Of a stretch of DNA of 44,289 nucleotides, positions 1 through 44,289 are shown piece after piece. The stretch is from a virus: the IMG/VR virus record IMGVR_UViG_3300023119_000049, positions 1 through 44,289 of that record; one strand, 5' to 3'. How positions within the stretch are numbered: position 1 is the stretch's first letter; each line of letters begins with the position of its first letter. The translations under genes and the position numbers were made by a program. A model generated the notes under the pieces. That model searched no databases, was not told the origin of the DNA, and was given only the letters and a program-made list of their open reading frames with translations.

Positions 1-548
1 TTATGCACACCAGCCATAGCACATCCTTTTTGCATCACTAATGAATTCCAAGCATCTCTTGTTCCTGAAGTTGGAGGGGGTGCCATAATTTTAATTTCTT
101 GATTTGGAAATCGTGGATGAATCTGACTCCAATTTGTTGGTTTTGGTCCATGCTCTGCCATTGCTTTCCATAACTCACCAACAGTTAGATTCATTCTTCT
201 TTCTCCTGCTTTGTTGGCAAAAACAATACCATCATTTCCTACTTTGATTTCAATAATATCAGTCACGCCATTCTTCGCACACAATTCCTTTTCGCTACCT
301 TTGATAGCACGGGAAGCGTTGGTGAAATCGGGATGTTGTGGTCCTAATCCAGCACAAAAAAGTTTCATTCCTCCACCGGTTCCTGTTGATTCTACAATCG
401 GTGTTTTAAATCCATTTCGTCCATGTTTTTCAGCAACAACTGTTGTGAACGGATAAACGGTTGATGAACCTACAATTTTAATATGTTCTCTTGCGAATGC
501 GGTTGCGGATAGTGTAATAAGTGTGAGTAGTAGAAAAAGTTTCTTCAT
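1..548 (-). CDS. pstS: Phosphate-binding periplasmic protein PstS (partial, C-terminus off window)
   Basis: The start ATG is at 548-546, and 182 codons are visible before the frame leaves the left edge. The N-terminus is a Sec signal peptide (MKKLFLLLTLITLSATAFA) followed by the mature start REHIKIVGSSTVYPF. GSSTVYPF, ESTGTGGGMKLFC and PTSGTRDAW are typical PstS phosphate-contact segments. Full-length PstS is usually 320-350 residues, so about half is present. In the family the protein binds phosphate in the periplasm for the PstCAB transporter. Phage copies known from marine myoviruses are thought to boost host phosphate uptake during infection. Tandem Pho-box-like repeats lie 67-105 bases upstream and a tmRNA gene lies beyond them. 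PstC, PstA and PstB are not in the window, so it would have to work with the host transporter. Confidence 0.93.
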   Translation of the reverse strand, partial: MKKLFLLLTLITLSATAFAREHIKIVGSSTVYPFTTVVAEKHGRNGFKTPIVESTGTGGGMKLFCAGLGPQHPDFTNASRAIKGSEKELCAKNGVTDIIEIKVGNDGIVFANKAGERRMNLTVGELWKAMAEHGPKPTNWSQIHPRFPNQEIKIMAPPPTSGTRDAWNSLVMQKGCAMAGVH

Positions 549-614
549 AAATGAATTCTCGGCTAAATGTTAGAAAAAGAGGCGACATTACCTCATTTCT
601 ATTTAGAAAAATAA

Positions 615-653
615 TGTTAGATTTCAGTTAGATGAATGTTAGGATTGTGTTAG
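615..653 (-). promoter_or_regulatory. Tandem Pho-box-like direct repeats upstream of pstS
   Basis: Read on the minus strand, CTAACA occurs at 653-648, 642-637 and 620-615, and CTAACT at 631-626. The starts are spaced exactly 11 bases apart with 5-base AT-rich spacers. An 11-bp period of a 6-8-base half site is the geometry of PhoB boxes. A fifth, out-of-phase CTAACA lies at 573-568. The array sits between the tmRNA and the pstS start, where a PhoB-activated promoter would be expected. The half site differs from E. coli CTGTCAT, so binding by the host PhoB is inferred. Confidence 0.72.
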
Positions 654-659
654 GATGGT

Positions 660-905
660 GAGACTGTTTTGGTGACAAGGAACAGCCTCAATCCTCGTCT
701 ACATCATGCTGCTAGCGCAACCTGTGCAGAGGTATAATCAGCTGGGTTTGCAGTTGATTTAGTTTGATGTAGGTCATCACCCTCTTTGTACTCCTCAGTA
801 TCTTTTTCCCAAGTCGAATCTATTCGGCCCCCTACACTATACAAAATCTTGCATAGTCTGGTGGAGCCGGGGACGAACTGCCCGCCCCGTCCTTAGCGAA
901 TATTT
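660..905 (-). ncRNA. ssrA: tmRNA, circularly permuted two-piece form
   Basis: The minus strand reads acceptor piece first, then coding piece. The acceptor piece (about 905-859) has a T-arm containing GTTCG and ends in CGGCTCC-A-CCA, with CCA at 861-859. The coding piece starts at 831 with GGGGCCG (831-825), which pairs all seven bases with CGGCTCC (869-863) and includes the G3-U70 wobble that specifies alanine. It is followed by the tmRNA D-loop signature GATTCGAC. The tag reading frame at 751-704 gives ANPADYTSAQVALAA and a TGA stop. The 27-base intervening loop (858-832) forms a 9-bp hairpin (857-849 with 844-836). A short helix joins CTTGG (813-809) to CTAAG (896-892), as expected for H2. 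The coding piece probably ends in the hairpin at 689-660. The outer ends are approximate. It would rescue stalled ribosomes together with host SmpB and RNase processing. Confidence 0.92.
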
Positions 906-912
906 TCCTGAA

Positions 913-1698
913 TCAACATACAAATTTCACATTTTTCTTTAGTCTACCTTTTATTAGCCCAGTAGTATCTTCATACGGTGCTAAATAATATTCTTTTTCA
1001 CCGTCATTATACCATTTTAGTCCAAACGTACTTCTTTCTTGTATACCTTTTCTTTTTCTTGTCCATTCCGTTAGAAGTATATAACCTTCCTTTTTTATTT
1101 TTGTTCTCATTTTAAACATATCTTCTAATTTTGCATCAGGGTGAATATACCAAGGCTTATTGTATTGCGAATTTTTTTCACCCTTTTTCGAATCAGACAT
1201 TCTTTTTTTCGTTCTTTTCTTTTGTTCAGGCGTTCTATTTTTTAAAGCTTTTTTACCTAATTCACTGCAAAGTTTTTGATGTTCCTTGTTGTAAGCAAAA
1301 TTTCCAGATTTCTTTTTTGATTCTTCTGAAAATATACCAACACCTTTTTCTATGCATGTTTTTCCAGCTTTTCTGCTTATTTGTTTTTTTAGTTCAGAGT
1401 CTGAATTAATGTGAGTAAAACCACCATCACCCTCTTCAGGTTTTAAATTAGCCCAAGAAGGATCTTCGACAACATTCCAAAGTTCTGAGTAGTAAAGACC
1501 TCTTTCTTTTATTTCTTCTTTATCCTCAGATTCAAATAGGATTGTTGTTGTCACATTTTTTTTCCCACCACCATGAACTTTCAAATGATTTAGCCACCTT
1601 GTGCCAGATCCGGCATATCTATCAGGATTTTTTGCCTCAGTTTTCCCGAGATACTTCAAACCACTTTTATGTTCTTTTACATATAATTTTATTGTCAT
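913..1698 (-). CDS. GIY-YIG family homing-type endonuclease
   Basis: This 261-residue protein begins with a variant GIY-YIG module: KLYVKEH...LKYLGKT near residues 4-20, then the family's YAGSGTRWLNHLKVHG segment at about 28-44 and an E-rich helix. The middle (about 95-180) is basic with NUMOD3-like repeats of the ESKKKSGNF and PEQKKRTKKRMSDSKKG type, which bind DNA in free-standing phage homing nucleases. The C-terminus has a KWYNDGEKEYYLAPYED segment. It ends eight bases upstream of the tmRNA acceptor piece, so it may have been delivered next to that RNA gene, or its transcript may run into the tmRNA precursor. The precise target cannot be told from sequence. Confidence 0.8.
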   Translation of the reverse strand: MTIKLYVKEHKSGLKYLGKTEAKNPDRYAGSGTRWLNHLKVHGGGKKNVTTTILFESEDKEEIKERGLYYSELWNVVEDPSWANLKPEEGDGGFTHINSDSELKKQISRKAGKTCIEKGVGIFSEESKKKSGNFAYNKEHQKLCSELGKKALKNRTPEQKKRTKKRMSDSKKGEKNSQYNKPWYIHPDAKLEDMFKMRTKIKKEGYILLTEWTRKRKGIQERSTFGLKWYNDGEKEYYLAPYEDTTGLIKGRLKKNVKFVC

Positions 1699-1704
1699 AT
1701 ATTC

Positions 1705-1863
1705 TTAATAATCTAATTTTATATATTCAAGCAAAGGACCTAATCTTTTAGTCCCATTATCATATTGTAGTTCCATCCTCACCTCTACTTTTTCAGAGCC
1801 ATCACCTTCTTTTGGAATGTCACCACAGGCAACAAGTAAAAAACAGACAAATAGATATCTCAT
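1705..1863 (-). CDS. Small predicted lipoprotein
   Basis: A 52-residue frame with a signal peptide and lipobox, MRYLFVCFLLVAC|GD, with Cys13 as the expected lipidated residue. The rest (DIPKEGDGSEKVEVRMELQYDNG...) is polar. Its ATG overlaps the TGA of the upstream gene as ATGA, which suggests translational coupling. It stops seven bases before the GIY-YIG gene. The family is not recognised. It would be anchored at the outer membrane or periplasmic face of the host. Confidence 0.6.
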   Translation of the reverse strand: MRYLFVCFLLVACGDIPKEGDGSEKVEVRMELQYDNGTKRLGPLLEYIKLDY

Positions 1864-2036
1864 CGAAGAATCCTCACTAAGAGAACATAAACTGTTGAAG
1901 ATTTTTTTGATTTATTTTTTATGTATTCGGTTTCTTCTTTTACCCAAGTTGAATGAATATCTTGAATATCAAATGGCTTTGTTTTTCCAATAAAAGTATT
2001 ATTTTCTTCGTATAATTCATAACAATAATAATTCAT
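1860..2036 (-). CDS. Small hypothetical protein
   Basis: A 58-residue protein beginning MNYYCYELYEENNTFIGKTKPFDIQDI. An AAAGGAA ribosome site sits seven bases before this ATG. A longer reading to 2123 would overlap the DUF1353 gene by about 60 bases and has no better ribosome site, so the inner start is preferred. The second half is basic (EYIKNKSKKS). No signal peptide, clear domain or homologous family is recognised. The stop overlaps the start of the small lipoprotein gene. Confidence 0.6.
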   Translation of the reverse strand: MNYYCYELYEENNTFIGKTKPFDIQDIHSTWVKEETEYIKNKSKKSSTVYVLLVRILR

Positions 2037-2061
2037 TTGAAGTTCCTTTAAGGATGGTAAA

Positions 2062-2556
2062 TTAAGATATTGTTCTTGCTGGTTTCCCACCAAACATACG
2101 AACAGCACGGTATGCTGTGCCAATCTTCCATTTAGGAACAGCAGGTTCAGAACACCGCATTGCTAAACGAAAAATCTTATCTGAGATTCTTCGTGCATCT
2201 TTCCATGTAAGTTCACCAATATCTGGATCTTCATGAAGTAATTTAGGATATGCTTTCGCACAATTCAAATAAAGAAAATCATGAATGACTGCACTACGAG
2301 CAACATCCCAAGGCGACATAATATTCCAGAATGGTCTTGGCACGGATGCCAAGTTTGTTTCAAAACCAATTGGTGCTGAAACTGTATAGCCAATTGTTCC
2401 ATCTTTTGTAAGATCATTTTCCATACCAATTCTTTTTAGCACAAATGCGTCATCATCTGTAATTTCATCCGATGTAAATGACAATGGACTTACCAGTTTC
2501 CATGTAAATGGTGGATTATATTCTGCTTTGAGTTTATCGTTAAATTGACCGGGCAT
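2062..2556 (-). CDS. DUF1353 family protein
   Basis: This 164-residue protein matches the DUF1353 pattern. It has a GFETNLASVPRPFWNIMSP segment (residues about 67-85), then RSAVIHDFLY with the family's conserved histidine-aspartate pair, and later a helix beginning ARRISDKIFRLAM. The family is common in phages and in bacteria with prophages, and its biochemical role is not established. The HDFLY motif looks like an active-site or metal-binding element, but that is inference. The start overlaps the 3' end of the upstream small gene by 17 bases. Confidence 0.85.
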   Translation of the reverse strand: MPGQFNDKLKAEYNPPFTWKLVSPLSFTSDEITDDDAFVLKRIGMENDLTKDGTIGYTVSAPIGFETNLASVPRPFWNIMSPWDVARSAVIHDFLYLNCAKAYPKLLHEDPDIGELTWKDARRISDKIFRLAMRCSEPAVPKWKIGTAYRAVRMFGGKPARTIS

Positions 2557-2698
2557 ATTCTTTCAACTGCTCCTTTGCTGCATGTTTTCTTTTCTTAGTG
2601 TTACGATTCCAACGACCTTCATTATTTCCAAACCAACGATATTGTGTGCACATTGTGCAGCGCACTGTTCTTTTCGAAGCTTTGCGTCTTTTTTTCAT
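2540..2698 (-). CDS. Small basic CxxC protein
   Basis: A 52-residue, strongly basic protein starting MKKRRKASKRTVRCTMCTQYRWFGNN. Cys14 and Cys17 form one CxxC knuckle; no second pair is seen, so a complete zinc ribbon is not present. The ATG overlaps the TGA of the upstream gene as ATGA, and its own stop overlaps the DUF1353 start by 17 bases. This dense packing and the phage-like composition support it as a real gene. The function is unknown; nucleic-acid binding is possible. Confidence 0.55.
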   Translation of the reverse strand: MKKRRKASKRTVRCTMCTQYRWFGNNEGRWNRNTKKRKHAAKEQLKEYARSI

Positions 2699-2928
2699 AG
2701 GTCTAAAAATCCTCCTCGTGATTCAATTTGTGCTCGAACCTTTTCCAAGCTCAATGCTTTAATACGATTCTTCTGAACATAGTCAGCACCCACTCTCATA
2801 TTTTCTCGCCAAGCACCTCCTGTGGATTCTGTTACATGAATAGCACCTTCTTCTGGCGTCTTTAATAAAGCTTCTTTTGCGTCACATCGATCTACAGTGG
2901 CTTTGATATAATATCCTTCTTGTGTCAT
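2695..2928 (-). CDS. Hypothetical protein
   Basis: A 77-residue soluble protein (MTQEGYYIKATVDRCDAKEALLKTPEEG...) with a GGAG ribosome site nine bases before the ATG. It begins as a beta strand, then becomes charged and helical near the C-terminus (ALSLEKVRAQIESRGG). No known domain is recognised. A perfect TATAAATA late-promoter-like element on the same strand lies at 3042-3049, about 115 bases upstream. The stop is coupled to the next small gene. Confidence 0.65.
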   Translation of the reverse strand: MTQEGYYIKATVDRCDAKEALLKTPEEGAIHVTESTGGAWRENMRVGADYVQKNRIKALSLEKVRAQIESRGGFLDL

Positions 2929-2982
2929 TGTTTTCTCCTATAGAATATCAGATAATTTTGAAAAAGTCAAGAAATATTAAAA

Positions 2983-3210
2983 TCAATTAAAACAATAGGA
3001 TTGCTCTTCTTTTTCACGAACACATAGTTTTCTACTTACCGTATTTATAGATCTTGACTCAAAAGTTCGATTTGAATGAGACCTACTTTTTTCAATTGTG
3101 TGAGTTATCGATTGACTTTGCTCATCTTCGCAGGTTTCATTGTCTTTTTCAATACAATTTTCTGAGCAACTGACTAAAAATAATGTAAGAATAACAATTG
3201 TTTGTTTCAT
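2983..3210 (-). CDS. Small predicted lipoprotein, cysteine-rich
   Basis: From the ATG at 3210 the protein is 75 residues and starts MKQTIVILTLFLVSC|SENC, a clear lipoprotein signal with Cys15 at the cleavage site. A longer start 36 bases upstream would put 12 residues in front of the signal peptide and is less likely. The mature part is polar with further cysteines (ENC, ETC, KLC, SYC) and a Ser/Arg-rich centre. It follows a 32-residue membrane peptide by eight bases. The pair recalls spanin genes in order only; the membrane partner is much too short for an inner spanin. Confidence 0.6.
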   Translation of the reverse strand: MKQTIVILTLFLVSCSENCIEKDNETCEDEQSQSITHTIEKSRSHSNRTFESRSINTVSRKLCVREKEEQSYCFN

Positions 3211-3218
3211 ATTGTTTA

Positions 3219-3317
3219 CTATGTGTGAGCCAGAAAAATAGCCCACAATCCATACAACGAACCAAAAATAATTATAACAGCAAATAGTTCAAGATAAAAT
3301 TGTGTTTTACTTCCCAT
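3219..3317 (-). CDS. Tiny membrane peptide
   Basis: A 32-residue frame, MGSKTQFYLELFAVIII followed by FGSLYGLWAIFLAHT. It is nearly all one hydrophobic helix with a short polar N-terminus. It overlaps the end of the large upstream gene by 11 bases, and a GGATGAGG stretch just before the ATG may serve as a ribosome site. It fills the gap before the lipoprotein gene, as phage micro-genes often do. Function unknown; it may not be translated. Confidence 0.35.
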   Translation of the reverse strand: MGSKTQFYLELFAVIIIFGSLYGLWAIFLAHT

Positions 3318-4764
3318 CCTCATCCTTGATACCAAAGATTTTTTTGATTTCGATTGTGATCGGTTTCTTTGGTCCAATGATATCATTGAAATGATGAATT
3401 GTTTTTTTCTTTTTATTTTTCATAATAAATGTTCCTTCTTTCATGTTGATTCTTGCGACAGGTTCAATTGACTTGTTTGAACTTGAAACAATAAGATCAG
3501 GTAGTGACTTGAGCTTTTTGGTGAGGCCTTTGACTTTCTCAGGTTTCAACCAGTCAGCCGGCTTGATGTTATGAACATCATACAAATCATTCTGAACTAC
3601 AGCATATAAATCTTTTTCTTCTAAATGTCTTTTGAGCATACTAAAATAATTCAAGATGAGTAGTGACCACTTTCCTTTGGTAAATCCAACTTCTTTTCCG
3701 GTGATTGCTTCAGTCGCAGCCAAATAAGAAACAAAGTAATTCGAGAACGCACCTTTTTCATTCGTGAAACTGATGTATTCAATCTGTTCCTTTTTCTTCG
3801 GTCCCACTGATTCTGGATAATTTCGATTATAATTCCAATCGACAACTTCTGCCTTTTGTTTACTGGTGTCGAAGAAAACAGCCTGTATTGGTTCGGACGG
3901 ATGAATAATTCCCTCACCGCTTTTATCAAAAGCACCATCGTATCCTAACGTACGAAACATCTTATTCCACATTGTCGTCATTTTTATTCTTAATGATTCA
4001 CGAATATCATCATGTTTATATGTAACTACACCATTCTCTTCATCAAATTCAATTTCATTAAGCATATAATAACAAGCAACTCTTGTCAAATTCCATAATT
4101 CACTTCCTGCCGAATCAATTCTTGATTCATCTGGTGCTTGAGTAATAATTGCGTAGATTTCTTTTTGATACCATTCAGGTGTATCATCAATAGAATCTTT
4201 GCGATTTTTCTTTGCCCAATCAAACATCATTTTCGAAAGAATATTTTGGACTTTTTTTAAATCAGCCCTACGATAATTATTCAAATCAAGCATTTTACCT
4301 TTTGCACGAATCAAATAGAAACCTGGCTGGTCAGCAGCAAAAGGAATATCTTTAAAAGTTCGTGTCTTTTTATCAGCATATCTTGAGAAAAGTTCTTTCA
4401 CAGGATAAGTGTAGAGACCATTTGGTGTTTTATATTTTGAATGTGGATTGATTCCTAACTTATATCCAGAAGTGTTTTTATCTTTGACATTTCTCAGTCT
4501 TTGTTTTTGTCGATGCTTATTGTCTAGATTACCAAGAGCAGAGGCAATTGCACTTCCAAGAATTGTTTCTTTACTTGTGTCTGGTTTACCTCTCTCGGTT
4601 TTCTTTGTCACTTGTTTATGACTTTGTTTACCAACATCAGACACAAAAGTGATATAGATATCACTATCGTTACGATATGGCCATAAGGTTTCCCAGATAC
4701 CAATTTTAGGATTTTTTTCTGGGTTTCTTCTTGCTTCTGTTAAAAATTGACTAAATGATTTCAT
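3307..4764 (-). CDS. Capsid-targeted internal protein candidate, paralogue of the protein at 24443
   Basis: A 485-residue protein beginning MKSFSQFLTE|ARRNP. The first 11 residues match the T4 internal-protein capsid-targeting peptide (MKTYQEFIAEA), and LTE|A fits the T4 prohead protease rule [IL]xE|[AG]. The body shares segments with the product at 24443: ARRNPxxNP, the SKYKTPNGLYTYPV segment, a PFAxDxP stretch, and GYDG...GEGIIHPSEPIQAVFF (about residues 285-315). The last of these resembles the C-terminal part of phage ADP-ribosyltransferase-like folds, but the full catalytic triad is not identified. Role inferred: a virion-packaged protein ejected with DNA. GAAGGA before the ATG is the ribosome site. 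Confidence 0.75.
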   Translation of the reverse strand: MKSFSQFLTEARRNPEKNPKIGIWETLWPYRNDSDIYITFVSDVGKQSHKQVTKKTERGKPDTSKETILGSAIASALGNLDNKHRQKQRLRNVKDKNTSGYKLGINPHSKYKTPNGLYTYPVKELFSRYADKKTRTFKDIPFAADQPGFYLIRAKGKMLDLNNYRRADLKKVQNILSKMMFDWAKKNRKDSIDDTPEWYQKEIYAIITQAPDESRIDSAGSELWNLTRVACYYMLNEIEFDEENGVVTYKHDDIRESLRIKMTTMWNKMFRTLGYDGAFDKSGEGIIHPSEPIQAVFFDTSKQKAEVVDWNYNRNYPESVGPKKKEQIEYISFTNEKGAFSNYFVSYLAATEAITGKEVGFTKGKWSLLILNYFSMLKRHLEEKDLYAVVQNDLYDVHNIKPADWLKPEKVKGLTKKLKSLPDLIVSSSNKSIEPVARINMKEGTFIMKNKKKKTIHHFNDIIGPKKPITIEIKKIFGIKDEDGK

Positions 4765-4822
4765 ATTCCTTCAAGTGATGGTCTGTAAGCTTCTTCTTCA
4801 CAACTGCAAAATGCATAATACC

Positions 4823-5443
4823 TCATAAAGCAAATGACATATTATCTTTTGTAAGACCAGCATCTAAAATTACTGGCTTTGATTTATAAATTCCCCAATT
4901 GGATTTCTGACGATACTCACCTAATTGCAATCGGTTCTTCTTAACAAATTTGACAAATTCTTGAATCTTTTTATTTTTCTTTTCTTTATGGTCTTCATTA
5001 TTAATAATTGCTGAAAGAACTTTTCTCCATTCAGCAAAAGATACATCAAATTCACGATAGAAAATATTTTCATCAAACTTAGTTGCTTTGTGTAATAATA
5101 ACCATGAAGTATCTGCATTCTCGTTATCATCATATTCAATCATTGGAACCATGTATGGTGGATTCATGTCATACTTTTTATATAGATTTACTTCAGCTAA
5201 ATTTTGACGAAAGCCCTTGACATTCTTTGCAATTTTCATTACAGTTACATATTTTTTCTCATCAATTTCAAAAGCAGTTCGTCCAGAACCATTGCCAATT
5301 TTCTTGGCTTTTTCATTTGCTATGCTGATTTTCTTTTGGAAGCTCATTCGATCTCCTGTCCATTCGTCAGCATCCTGCCAACCGAGTTTATGTAATATTG
5401 TTTTTGTTTTTTCTTCAGTGAGAAATCTTGAAAATGATTTCAT
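4823..5443 (-). CDS. Kinase-like protein with capsid-targeting N-terminus
   Basis: A 206-residue protein starting MKSFSRFLTE|EK, with a targeting-like peptide. The body has the layout of a small protein-kinase-like fold: a glycine-rich loop GNGSGRTAF (50-58), a lysine strand VMKIAKN (Lys70), a helix glutamate AEVNLYKK (Glu84), a hinge-like TSWLLLHKA, then NWGIYKSKPVILDAGLT, where Asn182 and Asp194 could act as metal ligands in place of the usual N and DFG. A clear HRD catalytic loop is missing, so activity is uncertain. The ATG overlaps the upstream stop (ATGA). If packaged in the head, it could modify host proteins at the start of infection; that is inference. Confidence 0.7.
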   Translation of the reverse strand: MKSFSRFLTEEKTKTILHKLGWQDADEWTGDRMSFQKKISIANEKAKKIGNGSGRTAFEIDEKKYVTVMKIAKNVKGFRQNLAEVNLYKKYDMNPPYMVPMIEYDDNENADTSWLLLHKATKFDENIFYREFDVSFAEWRKVLSAIINNEDHKEKKNKKIQEFVKFVKKNRLQLGEYRQKSNWGIYKSKPVILDAGLTKDNMSFAL

Positions 5444-5700
5444 TTAGGAAATTCTTTCAATAATTTTGATTCAGTTGTAGGTCTTTGGCTTTCATCATCA
5501 AACCAAAACTTGATGAGTATTGACACATATTTTTTTAATTGTAAAGGTAAAATTTCTTTGCTAATCTCAACACCAAACTTTCGTAATGCAATTTCTTTTG
5601 CTTTTTGGTTTTTCATACCAAAAATTATAAGAAGTTGTTCATGATAATTTTTTCTTAATTTCGTTGCTTGTTCAAGAACAAAATCTTTGTAAGTTTTCAT
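5440..5700 (-). CDS. Small internal-protein-like gene with capsid-targeting peptide
   Basis: An 86-residue, lysine-rich helical protein starting MKTYKDFVLE|QATKL. MKTYxxF is identical to T4 IPIII at five of the first seven positions. Its small size and positive charge match T4 internal proteins IPI-IPIII, which are packaged with DNA and cleaved after xxE by gp21. The rest (AKEIALRKFGVEISKEI...) shows no recognised domain. The start overlaps the stop of the upstream internal-protein-like gene, and its own stop overlaps the start of the kinase-like gene. Confidence 0.65.
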   Translation of the reverse strand: MKTYKDFVLEQATKLRKNYHEQLLIIFGMKNQKAKEIALRKFGVEISKEILPLQLKKYVSILIKFWFDDESQRPTTESKLLKEFPK

Positions 5701-5960
5701 TTTTCAAAGAAACGTTGAAGTATACTAAAATCATTTTTAAATTGTTCAAAAGAATCTGAATTTCTTTTTATCATATCAGTAATCTTTTTTCTTTGAAGAG
5801 CGGTCAATTCTGTCTCACCTAATTCTTTTAGACCTTTAGCAAAATCATTGTAACCTTTATTCAGGGTAGCGATCGCAAAGGTCACTTTGTCAAATGCTTT
5901 GACCGTTTTTTGTTGATTTGAATTTTCAGTAACTTGACGAAATTCCTTATAAGTTTTCAT
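5697..5960 (-). CDS. Small internal-protein-like gene with capsid-targeting peptide
   Basis: An 87-residue protein, MKTYKEFRQVTE|NSNQQ. A start six codons upstream (to 5978) is possible, but the inner ATG places the targeting peptide at the N-terminus as in its neighbours. The protease site would be VTE|N, two residues later than in T4 IPIII. The rest is predicted helical and charged, with a four-helix or coiled-coil feel (FAKGLKELGETELTALQRKKITDMIKRN). The ATG lies inside the 3' end of the upstream membrane-protein gene. It is coupled to the next gene by a four-base overlap. Confidence 0.62.
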   Translation of the reverse strand: MKTYKEFRQVTENSNQQKTVKAFDKVTFAIATLNKGYNDFAKGLKELGETELTALQRKKITDMIKRNSDSFEQFKNDFSILQRFFEK

Positions 5961-6276
5961 CTTTCTTTTCTTCTTCATCGATTGTTATATTATCTGGCTG
6001 ATGGGTTCGATATTTTTCTTCAAAGTAATCATGTGTTTGATAGGCAGCAACAAGATATCCAAACATAAAGGAGGCAATCACTAAAAAAGTTGTTGTCAAA
6101 TTTCGTTGAAGACCACCTTTGCCTTTATTTTTCTTGATACCTTTGTAGACCAAATAAGTGGCTAAGATTGTTGTGATAATTGCAAGCGCAATTGTCCATG
6201 GATTTTGAACAAAGGTAATTGCACTACTTCCTCCTACCATGAAGATGAGTGCTGAGATCCAGCATTGGGGACAAAT
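5947..6276 (-). CDS. Two-helix membrane protein with N-terminal CPxCW, probable ATT start
   Basis: The first ATG in frame is at 6240, but no ribosome site precedes it. Upstream the frame stays open and reads CPQCWISALIF directly after a strong AGGAGG (6285-6280) and an ATT codon at 6276-6274. I place the start at that ATT, giving 109 residues. The protein then has a hydrophobic segment (NPWTIALAIITTILATYLVY), a basic loop (KGIKKNKGKGG), a second helix (TTFLVIASFMFGYLVAAY) and an acidic tail. The function is not recognised. The ATT start is inference; the ATG form would be 97 residues. Confidence 0.65.
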   Translation of the reverse strand: MCPQCWISALIFMVGGSSAITFVQNPWTIALAIITTILATYLVYKGIKKNKGKGGLQRNLTTTFLVIASFMFGYLVAAYQTHDYFEEKYRTHQPDNITIDEEEKKDENL

Positions 6277-6286
6277 TTTTCCTCCT

Positions 6287-6955
6287 TTAGTCTCGTGACT
6301 TTAGTTTACAATTATCAAAATGATATCTGGTCATATTTGATTGACCGCCAGATTTAGAACAATGTGGACATTTAACTTTTTTTTGAATTTTATTTTTTCC
6401 CTTCATTGACTCTGACATTTTTCTTCTTGTCTCCTCAGAATATGATCCTCTTTTTCTTCTCGCCTCTGTAAGTTTTCTTTTATGTTCTTCGCTAAAAGGC
6501 CCTTTTGGTTTTCCTTTTGCTGCTTTTGACATATTTTGTTTAGCTTCTTCAGAAAACGGTTCTCTTTTTTTCCATGACTCTTTCAACTTTTCAATTGTTT
6601 CCGGACTATGTTTGTAATTTTTTCTCGCTTCTCTTAACTTTTGTCTAACTTCTTCTGTAGGTGAACTTCCTTCACCACCATCTGTCATATTATAACCATT
6701 TTGATTCACAAATGAATTGTATTTTTTTATGTATTTTTTTTCTAATCGATCAAGGTCTTTTTTTGAATTTGTTTCGGTAAGTATTTCTATTTTGAAATTT
6801 TCTATACCATATTTGTGCATCGCTTGATGTAATGCATATTTTTGTTTGTTCACCGCATTCCATTTATGCTTATACCATCGTTCTTCTACACTTACTGTTG
6901 TTTGACCAATATAAATTTTATTGTTTATTTCATTTGTTATTTTGTATATCCACAT
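6287..6955 (-). CDS. GIY-YIG homing endonuclease with NUMOD3 repeats and zinc finger
   Basis: A 222-residue free-standing nuclease of the SegA-E type. The N-terminus has MWIYKITNEINNKIYIGQT, the GIY-YIG strands, then the active-site region RWYKHKWNA, HQAMHKYGIENFKIEIL and YNMTDGGEG. The middle (100-190) holds at least four NUMOD3-like repeats of the type SEEHKRKLTEARRKRG, which read DNA. The C-terminus is a CPHC...HFDNC zinc finger (about 198-217). GGATG precedes the ATG. It sits between two late virion-type genes and is likely a mobile insertion. Confidence 0.9.
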   Translation of the reverse strand: MWIYKITNEINNKIYIGQTTVSVEERWYKHKWNAVNKQKYALHQAMHKYGIENFKIEILTETNSKKDLDRLEKKYIKKYNSFVNQNGYNMTDGGEGSSPTEEVRQKLREARKNYKHSPETIEKLKESWKKREPFSEEAKQNMSKAAKGKPKGPFSEEHKRKLTEARRKRGSYSEETRRKMSESMKGKNKIQKKVKCPHCSKSGGQSNMTRYHFDNCKLKSRD

Positions 6956-6966
6956 TTTTCATCCTT

Positions 6967-9396
6967 TCAATGAATCACTAGTAAGGTTCCCTGAACATCT
7001 CTTCTTTGTGCTGATACATCTCCATCATTTGTTGATACTAAAACGTGATACTTATTTCGATTGGCTTTATCCTCAGGAATTTTATTCATTTCATCATATG
7101 TTAGAATCTCTTTATCATATCCATAATATTTCTTAAGTGCTTCTTTGTATAATCTTAGTACTTCCTCAGGCAGATAAGTTTTATACAAAGAAGGATATTT
7201 CTTTTCTAAATCACGAACCTGTTGTGTTGAAAGAATCGCATCAAGTTTCTTTTCATCAAAAACAAATCGCCCTTGTTTACCTTTTGTTTTCTTGAACATC
7301 ATTTCAAAGGCATGTTCTTTTTCAATTCCAGGAAAGTGTTTTTGAACTTCACTATTCTTTTCTTTGAATGACTCGAAGTCCTCCGCACCATGCACAGCTA
7401 GTTTAGGTATGTAGTTGAAAGAAGCAACCTTCGATTCGACGTTAACGTTTTTGTGTGGAGTACCGTTAATGGTCATCGAAGCTAACTTGGTTCGAGTGGT
7501 AGTTGCATTAATACTATTAAAGTTTTCTTCACCAATGGAGTTGAGCTTACTCAGCAAACTGTCTGAAAACACTCGTCTTTCTCCCAGCTTCTTTCCTTCA
7601 CTATCAGTGAATTTCTCATACGCAGGAATGTTCAAATCAATCACTTTAGAGAATTTGAATTTGGCTAATTCGGGTATCTTGCTGATTTTCTTATCATATC
7701 TTCCACCATATGACAGATTGAAGACAAAGTTGTCAGGTATATTGCTCATGGATGGAGCAGCATTTCCTTTGAAGTCTTTTCCTGTGACAACTTCATGAAT
7801 CATTTCAACACGTTTGGTGTAAGCATAGTGAAGAATGTTTGGTGTTCCTTTCGCAATGTTCATAATCAAATCAAAATACTTTCTTGAGAAGAAGTCACCC
7901 GCATCATGCCATCGAATGATCACTTCCTTATTCGATTTACTATGAAGTGTTTTCAGATAGGCAGCGGTCTTTTTTGCAAACTGCTCAGGATGATTGACAA
8001 GGAAAGTGAGAACTTGAGCAGCACTGATTGAAGGTGCTGAATACATTGTGTAGAATCCTTTTGTTGCGTAACAGAAAGATTTACACAAGGCAGCAGATGG
8101 GCATGTGTTAAGAATCGCAAGGCCTGGAGGATGAGATTTACCGTAAATGTCTTTCCAGTTTCTCTCCATATACACCAGACCTTTATACGCTGGCAGCGTG
8201 AAATCATAAATTTCTTTTGACTTACCCAAGGCACCCATTGACTTCATCATCTTTTGATTCTGAGATAATGATTTGTCAGGCTCATAGATGTAGGCGTTGC
8301 CTCCTGATTTCGCAAACAATCTTTCATAGGATGCAGTAGTCTTATTGTAACTTTTATATCGTCGAGCAAGTTCTTTTTCATCCATTGAAACAAACTTTGA
8401 GTTTGTCTTTGTCACACCATCATAGAAGAAATATTTAAACTCACCACTTTGTCCGTCAGGATCTTTACTAAACCCCTTCAATACTGATTTGATTGCTTTT
8501 TCTTTGTTCATACCTTTCTTCACCTTTTCCTCTACATCGGCATGAATCTCATCAAACAGGTCTCGTATTTCTTTCTTTGTCAGTTGTGAACCATCTTTCT
8601 TATAGATGTTCTTGACAATACCATCCATTGGCACATCTTTACCCATGATGTAATCAATCAGCACTTGGTCATCTTCCACTTCAAGACCATCCATCATCGC
8701 AGAAGAGTGAAGTAATGGTTTGTTCACAGCAGGATCAGGATAAACTGCCTTGACCATTCTCATTTCAAGATTCAATCCTTTTTTCAATCGTTCAATCAAG
8801 TCATCTGCGATTTGATTTTTGTTCAATCCTTTTTCGTAAATGGCACCAATATCTTCTTTCAGACCTTTCTTTTCTAACTCAGCGATAAAGTCTTTCTGAA
8901 AATCTCTTGCTTTGGCTTGTGTGTTCTTTTCACGAAATGCTTTTTCGGATTGTGAATTATATCCAGCAGCATATTCATTGAAGGCTGATTTGAGTAAACG
9001 ATTGAATTGACGAATCTTATTTTCAATGGCATCATTCGAATAATTTTTTAGATTCTTTGCGATACGAATACGAAGTGTGATGTTTTCCATCCAGGACTTA
9101 TAATCTCTTTCAGGTGTATACTTCATTGCTTTGAGGTCATCCCAATAACTTTCAGTCAAATCTTCTTTTGGTGGATTCTTAAGTAGTTTGTCTCGCTTCT
9201 CAAGTTGATAGAATTGTTTTGGTGTCATCAACATAAAAATTTCACCATTTGAACTTGATAAACTTCCAGCTGGTTTTTCTTTTTGAGGTAGTTTTTGTTT
9301 GAATGTGTATAAGCCAGCTTCTTTGATTTTTCTCTGTTCTTGCCCTTGAGCAAATTCGAGAATCATTTCTTTGCAATATGATGAGAATGAAAGCAT
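6967..9396 (-). CDS. Large GP88-like cysteine-motif protein, possible virion protein
   Basis: An 809-residue protein. The N-terminus MLSFSSYCKEMILE|F is a divergent version of the capsid-targeting peptide seen in its neighbours. Residues about 90-350 are helical and charged. Residues 425-530 hold the motif NTCPSAALCKSFCYATKG (Cys432, Cys438, Cys442), then FLVNHPEQF and IIRWHDAGDFFSRKYF and YAYTKR. This order of a CPxxxxC...CYA cluster followed by R-H-D-GDF resembles the GP88 family known from mycobacteriophages and other elements, whose function is unknown. A metal or Fe-S centre is possible. A late-type promoter lies 46 bases upstream, and the ribosome site is AGGA. Confidence 0.7.
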   Translation of the reverse strand: MLSFSSYCKEMILEFAQGQEQRKIKEAGLYTFKQKLPQKEKPAGSLSSSNGEIFMLMTPKQFYQLEKRDKLLKNPPKEDLTESYWDDLKAMKYTPERDYKSWMENITLRIRIAKNLKNYSNDAIENKIRQFNRLLKSAFNEYAAGYNSQSEKAFREKNTQAKARDFQKDFIAELEKKGLKEDIGAIYEKGLNKNQIADDLIERLKKGLNLEMRMVKAVYPDPAVNKPLLHSSAMMDGLEVEDDQVLIDYIMGKDVPMDGIVKNIYKKDGSQLTKKEIRDLFDEIHADVEEKVKKGMNKEKAIKSVLKGFSKDPDGQSGEFKYFFYDGVTKTNSKFVSMDEKELARRYKSYNKTTASYERLFAKSGGNAYIYEPDKSLSQNQKMMKSMGALGKSKEIYDFTLPAYKGLVYMERNWKDIYGKSHPPGLAILNTCPSAALCKSFCYATKGFYTMYSAPSISAAQVLTFLVNHPEQFAKKTAAYLKTLHSKSNKEVIIRWHDAGDFFSRKYFDLIMNIAKGTPNILHYAYTKRVEMIHEVVTGKDFKGNAAPSMSNIPDNFVFNLSYGGRYDKKISKIPELAKFKFSKVIDLNIPAYEKFTDSEGKKLGERRVFSDSLLSKLNSIGEENFNSINATTTRTKLASMTINGTPHKNVNVESKVASFNYIPKLAVHGAEDFESFKEKNSEVQKHFPGIEKEHAFEMMFKKTKGKQGRFVFDEKKLDAILSTQQVRDLEKKYPSLYKTYLPEEVLRLYKEALKKYYGYDKEILTYDEMNKIPEDKANRNKYHVLVSTNDGDVSAQRRDVQGTLLVIH

Positions 9397-9441
9397 TTAT
9401 ATATCCTGTAGCTTATGATTTTATTGAAAAATATTCTCTAT

Positions 9442-9449
9442 TATTTATT
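9442..9449 (-). promoter_or_regulatory. T4-like late promoter element
   Basis: The minus strand reads AATAAATA, one mismatch from the T4 late consensus TATAAATA. It is 46 bases before the ATG of the 809-residue protein. Transcription would start near 9436, leaving a leader that contains the AGGA ribosome site. The same element recurs at similar distances before other genes here. Confidence 0.5.
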
Positions 9450-9461
9450 GAACATGTTTAT

Positions 9462-10253
9462 TTACATAGAAATCATGCGATGAGCTACAGTCGGATCAAA
9501 ATCATCAAAGTTATTATTAATGTAATTAAAAAAATTAGTATACGCTACTTTACTTGATGAACTTACTTTGCGTTTTTTATAGTCTTCAGCAACATATTGA
9601 GGGTCTATAACATTTTCAAAATAATAAAAAGATTTTGATATACTTGCCTTTTCCTCTGCTGACAAAGGACGATAACTTGACCGGTCCATTGTAACTGCAT
9701 TTAACAAAATAAATTTTGACCTTTTAGGTACAAGTTCTTGAAAAAATTTATGTGAAAATATATCATCACTATAGAGTTCTTTTAAAATTTCAATTTCAGG
9801 AATGATTTCGTTAGGTATGTTAAAAGGATTTGGTTCACCTCCTAACAGTATATGATTAAGTTTGTTGCTTTTTACAAAAAAAGGTATTCTGATGAATAAA
9901 AATTTATCTGTACTATCTTTGTATGTTTGAAATCTTTCAATTCTTCTTTGATACTGTTGTTCTGTATTTTCTTTACTCTCAATAAAATGTAGTATTCGCA
10001 TATCATACTTTTTCGAATACAATGTACCAGTTTCTGGGTTTATTGAATTAAATTTTAAGTTCCCTTTTCGTAGCACTAAGGAACTATCAAATAAGTCATG
10101 TGCTGAGGTTGTAAATAAATCTAAGGTTTTTTTGAAATTGAAAGAATCTACCCAATCCACTGGCATTGTTGGTCCACCATAACCACAGATTCTGGCTGTG
10201 GCGGTAATCCAGCAATTACGACCCAATGAAATCACTCTCATCTTGTCTGACAT
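9462..10253 (-). CDS. DUF1796 family protein (putative papain-like cysteine peptidase)
   Basis: A 263-residue protein. It starts MRVISLGRNCWITATAR (Cys14) and continues PTMPVDWVDSF, the family's SLGxxC...P.DW signature. The fold is annotated as a papain-like cysteine peptidase, and the members often sit in polysaccharide or surface-glycan loci. Here it is divergent from the tail and glycan operons starting at 10590, with a back-to-back late promoter pair between them. The catalytic His partner is not assigned with confidence. Substrate unknown. Confidence 0.75.
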   Translation of the reverse strand: MSDKMRVISLGRNCWITATARICGYGGPTMPVDWVDSFNFKKTLDLFTTSAHDLFDSSLVLRKGNLKFNSINPETGTLYSKKYDMRILHFIESKENTEQQYQRRIERFQTYKDSTDKFLFIRIPFFVKSNKLNHILLGGEPNPFNIPNEIIPEIEILKELYSDDIFSHKFFQELVPKRSKFILLNAVTMDRSSYRPLSAEEKASISKSFYYFENVIDPQYVAEDYKKRKVSSSSKVAYTNFFNYINNNFDDFDPTVAHRMISM

Positions 10254-10287
10254 TCTATATCCTTTTAACTTGAATTAACTGTTATCA

Positions 10288-10295
10288 TATTTATG
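10288..10295 (-). promoter_or_regulatory. Late promoter element for the DUF1796 gene
   Basis: The minus strand reads CATAAATA, 35 bases before the ATG at 10253. A start near 10282 would leave a leader with AAAAGGATA as ribosome site. It faces away from the plus-strand element at 10315-10322. Confidence 0.55.
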
Positions 10296-10314
10296 AATTC
10301 ATTATATTTGAAAA

Positions 10315-10322
10315 GATAAATA
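10315..10322 (+). promoter_or_regulatory. Late promoter element, divergent
   Basis: GATAAATA, 41 bases before the ATG at 10363. Together with the minus-strand CATAAATA at 10288-10295 it forms a divergent late promoter pair in the 70-base gap between opposite transcription units. Confidence 0.55.
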
Positions 10323-10362
10323 GGTGAAGAGGATTATCAATCAAAATTTGTTCGTAAGCATT

Positions 10363-10542
10363 ATGGAAGAAAGAAATTTCATTAAGTTTCAAGCGTCATT
10401 AATGAAATTTTACTTTCGTTATCACAAATGGCTAGGTTCAAAGAAATCGGAAAATGAGCTTGAGATCGAATTCATTGAAAGATATTGTAAATTACTAAGA
10501 AAATTCAACGATCTTATTCAAAAGCTAAAAATGAAATTATAA
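10363..10542 (+). CDS. Small hypothetical protein
   Basis: A 59-residue basic helical protein, MEERNFIKFQASLMKFYFRYHKWLGSKKSENE. A GTG at 10324 would add 13 residues, but it lies one base after the late promoter element and would be upstream of the expected transcript start near 10328, so the ATG is preferred. No strong ribosome site is seen for either. The stop TAA lies inside the next late promoter element. Function not recognised. Confidence 0.5.
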   Translation: MEERNFIKFQASLMKFYFRYHKWLGSKKSENELEIEFIERYCKLLRKFNDLIQKLKMKL

Positions 10543-10545
10543 ATA
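10538..10545 (+). promoter_or_regulatory. Perfect late promoter TATAAATA before the glycine-rich tail gene
   Basis: TATAAATA with no mismatch, 45 bases before the ATG at 10590. It overlaps the stop codon of the preceding gene and lies in a palindrome with 10-base arms (10535-10544 and 10547-10556). The expected transcript carries the AGGAGA ribosome site. Confidence 0.65.
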
Positions 10546-10589
10546 GATTTATAATTTTTATTCATGACCTAAAAATTCAGGAGAAATTA

Positions 10590-11861
10590 ATGTCGAATGT
10601 AAAAAAACTCACAAGAATTTTGGATAAACTGATTCAGGTAGGTCCATCATACCTTGATCAGACTCTTCGATCCTATGTGACTGAAAATAAAGAATATCGT
10701 TTATATTACGATAAAGATGATCCGAATCATCCAGATGCTAATACATATGCTGTATTTTCTTATTTTTCTTCAGGAACATACAAAACAGAAAATGCTCGAG
10801 AAACTGATATTCTTATTGTTGCTGGCGGAGGCGGTGGTACAATTGGTAACGCTTCTGGTGGATCCGGAGGAGGTGAAGTAATTGAAATTCGTAATGCTGT
10901 TTTACCAGCTGGTGAATATGTCATTACAATTGGTGCTGGTGGGGCAGGTGCTTCAAATCCAGGTGCTCCAGCAGTAGGGCAAGCTCCAATTGCTGATACT
11001 GAGGCTCAAGGTAAGATAGGTAATGATTCGAGTATTCATAAAACACCTTCAACAAATCGTATTGTAGCAAAAGGTGGAGGAGTTGGTGGTTATCGACAAT
11101 ATGATACAAATGCTTCAGCCGGAGGTTCAGGAGGTGGAGCAGGTGGTGCTGACCATGATCCAGGAAATGTAGGAATTCAACCGGCCGCAGGCTCACCTTT
11201 TTATCAAGGTGCCGGAGTTCTCTCTCACACTGTTGCTGGTGAAGAAACATCACAATATATGTTGAATGGTTATCTTGGTGATAATGTCACTACAGGACTT
11301 GTTCAGAATTATGGTGAACCGGGTGGTGATTCTGATGCTTACGCATTAGGCAATGTAAGCACTACTGACACTTACACACCAGGTGGAGGTGGTGGAGCAG
11401 CCGAAACTGGTCAATCAGGAACAGATACAAAAGGTGGAGATGGTGGTGACGGTGTTACAATTGATTGGGTCAATGAAGTATTTAATAAAGTTTACAAATT
11501 CAATGGTAATATTCATTGGGGTGCCGGTGGAGGAGCATCTTGTTTAGCGGATAAAGAACCAGGTAATGGTGGTCTTGGTGGTGGAGGTGGAGGAGCCTCA
11601 TTCAAACAGTTGGGCGCCACAGCCGCTGAAACTGAAATTTACTGGAATGGTAAAGGTGGTCTTTCTGGTTTTAATCCAGGTTATGATGCCGCATTTCTAA
11701 AAGGTGGTGCTGGTGGTCAAAACACAGGAAGTGGAGCGGGAGGTTCTTGTGGGACAGTTGCTTCTGATGTAGGTAGTCATATTCACAGAACAATCACTCA
11801 AGGACCAAATGGTGGTTCCGGATTTGTTTTGATTCGTGTAAGAATGAACGATATTGTATAA
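10590..11861 (+). CDS. Glycine-rich tail fibre or adhesin protein
   Basis: A 423-residue protein with an N-terminal helical region (SNVKKLTRILDKLIQVG), then from about residue 75 a glycine-rich repeat domain: DILIVAGGGGG, GGSGGGEV, ITIGAGGAG, GAGGGAS, a run of LGGGGGGAS and FVLIRV at the end. This pattern is that of glycine-rich domains of phage distal tail fibres and adhesins, in which polyglycine helices carry variable receptor-binding loops. The position next to the glycan operon and late promoter fits a virion surface protein. AGGAGA precedes the ATG. Receptor unknown. Confidence 0.8.
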   Translation: MSNVKKLTRILDKLIQVGPSYLDQTLRSYVTENKEYRLYYDKDDPNHPDANTYAVFSYFSSGTYKTENARETDILIVAGGGGGTIGNASGGSGGGEVIEIRNAVLPAGEYVITIGAGGAGASNPGAPAVGQAPIADTEAQGKIGNDSSIHKTPSTNRIVAKGGGVGGYRQYDTNASAGGSGGGAGGADHDPGNVGIQPAAGSPFYQGAGVLSHTVAGEETSQYMLNGYLGDNVTTGLVQNYGEPGGDSDAYALGNVSTTDTYTPGGGGGAAETGQSGTDTKGGDGGDGVTIDWVNEVFNKVYKFNGNIHWGAGGGASCLADKEPGNGGLGGGGGGASFKQLGATAAETEIYWNGKGGLSGFNPGYDAAFLKGGAGGQNTGSGAGGSCGTVASDVGSHIHRTITQGPNGGSGFVLIRVRMNDIV

Positions 11862-11878
11862 TATAGATAGGATTTTTT

Positions 11879-12226
11879 ATGTCACATTTTGCTGAAATTC
11901 GTCCAAACGGAAATGTAGTCTCTGTGATTTGCGCTGAGCCTGACGTGATTAACATGGGTGTAATGGGAGACCCTCATAAGTTTATTCAAACTTCTTATAA
12001 TGGAAATTTTCGTAATAAATTTGCAAACATCGGTGACCGTTATGATCGGTCACTTGATATGTTTATTCCTCCTAAACCTTATCCATCATGGACTTTAGAA
12101 ACATATGAAGAGAATGATGTGCCTAAGGCTAGGTGGACTGCTCCGAAAGCGAAGCCAAAAACAAAACCTCATTACATATGGAATGAAGAAACTCAAAAAT
12201 GGGTAGCACCCGAAACAATGGTTTGA
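11879..12226 (+). CDS. Small MSHFA-type conserved phage protein
   Basis: A 115-residue protein, MSHFAEIRPNGNVVSVICAEPDVINMG..GDPHKFIQTSYNGNFR...GDRYD..LDMFIPPKPYPSW, ending IWNEETQKWVAPE. This layout (MSHFAxI, GDPxxFIQTSYN, FIPPKPYPSW, WxWxxP) is a recurrent small protein near tail fibre genes of marine phages. It may be a fibre-associated or tip protein, but the function is not proven. It follows the tail protein by 17 bases, and the next gene is its paralogue. Confidence 0.7.
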   Translation: MSHFAEIRPNGNVVSVICAEPDVINMGVMGDPHKFIQTSYNGNFRNKFANIGDRYDRSLDMFIPPKPYPSWTLETYEENDVPKARWTAPKAKPKTKPHYIWNEETQKWVAPETMV

Positions 12227-12227
12227 T

Positions 12228-12581
12228 ATGTCTCATTTTGCATATGTAAATCCATACACTCACCTTGTTGAAAAAGTTATTGTAATTGAAGAAGACATGA
12301 TTGAAACAGGTGAGTTTGGAGATCCAAAGAATTTTATTCAATGTTCTTATACTGGAGAGTTTCGTGGATGTTATCCCGGTGTAGGATATCATTATCTTGA
12401 ACGTTCAATCAATTCTGATATCACACTGAAAGATTGTTTTATCCCTCCATGCCCTACTCCTGGTTATTTCTTTCATGAAAAAACTTGGAATTGGCATCCG
12501 GATCCTCCCTCAGAAAAGAAGTTTACCAGTCTTTTAGGAAAATTCAAGAAAAAAATACTTGACATTTCTTTTAAAACCTGA
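12228..12581 (+). CDS. Paralogue of the preceding MSHFA protein
   Basis: A 117-residue protein starting MSHFAYVNPYTHLVEKVIVIEEDMIETGEFGDPKNFIQCSYTGEFRG. It shares the MSHFA, GDPxxFIQxSY and FIPP segments with its neighbour but has diverged in the second half, which ends in a basic tail (KKFTSLLGKFKKKI). A tandem duplication with divergence is the simplest reading. It starts one base after the neighbour's stop. A consensus sigma70-like promoter lies over its last codons. Confidence 0.7.
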   Translation: MSHFAYVNPYTHLVEKVIVIEEDMIETGEFGDPKNFIQCSYTGEFRGCYPGVGYHYLERSINSDITLKDCFIPPCPTPGYFFHEKTWNWHPDPPSEKKFTSLLGKFKKKILDISFKT

Positions 12582-12587
12582 TATCAT
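12559..12587 (+). promoter_or_regulatory. Sigma70-type promoter
   Basis: TTGACA at 12559-12564, a 17-base spacer, and TATCAT at 12582-12587 (one mismatch from TATAAT). Transcription would start near 12594, directly before the ATG at 12596. This is the best host-type promoter seen in the window and would serve the small genes and possibly the glycan operon early in infection. Confidence 0.65.
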
Positions 12588-12595
12588 ATCGACAC

Positions 12596-12745
12596 ATGTT
12601 AGAAAATTTTTCAGCGATAGAGACACTTTTGTTTCTGTCAGTCATACATACAATTGTTGCCACAGCCAGCATTGGCTTCATTTTTTTAATTGTTCGTGGT
12701 GACCAAGAGCATCAGAAAATACGAGACCAAAAAAAGAATAAATGA
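12596..12745 (+). CDS. Small membrane protein
   Basis: A 49-residue frame, MLENFSAIETLLFLSVIHTIVATASIGFIFLIV then a charged tail RGDQEHQKIRDQKKNK. It has one transmembrane helix with a basic cytoplasmic-type tail. Its ATG lies just after the predicted transcript start, so it would be nearly leaderless. The stop TGA overlaps the next ATG as ATGA. Function unknown. Confidence 0.5.
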   Translation: MLENFSAIETLLFLSVIHTIVATASIGFIFLIVRGDQEHQKIRDQKKNK

Positions 12746-12888
12746 CAAATGAAAAGATTAAAGTACCTAAAACTCTTAGGAGATTACCTGATGATCAAGA
12801 GATAACACGTTCAAACACAAGTCCCGTGTTATCTCATACTGAACAGGACTTAAAAGATGCATACGAGGAGTCTGTTTCTGAAATCTAA
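12742..12888 (+). CDS. Small hydrophilic protein
   Basis: A 48-residue frame, MTNEKIKVPKTLRRLPDDQE...DAYEESVSEI, coupled to the upstream gene by ATGA. It contains an 11-base perfect inverted repeat at 12799-12809 and 12825-12835. No domain recognised. The next gene follows after an AGGAG site. Confidence 0.5.
   Translation: MTNEKIKVPKTLRRLPDDQEITRSNTSPVLSHTEQDLKDAYEESVSEI
12799..12835 (+). repeat. Perfect 11-base inverted repeat
   Basis: GAGATAACACG at 12799-12809 and its exact complement CGTGTTATCTC at 12825-12835, separated by 15 bases. No U-run follows, so a terminator is unlikely. It could be an RNA hairpin or a dimer binding site. Confidence 0.55.
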
Positions 12889-12902
12889 CAGGAGAATATA
12901 TT

Positions 12903-13499
12903 ATGAATATCTTTTATCTCGATCCTAATGCACAAGCAGCCGCCAGAATGCACTGTGACCGTCACGTGGTAAAAATGCTTGCCGAATATGGCCAGTTACT
13001 TTCAACTGCTCATCGTGTTCTTGATGGTCAAAAGACGATTCAGAAAAATGCAGCTGGTCGTCGAATGACCACATATCTTTTCGAAGATGAAGTGAAAGAA
13101 AACACATTCTACAAATCATGTTATGTTGGTCATCCAAGTAACGTATGGTTGAGAGCATCAAAAGAAAATTATCAATGGCTTCATGCTTGTTTTGTTGAAC
13201 TCGGTAAAGAGTTTGTTCGTCGATATAATAAGAATGAAGATCATATGACAATTCAAAAACTTGCAGACATCACAGCAACTCCTCCAAAAAACATACCAGA
13301 AAAAGAATTCACAGGACCTACACCAGCAATGCCTGACTACTGTAAGGTTGAAGGTGATTCTTTAGCTTCTTATCGTAATTACTATATCTTAGAAAAACCG
13401 TTTGCTGAATGGCGTTATTCAGAAACACCTCAATGGTTCATTGAAGGCCGTCAGAATCAAGCGAATAAAGATTTAGAATTTTATTCAGCATTAGTTTGA
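12903..13499 (+). CDS. Conserved phage protein of the MNIFxLDxNxxxAAxxHCDxHVVKM family
   Basis: A 198-residue protein whose start, MNIFYLDPNAQAAARMHCDRHVVKMLAEYGQLLSTAHR, is characteristic of a widespread family of large phages. Later segments HPSNVWLRASKENYQWL and TPAMPDYCK and YRNYYILEKPFAEW also match the family layout. The His-Cys-Asp and His-Val-Val motifs suggest a metal or catalytic site. Relatives are sometimes labelled pyrimidine dimer glycosylase, but the layout differs from T4 DenV and I would not assign that activity. AGGAG precedes the ATG. Confidence 0.75.
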   Translation: MNIFYLDPNAQAAARMHCDRHVVKMLAEYGQLLSTAHRVLDGQKTIQKNAAGRRMTTYLFEDEVKENTFYKSCYVGHPSNVWLRASKENYQWLHACFVELGKEFVRRYNKNEDHMTIQKLADITATPPKNIPEKEFTGPTPAMPDYCKVEGDSLASYRNYYILEKPFAEWRYSETPQWFIEGRQNQANKDLEFYSALV

Positions 13500-13505
13500 G
13501 GTGTT

Positions 13506-13799
13506 ATGAATTGTAAACTACAGATTGATGAAAAGAAAGAATTTGTGAGGCTTTGTATTGAAGGTTACGATCAACATGATCAAAATGAAGGCGACCTCAT
13601 ATACAAAATGCCAATTGATGAGGTGCCAGAAGTTCTTGAAAATCTTACAACTCATCAGATTATGAATAGTAGTCTAATGACTGAAAGAGAATATCAAAAA
13701 TTTAGCTTAATGATTAATGAATTAAGTTATTTTCTTTATGATACCCAAGAAAGAATTGCCCAAGAAGAAATGATAGGCGGTGAAAACAAACCATTATAA
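13506..13799 (+). CDS. Acidic hypothetical protein
   Basis: A 97-residue acidic helical protein (MNCKLQIDEKKEFVRLCIEGYDQHDQNEGDLIYKMPIDEVPEVLENL). No known domain is recognised. It starts seven bases after the preceding gene with GAGG as ribosome site. Its TAA stop lies in a TATAAATA element that precedes the next gene. Confidence 0.6.
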   Translation: MNCKLQIDEKKEFVRLCIEGYDQHDQNEGDLIYKMPIDEVPEVLENLTTHQIMNSSLMTEREYQKFSLMINELSYFLYDTQERIAQEEMIGGENKPL

Positions 13800-13802
13800 A
13801 TA
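13795..13802 (+). promoter_or_regulatory. Late promoter-like TATAAATA
   Basis: TATAAATA overlapping the stop of the preceding gene, 15 bases before the ATG at 13817. The expected transcript would start near 13808 and have only about nine bases of leader with AGG, so it is a weaker candidate than the one at 10538. Confidence 0.4.
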
Positions 13803-13816
13803 GAAACAGGTAAATT

Positions 13817-14236
13817 ATGAAAAAGCCTTACATATTTTTTCTCGGTAACTTCAACAAAAAAGCTATGAAAAAGCAGCAGGAAATTTCAGAAAAGAAAAGA
13901 AGAGCCAATGTTCAATTGATTCAAGCAATCATGGACAAATGGGAAACAATTTCTGATGCAATCATGGCGTCGACAGTCGAAACAGGTGAAGTTCATATTG
14001 AAGAAATTATATATCATTTAAAAAATATCTCTGAAATATTGAAGATTATTCAAAAAAATAATTTTCAACGTTCAGATTTTGAAGAGTTTGAAATTCTTCT
14101 TCGAAGTCTCGAAGCAAAGTTAGATGAACTATCAGAAGAAAAGCTCATCACTGAAAAACTTTGGGAACTAATTAATTATTCACTCACAAATTTCGTTGAA
14201 TTTGTTTCTTATTTAATGGTCTCCAGCGGAAAATAA
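13817..14236 (+). CDS. Helical hypothetical protein
   Basis: A 139-residue protein, MKKPYIFFLGNFNKKAMKKQQEISEKKRRANVQLIQAIMDKW..., predicted to be almost all alpha helix and likely coiled-coil in residues 95-125 (EILLRSLEAKLDELSEEK). It has no signal peptide. It overlaps the first base of the exostosin-like gene. No family recognised; with its place at the head of the glycan operon it could be an operon accessory protein, but nothing shows this. Confidence 0.65.
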   Translation: MKKPYIFFLGNFNKKAMKKQQEISEKKRRANVQLIQAIMDKWETISDAIMASTVETGEVHIEEIIYHLKNISEILKIIQKNNFQRSDFEEFEILLRSLEAKLDELSEEKLITEKLWELINYSLTNFVEFVSYLMVSSGK

Positions 14237-15144
14237 TGTTCAAAATATTTTGTGGTCATGCCGCCTTACAAGAGGCGACTGGCTCTCCTTTACCCAAGCC
14301 AGCCTCGGAGTTGGCACTTCTTTTTGGTTTATTAGACAAAGCACCAGACGAACCTCGTTACATTGATTTAGTCAAACATTGTCAGGAAAATATACAATAT
14401 GTTGAATCCATTGATGATGAATTTGATGTAGCTTGTTTACCATATAAGTTTTCATCAGGACGAGATGCTATGATGCTTCGTCTAAATGATGCTTGTAAAG
14501 AAAGAGGTAAAAAGCTTTATTGTTTTTATAATGATGATAATGCTGCTTCATTTAACTTAGATTCAAATATTCAATTATATCGCACTTCTTTTTATAAATC
14601 AACAAAATCAGAAAATGAATTTGCGATTCCCGCTTTTGTAGCGGACACTTACGACCGAACAATTGTCGAAGAACTTTCGATTGGTTATTGTGGCACTCAT
14701 TATGGTGAACGAAATCTTCTTCTCAAAAAGATTGAAGATTCTCCTTGGAAGACAGATATCATTCGTCGAAAATATCATCAAGCAAAAGAACTTTCTCCTG
14801 AACAAGCAAAGCAAGAATTCTTAGAGAACATGTCAAACAACATGTTCAATTTCTGTTATCGTGGTGAAGGAAACTTCACATATCGTTTCTATGAAACAAT
14901 GATGATGGGAAGAATTCCTTTGTTAGTGAATACTGATTGTGTCTTTCCGTTTGAAGAACAATGGAATCTTCATGAACATTGTTTTGTGATTGATGAAAAG
15001 GATATGAAAGATTTTAAAGATCGATTTGAAACCTTTGTTGTGACTGAAGACCTAAAACAAATGCAGTTGAAAAATCGCAATCTTTGGATAAAACATTTCT
15101 CACCCACTGGTTTTGTATCCAGTTTTATTGAAAAACATTTATGA
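14236..15144 (+). CDS. Exostosin-like glycosyltransferase (GT47 type)
   Basis: A 302-residue protein with the exostosin C-terminal layout: MFNFCYRGEGNFTYRFYETMMMGRIPLLVNTD (about 205-236) and then CVFPFEEQW. The RGxGNFxxRFYExxxxGxIP motif binds the nucleotide-sugar in this family. It would transfer a sugar in the cytoplasm during synthesis of a surface or virion glycan. The start overlaps the upstream stop by one base, and its own stop overlaps the next start, so it is part of a tightly coupled operon. Donor and acceptor are unknown. Confidence 0.82.
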   Translation: MFKIFCGHAALQEATGSPLPKPASELALLFGLLDKAPDEPRYIDLVKHCQENIQYVESIDDEFDVACLPYKFSSGRDAMMLRLNDACKERGKKLYCFYNDDNAASFNLDSNIQLYRTSFYKSTKSENEFAIPAFVADTYDRTIVEELSIGYCGTHYGERNLLLKKIEDSPWKTDIIRRKYHQAKELSPEQAKQEFLENMSNNMFNFCYRGEGNFTYRFYETMMMGRIPLLVNTDCVFPFEEQWNLHEHCFVIDEKDMKDFKDRFETFVVTEDLKQMQLKNRNLWIKHFSPTGFVSSFIEKHL

Positions 15145-15764
15145 AAAAAATTATTTGTTACTCTTTGTGGGGAAATAATTCTACATATACGCATGGTGTT
15201 GAAGCAAATTTTAATCTAATCAAAAAATTTTATCCTGATTGGCAAATGGTTGTTTATTATGATAATACTGTTTCAACTGAATTTTTACAAAATAAAGAAA
15301 TAACTTTTATTGAATTTGATTCAAAATATAACGGAGGATTAGCACGATATCTTGGTCTCTTTAACTCAGACCTATATCTTTCAAGAGATTTAGATTCAAG
15401 AATTACTGAGCGTGAAGTTCAATGTGTGAATCGATGGCTCAATTCACCACAAAAAATTCTTTCACTAAAAGATCATAAGAATCATATGAACAGGCCCTTA
15501 TTAGAAGGAATGTTTGGAGTAAAAAATGGATTTGACCAAGATGATTATGATGCTTTACAAAAACACATATACAATAAAAAATGGGCTACAGATTCTGTAT
15601 ATCTAAGAGAACGTGTAGCCGAAAAATATAAAAATGATATTTTAGAATATACTTGTTTTGATGATGAATATTTAAAAACAACAAGAACTAAAGATTTTAT
15701 GGGTCAAGGTTATTATGCTGATGGCAGACCCAGATATCACTGGCTAACAGGAGTGCCATTATGA
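15141..15764 (+). CDS. GT-A fold glycosyltransferase
   Basis: A 207-residue protein starting MKKIICYSLWGNNSTYTHGVEANFNLIKKFYPDW, an N-terminal nucleotide-binding strand-turn typical of GT-A enzymes. Residues about 70-90 read GLARYLGLFNSDLYLSRDLDSRI, where RDLDSR is the DxD metal-binding motif. The second half holds DSVYLRERVAEKY. It has four-base overlaps with both neighbours. The sugar specificity cannot be read from sequence. Confidence 0.8.
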   Translation: MKKIICYSLWGNNSTYTHGVEANFNLIKKFYPDWQMVVYYDNTVSTEFLQNKEITFIEFDSKYNGGLARYLGLFNSDLYLSRDLDSRITEREVQCVNRWLNSPQKILSLKDHKNHMNRPLLEGMFGVKNGFDQDDYDALQKHIYNKKWATDSVYLRERVAEKYKNDILEYTCFDDEYLKTTRTKDFMGQGYYADGRPRYHWLTGVPL

Positions 15765-16399
15765 AAAATTACTTACGAAATGTTCACTCACAAAATGGTG
15801 AAGACGGAATTATTGAATTTCTTTTAGGTAAAATCGAAGAAGTTTTACCTTCAGAAAAATGGTGTGTTGAATTTGGAGCATGGGATGGAAAACATCTGTC
15901 AAATACTTTCAACTTAATTCAACAAGGATGGAATGCTGTTCACATTGAAGGTCATGATGAACGATATAAAGATTTACTTAAAACTGTAAGTCAATATCCT
16001 AAGATTGTTCCAATTAAAGCAATGGTTGGTTTTGAAGCAGATGATCCAAATAAATTAGATTTACTTTTAGAACAAACAGATATTCCAGAAGATTATGAAC
16101 TTCTTTCAATTGATATTGATTCTTTTGATTTAGCAGTTTGGAATGCATACTCTGGTAAACCAAAAATTGTAATTATTGAAACGAATTCAAGTATACCACA
16201 TGGTATTGAACAATGGCATGAGCCTGATAAATTTCAGGGCAACTCATTTACATCAACAGTTAAAGTTGCTCAATCAAAAGGATATGAACTTGTTTTTAAT
16301 ACTGGTAATTTAATTTTAGTAAGAGCAGATTTGACTAAGTATCTTGACCTTCCATCTCCAGAAATATTGTCAAGAAAAGAATTTGTTCGTAATTCTTAA
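15761..16399 (+). CDS. FkbM-like SAM-dependent methyltransferase
   Basis: A 212-residue protein. The segment SQNGEDGIIEFLL...WCVEFGAWDGKHLSNTFNL (residues 10-52) holds the SAM-binding FGAWDG loop, and LLSIDIDSFDLAVW is the acidic motif (motif IV-like) of the FkbM methyltransferase family. It likely methylates a hydroxyl on a glycan in this operon; the target is inferred. A 12-base gap follows before the next glycosyltransferase. Confidence 0.8.
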   Translation: MKNYLRNVHSQNGEDGIIEFLLGKIEEVLPSEKWCVEFGAWDGKHLSNTFNLIQQGWNAVHIEGHDERYKDLLKTVSQYPKIVPIKAMVGFEADDPNKLDLLLEQTDIPEDYELLSIDIDSFDLAVWNAYSGKPKIVIIETNSSIPHGIEQWHEPDKFQGNSFTSTVKVAQSKGYELVFNTGNLILVRADLTKYLDLPSPEILSRKEFVRNS

Positions 16400-16410
16400 G
16401 AAAAGAGCTT

Positions 16411-17040
16411 ATGATTTTATTATTAGATTTTTATCAACCTTCAAATTATTTACGTTTTGCGGAATATTTGTACGCTCTTCATGAAAATTTGAAGCACAAT
16501 TTAATTGAAAAAATTATTTTATTTATATCAGATGATTTTACTTTGAGTTTTAAATCTGATAAAATTCAAATTGTTCATTTGAATTCAAGACCAACATATG
16601 ATGTTATGTTTAACTTTTGTAACGAAAATTTCAATGATATATGTATACTAGGTAATAGTGATATTATATTTGACGAATCGCTTTCTTTGGTCACAAAAGA
16701 AAACTTAAAGAATACCTTCTATGCATTATCCAGAAGAGAATTGCAAGAAGATTATACCGTTCAAGAAAGACCAGTTAGTCACTTACATTGTTCTCAAGAT
16801 GCTTGGTTTTTCTTACCTAAAATAAAGTTTAGTCAGCCTGCAAATTTTACATTTGGTGTTCCTTGTTGTGACCGCAGAATATCACGTATTGCAAAAGACA
16901 GTGGTTATATTGTAAAAAATCCATATGGTAAAATTATTTTAAAACACGCACATCAAGTAGGTTATCGATCATATCAACTTGAAAAAAGAAGTCCTGTACC
17001 GGGTCCTTATTTTGATTGTTATCCGAGTAATGAATTGTGA
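16411..17040 (+). CDS. Glycosyltransferase-like protein
   Basis: A 209-residue protein with ICILGNSDIIFDES (residues 77-90, DxxF-type metal site), then ALSRRELQEDY, HCSQDAWFFLP and NFTFGVPCCDRRISR and IILKHAH. The same order appears in the third domain of the 811-residue protein at 18384 (LTNNDVFLDHESF, LSLSRHEYN, HTQDTWIWK, NFNLGTLGCDNAINDRI, KVYHVDH), so the two are homologous. The overall form is GT-A. The next gene starts by GTG overlap. Confidence 0.75.
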   Translation: MILLLDFYQPSNYLRFAEYLYALHENLKHNLIEKIILFISDDFTLSFKSDKIQIVHLNSRPTYDVMFNFCNENFNDICILGNSDIIFDESLSLVTKENLKNTFYALSRRELQEDYTVQERPVSHLHCSQDAWFFLPKIKFSQPANFTFGVPCCDRRISRIAKDSGYIVKNPYGKIILKHAHQVGYRSYQLEKRSPVPGPYFDCYPSNEL

Positions 17041-17783
17041 AGAAACCGATCGACTTTCTTGGGCGTCCTGATGGTTTAGGTAATCGATTTGAACAACTAA
17101 TCTTATTAAAGATCTTTCAAGAAAAAACAGGAAACGAAGTTGTTTACCATTGGAATAATCTTCAATCATTTCGTTCAGACCGTAAATATGATATTCGATT
17201 TTCAATTGAAGGTATTCAAATAGTTGAATTGACAAAAGAAAATTTGAATAAAGGTTTTAGAAAAGATTATCATAACTTCGGTTACACACCGACACAAGAA
17301 GAATTTCTTGCGGCTGCCGCTCAAATCAAACCTACTTTTACAATCAATCAAGACACGTCAGATTGTGTTGGTCTTCACATAAGAAGAGGTGATAAAATCA
17401 AAGTCAATCCTCCACCGAGTGAAATGACTCCAGAACAATCACAATATTGTATTCAGAGAGCCTTTGATTTTTGTCGCAATGAAAATGTCAAGAAGATTTT
17501 TTTATGTGGAGATTGTCCTGAAATTTTGTCTCAACTTCAAGACGAACTTTCAATTGATGTAGTGTTGGGTTCAGATGAATATATGGACTTTTTTTGCTTA
17601 TCAAGAACGCAATATATATTATTAGCAAGTCAAATTTCAAGTTTTGCTTTTTGCGCTTCTCTTGTAGGTAATAAAACGTTGTATAATTTTATTAACCCAA
17701 AAGAAATGAGAGAAGTTGATCGAAAAATATTATTGAGATTCAACACAAAATTAGTGACATACAATGAAAGAAATAAAATATGA
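17037..17783 (+). CDS. GT11/O-fucosyltransferase-like glycosyltransferase
   Basis: A 248-residue protein. It has the early GDGLGNRFEQ-like loop (PDGLGNRFEQLI, 11-22) and the HxRRGD motif (LHIRRGDK, 113-120), which binds GDP-sugar in alpha-1,2/alpha-1,6-fucosyltransferases (GT11, NodZ). Family members use GDP-fucose. Because the same operon encodes a GDP-mannose 3,5-epimerase, the donor here could be GDP-L-galactose, a close analogue; that is inference. It starts with GTG in a four-base overlap and ends with a four-base overlap. Confidence 0.8.
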   Translation: MKKPIDFLGRPDGLGNRFEQLILLKIFQEKTGNEVVYHWNNLQSFRSDRKYDIRFSIEGIQIVELTKENLNKGFRKDYHNFGYTPTQEEFLAAAAQIKPTFTINQDTSDCVGLHIRRGDKIKVNPPPSEMTPEQSQYCIQRAFDFCRNENVKKIFLCGDCPEILSQLQDELSIDVVLGSDEYMDFFCLSRTQYILLASQISSFAFCASLVGNKTLYNFINPKEMREVDRKILLRFNTKLVTYNERNKI

Positions 17784-18394
17784 TCAAACTCGGAACTGAT
17801 TATGGTGGTTGGTATATACCAGAAAATATACTCAATGAAAATTCAATTTGTTATTGTGTTGGTTGTGGTGAAGATATAACTTTTGACCTTGAACTAATCA
17901 AAAAATACAATTGTACAGTTGTTGGTATTGATCCTACACCAAGAGCAATTCAACATGTAAATGAAAATACAAAAGACATATCAAATTATATTTTTGAACC
18001 CGTAGGTTTGTGGAATGAAAAAACAACTTTGAAATTTTATGAACCTAAAAATAAAGAACATGTTTCACATTCATTTTTAAATCTACAAAAAACAGAAGAA
18101 TATATTGAAGTTGAAGTTGATACTCTTTTAAATATTATGAACAAGCACGGTCATGATCAAATTGACTTGATTAAAATTGATATTGAAGGATCGGAATATA
18201 GAGTATTGAATTATATTCTTGCGAATGAAATGAATATCAAAATAATTTGCGTTGAGTTTGATGAAATGCATCTACCACTTGACAATCACTTTCGTAGCAG
18301 AATTCAAAAATATGTTCAATTATTAGGTGAAAAATATGAATGTTTAAAACAAGATAGGTCAAACTTCACATTTATGAGAATCCATGAAACCTAA
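17780..18394 (+). CDS. FkbM family methyltransferase
   Basis: A 204-residue protein. The SAM-binding region is YCVGCGEDITFDLELIKKYNCTVVGIDPTP (28-57), and DLIKIDIEGSEYRVLNYI (about 132-149) is the conserved FkbM acidic motif. It most likely O-methylates a sugar. It is the second methyltransferase of the operon, and only weakly like the one at 15761. The stop overlaps the next start by 11 bases. Confidence 0.85.
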   Translation: MIKLGTDYGGWYIPENILNENSICYCVGCGEDITFDLELIKKYNCTVVGIDPTPRAIQHVNENTKDISNYIFEPVGLWNEKTTLKFYEPKNKEHVSHSFLNLQKTEEYIEVEVDTLLNIMNKHGHDQIDLIKIDIEGSEYRVLNYILANEMNIKIICVEFDEMHLPLDNHFRSRIQKYVQLLGEKYECLKQDRSNFTFMRIHET

Positions 18395-20819
18395 ACTAAT
18401 TTTACCTAAACCAGACCTAACTGGTAAATTTGCTCATGCTCAAGACACCTTTCGTGAACTAGGTGAATTATGGCATGAACATGAACTTGTTGAAAGAATC
18501 TATTCTGATATACAAGTTCATCCTCATCTAAAGATTGATGATGAGTTGATTTGTTTATTTGACCGACCAATCTTTGAAGAGTGGTCAACAGGTATTAATA
18601 CAGATAAAGTTTTGTTTGGCAATCCTACACCTCCTGGTAAGTTCAAACATGAATCATCCTGGATCTTCTGGGGTCGAAGACCAAAGTCTCTTGAAGATGC
18701 AAGAGAAGGATTGCTCACCTATAAAGAAAGAACCATTGAAACTTTCTTCGCAGGTAAAATTGAGAATCCTCTACAGAATCAAAAGAGAACTCAGTCACAG
18801 GTGAATTGGTCAGAATACATCGAAGACTTCTCTTGTCCTGTCAATGGTGAACGTAAGTATACTCAGATTGAATATCTTGAGAAAATCAAACAATCAAAGT
18901 ATGGTTTGTGTTTACCTGGTTATGGTAACAAATGTAATCGTGAAATTGAACTACTTGGCTTAGGAACTGTACCAATTATCACACAAGGTGTTGATGTTAC
19001 TCATTACGCTGAACCATTGATTGAAAACGTTCACTACATATATGCAAAGAATGGTGATGACCTGCGACAGAAAATCTTTGGTATGACTGAGATTGAATGG
19101 ATTCGCATGTCACAAAATGGTCTTGAATGGTATGAACGCAACTGTTCACCACAGGGATCTTTTGATACAACAATGAAAATTATTGAGAAGATGATGAATA
19201 ACACACCCGAATCATTTGCTACCTTAGCTACAGATACTGCTCAAGCAGACCTTGAACTTCTTTACTTCTCACTTCGTCGAATTTATCCACAGCATGACCT
19301 ATATGTGGTTTGTGATGAAAAAATTGCTGAGTGGGCAAAATCAAAAGAAGATTTCCACTTACATACAAATACAGCATTGACAAAATATGCTGGTCAAAAT
19401 CGAGCACAAATGGAATCAGCTGGTGTTTGGACTGATTTCATGCTTGAGAAATGTACAGCAATTGACGATGCTTTAGCTCAACATGAGAATACATTATTCT
19501 TAGATTCAGACCAATGTATTCTTCAGAAGATTGAAGTGAATACAGAAAAAGATTTAGGTCTCTCTCAACATTTAGTTTATCAATCAAATGAAGACCAGTT
19601 TGGTAAGTATAATGGTGGTATGGTTTTTGTCAACACACCTGACTTCACAAAATGGTGGCGTTTGAACACACCAAACTCAAAATACATGGAGCAAGGTATC
19701 TTAGAGCAAGCAGTTGATGACTTTGATGTTTTTGAATTTGAACCTCAAGTCAACTTTGGCTGGTGGCGTTTGCTCGAATGTGATGATAAAGATGAACGGC
19801 TAAAAAAGTTCAGCTATGACAATTGTCTGAAGTATGATGGTAAGCCAGTTGTCACCTTACATACACACTTCTTTGAAGAAGAAAATAGGACAGTAAGCCA
19901 ACAATACGCAAAGGTCTTTAATGATTTTATTTTCAAGATGATGCCAGAAGATGATGAGGTGATTTCATTTATTCGTAAAGATCGAAAAGGTTCTCTGATT
20001 TTGATGCAATCATACTATAATGATAAAAATAAAAAGAGACAAGAAGAACTTGAGTATTGTTTGAAACAAAATTGTTCGAATCCTTCTGTTGAAAAAGTGA
20101 TTCTCTTTTTAGACCATGACAAGGTAACATATCCAGAGCATGAAAAGATTGAAGTCTTTATCAATACTGAAGGTCAATTGACATACGAGAAAGCATTTCT
20201 CTATGCTAAGAAGTTCTACGAAAATCGACTTTGTGTTCTGACAAATAATGATGTGTTTTTAGACCATGAATCATTTTCAAATACAACAGAAATTGAAAAC
20301 TTATGTAATTACAATGTAGTTCTTTCACTTTCTCGACATGAGTATAATGTTCATACAAAATTAGGTGAGATGGATCCAAGTTTCCGTGGCATGTTATATG
20401 CTCACACTCAAGACACTTGGATTTGGAAAGCAGACTTTGTACCTGAAGATTGTAACTTCAACCTGGGAACTCTTGGTTGTGATAACGCTATCAATGACCG
20501 CATTCATCGTGCGGGTAAAGTACCTTTGAATCTGGGAACAAAGTATAAAGTTTATCATGTGGATCATGTTCGTGGTAAAAAAGGAAACAATAAATTCACA
20601 AGAGATGAATCGGGTAAAATTAAAGCTAAAGATGAATTTCATAACTTTGAGCGTGAGACTTTCCCAGAAGAGAAAGGTCAGTTTCTCACACCTGATTATG
20701 GTATGATACAGAACATCTCTTTAGATGAGTTTGCGAAACAGCTTAAGTTTAATCATATTGAAAAATATGAACTCTATTGTGAAATGATGGGTAAAAAAAT
20801 TAAAATTCAAAATCGTTGA
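18384..20819 (+). CDS. Three-domain glycosyltransferase
   Basis: An 811-residue protein. Residues 1-270 are exostosin/GT47-like (SKYGLCLPGYGNKCNREIELLGLGTVPIIT). Residues 275-530 are a GT-A domain, with NTLFLDSDQCILQKI as the DxD site and a C-terminal region rich in WW and H (NFGWWRLLEC, TLHTHFFEE). Residues 530-811 are a third GT-like domain (ILMQSYYNDKNK, LTNNDVFLDH, QDTWIWK, TLGCDNAINDRIHRAG) homologous to the protein at 16411. The fusion may let one protein add successive sugars. It overlaps the upstream gene by 11 bases. Donors are unknown. Confidence 0.8.
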   Translation: MKPKLILPKPDLTGKFAHAQDTFRELGELWHEHELVERIYSDIQVHPHLKIDDELICLFDRPIFEEWSTGINTDKVLFGNPTPPGKFKHESSWIFWGRRPKSLEDAREGLLTYKERTIETFFAGKIENPLQNQKRTQSQVNWSEYIEDFSCPVNGERKYTQIEYLEKIKQSKYGLCLPGYGNKCNREIELLGLGTVPIITQGVDVTHYAEPLIENVHYIYAKNGDDLRQKIFGMTEIEWIRMSQNGLEWYERNCSPQGSFDTTMKIIEKMMNNTPESFATLATDTAQADLELLYFSLRRIYPQHDLYVVCDEKIAEWAKSKEDFHLHTNTALTKYAGQNRAQMESAGVWTDFMLEKCTAIDDALAQHENTLFLDSDQCILQKIEVNTEKDLGLSQHLVYQSNEDQFGKYNGGMVFVNTPDFTKWWRLNTPNSKYMEQGILEQAVDDFDVFEFEPQVNFGWWRLLECDDKDERLKKFSYDNCLKYDGKPVVTLHTHFFEEENRTVSQQYAKVFNDFIFKMMPEDDEVISFIRKDRKGSLILMQSYYNDKNKKRQEELEYCLKQNCSNPSVEKVILFLDHDKVTYPEHEKIEVFINTEGQLTYEKAFLYAKKFYENRLCVLTNNDVFLDHESFSNTTEIENLCNYNVVLSLSRHEYNVHTKLGEMDPSFRGMLYAHTQDTWIWKADFVPEDCNFNLGTLGCDNAINDRIHRAGKVPLNLGTKYKVYHVDHVRGKKGNNKFTRDESGKIKAKDEFHNFERETFPEEKGQFLTPDYGMIQNISLDEFAKQLKFNHIEKYELYCEMMGKKIKIQNR

Positions 20820-20825
20820 GGTAAA

Positions 20826-21827
20826 ATGAAAACAGCAGTTGTCTTAGGTGGTGGTGGTTTTATCGGTAATCATTTAGTTAACTCGTTGAAAGATGAGGGT
20901 TATTGGGTGAGAGCAGTTGACCTAAAGTATCCTGAATATCAAAAAACAAAAGCAGATGAGTTTATTCAAGGTGACCTAAAAGAAAGTTCAATTGTTCAAG
21001 AAGCCTTGTGTTCACCAGTAGAAGCTCCTGGTGGAATTGATGAAGTATATCAGTTAGCTGCAGATATGGGTGGTGCTGATTACATCTTTACAGGTGAGAA
21101 TGATGCGAATGTGATGCACAACTCAGCAATGATCAATTTGAATGTAGCAAAAGAAGCTGTTAACTTTAAGTCAAAGCGAGTGTTCTACTCAAGTTCAGCT
21201 TGTATGTACCCTGAATATAATCAGATGGATCCAGACAATCCTAAGTGTGCTGAAACAGATGCTTATCCTGCTGAGCCAGATTCAGAATATGGTTGGGAAA
21301 AACTGTTCTCTGAAAGATTGTTTGCTGCTTTTGCGAGAAACTATGGATTGAAAGCCTATGTTGCAAGATATCATAATGTCTATGGACCTCTTGGAACATG
21401 GCATGGTGGTCGTGAGAAGTCACCAGCGGCGTTGTGTCGCAAGGTAGCAGAAATTCCAAGTGATTTACTCCGTGGCACAATTGATGTCTATGGAGATGGC
21501 AAACAAACAAGAAGCTTTCTCTACATTGACGATTGTGTTGAGGCAACGAAAAAATTTATTCGCAACGATACATTCTTTGGACCAGTTAACATTGGCTCAG
21601 AAGAGATGATTTCAATCAATGACTTTGCTTATCTGATTGCAGACATAGCTGGTAAGAAAATTGACATTCGAAACATTGACGGGCCGACTGGTGTTCGTGG
21701 CCGTAGCTCACACAATGCTTTGATTGAAGCCAAGTTAGGTTGGCAACCAAGGTATAGTCTTATTGATGGGATCACAAAACTCTATGAGTGGATTGACTCT
21801 CAGGTTTCAGTTCAAAAGGCGGCCTAA
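20826..21827 (+). CDS. GDP-mannose 3,5-epimerase
   Basis: A 333-residue extended short-chain reductase. The NAD loop GGGGFIG is at 8-14. Residues SSSACMYPE contain Cys126, YGWEK gives Tyr155 and Lys159, and GTWHGGREKSPAALCRK gives Lys198. The spacings Cys126 to Tyr155 (29) and Tyr155 to Lys198 (43) are the same as Cys145, Tyr174 and Lys217 of plant GDP-mannose 3,5-epimerase, and GVRGRSSHN, RSFLYIDDC and VNIGSEEM also match. The product would be GDP-L-galactose or GDP-L-gulose. It is the only sugar-nucleotide enzyme in the operon, so GDP-mannose must come from the host or from elsewhere in the genome. Confidence 0.9.
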   Translation: MKTAVVLGGGGFIGNHLVNSLKDEGYWVRAVDLKYPEYQKTKADEFIQGDLKESSIVQEALCSPVEAPGGIDEVYQLAADMGGADYIFTGENDANVMHNSAMINLNVAKEAVNFKSKRVFYSSSACMYPEYNQMDPDNPKCAETDAYPAEPDSEYGWEKLFSERLFAAFARNYGLKAYVARYHNVYGPLGTWHGGREKSPAALCRKVAEIPSDLLRGTIDVYGDGKQTRSFLYIDDCVEATKKFIRNDTFFGPVNIGSEEMISINDFAYLIADIAGKKIDIRNIDGPTGVRGRSSHNALIEAKLGWQPRYSLIDGITKLYEWIDSQVSVQKAA

Positions 21828-21964
21828 TGGATTACCGTGACCACTATTATCGTGATGCATTAGAGTTTGAAAAGAAAAGACAAACATGGAAAAAATCTTT
21901 TGTAAAAAACTTTTCTTTCCGTTTTTATCGATGGAAAATCTCTCTTCGTATTGAAGAAACTTAA
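21827..21964 (+). CDS. Small basic hypothetical protein
   Basis: A 45-residue frame, MDYRDHYYRDALEFEKKRQT followed by a basic aromatic stretch (WKKSFVKNFSFRFYRWK). It overlaps the epimerase stop by one base (TAATG), which supports translational coupling. No domain recognised. A late promoter element follows. Confidence 0.5.
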   Translation: MDYRDHYYRDALEFEKKRQTWKKSFVKNFSFRFYRWKISLRIEET

Positions 21965-21984
21965 CATGAGTAACTTAGCTGATT

Positions 21985-21992
21985 GATAAATA
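21985..21992 (+). promoter_or_regulatory. Late promoter element GATAAATA
   Basis: GATAAATA, 46 bases before the ATG at 22031, marking the start of the second capsid-targeting cluster. A start near 21998 would leave a 33-base leader with AAGAAA near the ATG. Confidence 0.55.
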
Positions 21993-22030
21993 TAGGATAT
22001 CATTTTATAATCTCAATCAGCTAAGAAAAC

Positions 22031-22342
22031 ATGCCTACCTTATTAGAAAAATATCGAGCACGATTTGACACAAATCAAGATGGTAAGATTGATCCAGAAG
22101 AAATGAATCGATCAAAAGAAATTCTTGAAATGGAACTTCGTGAAGAAAAACAAGATGCTCAACGTCGAATGTCTTGGACTGCCATCGCTACAATGATCGT
22201 TTTCACAATCACTCTTTTCACACCACTGGTAACTGACTCAAGAGTAAGTGCTTTAGCAGATTTGCTTGGCTTATTTTATGTTGGTCAAGCCTCTATTGTA
22301 GGATTTTATTTCGGTGCCAGTGCCTTCATGTCAAAGAAATGA
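22031..22342 (+). CDS. EF-hand membrane protein
   Basis: A 103-residue protein. Residues 9-24 are a calcium-binding EF-hand loop, DTNQDGKIDPEE. After a charged helix come two membrane segments (AIATMIVFTITLFTPLV and LADLLGLFYVGQASIVGFYFGASAF). Similar EF-hand plus two-helix proteins are frequent in marine T4-like phages. A holin-like role has been suggested by their shape but is not shown here. The stop overlaps the next start by four bases. Confidence 0.7.
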   Translation: MPTLLEKYRARFDTNQDGKIDPEEMNRSKEILEMELREEKQDAQRRMSWTAIATMIVFTITLFTPLVTDSRVSALADLLGLFYVGQASIVGFYFGASAFMSKK

Positions 22343-23343
22343 AAACATATCAAGCCTTTATCACAGAACTTTTTGACAAACCATTAGAATTTGATGGTCC
22401 TCATGAAATTGAAGACCAATCATATGCTTATGAGTTTGAAACTTCAAAAGGTCAAAACTTTGAAGTCAATGCGAACATTGACAAAAATGGCGCATGGGAA
22501 TTTGGCTTTGATAGTGATAGTAGTTCAGAAACAAAATCAGGTAAAGGTGAAGAGTTTCAGGTCTTTTCAACAGTAGTCAAAATTTTAAATGACTTTATAA
22601 AACGAGAGGCACCTGATCATGTTTTTATTGAGGCTGTCAAATCAGAACCCAGCCGTTTGAGATTATTTCGTCGAATGGTTCAAAAGTTTGTTCAAAGAAA
22701 TCCAGAATATAAGTTCAGTGAAAGAGAACGAGGTCGCTATATTCGTTGGGATGTGATAGTCAAAAACAAAAACATTTCAGAAGATTACAAAGGTGAACAT
22801 CAAGCATCAGGTAAAGAAGGTGCGCCTCTTCATGACTTGACACACAATGGTGTCTATCCAAAAGATGTTTATAGTTCAAAAGGTATTCAGTATTATGGTG
22901 ATGGTGGTGAATTTGACCGAGCAGCCTTTGCTTTTGTTCAAGCATATCATAATAACCCAAATCGAAAGATTAAAATTTATCGTGCTGTTCCATATCAACA
23001 GACAAAGGAAGACCTGCTGGCAGCCCTCCAGAAAGCTCAGGCGCTATGGCTGAAGAGAGCCAAACCCTCACCTGACTTTGAATCTGAATTTCAAAAACTT
23101 GGTGCGAAAAAATATTATGAGTGGTTGGGAACTGAGGAAGAAAAACTTAAAAAGAGTGACAAGAAGGTAGAAAACATTTCAGAGATCAATCCTGGTGATT
23201 GGATCACAATCGTTCGTAATTATGCTGTTTCACATGGTCGGGCACACTTGAAGAATAAATATCGAGTACTCAGTAAAACAGTTAAAGCAAAAGAAATTTG
23301 GACCGGAGGAGACTCGATTTTAGAGTGGGGATACTCGCCATGA
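22339..23343 (+). CDS. Capsid-targeted ADP-ribosyltransferase-like protein candidate
   Basis: A 334-residue protein starting MKTYQAFITE|L. Eight of the first ten residues equal T4 IPIII (MKTYQEFIAE). Residues 30-140 form a small domain with F-V-TVV-LNDFI and a later SRLRLFRRM. Residues 195-334 resemble an ADP-ribosyltransferase fold: KIYRAVP (Arg205), INPGDWITIVRNYAVSHG (283-300), then GGDSILEWGY (Glu329) near the end. This is the R...ST/YA...E order of R-S-E-type enzymes. In T4 the head-packaged Alt protein ADP-ribosylates RNA polymerase, so this may be an Alt analogue. That activity is inference. The start is coupled to the upstream stop. Confidence 0.72.
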   Translation: MKTYQAFITELFDKPLEFDGPHEIEDQSYAYEFETSKGQNFEVNANIDKNGAWEFGFDSDSSSETKSGKGEEFQVFSTVVKILNDFIKREAPDHVFIEAVKSEPSRLRLFRRMVQKFVQRNPEYKFSERERGRYIRWDVIVKNKNISEDYKGEHQASGKEGAPLHDLTHNGVYPKDVYSSKGIQYYGDGGEFDRAAFAFVQAYHNNPNRKIKIYRAVPYQQTKEDLLAALQKAQALWLKRAKPSPDFESEFQKLGAKKYYEWLGTEEEKLKKSDKKVENISEINPGDWITIVRNYAVSHGRAHLKNKYRVLSKTVKAKEIWTGGDSILEWGYSP

Positions 23344-24446
23344 AAACATATAATCAATTCACTGAATTTCTAACTGAACAAGTTCAATGGCAAAGGTCAT
23401 TGTTTGACCATTTGTTTTATGATGCCGACTTACTCATGACTTCAGATACGTATGGAAAAGAAACTAAAAGCTATGATGAGGATGATGAAGATGATATAAA
23501 GTCTGAAGGCTTTAAGAAAGAACGAAATCAATATGTTTTTCAAAAACAAACGGATCGATCCTTTCAGTTACCACTCAATTCAAGATTTATTGAGAGAGTT
23601 TCGGGGGAGATACAACTACTTGCTTGCCACTCTACAGGTTCACAAGGTCTTAAAGATCTTGTAAAGATTCAGAAAAAAAGAACAAAACAAATCTCAGCTT
23701 ATACAGTTGACCCATATAGTGATATGACATCAGGGATCTGGTCTGACAATAATGGTGGAATTATTGCGGTTGTCAAAGGTCAAGCAGTGGCTGGTCTACA
23801 AAGAGATTTATGGAGCAAAGTTGATAAGCAAGGTAAACGCCTGTTAGATATCACAACAAATGGCGGTCTAAAACCAACTGAAGTCTTCCGCAGTGGTATT
23901 CGAGTTTGGAATAAAGAAAATAACGCTAAGTTCATGGCGCTCATCAAGAGTTATGAAAACATGACACAAGAATTAGTTGATATGAAAAGAGGTATGATTG
24001 AAACCTTACAAAAAGAATATGAGGATAAACGAGTTGCTCCAAAGAATAAAGGTGAACAACGCTGGGAAACTCTTCGTCCATATGACATACCCGGCTCAGT
24101 CAAACAGCAATATATACGTAAGTATGTGATCGGAGCAGAAAAAATTATCACCAGCAAGCCTGAATGGAAAAAGGCTTTCAATGAATATCTTTTGTCTTGG
24201 CCCAAAGCTCAAGCAAAAAGACTTAAAACTAAATCAAAGCAAGACAACTACGATGAGATCGTAGTTGGTAATTTTGAAATTCTCTATGCGTTTATTGCTA
24301 CGAGTGCTTTGAATAAGGGAGAAGACATTGAAGCCTATCGTAAACAATTCAACTTTCCAACTAAAGTCTTGCGTTATGCTACACTCGACGCAAGCAAAAG
24401 TGTGTTGAAAGATTATCTAAAAGAAATTCAAAAGAAAGAAGGATGA
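23340..24446 (+). CDS. Capsid-targeted protein, possible ADP-ribosyltransferase-like
   Basis: A 368-residue protein from the ATG at 23340, starting MKTYNQFTEFLTE|QV. A longer frame begins at 23298, but the inner start overlaps the upstream stop as ATGA and puts the targeting peptide at the front. The centre has CHSTGSQGLKDLVKIQKK...QISAYTVDPY (about 105-135), then GIIAVVKGQAVAGLQRDLWSKVDKQGKRLLD. The HST...ISAY and GGxI...D..S..D..G.R order recalls a phage family with an ART-like form. The catalytic residues are not sure. The C-terminus is basic and helical. Confidence 0.65.
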   Translation: MKTYNQFTEFLTEQVQWQRSLFDHLFYDADLLMTSDTYGKETKSYDEDDEDDIKSEGFKKERNQYVFQKQTDRSFQLPLNSRFIERVSGEIQLLACHSTGSQGLKDLVKIQKKRTKQISAYTVDPYSDMTSGIWSDNNGGIIAVVKGQAVAGLQRDLWSKVDKQGKRLLDITTNGGLKPTEVFRSGIRVWNKENNAKFMALIKSYENMTQELVDMKRGMIETLQKEYEDKRVAPKNKGEQRWETLRPYDIPGSVKQQYIRKYVIGAEKIITSKPEWKKAFNEYLLSWPKAQAKRLKTKSKQDNYDEIVVGNFEILYAFIATSALNKGEDIEAYRKQFNFPTKVLRYATLDASKSVLKDYLKEIQKKEG

Positions 24447-26332
24447 AATCATTCAATCAATTTCTTGTTGAAGCAAGAAGAAATCCAGATCAAAATCCAA
24501 AAGAGAATCCTGTCAAGAAATTATCTCCTTATCGCAAACGAGGAGATGTATTCATTTCCTTTATCAACTCTGCAAATGCCTATACAGATACTGCAGATGA
24601 AACTGTTCAAATTGGTCTGAATACTAAGTCAAGGTATAACACACCAAACGGTATCTATACTTACCCTATTGTATATGCGTATGAGGAAACAGGTGATGAT
24701 GATAAAGAATTTAATGTACCTTTCGCTGGTGATAAGCCTTGGATTGGAGTCATTCAGCGATTACCAAAAGGTAAACATCTGAATTTGACTGATGATTATG
24801 ATGGTGCTAAATTTCAAAGAGATGTCAAGGACTTGTCACATGATGTGTTAGATAAAATGAAGAAGAGATGGCCAAACAAAGATGCTCGGATCTTTCCCCG
24901 AATTATTTCTTCAGCAATAGCTCAAGCACAAAAAGATGCTCGAAACAAATCATATGCAGGCATGTTATGGAATGTTACAAGAATGATTTCATTTGTTTAT
25001 GCTGAACCAAATTGGGATAATGTTGAAGCACTTGCGGGTCGAAATTCGTCTTTTTCAACATTCAAGAAATATGAACCAAGCGCAAAAGTTTGGGCATTGC
25101 TTTGGACTCGTAGTGCTAATAAAAAATTCTTTTATGATTCAGTCTGCGATCCAGATAACAAAGGAATCATTCATCCTGCTGAAAGAACTCAATGTGTATT
25201 TTTCACAGGAAAAGCTCGCTTTGGTTGGAAATCATTTGATGCAATACCAAACAAAACCTATAATTTTGGACCATTGAAACAAGAAGCCGCAGAACAAGGC
25301 AAAGCAAAGAAATTGATCACATCAGGTAAAATTAACAAACTTGGTGGTAACAAGGTAACCGAACATATGTTGGCAAAGGTAGGTGTAACAGGAGATGCTG
25401 TTAAAGATGTATTATTGACAAATTATAAAGGTGATTCAGGAAATCTCTTGAGTAAACATCCTATGAAAGTTAAGTTACCTCCGGTTATACAACGTGATAT
25501 TTTGATCGATACTTTTAAGAATGAAAAATATCTTGTTGATGTAGACCAGAAAGAAATCTTAGCGGCAATTGCATATGCGAACGTTCGTAAGAAACCAAAA
25601 GTTATTCGTCAAGAATTACACAAAACGGGATTGAAGATCGAAAACGAAACAATGGAACAAATTGTTTCAAAGAAGCCTGATATGATTAAAGCAATCATAG
25701 ATTTCAAACCAGATGCGAAAGTTTATATAAAGGCTTTTCTAAAAGATGCTCGTTATATGAATGTTTTCAATGACAAAGCAGATGACAATCCTTTCTTTAA
25801 AGATATTTCTCATGAGATACCGGAAGAACTTCAAGAGAATTGGTCAAGAATTATTGAAAAATCTTTTCGTAACAAGGAAGTATTGATTTCAATCAAAACG
25901 GATGTCGCAAACTGGTCTTATGACTATATGAAAGATGAGCGGATTGATTCAAAATATCATGACGAAATTGAAAAGGTGATTATGGACTGGCATCCATATG
26001 CTCATATACTCATGATACTTAAAAGAAATTCGAGTCAAGAAAATGACGAAAAGAATTTGGCTTATTGTCTTGAAAGGTTATATGGAGAAGCAACACCAGA
26101 TGTCGGTAATCCCTCACCTTATTCTCAAACATATCCTATCAAAGCATCTTATCAGAGAATTCATTTTGAGATTGGTGAAAAAGTAGTAAAGGCTTTAGAA
26201 AAAGATGAGGTTATTGAAAAAGGTCCTCATCGTGAAAAAATCAAGAAGATGATATTAAAATACATTGGAAGTCTTGACTGGGAAGGCCAGAATTATACAC
26301 ATACTTGGAAGAAAACACTCAAAGAAGGATAA
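24443..26332 (+). CDS. Capsid-targeted internal protein candidate, paralogue of the protein at 3307
   Basis: A 629-residue protein starting MKSFNQFLVE|ARRNPDQNP; LVE|A fits the T4 prohead protease rule. It shares with the product at 3307 the ARRNPxxNP stretch, PYR, a SRYNTPNGIYTYPI segment, PFAGDKP, LWNVTRM and KGIIHPAERTQCVFF. Residues 1-290 therefore form a common domain, and residues 300-629 are unlike it and are mostly helical. The large size suits an ejected virion enzyme such as T4 Alt (682 residues). The function is not established. The start overlaps the upstream stop as ATGA. Confidence 0.75.
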   Translation: MKSFNQFLVEARRNPDQNPKENPVKKLSPYRKRGDVFISFINSANAYTDTADETVQIGLNTKSRYNTPNGIYTYPIVYAYEETGDDDKEFNVPFAGDKPWIGVIQRLPKGKHLNLTDDYDGAKFQRDVKDLSHDVLDKMKKRWPNKDARIFPRIISSAIAQAQKDARNKSYAGMLWNVTRMISFVYAEPNWDNVEALAGRNSSFSTFKKYEPSAKVWALLWTRSANKKFFYDSVCDPDNKGIIHPAERTQCVFFTGKARFGWKSFDAIPNKTYNFGPLKQEAAEQGKAKKLITSGKINKLGGNKVTEHMLAKVGVTGDAVKDVLLTNYKGDSGNLLSKHPMKVKLPPVIQRDILIDTFKNEKYLVDVDQKEILAAIAYANVRKKPKVIRQELHKTGLKIENETMEQIVSKKPDMIKAIIDFKPDAKVYIKAFLKDARYMNVFNDKADDNPFFKDISHEIPEELQENWSRIIEKSFRNKEVLISIKTDVANWSYDYMKDERIDSKYHDEIEKVIMDWHPYAHILMILKRNSSQENDEKNLAYCLERLYGEATPDVGNPSPYSQTYPIKASYQRIHFEIGEKVVKALEKDEVIEKGPHREKIKKMILKYIGSLDWEGQNYTHTWKKTLKEG

Positions 26333-26335
26333 CAT

Positions 26336-26947
26336 ATGTTTAAACTTATGATTTTAGGATTGGCAACCGTTGCCTTGATTGGATGTCGAGACATACTGCC
26401 GGAAAAAGAAACTGAGAAAGAAACTACAGAAATTCGTGACAATCATTCTTACACGGAGATTGTAGAAAAGATTGACAATTACACGAATATCACCACAACA
26501 ACCACGACAGAAGTCACAAATACAACAAATACAACGAACACATCAACATCTGATAGTTCAAGCACTAGTGGAACAACTTCAACCGAACCAGCAACTGACG
26601 ATGACTTTAAAATTGCGATGTTTGATGAAACATCTGCGAATGTCACCGCAGTTAACTGGGCACTTGGCGCAATGCCTTCATTGACATTTTATGTAATGGG
26701 TTCAACTGATTATGCCATGAATCAAACAGGGGTTACACCTTCTCTGGATAACTTCACTTCAACCACAACAGGCTTTTTTGCCTACACTGTAAATAAGAGT
26801 GATATGTTTTTAGAGAAAGCCAATGTAAACCCAGATAATACTTCAGATATCACATTAGTTTATAAAACTGATTTGTATGGCTACATCAAAGATAATACAA
26901 AAATATACGAGATGAAGCCAATCGAATTCACAATATTGGTAAAGTAA
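26336..26947 (+). CDS. Thr/Asn-rich lipoprotein
   Basis: A 203-residue protein. MFKLMILGLATVALIGC|RD is a lipoprotein signal (Cys17). Residues about 20-80 are a charged and then Thr/Asn/Ser-rich linker (NITTTTTTEVTNTTNTTNTSTS). Residues 90-203 look like a compact beta domain (DFKIAMFDETSANVTAVNW...LTFYVMGSTDY...KPIEFTILVK). It would be displayed on the host envelope. A superinfection-exclusion role is possible but not shown. It lies three bases after the paralogue. Confidence 0.75.
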   Translation: MFKLMILGLATVALIGCRDILPEKETEKETTEIRDNHSYTEIVEKIDNYTNITTTTTTEVTNTTNTTNTSTSDSSSTSGTTSTEPATDDDFKIAMFDETSANVTAVNWALGAMPSLTFYVMGSTDYAMNQTGVTPSLDNFTSTTTGFFAYTVNKSDMFLEKANVNPDNTSDITLVYKTDLYGYIKDNTKIYEMKPIEFTILVK

Positions 26948-27016
26948 AATGTTATTTATCGAACTGTCTGTCGTCTTTTTTTTATTTTTATAACTTCTTT
27001 TCAACCACGATGTGAT

Positions 27017-27181
27017 ATGAAAATGCCAAAAAGTTTTCGTGAATGGATAACTGTAATCATTGTAACTGGTTCAGTGATTTATGCTATTGGATTTTTACTC
27101 TTTCTTATTTTTTATTGGGAAAATCCAACCATGCGACCTCAACATCCATTAGGGTTTAAAGTTAACGGAGAAAATTTATGA
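27017..27181 (+). CDS. Small membrane protein
   Basis: A 54-residue frame, MKMPKSFREWITVIIVTGSV then IYAIGFLLFLIFYW and a polar tail. It has one long transmembrane helix. The stop overlaps the next ATG (ATGA), supporting translation. A second ATG two codons in is an alternative start. Function unknown. Confidence 0.5.
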   Translation: MKMPKSFREWITVIIVTGSVIYAIGFLLFLIFYWENPTMRPQHPLGFKVNGENL

Positions 27182-27498
27182 AAAAATTTATAGCAGCAAC
27201 ACTTATGTTGCTGATTGGGACAATTGCTCATGCTGGTTGGTCAACTGAAGAGAAGAGTGCCTTCTTTGAATTGTTATACAATCCAGATAAAGTAATTGAT
27301 TTTGATTCAAAAATTCGAATGGTCAACATGATTGAGTGTGTTGGTTCGTTTTATCAGAAAAAATATAGCTTTGATCAATTCAGAAATTTTTGGTATGATC
27401 AAAGTTCAGCAAACATGGCAGTCAACCAAGAGTTCACTTATGTATCTCAGATGTGTGAGAAAATGGTAAGTGAAAAGAAATCTACCATTTGGGTATAA
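27178..27498 (+). CDS. Small secreted periplasmic protein
   Basis: A 106-residue protein with a clean Sec signal, MKKFIAATLMLLIGTIAHA|GW. The mature part (WSTEEKSAFFELLYNPDKVIDFDSKIRMVNMIECVGSFYQKKYSFDQF...MCEKM) is about 87 residues with two cysteines that could pair. It resembles small bacterial periplasmic proteins with an ECV...C layout. GGAG lies before the ATG. The stop lies in a TATAAATA element. Confidence 0.72.
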   Translation: MKKFIAATLMLLIGTIAHAGWSTEEKSAFFELLYNPDKVIDFDSKIRMVNMIECVGSFYQKKYSFDQFRNFWYDQSSANMAVNQEFTYVSQMCEKMVSEKKSTIWV

Positions 27499-27511
27499 AT
27501 AGGAGAATTAT

Positions 27512-27652
27512 ATGCAACAAGAAATGGATCCCGAAGAACGTATTGGCATGACATCTTATCGTTTTCAAGATTTGCCTGTTTGGGCAAAAAAAGCAATTCA
27601 AGAAAGTAGCCAATGGACGAAAAAGAAATCTCAGAAGTACTCGCAGAAATAA
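27512..27652 (+). CDS. Small basic hypothetical protein
   Basis: A 46-residue frame, MQQEMDPEERIGMTSYRFQD... ending QWTKKKSQKYSQK. AGGAG sits seven bases before the ATG. It overlaps the next gene by 40 bases in another frame. No domain recognised. Confidence 0.45.
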   Translation: MQQEMDPEERIGMTSYRFQDLPVWAKKAIQESSQWTKKKSQKYSQK

Positions 27653-27840
27653 AGTCAGCACCTGAAACATTTAAGCTTGCGATTGAAATATATGAGAAAA
27701 TGTCAAATGGAAAAGACAGAGCAGATTTAGGTAAGGCAATTCGTGAAGCAAAGGATGCTCTTACAAGCCTCGACATTACATTAGAAGATATTCAGATTGA
27801 TTTAGAATATGAATTTATTAAGCAACAGGGACATTATTAG
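27613..27840 (+). CDS. Acidic helical hypothetical protein
   Basis: A 75-residue protein, MDEKEISEVLAEIKSAPETFKLAIEIYEKMSNGKDRADLGKAIREAKDALTSLDI, almost all helix and acidic. It overlaps the preceding small gene, whose reading frame differs. No family recognised. Confidence 0.55.
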   Translation: MDEKEISEVLAEIKSAPETFKLAIEIYEKMSNGKDRADLGKAIREAKDALTSLDITLEDIQIDLEYEFIKQQGHY

Positions 27841-27845
27841 GATAA

Positions 27846-28022
27846 ATGAAATATATTATAATGATTATTATATTGAGTCAAGTTTCTTGTGGTGCTTTAC
27901 TGAATTGTGAATCAAGACATGCTTGGGATCGTAAATATAATGACGGGTTAGTTTATCAAAAATGTTTGAGTTATCGAGATAAGGAGGAAGATCAATGGTA
28001 CGACCGTTTATTTGGATTTTGA
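27846..28022 (+). CDS. Small predicted lipoprotein
   Basis: A 58-residue frame, MKYIIMIIILSQVSC|GALLNC. Cys15 is the expected lipid anchor. The rest is polar (ESRHAWDRKYNDGLVYQKCLSYRDKEEDQ). The last 28 bases overlap the next gene, which has its own strong ribosome site. The order lipoprotein then secreted protein recalls nested spanins, but the protein shapes do not fit. Confidence 0.5.
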   Translation: MKYIIMIIILSQVSCGALLNCESRHAWDRKYNDGLVYQKCLSYRDKEEDQWYDRLFGF

Positions 28023-28282
28023 TGAGTTTATTTTTGATGGGAATGTCGAATGCTGAAAGAAGAGAAGAACAGAAAAGAATTGAAGAGATGGTGAGTCGAA
28101 CTGTGAAAGCTCAGACTCAACCATCTCCTAAAGGTTCACCAAGAATCAATCGTATACTGAAGAATTCATATACAAACTGTTGTACTAATCCCCGCACACC
28201 CAAAACAATTTTCAGATTTCCCGTGAAACCGCCCTATCGAAACTCTTATCAAAGTTTCTTCGGTGGAATCCCACGGGGCTAA
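27995..28282 (+). CDS. Small secreted basic protein
   Basis: A 95-residue protein with a signal peptide MVRPFIWILMSLFLMGMSNA|ER, then a short charged helix and a basic, proline-rich tail with two adjacent Cys (SYTNCCTNPR). AAGGAGG lies just upstream of the ATG. It ends one base before the 3' end of the minus-strand DoxX-like gene, with no visible terminator between the converging units. Function unknown. Confidence 0.6.
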   Translation: MVRPFIWILMSLFLMGMSNAERREEQKRIEEMVSRTVKAQTQPSPKGSPRINRILKNSYTNCCTNPRTPKTIFRFPVKPPYRNSYQSFFGGIPRG

Positions 28283-28975
28283 TCAAGGATGAACATGCTC
28301 AGTGTGTCTGCCTCGACGATCCTTTCCTGTAAAGTTTGAATCTCTTTCCTTTCGACGATTCTTTTCTCCTTCCCAACCTTTGAGAACTTGTTCATATTCT
28401 ACTCGCTGAATGCGGTCTGATTGTAAGAACAGATAATAGGTAAAAAGCAATAATAACAGAAAAGTTCCATGTTCCCAAAGTTCCATACGGTCGGAAACGG
28501 CTACGTCAAATGCCATAAAGAGTATGAATGCCGTCACCGAAGCCTTAAAACACAAACGATGTAAGGTTCTTGTTCCGAACATAGTTGTGCGATTGTATTG
28601 ATTATAAGGCGAGAGTGACCTTATGAAGATATAAAAGAAAAGTAAACCAAGACCGATTTCAAGCGCACCAATTAATTTTAGAGTAAATTGAGCAACATCG
28701 TTTGAAAGTCCTAATTGACCAAAGTAGGCGTTAAAACTGGCTGTTCGATTTTTGCCATAAGGAGCATTGAATCGATATTTCATGATTCTTTGCTCAAGTT
28801 CACCAGTTTCTGCATTGACAACAGCAAACTTAGTTAGATTGGGATCCGTATCCATTTCCATTGAAACAGTGGTAAATTTATCCCAGCCGTTTCCCATCCA
28901 AAAAGTTGCGAACAGCAAGTAAAGAAGAACTGCAACCGAGGCTCTTTTATCGATGTTAACAATTGTTCTGATCAT
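28283..28975 (-). CDS. Four-helix membrane protein, DoxX-like
   Basis: A 230-residue protein with about four hydrophobic segments: ASVAVLLYLLFATFW, LIGALEIGLGLLFFYIFI, ASVTAFILFMAFDVAV and HGTFLLLLLFTYYLFL. An extracellular loop of about 70 residues follows helix 1. The first-helix GxxWDKF and the later ALEIGLGL recall DoxX/SURF4-like proteins, but the match is weak. The C-terminus is basic (EKNRRKERD...). A late promoter lies 41 bases upstream and AGGGAAA precedes the ATG. Function unknown. Confidence 0.6.
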   Translation of the reverse strand: MIRTIVNIDKRASVAVLLYLLFATFWMGNGWDKFTTVSMEMDTDPNLTKFAVVNAETGELEQRIMKYRFNAPYGKNRTASFNAYFGQLGLSNDVAQFTLKLIGALEIGLGLLFFYIFIRSLSPYNQYNRTTMFGTRTLHRLCFKASVTAFILFMAFDVAVSDRMELWEHGTFLLLLLFTYYLFLQSDRIQRVEYEQVLKGWEGEKNRRKERDSNFTGKDRRGRHTEHVHP

Positions 28976-29015
28976 TTTTTTCCCTGATAAATTGTAAAAA
29001 ATAAATATTCTTACA

Positions 29016-29023
29016 TATTTATC
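29016..29023 (-). promoter_or_regulatory. Late promoter element for the DoxX-like gene
   Basis: The minus strand reads GATAAATA, 41 bases before the ATG at 28975. A start near 29010 would leave a leader with the AGGGAAA ribosome site. It lies between the nrdB stop and this gene. Confidence 0.55.
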
Positions 29024-29036
29024 GGGGAAATTTATT

Positions 29037-30257
29037 TTAGGTAGTCTCTTCTACAAAACTATAATTGTGACTACCGGTGAGTCCACCCACCTCGTATGAT
29101 GCAACCCTAGCTTCAAAAAAATTGTCATGACTGACATTCGAGAGTATCCAATCTAACCAAGAAAGTGGATTCTCTTTGACCTTGAAATTTGATTTGAGAC
29201 CTAATTGAATCAATCTTCGATCAGCCATGTAACGAATATACAATTTGACTTCTTCTTCACTTAAACCTTCAGGTGAATAAAAGCCGTATGCTCGTTCAAT
29301 AAAGGCATCTTCTAACTTAACGGCAGTTCGAACCATTTTGTAGATTTTCTTTTTGAACTCATCATTCACAATTTTAGGATTTTCAGCACAATAAGTGCGG
29401 AATAACTTTGCCATTCCCAAGGCATGACACGTTTCGTCTCTTATCGAAAATTCATTGATCTTACCAAAACCCTTGAGTTTACCAAATCGTTGGAAATTCA
29501 ACAACATTGCAAAACTGCTGAAGAGAACTAAACCTTCATTGATGACAGATTTCGCAATTGATAAACCTTTTCCTTCTTTTGTGTGAATATCAATGTCAAG
29601 CATGAAGTCGTGCTTCTCTCTCATTTCTTCAATCTCTAAGAAAGCTGAATATTCTGATTCAGGAAAGCCCATCGTATCATTGAAGAGAGAATAACTCTCT
29701 TGATGGATATACTCACGACTGGCAAAACTTGTCAACATCTTGCGTATCTCATTGTTTTTGAATACTTTTAAATAATAATTGATATAGTTTTCTCCAACAT
29801 TTACGTCACTTTGAACAAATAATGTCAAAACGCTTCGAATGAAATCTTTTTCGCCTTGTGACAATTTGTTTGATTTCCATTCATGAACGTCATCCTCTAG
29901 ACTTACCTCATCGGCAATCCAATGAATCTTTTCATGATTCTGTGCTATTTCAACGGCCCAAGGATATCGAAAAGGTTTATATGTAATACTTGGTTCTTCT
30001 AATCCCCCAAATTCTTTTTTCAAAATAATTTGTTCTTGCTGTAACAATTCAGTATATGTTCCAATATGCTTGTCATCAATGAAGATTTGAGGAACAGATG
30101 TGACTTGCTTACCATTCGAAACTCGCTGATAAAATTCTTGTCTTTCATTATAGTCATCCAAGACAATTTCTTCAAAGGCGATTCGATTTGTCTTGAACCA
30201 CTCCTTCGCCTTGACACAATAACTACAACCTGTTTTACTGTAAATTTTTACTTCCAT
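29037..30257 (-). CDS. nrdB: Glutaredoxin-ribonucleotide reductase beta subunit fusion
   Basis: A 406-residue protein. Residues 1-75 are a glutaredoxin (CSYC at 11-14, TSVPQIFIDD). From about 90 on it is a class Ia NrdB. The metal ligands fit Asp151, Glu182, His185, Glu241, Glu275 and His278, and the radical tyrosine is Tyr189 (REYIHQESY). The Glu241-Glu275 spacing of 34 equals E. coli Glu204-Glu238. The protein would form the tyrosyl-radical subunit for NrdA, with its own thiol donor attached. In T4 glutaredoxin (nrdC) is separate. It lies 60 bases downstream of nrdA on the same strand. Confidence 0.93.
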   Translation of the reverse strand: MEVKIYSKTGCSYCVKAKEWFKTNRIAFEEIVLDDYNERQEFYQRVSNGKQVTSVPQIFIDDKHIGTYTELLQQEQIILKKEFGGLEEPSITYKPFRYPWAVEIAQNHEKIHWIADEVSLEDDVHEWKSNKLSQGEKDFIRSVLTLFVQSDVNVGENYINYYLKVFKNNEIRKMLTSFASREYIHQESYSLFNDTMGFPESEYSAFLEIEEMREKHDFMLDIDIHTKEGKGLSIAKSVINEGLVLFSSFAMLLNFQRFGKLKGFGKINEFSIRDETCHALGMAKLFRTYCAENPKIVNDEFKKKIYKMVRTAVKLEDAFIERAYGFYSPEGLSEEEVKLYIRYMADRRLIQLGLKSNFKVKENPLSWLDWILSNVSHDNFFEARVASYEVGGLTGSHNYSFVEETT

Positions 30258-30316
30258 ATGTTTATGTATACCTTTCTAATAAAATACCGCTGGTGACGAT
30301 TCTGAGACTTCTGGGC

Positions 30317-32113
30317 TCACCCCTGGCAATTGAGGCAGTCCTCTTCTTCTTTTGGTTTTTCCATGTAATCTTGAAGAGCATCCCGCTCCACTTTCTCTGA
30401 GACATTTTCAACTCGACTATCTGCTTCTGTTCTTAGATAGTAAAGTGTCTTGAGCTTGTTTTTCCAAGCAAGATAATGAACTTTGTTTAGTTCAGACTTA
30501 TCCTGTCTTGCTGGAAAAAACAGATTCACTGATTGACCTTGTTCGATATATTTCTGCCGATCTGCAGCATGTTGAATTACGGTTGCTTGGTCAATCTCCA
30601 TCGCCGTCTTGAAGACATTTTTCTCATGGTCTGATAAGTAATTCAGATGTGAAACAGAACCACGATTCAACATGATGCTAGACCAAACAGCATCCGTGTT
30701 CTTGCCGTGAGCTTCGAGAACTTTTGCGAGATATGGATTTTTGATTAAATGTGAACCCAATCTTGAACGTTGTGTAAAAGTATTGGCGTTGTATGGTTCG
30801 ATTGATGGTGAGACTCCTAAGAGCATTCCAGAGTTAGCATTCGGTGCGATGGCAGTCAGATGAGCATTGCGTCTGCCTGTGCCTTCGCCGTCAGGATATT
30901 CACCTTTCTGCTGACCCAAACGAAGTGTTTGCTCCTTGGCTTTTCGATCAATGTGATAGAAGATTTTCTCATTCTCAACTCGAGCCTCTTCACTTTCCCA
31001 AGCAATGTTGTTCTTCTGTAGCCATGAGTGAAAGCCCATTGCGCCAAGACCCAGTGACCTTTCTCTGGTCGCAGAATACTTTGCCTTTGACAATTCATTC
31101 GGTGCGTGGTCAATGAAAAACTGTAGAACATTATCGAGCATGGTGATCATATCTTCAACCAACTCAGTATCTTTCCACTCATCAAACTTGTCAAGATTCA
31201 GTGAAGACAAACAACACACGGCTGTTCGGTCTTCATTTGTGGGAAGAGTGATTTCCTGACAAAGATTTGAACTGTTGATTCTCAGACCTTGATCCTTGAG
31301 TGATTGTGGTAGATGACGATTGGACTCTGTGATGAAATGAATGCACGGCTCACCTGTGCGATACCGAACTTCAAGTAGAGTTTCCCACAATTCTCTTGCA
31401 CGAACTGTATCTCTCACAGTTTCATCATTTGGATCGATCAAATCCCACATTTCATCTCGTTCAACGGCTCTCATGAATTCATCAGGAATGTTGATTGAGT
31501 GATGTAGATTTAGATTCTTTCGATTGACATCTCCTGTTGGAACTCTCATGTGCATGAACTCGAGAATGTCAGGATGTGAGATGTCCAAGAAAGCACACAA
31601 TGAACCTTTACGAGTTTTGCCCTGTCGATAGGCAATCATATCCGCATCAATTGTGTGAAGAAATGGCATTGGTCCTGGTGCTTTGTTGGAGACAGATCGG
31701 ACTTTGGACCAGTTTGCTCCGATTCCTCCTCCTTTGACTGACAACCATCTCACCTCGGTTGAGTGATCGATGATTGACTCTAAGTTATCTTGAATGTCTA
31801 ACAGAAAACAAGAGATTGGCATTGCTTTTGGTTTCAGTCCTGGCAACACGGAGTTGGAAAGAACTGGTGAAGCAAACATGAACCAACCTTTTGATACTGC
31901 ATCATAAAGTCGCTGGGCTAATTCTAAGTCACCTGCTGAAAAACAAAGTGCTGTTCTGGCAAAAGCCTGCTGTGGAGTTTCATGGTCATTACAATAAAAC
32001 TGTGATAACATGTTCACAGCCATTTCAGAAAGAAGTTCATTTCTTTCTTCATGTATTTCTAAACCATGATATAAATTCTCCGAAAGAGGCATTGTCAAAA
32101 TCTGGGCACTCAT
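30317..32113 (-). CDS. nrdA: Ribonucleotide reductase alpha subunit, short form
   Basis: A 598-residue class Ia reductase. Active-site residues are visible: Cys102 (ISCFLLD), Asn283-Cys285-Glu287 (SNLCQE), Cys300 or Cys301 (AVCCLSS), Tyr558-Tyr559 (LYYLRTEA), and the C-terminal redox pair Cys593/Cys596 (DCLNC). It reduces ribonucleoside diphosphates to make DNA precursors. At 598 residues it is shorter than E. coli NrdA (about 760) and has no N-terminal ATP cone, so allosteric activity control is likely missing. CAGGAG precedes the ATG. NrdB follows on the same strand. Confidence 0.95.
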   Translation of the reverse strand: MSAQILTMPLSENLYHGLEIHEERNELLSEMAVNMLSQFYCNDHETPQQAFARTALCFSAGDLELAQRLYDAVSKGWFMFASPVLSNSVLPGLKPKAMPISCFLLDIQDNLESIIDHSTEVRWLSVKGGGIGANWSKVRSVSNKAPGPMPFLHTIDADMIAYRQGKTRKGSLCAFLDISHPDILEFMHMRVPTGDVNRKNLNLHHSINIPDEFMRAVERDEMWDLIDPNDETVRDTVRARELWETLLEVRYRTGEPCIHFITESNRHLPQSLKDQGLRINSSNLCQEITLPTNEDRTAVCCLSSLNLDKFDEWKDTELVEDMITMLDNVLQFFIDHAPNELSKAKYSATRERSLGLGAMGFHSWLQKNNIAWESEEARVENEKIFYHIDRKAKEQTLRLGQQKGEYPDGEGTGRRNAHLTAIAPNANSGMLLGVSPSIEPYNANTFTQRSRLGSHLIKNPYLAKVLEAHGKNTDAVWSSIMLNRGSVSHLNYLSDHEKNVFKTAMEIDQATVIQHAADRQKYIEQGQSVNLFFPARQDKSELNKVHYLAWKNKLKTLYYLRTEADSRVENVSEKVERDALQDYMEKPKEEEDCLNCQG

Positions 32114-32204
32114 GTAAGGACTCCTGCTAAATTGTGAAAAAAAGAGTATAGAAATGCATCGAAATGATTACTCATTTTAGAAAAAAGGTTTGAATTTTAG
32201 GGAT

Positions 32205-32426
32205 TTATCTCAATTTGTAACCAAGAATATGTTCTTCATACAAAACCATAATCTTCTTTGTTTTGTTCACGTTCCAAATTAATAAATGGTCAGATTTATT
32301 CTCAATTTGTAAAGTATGATCTTGAATTATATGACCACCATCCATAGTCATGATTTCAATTTTTGGGTTTGAACTCAATTCAGAACTAAATTCGCTTTTG
32401 AAACTATTATAACTTGCAACTGCCAT
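32205..32426 (-). CDS. Small paralogous protein (second copy)
   Basis: A 73-residue protein from the ATG at 32426, MAVASYNSFKSEFSSELSSNPKIEIMTMDGGHIIQDH...LLIWNVNKTKKIMVLYEEHILGYKLR. A longer frame to 32468 is possible but would overlap the neighbour. It matches the next upstream gene at SFKSxxS, KIEIMT, IIQD and K..M...E.I.G. Such strand-rich small proteins have no recognised domain. Start follows the neighbour's stop by one base. Confidence 0.6.
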   Translation of the reverse strand: MAVASYNSFKSEFSSELSSNPKIEIMTMDGGHIIQDHTLQIENKSDHLLIWNVNKTKKIMVLYEEHILGYKLR

Positions 32427-32427
32427 T

Positions 32428-32652
32428 TTATACCATACTTGTAGTGTCATTAAGAAAGCGGACTCCAATAATGGATTCCCGTGTGATACACATCAGTTTT
32501 TTACCTGTTGCGTTTTTGATCAAAATCATACCTGAAAAATCTTCCAGAAGATCTACATCCTGTATAAGAATGCTTTCTGCAGTTGTCATAATTTCAATTT
32601 TTTTCGTATCCGAATATGTTGATTTGAAAGAACTGATTCCGGGAAAAGCCAT
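32428..32652 (-). CDS. Small paralogous protein (first copy)
   Basis: A 74-residue protein, MAFPGISSFKSTYSDTKKIEIMTTAESILIQDVDLLEDFSGMILIKNATGKKLMCITRESIIGVRFL. It is a diverged tandem duplicate of the next gene and is predicted to be mostly beta strands. A late-type element lies 37 bases upstream and GGATAAA precedes the ATG. Function unknown. Confidence 0.6.
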   Translation of the reverse strand: MAFPGISSFKSTYSDTKKIEIMTTAESILIQDVDLLEDFSGMILIKNATGKKLMCITRESIIGVRFLNDTTSMV

Positions 32653-32688
32653 AATTTATCCAATAAAATGTTTTTGAAAGCGTATCTC

Positions 32689-32696
32689 TATTTAGC
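32689..32696 (-). promoter_or_regulatory. Late promoter-like element
   Basis: The minus strand reads GCTAAATA, two mismatches from TATAAATA, 37 bases before the ATG at 32652. The distance equals that of the stronger elements, but the match is weaker. Confidence 0.4.
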
Positions 32697-32713
32697 AATT
32701 TTTGGTCTTCTCA

Positions 32714-33154
32714 TCAATTCGGAACCACTGCTCGAACATCAAAACGAATGCGTTGATCATTTGGCGACCACTCATCTGTATCCTCATTGAAGTCTTCAAT
32801 TTTCGTGAAGAGAAAATGTTTTATAAGATGTTGATTTTCTTGAATTGTTAGAATACCAAAGTCTTCAAATAGTGAACGAGTGTTGTGAAGAATTGAGATA
32901 AACTTTTCAGCAATTTTATGTGAAGGTGAGTGATCCAAAGAATATTGAACCAGTGCTTTTAGATACTCATAAGATGATGAATAAGAACAATCATAATACT
33001 CAGCCAAAGGCTCAACAAATTCATCATAGTATTCTTTCAGGTCATCATCATAATTTCTTGAATTATATTCAGTTGTGTAAGACCGTATCTCTTCAATCTT
33101 CTCATCAATGAAATGAATTTTAGCGATGTCCATTGGTGTCATATCTTTTGCCAC
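32714..33154 (-). CDS. Hypothetical protein beside primase
   Basis: A 146-residue protein, MAKDMTPMDIAKIHFIDEKIEEIRSYTTEYNSRNYDDDLKEYYDEF...SLDHSPSHKIAEKFISIL. It is acidic and helical with a tyrosine-rich centre (YYDCSYSSSYEY). Its start overlaps the primase end by 16 bases, so it may be coupled to it. No domain recognised. Confidence 0.65.
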   Translation of the reverse strand: MAKDMTPMDIAKIHFIDEKIEEIRSYTTEYNSRNYDDDLKEYYDEFVEPLAEYYDCSYSSSYEYLKALVQYSLDHSPSHKIAEKFISILHNTRSLFEDFGILTIQENQHLIKHFLFTKIEDFNEDTDEWSPNDQRIRFDVRAVVPN

Positions 33155-34173
33155 ATTTTGAGTTGAAAGGTTGCTTGAAGTCCTTCAAAGGTAAATCGAT
33201 CAATCATTGAAACAATTTGAGATGCTGTATACCCATTTAGTATATATTCATTTATATCTTTTCCCGGCATCGAGTCAGGTAGCAGAGCAACTTTATATTT
33301 ACGGTCAATCATGTTCGCAATTTTTTTGATGATTTCGGGATTGCGAGGTTCACGGTCAGCAACAAAAACAAAATCAAAGTTGAGTTTATCTAAAGTTTTT
33401 GTCACATCTGAACCAGCAATCGCAATTGCGTTTGGTAAAAACATTGCATCAATTGGACCTTCAACAATATAGATTTTTCTTGAAGTGTCAACTTGGTCAT
33501 AATTGAAAATCTTAGGAGCTTTCTCGTTGAGCTTGATTGTAATGTAACGAAGTTTTGTGTTACCCGATAAGGCTCTACCTTGAAAAGCTATAAGTTTTTT
33601 TCTGCCATTATAAAAAGGTATAATGATTCTTTCATCATTACCACCAGCATAATTTGGATCATAATACTGACGAACCCAGTTACCAAAGTTTTCTGTATAA
33701 AATAATTTTTTATGATATTTCTCAGGTATCTGTCGACGAAGAACATATGCTTTTGCTTCATGTGAATTTGACAATTGCTCAATTGAAAGAACATCGACAA
33801 TTTTTGAAGCAGTAACATTTTCAGAAGGTATTGGTTTTGCTTTGAGATTGTGAGGCTTCATAATCTTTTCTTCTCGACGATGATCTAAAAATAGTTCTTT
33901 TAGATATTCTGTATGTAAAACAGGGTTTATAGTTTTTAAGAAGAAAGAGAATTTAGCACTGAAAGAACAATTGTGACAAAAATATTGATAGAGATTTTCT
34001 TTTTCAAAAAGATAACCTCTTGCTTTTGTTTCATTTCGTTGACTATCACCACAAACAGGACAGGAGAAGTTTGCTCCGTTTGCTTTCCATTTAAAATTTC
34101 GAAGTGAGGTAGATAGACGAAAGATGAACTCTTTTTGAATTGATTTGTTCTCAGTCAGAGATCGCTTGTTCAT
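33139..34173 (-). CDS. 61: DNA primase, T4 gp61 type
   Basis: A 344-residue primase. The zinc-binding region is CPVC...CHNC (Cys38, Cys41, Cys66, Cys69) and the Toprim domain has Glu238 in YIVEGPIDAMF and Asp273 in VFVADREPRNPE. It would make RNA primers on the lagging strand with the gp41 helicase, which is encoded at 39282-40634. The size matches T4 gp61 (342 residues). It overlaps both neighbours by 16-23 bases on the same strand. Confidence 0.92.
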   Translation of the reverse strand: MNKRSLTENKSIQKEFIFRLSTSLRNFKWKANGANFSCPVCGDSQRNETKARGYLFEKENLYQYFCHNCSFSAKFSFFLKTINPVLHTEYLKELFLDHRREEKIMKPHNLKAKPIPSENVTASKIVDVLSIEQLSNSHEAKAYVLRRQIPEKYHKKLFYTENFGNWVRQYYDPNYAGGNDERIIIPFYNGRKKLIAFQGRALSGNTKLRYITIKLNEKAPKIFNYDQVDTSRKIYIVEGPIDAMFLPNAIAIAGSDVTKTLDKLNFDFVFVADREPRNPEIIKKIANMIDRKYKVALLPDSMPGKDINEYILNGYTASQIVSMIDRFTFEGLQATFQLKMWQKI

Positions 34174-34534
34174 GTTTTTCTAATAATTTCCTGATAAATG
34201 TTGTAAAGTTAACTTTTTCAGTTTCAAGGAGAAAGGAAATTTCTTCGAACTTAGCACGGTTGCTCTGAAAATAATTTTCTGCGATTTCGACATTTTCACG
34301 AACAACAAGCCATTCTAATAGTTTCTTTGTCTTGAGTGACAAATTTTTCGACATGTATGCTTCTTCTAACTTTTCCTCAGTTAGATAGGGCACATCATCA
34401 TTTACTCTTTCAAATACAGGTAATTTTCTCGGCTGTTTACGAACAATCGGTTTCGTTTTTGAGTTGATTAGTCTCGCAATATCATGATTGATCTGCCGAA
34501 AAGCTTTTGATTCCATTTTCTTCTTAATGGGCAT
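34151..34534 (-). CDS. Hypothetical protein
   Basis: A 127-residue protein with a basic N-terminus (MPIKKKMESKAFRQINHDIARLINSKTK) and a helical rest (LEEAYMSKNLSLKTKKLLEWLVV). An internal ATG six codons in, preceded by AAGAAG, is an alternative start. Both ends overlap neighbours on the same strand. No family recognised; its place among replication genes is the only hint of role. Confidence 0.6.
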   Translation of the reverse strand: MPIKKKMESKAFRQINHDIARLINSKTKPIVRKQPRKLPVFERVNDDVPYLTEEKLEEAYMSKNLSLKTKKLLEWLVVRENVEIAENYFQSNRAKFEEISFLLETEKVNFTTFIRKLLEKHEQAISD

Positions 34535-34910
34535 ATCCCGGAGATGTGATTGTAGGTTCAGTATCAGGATCTGAATACCACTTATTCAAGAAGCTGTTGA
34601 ACTCATATGTTCCTGGAGGATGTTCAACAACGTTGTTCAATTGTTTATCATATTTATCATCCTTCTCATTCTTTTCATCTTTTTCAGGCTTCTCTTCTTC
34701 ATTAACAATATCATCAAATTCTTGAGGTTCAAGACCTACAGCAATCGCAACTTCTTTCATTGTTTCAAAGTCTTGCTCAGAAATGGCATCTTGCTCAGAA
34801 GATGAAATTGAAAGATACTCATGTAAATAATTTTCAAAGAAAGCTTTTGACATTTGCTTGTCAAACTCTGCACTTTCGAGCACATTCAATAAAGCAGTAA
34901 AATGATTCAT
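34524..34910 (-). CDS. Acidic hypothetical protein
   Basis: A 128-residue protein from the ATG at 34910, preceded by GGAGAC four bases before the start. An earlier ATG to 34955 lacks such a site and lies inside the Nudix gene. It starts MNHFTALLNVLESAEFDKQMSKAFFENYLHEYL and has an acidic-basic central run (NEEEKPEKDEKNEKDDKYDK). It ends PTITSPGYAH. Function unknown. Confidence 0.6.
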   Translation of the reverse strand: MNHFTALLNVLESAEFDKQMSKAFFENYLHEYLSISSSEQDAISEQDFETMKEVAIAVGLEPQEFDDIVNEEEKPEKDEKNEKDDKYDKQLNNVVEHPPGTYEFNSFLNKWYSDPDTEPTITSPGYAH

Positions 34911-34911
34911 C

Positions 34912-35346
34912 TTAGTCTCCGTGAAAGTAATTAGTAAAAACTGGAAGTTCTTCAACTTGCCTTAAAACTTTTACGATTGAGCGATAATAAAACCGCTCTA
35001 AGTAACGAAAGTTAATGTAACGATATCCCTCAACTTCGAGTGATTGATTACCATCTTCATCTTTGAAGTATGTTGTACACTTCATCTTCGAAGTGTCTGG
35101 TAACTCTTTAGGGACATACAAATAAAGCCATAAATCTTTGTTTCTCGTATAGTCAAAAAATCCCAATTCTGTTAGGTCTTTTTTATTCAACTTGAGTCCG
35201 GTTTCTTCTTCTACTTCTCGGACTGCAGCATCAATTGGTTTTTCTCCTGGCTCAATCTCTCCTTTTGGTAAATCCCACTTATAAGATTTGACACCAAGAA
35301 CAACTTTTCCGTTCGTAATCACTACACCAGCACTAACTTTTTTCAT
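34912..35346 (-). CDS. Nudix hydrolase
   Basis: A 144-residue protein with a complete Nudix box: GEIEPGEKPIDAAVREVEEETGL (residues 29-51), which holds the GX5EX7REUXEEXGU ligands. The N-terminus MKKVSAGVVITNGKVVLGVKSYKWDLPKGE is the usual strand before the box. Family members hydrolyse nucleoside diphosphate-linked compounds such as ADP-ribose, NAD(P)H or damaged nucleotides. The substrate here is unknown. With ADP-ribosyltransferase-like genes in the same phage, ADP-ribose is one option. Confidence 0.9.
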   Translation of the reverse strand: MKKVSAGVVITNGKVVLGVKSYKWDLPKGEIEPGEKPIDAAVREVEEETGLKLNKKDLTELGFFDYTRNKDLWLYLYVPKELPDTSKMKCTTYFKDEDGNQSLEVEGYRYINFRYLERFYYRSIVKVLRQVEELPVFTNYFHGD

Positions 35347-35349
35347 ACT

Positions 35350-36453
35350 CTAAGCTTTCGGGACTAAAATTTTCAACCAGTTTGGATGTTTACTTTCTCG
35401 AATCTTCGAAGCGAACACAATTGCTTCGAAGGATAATTTATTGATTAGATTGTCTTTAAATAAACTTCTGAAAAATTCAAGAAGCTCCTCCGCATATTGA
35501 GTGTTTGAGACAAAGTTTTGAATATTGACAGATGTCAACCGCAGTTTACCATCTTCAACAAACTTATCACTGTCCATTGATTTGCGATATTCAACTTCAT
35601 GTGGTATCACATGCTCTTTCTTGACCATTTTCATCGGGACAACAAGATGAATGTTCAGAGAACCGTCTGAGGGCTCAGTTACATTATACCCGCTTTTTTG
35701 GGCAAAGTCAAGTAATTCCGCAAAACTAATTGCATTTTTTCCTTGGGCGCTGAGTTCTTTCTCAAATTCTTTGTTCGCTGGTTTTCCTTTCTTTTCGATT
35801 TTGATATTTTCGATTTTCAGAAGTTTGGGTTTTTGATTTTTGAAAATCTGTTTCGCAACAGAGAAGCACTTGTCCAGACTGAGACCATCTGTGATGACAT
35901 CAGAGTCGGGAGTTGTGCTGAAGTTCAGGTCATCGTTGATAATTTCTGTAGAGTAATTGCTCCAGAAGGAGATACTGTCTACCTCGTTTTTTGACCCTTT
36001 GATTTTATTAAATCTCATTGCGAATGATTCAGGTCCAACAAAGAACATTTTACCAAAAGCATACTGCTCACCTTTACGATAATATTTTACAGTATATTTT
36101 TTTGAACCAAAATCATATACAGGTTCTCCGAAGAGTTCACTTAATTCCTTCGCATTGATCTCAAGAGCAAAATCAATTGGTGATTCAGCATCTTCAGCAA
36201 TACTACCTCTCTTAAGTATATGATCCATAAATGATTTACCTAATTTCCATTTCTTCTTTTTCTTTGAAGAATGGTCATAAGCATATCCTTTTGTAGCACC
36301 TTCAAGATTTGAATAGGTTTTACCAATAAAGGCGTCATCACCTGTCTGGGGTAAACCAACACTTGATGTAGTCAAAGGTGCGCCATCACTGTCTTCTTCT
36401 ACTTTTGTAAATTCATCTAAAAGATTTCGGAAACTATATTTTGAAAAGGACAT
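35350..36453 (-). CDS. Hypothetical protein, possible capsid-targeted
   Basis: A 367-residue protein beginning MSFSKYSFRNLLDE|F, which resembles the targeting peptides only in the F-S-Y pattern and the xLxE end. The N-terminal third is polar and Lys-rich (SSKKKKKWKLGKS). Then come EINAKELSELFGEPVYDFGSKKYTVKYYRK and a C-terminal EYRKSMDSDKFVEDGKLRLTS. No catalytic motif or family is recognised. It lies between the Nudix and a conserved T4-like small gene on the same strand. Confidence 0.5.
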   Translation of the reverse strand: MSFSKYSFRNLLDEFTKVEEDSDGAPLTTSSVGLPQTGDDAFIGKTYSNLEGATKGYAYDHSSKKKKKWKLGKSFMDHILKRGSIAEDAESPIDFALEINAKELSELFGEPVYDFGSKKYTVKYYRKGEQYAFGKMFFVGPESFAMRFNKIKGSKNEVDSISFWSNYSTEIINDDLNFSTTPDSDVITDGLSLDKCFSVAKQIFKNQKPKLLKIENIKIEKKGKPANKEFEKELSAQGKNAISFAELLDFAQKSGYNVTEPSDGSLNIHLVVPMKMVKKEHVIPHEVEYRKSMDSDKFVEDGKLRLTSVNIQNFVSNTQYAEELLEFFRSLFKDNLINKLSFEAIVFASKIRESKHPNWLKILVPKA

Positions 36454-36846
36454 TTATATAATCTTTCTTAAAATTTTTTCTAGAGTTGAATCAATTAAAA
36501 TTTCACTCACTTCAATTCTTTTGTAATTAATTTCAAAACAATCTGTTTCTTTTAGTTTATTCAAAATAATCAAAATAGTTTTAAGCTGAGGATAATAATA
36601 TTCATGTATCTGATAAAACAATATTTCATTAGCAGAACGAATATGAAATTCATTATATATGATAATGAAATGATTGATTAACAAATTTACATTTATATTA
36701 AGAGGGTTATCTTTATATTTTTTTAGAAGCCTCTTAATATAAGTTATATGTTTAAGCAAAGACTTAAACTCAGTTTCAGACAAATACTTTGATCTTAAAT
36801 TATATAACGCAAATGCGTAAAAGTTCTCTTCAGTAATTAAAACCAT
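36454..36846 (-). CDS. Conserved T4-like phage small protein
   Basis: A 130-residue all-helical protein, MVLITEENFYAFALYNLRSKYLSETEFKSLLKHITYIKRLLKKYKDNPLNINVNLLINHFIIIYNEF. The NFxxFAxxxY...EEF..L..I..IKRL....NxxLLINHxIIxYN layout is seen in small proteins of T4-like marine phages, close to structural genes. It has no known function. It lies 19 bases after a fibre-like protein on the same strand. Confidence 0.65.
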   Translation of the reverse strand: MVLITEENFYAFALYNLRSKYLSETEFKSLLKHITYIKRLLKKYKDNPLNINVNLLINHFIIIYNEFHIRSANEILFYQIHEYYYPQLKTILIILNKLKETDCFEINYKRIEVSEILIDSTLEKILRKII

Positions 36847-36865
36847 AATAAATCATAAGAAAATC

Positions 36866-38083
36866 TTATGCCGGTACTTGATTACCAGGGAATACTTGAT
36901 ACCATTGTCGTACATTTGCTGAGTCAGGCATTAGAACCTCAAAACTCAATTGCTGAGTACCTGAATGGTAATATAGAATTGAAGTACCATCAGGTAGATT
37001 CGTAGGATCTGGTCTTGTTGTATAAATTTTTAGTTGCATCATTTCAGCTGCAGTCACTTTAGTTGTCATTGTATTTGCGGCTAAGTTATTTGCTGTGTAA
37101 TTTTCTGTATTGAAATGAGCAATTTCAACTGTATTTGCTTCTAGGTGGTCTGTTACAACATCAGTTGATTGAGTGTATGAACTGATGACATTCGCAGTTA
37201 TTAGGTCGGTGATTTGTGCAAATGGGGAATGAACTTCATTTGATACAAGATTAGCGGTAGATACTGATGCTGAATATAAAGTTTGAGAACTGATATCACT
37301 TGATGTCAGAGTCCCTGTGATTGCTGCCGCACCAGCATTTAATCTTCCTGTAATGGTAGCATCATAAGCAACATTGAAACCCTTTAAATTTGCTATATCT
37401 GCATTTAGGTTTCCTACAATACTTATGTAACCATTTGATGTAAATGAAGTTTCTACATCAATTGTTTTTGTTTTAACTGAATTCGTTTGAATAGCATTTG
37501 AAAATACACTTGATGTTTCAAGCATAGCCGTATTGACATGAAGTGATTCAAAATAATTATTTTTGATTTTGTCAATGGAGGCAAGTTCAGTTACATATAA
37601 ATGATTGTAAAGATGTAGATCATTTTGAATGAAAACATCTTGTTGAAGATAAGTGTCACCAAGAACTGTGAGTGTGTTACCTACACCAAGCACGCCACCA
37701 CATAGAAAATCTCCATCGATTTCTAAGTTGGCGAAATTTGGTGTGAAAGAATCGAAATGAACATTTCCACTACAATAAAGGTCTTCATCAATATGAACAG
37801 AGTTTGCTACAAATAAATCACTACCAAGAGAAAGATTACCGGTGAGACTGTCAAAGTAAAAACGATTTGTAGCATCTAAGGTAGTGTTGAATGTAACATC
37901 TTTTCCGTTGAGTTCTTGACCGATTGAAAGAGCGGATGGAATTTGGTCAAAGAGAGTTTGAGCTAACATTCGCTCATTTTTAGGAGTTGTTCCTACATCA
38001 CTCACAACAAGAAAAGTAGTATCCTCTTTGAGTTCGGTGAGGAGTGGTAACTGTGAGATTTTTCTATCGTTTGATGATGGCAT
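36866..38083 (-). CDS. Fibre-like repetitive structural protein
   Basis: A 405-residue protein made of short beta-rich repeats (FDSLTGNLSLGSDLFVANSVHIDEDLYCSGN, NLEIDGDFLCGGVLGVGNTLTVLGDTYLQ, then TANLVSNEVHSPFAQITDLITANVISS). This is typical of trimeric tail or baseplate fibres with beta-helix or beta-prism shafts. The N-terminus (MPSSNDRKISQLPLLTELKEDTTFLVV) resembles phage fibre attachment segments. The C-terminus (YYHSGTQQLSFEVLMPDSANVRQWYQVF) could be a receptor tip. It lies beside a core-like acidic protein. Confidence 0.75.
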   Translation of the reverse strand: MPSSNDRKISQLPLLTELKEDTTFLVVSDVGTTPKNERMLAQTLFDQIPSALSIGQELNGKDVTFNTTLDATNRFYFDSLTGNLSLGSDLFVANSVHIDEDLYCSGNVHFDSFTPNFANLEIDGDFLCGGVLGVGNTLTVLGDTYLQQDVFIQNDLHLYNHLYVTELASIDKIKNNYFESLHVNTAMLETSSVFSNAIQTNSVKTKTIDVETSFTSNGYISIVGNLNADIANLKGFNVAYDATITGRLNAGAAAITGTLTSSDISSQTLYSASVSTANLVSNEVHSPFAQITDLITANVISSYTQSTDVVTDHLEANTVEIAHFNTENYTANNLAANTMTTKVTAAEMMQLKIYTTRPDPTNLPDGTSILYYHSGTQQLSFEVLMPDSANVRQWYQVFPGNQVPA

Positions 38084-38087
38084 TTTC

Positions 38088-38705
38088 TTACCTTATCCAA
38101 TGATTTATATGTTCTGTAATATTAGGATTGATGACAACTTTTGTTTTGTTTTCTTCTTTATCCTTTTTCTCTTTGTTTTGACGTTCTTCCTCTTCTTTCT
38201 TATCTTCGTAAGAAAGTTTCTCACTTCGTTTTTTATCATTTTCTAGATAATCAATCTCATCATCAATTTTATCCTCAACATCTTCAGGATCAGGATCTTC
38301 ATCACCCTCTGAATCTTCAACATCTTTTGAGACATTTTTGATTGCCTTTTTCTCAATATCATCTTTTGATTGAGTTACATCTTTTTCATTGTCAGGATCA
38401 TAATCATCTTTTTTTGGATCATCCTCTTCTTCATCATCAGGTCCTATTTCTTCATCTTCTCCCGAATCTTCTTCGCTATCTTCACTGCTTTCAGCATCAT
38501 CTTCGCCTTCAAAATCTTTGTCTGAATCCATCTCTTCGTCAGAACTTTCATCAGACGTATCAGTGTCCTCTTCTTCCGTTGTGTCATCTTCTTCATCCTC
38601 TTCTGAACTTTGAGCAAATAAGGCTTCTAAATCATCATCTTCTTTTTGCTTTTTCTTTTTTTCAAAAAGATTAAGACCCTGTATAAATTGATTATAACTC
38701 TTCAT
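38088..38705 (-). CDS. Highly acidic protein, prohead-core-like
   Basis: A 205-residue protein. The N-terminus MKSYNQFIQGLNLFEKKKK is a longer version of the targeting peptides, and residues 22-150 are mainly Asp, Glu and Ser. The C-terminus is basic-acidic and ends NPNITEHINHWIR. The composition resembles T4 gp67 and other acidic prohead core proteins, which hold the scaffold core together before cleavage. That comparison is by composition only. It overlaps the phosphoesterase-like gene by 14 bases. Confidence 0.6.
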   Translation of the reverse strand: MKSYNQFIQGLNLFEKKKKQKEDDDLEALFAQSSEEDEEDDTTEEEDTDTSDESSDEEMDSDKDFEGEDDAESSEDSEEDSGEDEEIGPDDEEEDDPKKDDYDPDNEKDVTQSKDDIEKKAIKNVSKDVEDSEGDEDPDPEDVEDKIDDEIDYLENDKKRSEKLSYEDKKEEEERQNKEKKDKEENKTKVVINPNITEHINHWIR

Positions 38706-39273
38706 TGTGCTTTAGATAAAGGCTGTATCGGGAAAGTATTTCTGAAATACTGACCGGTTTATAATCCCACACATCAAGATTTACATTATAAACGGGATTG
38801 ATGATATTATTTTGAAAAATTGTTGAGCCATGCATACTAAAATAAATACTCTTGTTATTCTCTTTTGAGAGATATCTTCCGCAAGAGGTAATTACAAGAT
38901 TAGACTCTATTCTATTTATATGTTCTAAAAAGTTAGTTATATGAATTGTTTTACGATCATATTGAATCATAGTGTCAAGAACACAAAGCTCAGTATACTC
39001 AGAATGTTCTCGCTCGGCATCTTTTCGATGATACACATGACAGAGCCTTCCGTTCAAACGAGAGACTAAATCCTTGTACGTATAGCCGGGCATGTTTGGA
39101 TTTTTTGAATCTTGAAATTCACCAAGGACAAATACAAGAGCATCCTCTGGCACAGTATCATTCCAGTATGAAATCAAATCTTCATTCATACTTTCAGTGT
39201 CATCCCAATTCTGGCATCGTTTGCAATGATTCCTTGGGTCATAATTAAACTTTGGTTGTCCAACAAAATACAT
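38692..39273 (-). CDS. Degenerate calcineurin-like phosphoesterase
   Basis: A 193-residue protein with the layout of phage metallophosphoesterases but with key residues lost. The DxHxGH motif is replaced by QPKFNYDPRNHC, LGDF by LGEF (about residue 51), GNHD by YHRKDAE, and the GHxH near the C-terminus by MHGSTIFQ. The scaffolds around them remain (MNEDLISYWNDTV, LVSRLNGRL, YNVNLDVWDYKPVSISEIL). It is probably inactive or changed in role. It lies between the core-like gene and gp41. Confidence 0.65.
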   Translation of the reverse strand: MYFVGQPKFNYDPRNHCKRCQNWDDTESMNEDLISYWNDTVPEDALVFVLGEFQDSKNPNMPGYTYKDLVSRLNGRLCHVYHRKDAEREHSEYTELCVLDTMIQYDRKTIHITNFLEHINRIESNLVITSCGRYLSKENNKSIYFSMHGSTIFQNNIINPVYNVNLDVWDYKPVSISEILSRYSLYLKHNEEL

Positions 39274-39281
39274 AAGTTCTC

Positions 39282-40634
39282 CTATGAGAAATCAATTTTT
39301 GAAACAGGTTTCGAGGCAACCTCACTCCTTGCGGCTGCTGTTTGTACAATTTCATCTTCTTCTAAATTATATAGGCGCATTTTTTCTCGATCCATACCAA
39401 TCATGAACTTTGAATAATAACTTGGATCATTATAGCGACTCTTCAATTGTTTGATCATTACCTTCTTCTGCTCAAGAAACTCTTCAGTCACAATGATTGC
39501 TGCCATGAAATCGGCTGTCATTGAAATACCATGAGATTCTGAAATGTTTTCAAGGTCAACATCCGTATTATATTGACCTGAACGATTGAACTGATGATTG
39601 CTGATGATTGGTATTTGTCGCTCAACAGCAAGACCACGAATTTCTTCTGCTACTGACTTGTAGTAATTATATGAATTCTCAGCAGATTTGACTCGAGCAG
39701 ACAAACAGATACCTAGATAGTCAACAATGATGACGTCAGGTGTGAAATTCTTTTTCAAACTCAATTCGTTCAGCAAGGCACGAAAATGATTGATGTTCAC
39801 AGAAGCAGGAGGATACTGTTTGATTTTAAGTTCACCGATTGTCTTTTGACGAATACGATCAATCTTTGATAAAAAGGAATCCTTTGTAAGTCCTGAAACA
39901 TCTGCCATCTTCATGTTCATTAGATTAGCGTCAATTCTTTGAGCAATCAATTCTTCAGCAATCTCAAGAGTGATGTAGAGAACATTATAGCCTTGCTGTA
40001 GATAAGATGCGGCTAAGTGACACATAAACAAAGTCTTACCTGAGTTTGTACCACCAAGAAACAGATTCAATGTGCCATGAGTAAAGCCACCTTTTGTAAT
40101 TTTATTCAGTAGTTCAATGTCAAATGGTATCTTTGCTTCTTTTCGATGATAATAATCATATCGTAAAGAAGCATCTTGAACAAAGTCATGACCTACATTT
40201 GTGTCAAAGGATACTGAGAGTGCATCCTTGAGTAGGTCAGGTATTTCATTTTTACTTTTCTTTGTTTTTTCATCTGTGATGATTGAAATCGATTCACTCA
40301 CAGCAAGGAAAATTGCTCGATCTTTACACCATTCTTCGGTGATATCAACGAGCCAATCAACAGTCATGTTGTCGGTATCGACTTCCATGATTTCTTTCCA
40401 CAATTCAGACATCGCTTCGAGTTCATCATCACGAAGCGAGTTATCACGACCAGCATAATATTCAATTACATCATCAGAAGGCAGAGTATTATAGTCGGTG
40501 ATGAAGGTGCTGATATAATTGAAAATTGCTTTATCAAGAGGATCTTCAAAGTATTCTTTCTTGATAAAGGGAAGAGTTTTGTTCACATAGCTTTTGTTTT
40601 TAATTAGCTGGTTGAGAATCAGTTTGGTGTTCAT
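39282..40634 (-). CDS. 41: Replicative DNA helicase, T4 gp41 type
   Basis: A 450-residue DnaB-family helicase. An N-terminal helical domain is followed by Walker A LGGTNSGKTLF (Lys200, Thr201), Walker B VIIVDYLGIC (about 297-306) and the RecA-core PIISNHQFNRSG. The C-terminus has GMDREKMRLYNLEEDEIV. It unwinds DNA at the fork with the primase at 33139. The size (T4 gp41 is 475) and position near UvsX agree. The start overlaps the next upstream gene by 35 bases. Confidence 0.93.
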   Translation of the reverse strand: MNTKLILNQLIKNKSYVNKTLPFIKKEYFEDPLDKAIFNYISTFITDYNTLPSDDVIEYYAGRDNSLRDDELEAMSELWKEIMEVDTDNMTVDWLVDITEEWCKDRAIFLAVSESISIITDEKTKKSKNEIPDLLKDALSVSFDTNVGHDFVQDASLRYDYYHRKEAKIPFDIELLNKITKGGFTHGTLNLFLGGTNSGKTLFMCHLAASYLQQGYNVLYITLEIAEELIAQRIDANLMNMKMADVSGLTKDSFLSKIDRIRQKTIGELKIKQYPPASVNINHFRALLNELSLKKNFTPDVIIVDYLGICLSARVKSAENSYNYYKSVAEEIRGLAVERQIPIISNHQFNRSGQYNTDVDLENISESHGISMTADFMAAIIVTEEFLEQKKVMIKQLKSRYNDPSYYSKFMIGMDREKMRLYNLEEDEIVQTAAARSEVASKPVSKIDFS

Positions 40635-41025
40635 TAAAAGCCTCCATTGCGTAGAGTTCTGGACGATTCATTAGTACATCAATAAGTATTTGTCTTGTCA
40701 CTTGCTCAAATTCTTCTTGGTCTCCTTCTTGCTGTTCATAACCTTTGGGGACAAAAGAAAGGTCATATTCAAAGTCAAGATTGATATCTTTATCTTTCAC
40801 TTCTTCCCAATCAGTTACTCTCTTGATCATACCCTCTTCCGTTTCATATGTCAAGCGTAAACGATTGATTTTGAAAAAGAAATTTTGAAAATAACCATTA
40901 CCTATTTGAACTGCTAAACGCTTATCTTCGTTGTCTTTGACCACACGATATTCAATGCGGTCTGTTCGATTCGTGTCAATTTCTTCTTCTTTAAATTCAT
41001 CAAAAACTTCAGTTGATACTAACAT
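40600..41025 (-). CDS. Hypothetical protein between gp41 and UvsX
   Basis: A 141-residue acidic protein, MLVSTEVFDEFKEEEIDTNRTDRIEYRVVKDNEDKRLAVQIGNGYFQNFFFKINRLRLTY. Mostly strands, then an acidic C-terminal helix. It overlaps UvsX by one base and gp41 by 35 bases, so the three are probably translated together. In T4 this position holds gene 40, but the protein does not look like it. Function unknown. Confidence 0.65.
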   Translation of the reverse strand: MLVSTEVFDEFKEEEIDTNRTDRIEYRVVKDNEDKRLAVQIGNGYFQNFFFKINRLRLTYETEEGMIKRVTDWEEVKDKDINLDFEYDLSFVPKGYEQQEGDQEEFEQVTRQILIDVLMNRPELYAMEAFNEHQTDSQPAN

Positions 41026-42113
41026 TAAACCTCCTCAATATCTTCATGCAAATCATCTAAAGGTTCTTCATAGATGTCCTTTTCAAGTTCAGGATCAAAT
41101 TCACCATAGGAAAATTCTTCATGAATAACTGCATTGATCTTCTCAAGAACTTCTTGTGTGAAGAATTCTTCAGGATCTGCCATGATTTGTTTTTCATATA
41201 ACTTACGACCATCTGGTACAGTGTATCTTGCGCCTACTTTCTGAAACACACCAGCTTTGATCGCAAATGGAACCAAACCGTGATACTTGTTGATTCCTGT
41301 TTTAAAGTTTAGATAGATTTCAACAGCAGAGTTTTCTCGAGTGAAACGAGACTTTCTGGCTCTGGCTGTAATGAAGTTACCGACTTGAACGGTACCATCT
41401 TTGTCTTTTCGTTTTGATAAAAAGAGAACAACATCAGACAAGAATAAAGGACCTTTACCACCTGTCATCACTTCTTGAGGATACATACTACCGATTTCGG
41501 AGTAGACATGATTTGTCATGATGAGAGGTGCGTTTGCTTTTGACAATTCCATCTTCAATGTTCTCAGTGCTGACTTGACTAATCTGCCTTTTGTCATATC
41601 TGTTTTGTTCGCACCTGAGATGGCATCTTCATATTCTTTTTCAGTTGAGAGATTACCTACAGAATCGAGAATCATGATGAAAGGAACTTGTTCTTCTTCA
41701 GGTAACTCATTGTATTCTTTGACAAACTTGGTTGCTTCATGTCGAAACTGCTCAACAACACCAATCGGCACATAGAGCAAACGATTCAAATCAATGCCTC
41801 GTTCAGCAAACATTTGAGAGGTGAAAGCATTTTCTGTCTCATAGTAGACAACATAGCCATCTGGATGATTCTTTTGAAACTCTCTCGCAATCGAAACACA
41901 AAAGAAGGATTTGCCAATACCTGAATCAGACGCAATCGCCACTGTTTTGTTCTTCGGAATACCTTTGAAGATATCTGCTGACATAATTGCATTCAGCATG
42001 TAAGAACCAGTATCAAGAAACTCTTCGCAATCACCAATCATTCCCTTTTCACCTACGATACTCGCAAGTTCATTACCCATCATCTTACTGTAATTCTTGA
42101 AAAATTTTGACAT
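41025..42113 (-). CDS. uvsX: RecA-like recombinase UvsX
   Basis: A 362-residue recombinase. Walker A is SDSGIGKSFF (Lys68) and Walker B is FIMILDSVGNL (about 144-154). LIMTNHVYSEIGSMYPQEVMTGGKGPLFLSD is the RecA/UvsX loop 1 and L2 region. It pairs homologous DNA for recombination-dependent replication. T4 UvsX has about 390 residues. It follows the polymerase by seven bases on the same strand. Confidence 0.92.
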   Translation of the reverse strand: MSKFFKNYSKMMGNELASIVGEKGMIGDCEEFLDTGSYMLNAIMSADIFKGIPKNKTVAIASDSGIGKSFFCVSIAREFQKNHPDGYVVYYETENAFTSQMFAERGIDLNRLLYVPIGVVEQFRHEATKFVKEYNELPEEEQVPFIMILDSVGNLSTEKEYEDAISGANKTDMTKGRLVKSALRTLKMELSKANAPLIMTNHVYSEIGSMYPQEVMTGGKGPLFLSDVVLFLSKRKDKDGTVQVGNFITARARKSRFTRENSAVEIYLNFKTGINKYHGLVPFAIKAGVFQKVGARYTVPDGRKLYEKQIMADPEEFFTQEVLEKINAVIHEEFSYGEFDPELEKDIYEEPLDDLHEDIEEV

Positions 42114-42120
42114 AATAACC

Positions 42121-44289
42121 TCAGCTAAAAAGTGACATAAGATTTACTCTTCTTTCATAGTGCCAATTGATTGGCTCTAACATAATCTTGAGAGGTGAGA
42201 TGAATGCTCTTTCCCACATCGCATCAAAATCAACTTTATCATGTAGTTCAAGTTCTTTTGGTAGACGATTTGGAAAGGCAATCACATTCTCTTTCGTGTA
42301 GTTTTGGTCTTTTAGAAAGACATACTTAACTTTTGCGCCATCTTTGATATCAGAATAATAGTTCTCCAGTTTGTGGCTTTTCAGCCAATAATTATAATTG
42401 ATGCCTGCTCTTACATGAATCGGGCATCCGAGTTTATATTGATTTTCACCACGATGATACTTGCGAATACCTTTGATTGATGTCGGTAAGGCAATCTCTT
42501 CAGGTGACAGTGAATACCATTTCTTTGAAAATTCAGCAACATAATCAATGAGTTCTTCTTCTGTGCCTTGAACTACAATCTTAGCACAATCAGTCAATGC
42601 TTCTCTTGCGGGTGCGGGTGTTGATGATTTGACTGCTTCGACGCCGGTCATCTTGATCTTTGGTGTAGCATAGTCAACACCTTCCATGTGAACAATTGAC
42701 ATCACATACTTTTTCTTTGCGATGAACACACCACTGCCAACTGCTTCAATCTTCATGTTCAGAACTTCTTCATGAACGTTCAGATATTTATTGAACTTGT
42801 CGACAGCTTCGTCAATCTTTTCAGAGAGTTTTGTGTAGCCAACTTTCTGAACAAACTTGTTTTGTTCTTCTCGACTTTTGTTCGGCACGACCTTCTTCAC
42901 AATCTCATCAAGTCGAAAATAGATTGAGTCTGTATCCATGTAGGCCGCATAATCAAGATTATCTGTCTTGAATGTTTCATTCAGATACTTGTTCAAATAG
43001 TTTTCAACAAAGCGATTGACTGCCTGACCTGAATAGGTCACTGCCTCTGCCAAACGAATGTCATAGAAACGGAAGTATTTCAGACCGCAGATACCATAGA
43101 AGGAGTTTGCGGCAACTTTCGCAACAAGCTGCATGTTATAGAGAGCAACAGCCTTCTTTTCGAGTTCAGGAATACGAGCCTTTTCACCTGCTTCTTTCAA
43201 TCTTTCAATCTCTTGTCTTGTTGAAATCATTGCCTTTTTCGAATCAACTCGCAAGTCAAGCATTCTTTTGACAAGAGTCGGAATGAAGCCTGTACGGTCT
43301 CTTGAGAAACGAACACCATTTGCGGCAACAGCAACATCTTTACGATAGTCTTCTGACAAATCTTTCTGCTGATTCAGAATATCCTCAATGGTCATTGGCT
43401 TCTGATATTCAATTGTCTCAGGTGAGATATTGAATGTGCGAATGATATAAGGATACAGAGAAGTGAAGTCAAAGGATACCATAAACTCATGCTTACCTGT
43501 GATGGGTGGCTTGACATAAGCACCTTCAAACTTAGCAGTTTTTTCACTGACAGTTTTCTCGTAAGGTACAACAATCTTCTCACTATACAGATAGTTCTGA
43601 ATGATGTTTTCCCAGTATCTCATCGGACTGAAGATATCTTCATAGTTGACCTTTGAGAAATAGGCAAGAGTCAATGCGATATCCATAAACTTTAGTCGGT
43701 CATCAAGACGTTCAACAAGTTCAGTATCTTTGATGTTATAGTCCATGAATAGTTGAAAGTCTTTTTCGTACAAGTCAAACAGGTTATCGAACTCAGAGAT
43801 ATCTTCTTTGTGGTCACCTAATTCAACTTCAGCAATGAAATCAAGCTTGTAGCTTTCACGATTGACAAAGGTGAACTTTTTGTAGAGAGCAAGATAATCT
43901 AGCTGAGAGATACCTTTGATTACATAGAATAATTCACGTTGACCGAAACTGTTCTGTCTTGTACCAGCATAGACATTGTTAAAAGGTGAGAGTTTTCGTA
44001 TACTATCTTCACCTAAGACCTTTTCAATTCGTCCGCAGATATAAGGCAAGTCAAAGGTTGTTGAGTTCCAGCCAGAGATTACATCAATCTCAAGCTCAGT
44101 CCATAATTGAATGAACTTTAGAAGAAGAGTTTCTTCGTTATCATATAGCTGAACAATGATATCATCACGATCATTTACATAGTCACCGCAGCCTTCATAG
44201 GTGAGACCAAAGGCATAAGTGACACCTCTTGTTCGAAGTGAAATCGCATTGATGGGAAACTTTGATTCTGATGGATCAGGAAAGGTACC
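42121..44289 (-). CDS. 43: DNA polymerase, T4 gp43 type (partial, N-terminus off window)
   Basis: The frame is open to the right edge, with 722 residues visible. The edge starts at GTFPDPSESKFPINAISL, so about 100-130 residues with exo I (DxE) are missing. Exo II is NSTTFD, and exo III is YNIKDTEL. The polymerase motifs are DFTSLYPYIIRTFN (A), KVAANSFYGI (B) and YMDTDSIYF (C). The last residues NWHYERRVNLMSLFS include the terminal hydrophobic clamp-binding-type peptide. It copies the phage genome with the gp41-primase system encoded here. Confidence 0.95.
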   Translation of the reverse strand, partial: GTFPDPSESKFPINAISLRTRGVTYAFGLTYEGCGDYVNDRDDIIVQLYDNEETLLLKFIQLWTELEIDVISGWNSTTFDLPYICGRIEKVLGEDSIRKLSPFNNVYAGTRQNSFGQRELFYVIKGISQLDYLALYKKFTFVNRESYKLDFIAEVELGDHKEDISEFDNLFDLYEKDFQLFMDYNIKDTELVERLDDRLKFMDIALTLAYFSKVNYEDIFSPMRYWENIIQNYLYSEKIVVPYEKTVSEKTAKFEGAYVKPPITGKHEFMVSFDFTSLYPYIIRTFNISPETIEYQKPMTIEDILNQQKDLSEDYRKDVAVAANGVRFSRDRTGFIPTLVKRMLDLRVDSKKAMISTRQEIERLKEAGEKARIPELEKKAVALYNMQLVAKVAANSFYGICGLKYFRFYDIRLAEAVTYSGQAVNRFVENYLNKYLNETFKTDNLDYAAYMDTDSIYFRLDEIVKKVVPNKSREEQNKFVQKVGYTKLSEKIDEAVDKFNKYLNVHEEVLNMKIEAVGSGVFIAKKKYVMSIVHMEGVDYATPKIKMTGVEAVKSSTPAPAREALTDCAKIVVQGTEEELIDYVAEFSKKWYSLSPEEIALPTSIKGIRKYHRGENQYKLGCPIHVRAGINYNYWLKSHKLENYYSDIKDGAKVKYVFLKDQNYTKENVIAFPNRLPKELELHDKVDFDAMWERAFISPLKIMLEPINWHYERRVNLMSLFS

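Follow-up and report, generated by a model that had tools for sequence, protein, structure and literature searches.

The window analysed here, a 44,289-nt stretch of viral DNA (IMGVR_UViG_3300023119_000049), carries on its minus strand a permuted two-piece tmRNA gene that is nearest to the alphaproteobacterial type; tmRNA is a bacterial RNA that releases ribosomes which have stalled and adds a tag to incomplete proteins. Scanning the window against all of Rfam with cmscan gave a single match over threshold, to RF04321 (tmRNA_permuted), which runs from 923 to 704 on the minus strand, covers the model from end to end (1-213 of 213) and scores 74.5 bits (E 1.3e-12) against a curated gathering score of 47. 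An earlier reading of this DNA, made from its letters, had proposed such a gene and a covariance search as its check, and the outcome of that search is positive, by way of RF04321. The match to alpha_tmRNA itself (RF01849) is local and partial (76-179 of 355) and, at 41.9 bits, lies below that model's gathering score of 50. Among the older permuted models it is still the best, cyano_tmRNA giving 13.8 bits and beta_tmRNA no match in the window, which bears out the affinity first claimed. The gene resembles both RF01849 and RF04321 in its piece order, acceptor stem and T-arm, P2 helices and tag frame. Its conserved extent is 662..924, the RF04321 match being extended by an outer P2 strand and a 3' hairpin that are kept in a sister phage.

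The acceptor (3') piece is encoded upstream of the coding (5') piece, and an insert separates CCA from G1 at 831; this order is seen both in the sequence and in the model alignment, as the first reading had it. All the features that follow lie on the minus strand. The acceptor piece (859..924, delimited by the sequence and the covariance alignment) contains the 5' strands of P2, the T-arm, the 3' strand of the acceptor stem (CGGCUCC, 863..869), A73 at 862 and CCA at 861-859. Together with GGGGCCG at 825..831 the 3' strand makes a 7-bp acceptor stem with a G3-U70 pair; stem, G3-U70 and CCA stand where they had been placed. G3-U70 and A73, which give the stem its alanine identity, are the same in the sister, as are the rest of the stem and CCA. 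The intervening 27 nt (832..858), removal of which is expected, form the hairpin that had been described, a perfect 9-bp stem (857-849 with 844-836) closed by the loop GAUU, with a z of about -4.2 against shuffles. The coding piece would begin at a predicted RNase P cut before 831, and GAUUCGAC ends at 813.

The T-arm (870..888) is unusual in length among viral permuted tmRNAs, 19 nt made up of GGGGCG, the loop GGCAGUU and CGUCCC with an apparent 6-bp stem, 2 nt more than the 17-nt arm (5-bp stem, 7-nt loop) of alpha_tmRNA. The 17-nt length is found in 42 of 57 distinct retrieved arms, some of the 21-22 nt entries being pattern artefacts. The same 6-bp/GGCAGUU geometry recurs on one other viral contig (L044), with a different stem sequence. 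GGCAGUU is odd next to tRNA, yet the alpha consensus has GGGCgGUAC at this place. Variants such as the 6-bp T-stem could serve as test objects for the tolerance of SmpB and EF-Tu.

The two pieces are joined by three P2 helices: an outer one of UUUGUAU (918..924) with GUACAAA (791-785), a middle one of UCAG (908..911) with CUGA (798-795) and an inner one of CUAA (893..896) with UUGG (812-809). This is the H2-like pairing that had been noticed between the pieces, and it is kept in the sister. The proposed 5' end of the acceptor piece near 905 did not hold up: a start there is unlikely because it would lose the outer 7-bp helix at 924-918, and the gene is longer, about 924-662. The outer strand extends into the upstream ORF at its 3' end, and in the sister, too, there is overlap between the upstream strand and a small ORF at its end. 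A duplex-energy control for P2 was modest (p 0.07 and 0.04), so the argument for these helices rests on covariation.

The tag reading frame occupies 704..751, with codons at 751-707 and the stop UGA at 706-704, and encodes ANPADYTSAQVALAA, the 15-residue tag ending ALAA that had been read from this strand. After the stop comes a hairpin (662..687; GGCUGUU, loop CCUUGUCACCAA, AACAGUC) that is conserved in the sister. Further downstream of the tmRNA, a terminator-like hairpin with a T-run may lie at 579..594; this is a weak indication from a consensus scan, which found two such hairpins in the scanned stretch against 0.7 expected.

The contig encodes a T4-type replication set, namely the gp43 polymerase (E 1e-212), UvsX, the gp41 helicase, the gp61 primase and NrdA/B, and it is a fragment of a T4-like phage, as was first proposed. 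The nearest annotated phages are 42-52% identical in these T4-type proteins. The sister phage is much closer (IMGVR_UViG_3300020469_000011, G012/L135/L137; 146.5 kb), with gp43 72% and UvsX 85% identical, and its tmRNA matches RF04321 over the full length at 88.7 bits. Some 35-40 kb separate the tmRNA from uvsX in both phages; it lies on the downstream side and the same strand, past the families phrog_2295, GP88-like and phrog_4301 that the two have in common. Since strand, distance from uvsX and shared families match, the two tmRNA genes are probably orthologous. The downstream neighbours differ from those of the window, being glutaredoxin and peroxiredoxin genes in the sister. The sister RNA shares with the window the acceptor stem, GAAUAGAUUCGAC, the GGGUGAUGACC motif, a 9-bp insert hairpin, a 15-residue tag and the 3' hairpin loop; it differs in most helix sequences, in an 18-nt T-arm and in scoring above threshold with the alpha model (67.2).

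Comparison with a sister phage had been suggested as a further check, and acceptor stem, pairing and tag frame are all kept. The two tmRNAs, aligned by MAFFT without regard to structure, have 67% of aligned positions in common over the compared region. The P2 helices and the 3' hairpin together have 22 pairs; canonical pairing holds in all 44 cells, and both sides have changed in nine of the pairs. When the partner strand was slid by 1-3 columns, 43-52% of positions paired, with 0-1 two-sided changes, and 3 of 500 column shuffles reached the observed number of two-sided changes; the covariation is that between two distinct sequences. P2 accounts for 15 of the pairs and eight of the two-sided changes: three of seven pairs in the outer helix, all four in the middle helix and one of four in the inner helix. 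The 3' hairpin has a nearly identical loop on a covarying stem. The T-stem, which keeps its pairing in the sister as CCGAGU/ACUCGG, and the insert hairpin, again of 9 bp in the sister with a different sequence, add ten two-sided changes in a manual register. Because the pairs stay canonical despite so great a difference in sequence, selection maintains the helices joining the two pieces.

The frame of the tag is kept as well. The sister tag, ANNNDYAPVLAAIAA, has 15 codons like that of the window and seven identical residues. Both tags start with AN, have DY at positions 5-6 and end in an Ala-rich stretch, with the tail ALAA in the window and AIAA in the sister; D and A codons differ synonymously, and the stop is UGA in the one and UAA in the other. 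The ANDNFA-type start that is common in other retrieved tmRNAs is absent from the window tag. Some permuted tmRNAs on other viral contigs (L021, L037, L046; L068, L078, L120; L090) have long tags of 22-31 residues, and within one such group the tags all contain ALGFADLT and the insert GGTGGCTTATGTAATCCCTT is conserved.

A second contig, L116, matches window positions 1-1863 at 98.4% and carries an identical tmRNA. The absence of tmRNA differences was considered as evidence of selection and rejected: the whole block 549-1710, 1,162 nt holding an ORF as well as the tmRNA, is identical, so the identity reflects recent shared ancestry. Positions 1711-1842 have 24 differences, and the identical block suggests recent recombination or transfer. 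Searches for more distant members were negative: no sister loci were found with the ORF at 3307-4764, the loop of the 3' hairpin retrieved no further members among the stored loci, and annotated phages yielded nothing meaningful when searched at the DNA level with the tmRNA of the window or of the sister. The absence of a tmRNA from other UvsX relatives is uninformative, most being short fragments; of the longest three, G003 and G007 stop under 20 kb beyond uvsX, and G006 stops near the expected site of the gene.

Phage-borne tmRNAs have been counted before. They were found in 402 of 18,146 phage genomes, as 133 unique structures, 53 of which were suggested by ARAGORN to be two-piece, and 50 of these 53 came from marine or aquatic phages (PMC9004378). 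A 2025 database, the source of RF04321, lists 79 unique phage tmRNAs (PMC11915505). The closest parallel is the Methylophilales phage Melnitz, which is T4-like, has a two-piece tmRNA of alpha type and infects OM43, a host that does not belong to the Alphaproteobacteria (PMC9004378). Like that of the window, the Melnitz gene (MZ577095) is permuted and of alpha type, lies in a marine T4-like phage, matches RF04321 over its full length (113.4 bits) and has an ALAA-ending tag, ANDNYVPVDYALAA. It differs in its higher score, in being found by ARAGORN, in exceeding the alpha_tmRNA threshold and in the segment between CCA and the coding piece, which is over 100 nt (L299 640-775) against 27 nt in the window. 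Also, a glutamine riboswitch lies behind the Melnitz tmRNA, whereas the Rfam scan of the window gave no riboswitch match. The tmRNAs of the Bxz1 group, Wildcat and phage G are one-piece and not permuted, unlike that of the window. These mycobacteriophages (the Bxz1 group, Wildcat) and Bacillus phage G provided earlier cases of phage-borne ssrA (PMC4131195). Rhodobacter phage RcSimone-Hastad has a permuted tmRNA as well (L300 412-825, tag ANDNVRMDAQALAA), for which the isolate record holds no annotation. Since two-piece tmRNA of alpha type is already published for phages, Melnitz among them, the window gene belongs to a known kind, as a new and divergent member.

The sequence-only reading had also held that the gene identifies the host group. 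This part fails: Melnitz, with its alpha-type tmRNA, infects a host outside the Alphaproteobacteria, and the type of tmRNA therefore does not name the host. Assigning a host through the tmRNA was tried and abandoned, given this carriage across classes and a scan with the conserved tRNA-like-domain pattern that returned only four rumen or Holosporaceae-type genomes.

The divergence of the window and sister tmRNAs is considerable. A 135-sequence tree groups them as a clade with 100/100 support, and their inner branch (0.34) is among the longest; since the best scorers of a genome sample supply most of its 31 bacterial rows, the tree is no guide to which bacteria are nearest. Most alphaproteobacterial tmRNAs outscore both: of 115 genomes sampled from that class, 105 were over the cut-off, and nearly all of their best matches had 98-166 bits, against 74.5 for the window. 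Other viral copies score nearly as low (L136, 77.5 bits; L090, 76.1 bits). ARAGORN reports nothing in the window and also misses the sister and L116. It misses 46 of 122 viral permuted loci (one or two of the 122, such as L036, may be pattern false positives), and 38 of the 46 lie more than 400 bases from an end of the stored stretch. Its silence on the window is thus a blind spot of the program. As the published count of two-piece phage tmRNAs was made with ARAGORN, that count is probably too low. These comparisons support a divergent new member rather than a new class; what the window adds to the known kind is a divergent, structurally well-supported phage branch. A stronger proposal, which is rather unlikely, is that the window and sister represent a phage-only tmRNA branch, long apart from host genes and hidden by ARAGORN-based annotation, in which T-arm geometry (13 against 12 stacked acceptor/T-arm pairs) and tag have drifted, possibly along with a phage-specific role or choice of substrates.

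Anatomy, conservation of structure and frame, and position in a phage are all seen here, and the gene is most likely a functional phage-encoded permuted ssrA which performs trans-translation with host factors. Processing, charging and tagging would follow known tmRNA biology, and so would the gain to the phage. Two cuts in the transcript, one at the CCA end (859) and one in front of G1 (831), would free the 27-nt hairpin insert, which would be discarded, and the acceptor and coding pieces would stay paired through the acceptor stem and P2. The G3-U70/A73 acceptor would be charged by the host's alanyl-tRNA synthetase, and the RNA would enter stalled ribosomes with host SmpB. A search for an SmpB gene came up empty in the sister record and in three other relatives, so the phage would have to borrow the protein from its host. 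Translation would resume at the GCA codon at 751 and add ANPADYTSAQVALAA, the ALAA end of which would act as a degron of the ClpX/Lon kind. The phage may gain from ribosome recycling during mRNA turnover in infection, from proteolysis of truncated proteins, or from both.

Trans-translation might instead serve another purpose, the phage tag differing from that of the host so as to redirect which proteins, for example those of the host, are degraded. The missing ANDNFA-type start would suit such a purpose, and a role in host-protein degradation has been suggested for Melnitz (PMC9004378), but the C-terminal degron is ordinary and this reading is rather unlikely. Less probable again is a decoy, an RNA that, instead of performing trans-translation, would inhibit or divert that of the host by binding either host SmpB or stalled ribosomes. 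There is precedent in mycobacteriophage DS6A, whose RNA consists of a tRNA-like domain only, and such a molecule is reported to inhibit tmRNA (PMC11915505, PMC4131195). A decoy has no need of a tag frame, though, and the complete 15 codons, stop and Ala-Ala end kept in both phages, with synonymous changes, make it less likely. That the gene is a decaying relic, captured from a host and out of use, is very improbable: its low covariance score and divergent sequence would fit, as would an upstream ORF that resembles a mobile endonuclease gene and may have moved with the tmRNA, but all tested pairs are canonical in both phages at about two thirds identity, the positions in the two genomes match and the tag frame is kept. 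Finally, a bacterial gene brought in by host contamination or misassembly is scarcely credible, even though some IMG/VR contigs are misclassified and such genes abound in the sampled Alphaproteobacteria, since T4-like replication genes lie on the same contig, the gene occurs in two independent phage assemblies and the species genomes scanned by pattern hold no near-identical gene.

Trans-translation with host factors remains the preferred reading, and two neighbouring elements can be described beside it. The ORF at 913-1698 (minus strand, 261 aa) abuts the tmRNA with a slight overlap. It matches NUMOD3 weakly, below the cut-off (E 0.0026), has distant relatives in Vibrio phages and finds no match in the sister record. 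It may encode a free-standing homing endonuclease able to mobilise the tmRNA. On the other side lies a pstS-like gene, the complete copy of which in L116 has a PBP_like_2 domain, and in the interval separating it from the tmRNA the minus strand carries, at 616-654, four CTAAC motifs with an exact spacing of 11 nt, an array resembling a Pho box. Control of phage pstS by PhoB is known in cyanophages (PMC10976474); the CTAAC motif differs from the cyanobacterial Pho-box consensus. In the sister, two CTAAC motifs lie 11 nt apart at about L137 14400.

Follow-up and report, generated by a model that had tools for sequence, protein, structure and literature searches.

Nine proteins with T4-type head-targeting tags in a marine phage: a probable set of proteins injected with the DNA

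Why would a phage place the same short N-terminal peptide on proteins that otherwise have little in common? The question is raised by a stretch of viral DNA from IMG/VR (44,289 nt, the window; genes are named by their lowest coordinate in it). The first-pass annotation had named eight such peptides in two clusters (3307-9396 and 22339-26332) and likened them to the start of the T4 internal protein IPIII, MKTYQEFIAE/A (a slash marks the cut or predicted cut). All eight are present as described, the T4 sequence is correct and T4 IPII begins identically. The list was incomplete: a T4-derived rule finds a ninth gene, 38088. The nine genes, together with two untagged ones in the clusters, are the following.

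3307-4764, minus strand: tagged protein 1, 485 aa, MKSFSQFLTE/ARRNPEKNPK, predicted propeptide 4735-4764, EAR[RK]NPxxN family
4823-5443, minus strand: tagged protein 2, 206 aa, MKSFSRFLTE/EKTK, predicted propeptide 5414-5443, phrog_4301
5440-5700, minus strand: tagged protein 3, 86 aa, small and basic, MKTYKDFVLE/QATK, predicted propeptide 5671-5700
5697-5960, minus strand: tagged protein 4, 87 aa, small and basic, MKTYKEFRQVTE/NSNQ, predicted propeptide 5925-5960
6287-6955, minus strand: GIY-YIG/NUMOD3 homing-endonuclease-like gene, untagged, within the minus-strand cluster
6967-9396, minus strand: tagged protein 5, 809 aa, MLSFSSYCKEMILE/FAQG, predicted propeptide 9355-9396
22031-22342, plus strand: small untagged protein, first gene of the plus-strand cluster, its stop overlapping the start of 22339
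22339-23343, plus strand: tagged protein 6, 334 aa, MKTYQAFITE/LFDK, predicted propeptide 22339-22368
23340-24446, plus strand: tagged protein 7, 368 aa, MKTYNQFTEFLTE/QVQWQ, predicted propeptide 23340-23378
24443-26332, plus strand: tagged protein 8, 629 aa, MKSFNQFLVE/ARRNPDQNPK, predicted propeptide 24443-24472, paralog of 3307
38088-38705, minus strand: tagged protein 9, 205 aa, pI 4.1, MKSYNQFIQGLNLFE/KKKK, predicted propeptide 38661-38705

In T4, residues 4 and 7 set targeting and residues 8 and 10 set cleavage (PMC9026906). The capsid-targeting sequence of IPI, IPII and IPIII goes back to Mullaney and Black 1996, which the same review covers. IPI starts with MKTFKEFTSTTTPVSTITE/A (19 residues) and is therefore a T4 precedent for a spacer of variable length. 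Our tag rule is built only from T4 mutagenesis data and asks for aromatic residues 4 and 7 followed by [LIVMA]-x-E. By gene, it matches 9/56 called genes of the window, 3/256 in T4 (IPII, IPIII and pseT.1) and 0/218 in cyanophage S-RIM32; in 50-kb stretches of two further phages it matches 1/78 (SPO1) and 0/93 (T5). S-RIM32 is the isolate with the best-matching UvsX, yet it is tagless by the rule, which counts against a T4-type reading.

All nine tagged proteins carry the two aromatic residues. All nine also carry a gp21-type site (aliphatic-x-E), and orthologs keep the site. The aliphatic residue is L or I in seven proteins and V in two (5440 and 5697); the V counts against a T4-type reading. 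For 5697 we infer the start: the ORF has its first ATG at 5978, but the tag (MKTYKEF) begins with the ATG at 5960. Another window gene, 35350, has a similar-looking N-terminus (MSFSKYSFRNLLDEF); we do not count it as tagged because its orthologs do not keep this N-terminus. Scanning for the late-promoter motif ATAAATA did not distinguish the tagged clusters.

Are the bodies behind the tags really unrelated? An all-against-all BLAST search finds a single related pair, the paralogs 3307 and 24443 (26% over 410 aa, E 1e-24), so the earlier claim of a shared peptide on unrelated bodies holds outside this pair. The pair also lowers the proposed minimum of eight cargo types, because the eight named genes form seven families; with 38088 there are eight.

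Most of the cargos are new. Confident Pfam or PHROGs names are limited to phrog_4301 for 4823 (a PHROG of unknown function) and the GP88 domain (PF17338) at residues 414-582 of the 6967 protein (104.6 bits against a curated cut-off of 24.4). Searches of PDB sequences with profiles of five families gave no match, and no relatives of 5440 or 5697 were found. That the body of 4823 is kinase-like is only a guess. The untagged 22031 protein has a weak EF-hand match, slightly below the Pfam cut-off.

For 3307, which is of one family with 24443, there are 38 related loci in IMG/VR; jumbo-phage contigs also carry the family, and one 561-kb contig holds at least six EAR[RK]NPxxN members. Three family members used as queries found no relatives in named phages. 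The conserved E of this family could be part of the domain itself rather than of the tag. For the core of 3307, the sole significant PDB fold match is chain B of a pre-ejectosome from cyanophage A4. Its E value is 9.9e-4 and its probability 1.00, but with a TM of 0.20 and an rmsd of 9.6 we take the resemblance as suggestive only. The core has no sequence match to the annotated internal protein of A-4L, which is not certain to be the phage of the PDB entry.

The 22339 protein bears on whether the tag is separate from the body. Its C-terminal domain (residues 144-334) has the motifs DYxGEH..GAPL..RAxP..GDWxT..E[WF]G. The label 'ParB C-terminal domain' is a family name, and we do not accept it as a function. 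A fold search with 22339 gave no match. Resemblance of the domain to an ADP-ribosyltransferase is restricted to the motif R..T..E, with no match by fold or by PDB sequence. In five other contigs the domain is joined directly to a tag (MKSFNQFLKE/DYRGEHQ), and it is also tag-fused in Vibrio phage isolates (in VH7D, gp301 with MKTYTEFLSE/YHMQHRAP). Different phages put different tags on the same domain; hence the tag is exchangeable between bodies.

Orthologs of other tagged proteins behave similarly. For 23340, tag sequence and length vary and the junction is constant (MKTYNQFTEFLTE/QVQWQ, MKTFNSFTEYLIE/KVQWQ, MKSFKEVVNE/EVQWQ). The propeptide of 38088 is retained in three relatives, again with a varying tag and a constant junction (MKSYNQFIQGLNLFE/KKKK, MQSYSEFISSFVLSE/KKKK, MKKTYNQFVESILLE/KKKK). 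Orthologs of 6967 begin with MQSFSSFFKETILE/LAM (contig G007) and MISFSNFCTNFLIE/FKE (contig G014), and the G014 ortholog of 4823 (55%) begins with MKTFNQFLIE/KKN. Ten tagged genes lie on a related contig of 146.5 kb, some of them in the order of the window cluster: GP88, small genes, 4823 ortholog.

These junctions bear on the first alternative, in which the peptide targets the prohead core but is uncleaved, or its cleavage is irrelevant, and the proteins serve head assembly instead of injection. The acidic 38088 fits this: it resembles a core protein, is as acidic as T4 gp67 and may be a head-core protein like gp67 rather than cargo. Head assembly is also affected in T4 IPIII mutants (PMC9026906). 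However, no other feature is kept as well as the xxE junction, and the residues around it change. The bodies are also diverse (GP88 domain; ParB-like and ligase-like in relatives), and therefore do not suggest a structural role. We consider this alternative unlikely.

A second alternative is that the peptide is another kind of N-terminal address (for a membrane, another part of the virion or a compartment) and resembles the T4 tag fortuitously. Short N-terminal amphipathic peptides can indeed have many roles. Against it stands the detailed agreement with the T4 mutational data, and so does the company the tag keeps. Contig G002 has gp20, gp21, gp22 and gp23 beside three tagged genes, and its gp23 carries GLFLSE/A where the T4 counterpart has GSFLTE/A. 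It counts against the T4-type reading that the window has no gp21 or capsid genes, because its record is a fragment, and that none were found on G014 either. (ARAGORN did not confirm a tmRNA-like string seen where G014 ends.) Cargo charge, which played no part in selecting tagged genes, also disagrees with a fortuitous resemblance: as in T4, the cargos are basic. The mature cargos have a pI of 8.4-9.8 in 8/9 tagged proteins, the exception being 38088. A pI above 8 is found in 8/9 tagged proteins of the window versus 26% of its other genes, and in 9/9 versus 29% on G014. Among contigs chosen by tag DNA pattern alone it is found in 67% of tagged genes versus 32% (p = 4e-11). This second alternative is very improbable.

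Chance resemblance, by which start-proximal M-K-[ST]-[FY] peptides would just be frequent in AT-rich phages, can be dismissed: a few false matches exist (T4 pseT.1, one SPO1 gene), but 9/105 candidate ATG starts match the rule versus 4/1,578 internal methionines pooled from the window and the T4 and S-RIM32 genomes (Fisher p = 6e-9), the tag is conserved across relatives, and the tagged genes are clustered.

We therefore return to the reading that the nine proteins are precursors of T4-like internal head proteins, with a capsid-targeting propeptide, a gp21-type cut and injection with the DNA. By analogy with T4 we regard it as likely. The targeting and cleavage that the first-pass annotation proposed agree with the computational tests of residues 4 and 7, the xxE site, orthologs, tag swapping, basic cargo, and gp21 and gp23 on G002. 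If the steps known from T4 carry over, the propeptide would be the first 10-15 residues, and its two aromatic residues would attach the protein to the core of the scaffold during prohead formation. A gp21-type protease would then cut after [LIV]-x-E. Eight mostly large, basic cargos (9-91 kDa) would be left beside the DNA and pass into the host together with it, whereas the acidic 38088 would be either cargo or a core component like T4 gp67. Inside the host, we infer, the cargos would most likely work during the first minutes, either countering the host's defences or taking over its functions.

How does this set compare with known systems? T4 IPI, IPII and IPIII share the peptide type, the aromatics at 4 and 7, the xxE junction, basic mature proteins and a variable spacer. 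T4 has three tagged genes in 169 kb, whereas the window has nine in 44 kb; by the searches made, the window bodies are unrelated to the T4 ones, and several are much larger (up to 91 kDa). T4 Alt, a packaged ADP-ribosyltransferase, is a large enzyme that is injected and has a short propeptide, and it shares the local string ITE/LFD with 22339. However, the two bodies have no sequence match, and the fold search did not confirm the transferase-like motif of 22339. DarB of phage P1, a very large protein, is directed to the head by an N-terminal signal that lies among its first 30 residues and directs a reporter there as well (PMC9024508); this signal is 10-30 residues long, and P1 has another head protease. 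In the giant phage SPN3US, injected proteins lose N-terminal propeptides to the prohead protease (PMC5694885), but these are mostly longer than 100 residues and have a different cleavage motif. Polyvalent proteins (PMC5512222) may offer a further parallel, since other phage contigs have the 22339 domain embedded in proteins some 1,600-2,200 residues long, which would be candidates for this class. The 22339 protein itself is separate and individually tagged; at 334 aa it shares only the domain with these giants and is not a large polypeptide made of several disparate domains.

Thus the tag mechanism is already known, most cargos are new and the predicted set is larger than that of T4. A wider reading, which we put forward tentatively and rate somewhat below even, is that environmental T4-like and jumbo phages use the tag as a portable label for delivery. 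Domains of diverse function would gain an exchangeable propeptide, placed precisely where the domain starts, and be injected separately. The EAR[RK]NPxxN proteins (3307, 24443) would then be a large new injected family, in which internal xxE cuts appear to free some members from longer precursors.

To our knowledge, it is only in a handful of model phages that the injected proteins are known. Given nine T4-type tags, this marine T4-like phage of bacteria probably injects, together with its DNA, a varied collection of proteins most of which are unknown. If the tag is read correctly, a simple sequence rule would list the injected proteins of uncultured T4-like phages straight from DNA, and would yield new families that may counter host defences or take over the host. 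The isolate Vibrio phage VH7D has one tagged cargo, so the prediction is directly checkable.

Peptide mutants of T4 IPIII assign targeting to residues 4 and 7 and processing to residues 8 and 10 (PMC9026906). We derived our search rule from T4, because a pattern fitted to the window data was to be avoided: M..[FYW]..[FYW], followed by [LIVMA]xE within seven residues. Applied to T4 the rule recovers IPII and IPIII with one false match (pseT.1), and misses IPI (MKTFKEFTSTTTPVSTITE/A; slash, predicted cut after xxE) because its spacer is longer. Background matches were counted in S-RIM32 (0/218), T5 (0/93, 50 kb), SPO1 (1/78, 50 kb) and at internal methionines (4/1,578).

In the window 9 of 56 called genes match (Fisher p = 6e-9 for candidate starts against internal methionines). 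The first-pass annotation had counted at least eight cargo types, and every peptide it named is present in the sequence. Its eight genes are tagged, as is 38088 (genes are named by lower coordinate), but in an all-against-all comparison of mature bodies 3307 and 24443 form a single related pair; hence the nine tagged genes fall into eight families. Within each cluster, head-to-tail overlaps join most of the genes (5440/5443, 5697/5700, 22339/22342, 23340/23343, 24443/24446). A GIY-YIG/NUMOD3 homing-endonuclease-like gene (6287-6955, minus strand) lies within the tagged cluster, with 6967 on one side and the small genes on the other. Adjoining the cluster, 9462-10253 (minus strand) scores slightly over the Pfam cut-off for DUF1796, a putative papain-like cysteine peptidase.

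The propeptide is conserved in type. We retrieved related contigs with families 22339, 6967, 23340, 3307/24443 and 4823, and wherever a family has orthologs, these preserve the type of propeptide but differ in its letters and length. Family 6967 carries MLSFSSYCKEMILE/FAQ, MQSFSSFFKETILE/LAM and MISFSNFCTNFLIE/FKE; family 4823 carries MKSFSRFLTE/E and MKTFNQFLIE/K. The four tag versions of family 38088 each end before KKKK. In family 23340 the tag has 13 residues in three phages and 10 in contig G014 (MKSFKEVVNE, aromatic at 7 lost), and VQWQRSLFDH always starts one residue past E, whatever the tag.

The tag also moves. Residues 144-334 of 22339, its C-terminal domain, lie directly behind a tag in five contigs (MKSFNQFLKE/DYRGEHQ), in Vibrio phage VH7D (MKTYTEFLSE/YHMQHRAP) and in Vibrio phage 1.081.O (MYSFSEFINLAE/SDYMGSHRAP). 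Another group has the domain behind MKSYIVELE, in a gene one or two positions downstream of gp23, and in other phage contigs it sits untagged within proteins of ~1,600-2,200 residues. We read this as a domain that may be delivered in several ways. Its motif R..GDWxT..E only suggests an enzyme, and a fold search with 22339 was negative.

The window, although a complete IMG/VR record, is a genome fragment of 44,289 bases on which we found no capsid genes. Because homologs of gp43, uvsX, gp41 and nrdA are encoded and UvsX is at most 45% identical to cyanophage and other T4-like proteins, the phage is, judged from its genes, T4-like and without a close cultured relative. A glutaredoxin domain is fused to the N-terminus of the ribonucleotide reductase small subunit (29037-30257, minus strand).

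A link to capsid genes comes from contig G002 (19.3 kb, locus L042), which runs from gp17 to gp20, gp21 (PF03420, E 8.5e-42), gp22 and gp23 (PF07068, E 2e-134). Its gp23 has a predicted cut site, GLFLSE/A, where T4 has GSFLTE/A. Three tagged genes lie on the opposite strand: a ParB-like protein, the 22339 domain and a 645-residue protein. What ties G002 to the window is the shared 22339 domain, at 69% identity; by itself this is no proof of a close relationship between the two phages.

Larger tagged sets exist. Contig G014 (146.5 kb) shares gp43, uvsX, gp41 and tagged families 6967, 4823, 24443, 23340 and 38088 with the window. When the spacer may extend to ten residues, ten of its genes fit the rule, including a DUF3008 protein and a ParB-like protein. 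Another has no profile match, and we read its motifs EEKYDGVK, FFVEF and EGVVLKD as putatively ATP-dependent ligase-like; yet another is possibly a nucleotidyltransferase. Ligase-like motifs occur together with a nucleotidyltransferase-looking C-terminal part in tagged proteins L077:18418-20000 and L047:4870-6480 (PHROG with no assigned function). Scanning IMG/VR with a cargo-blind DNA pattern for the tag gave 80 loci, among which cargo families recur; a gene starts with the tag in 68, and 18 of these 68 have a second tagged gene. Recurring tagged cargos in the sample (L125-L204) include nucleotidyltransferase-like GRFNPPTTGH proteins, proteins with LGLxxDGHGGW and ~105-aa proteins with SxNIxGDF right after the tag.

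Mature tagged proteins are mostly basic, like the T4 internal proteins (pI 9.0-9.7). This holds for 8/9 against 26% of other genes in the window (p = 0.008), 9/9 against 29% in G014 (p = 2e-5) and 67% against 32% in the 80 loci (p = 4e-11). The sole non-basic tagged protein in the window, 38088, has the pI of T4 gp67 (4.1).

The 3307/24443 family has relatives in 38 IMG/VR loci. AR[RK]NPxxN opens the body in nearly all members, and the sequence before it varies freely but ends in E (MKSFNQFLVE, MRFREFKINE, MLQFKAFVNE, MRAYEILE, MRISELIE, MKLLEVLPLLE). In L099:9281-11206 and L102:8663-10996 the domain comes after another protein stretch of ~240 and ~450 residues, respectively, and here too xxE stands before it (SALTE/ARRNP, SVPE/ARRNP); possibly these are precursors cut internally. 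Six contigs with family members (123-561 kb) hold a gp21-type protease. Since the E could belong to the domain itself, cleavage cannot be concluded from this family on its own. A model of the core, built with good confidence, has a single significant hit in the PDB, to a protein of a cyanophage pre-ejectosome, and the superposition is poor. Jumbo-phage contig G026 (561 kb; L098, L099) has at least six paralogs, and across the family single members also carry NUDIX or Lcl_C domains.

The tag and its principle are known, and further basic proteins bearing sequences of this type are already noted for T4-like phages in a review (PMC9026906). The novelty lies in the cargo families themselves, in how many and how large they are, and in the evidence for tag swapping at domain boundaries; of 15 open papers whose full text uses the term for such tags, none deals with marine phages or these families, judged by title and abstract. 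The sequences show the tag, its conservation, its movement between bodies and the charge of the cargos; the mechanism is carried over from T4. As in T4, the cargos would dock on the core, be cut by gp21, the prohead protease, and be ejected with the DNA. T4 needs IPIII on E. coli ECOR17, and its IPI counters the GmrSD restriction system (PMC9391042). We infer that the cargos would act during the early phase of infection, a timing already proposed for packaged phage enzymes in general (PMC9503650).
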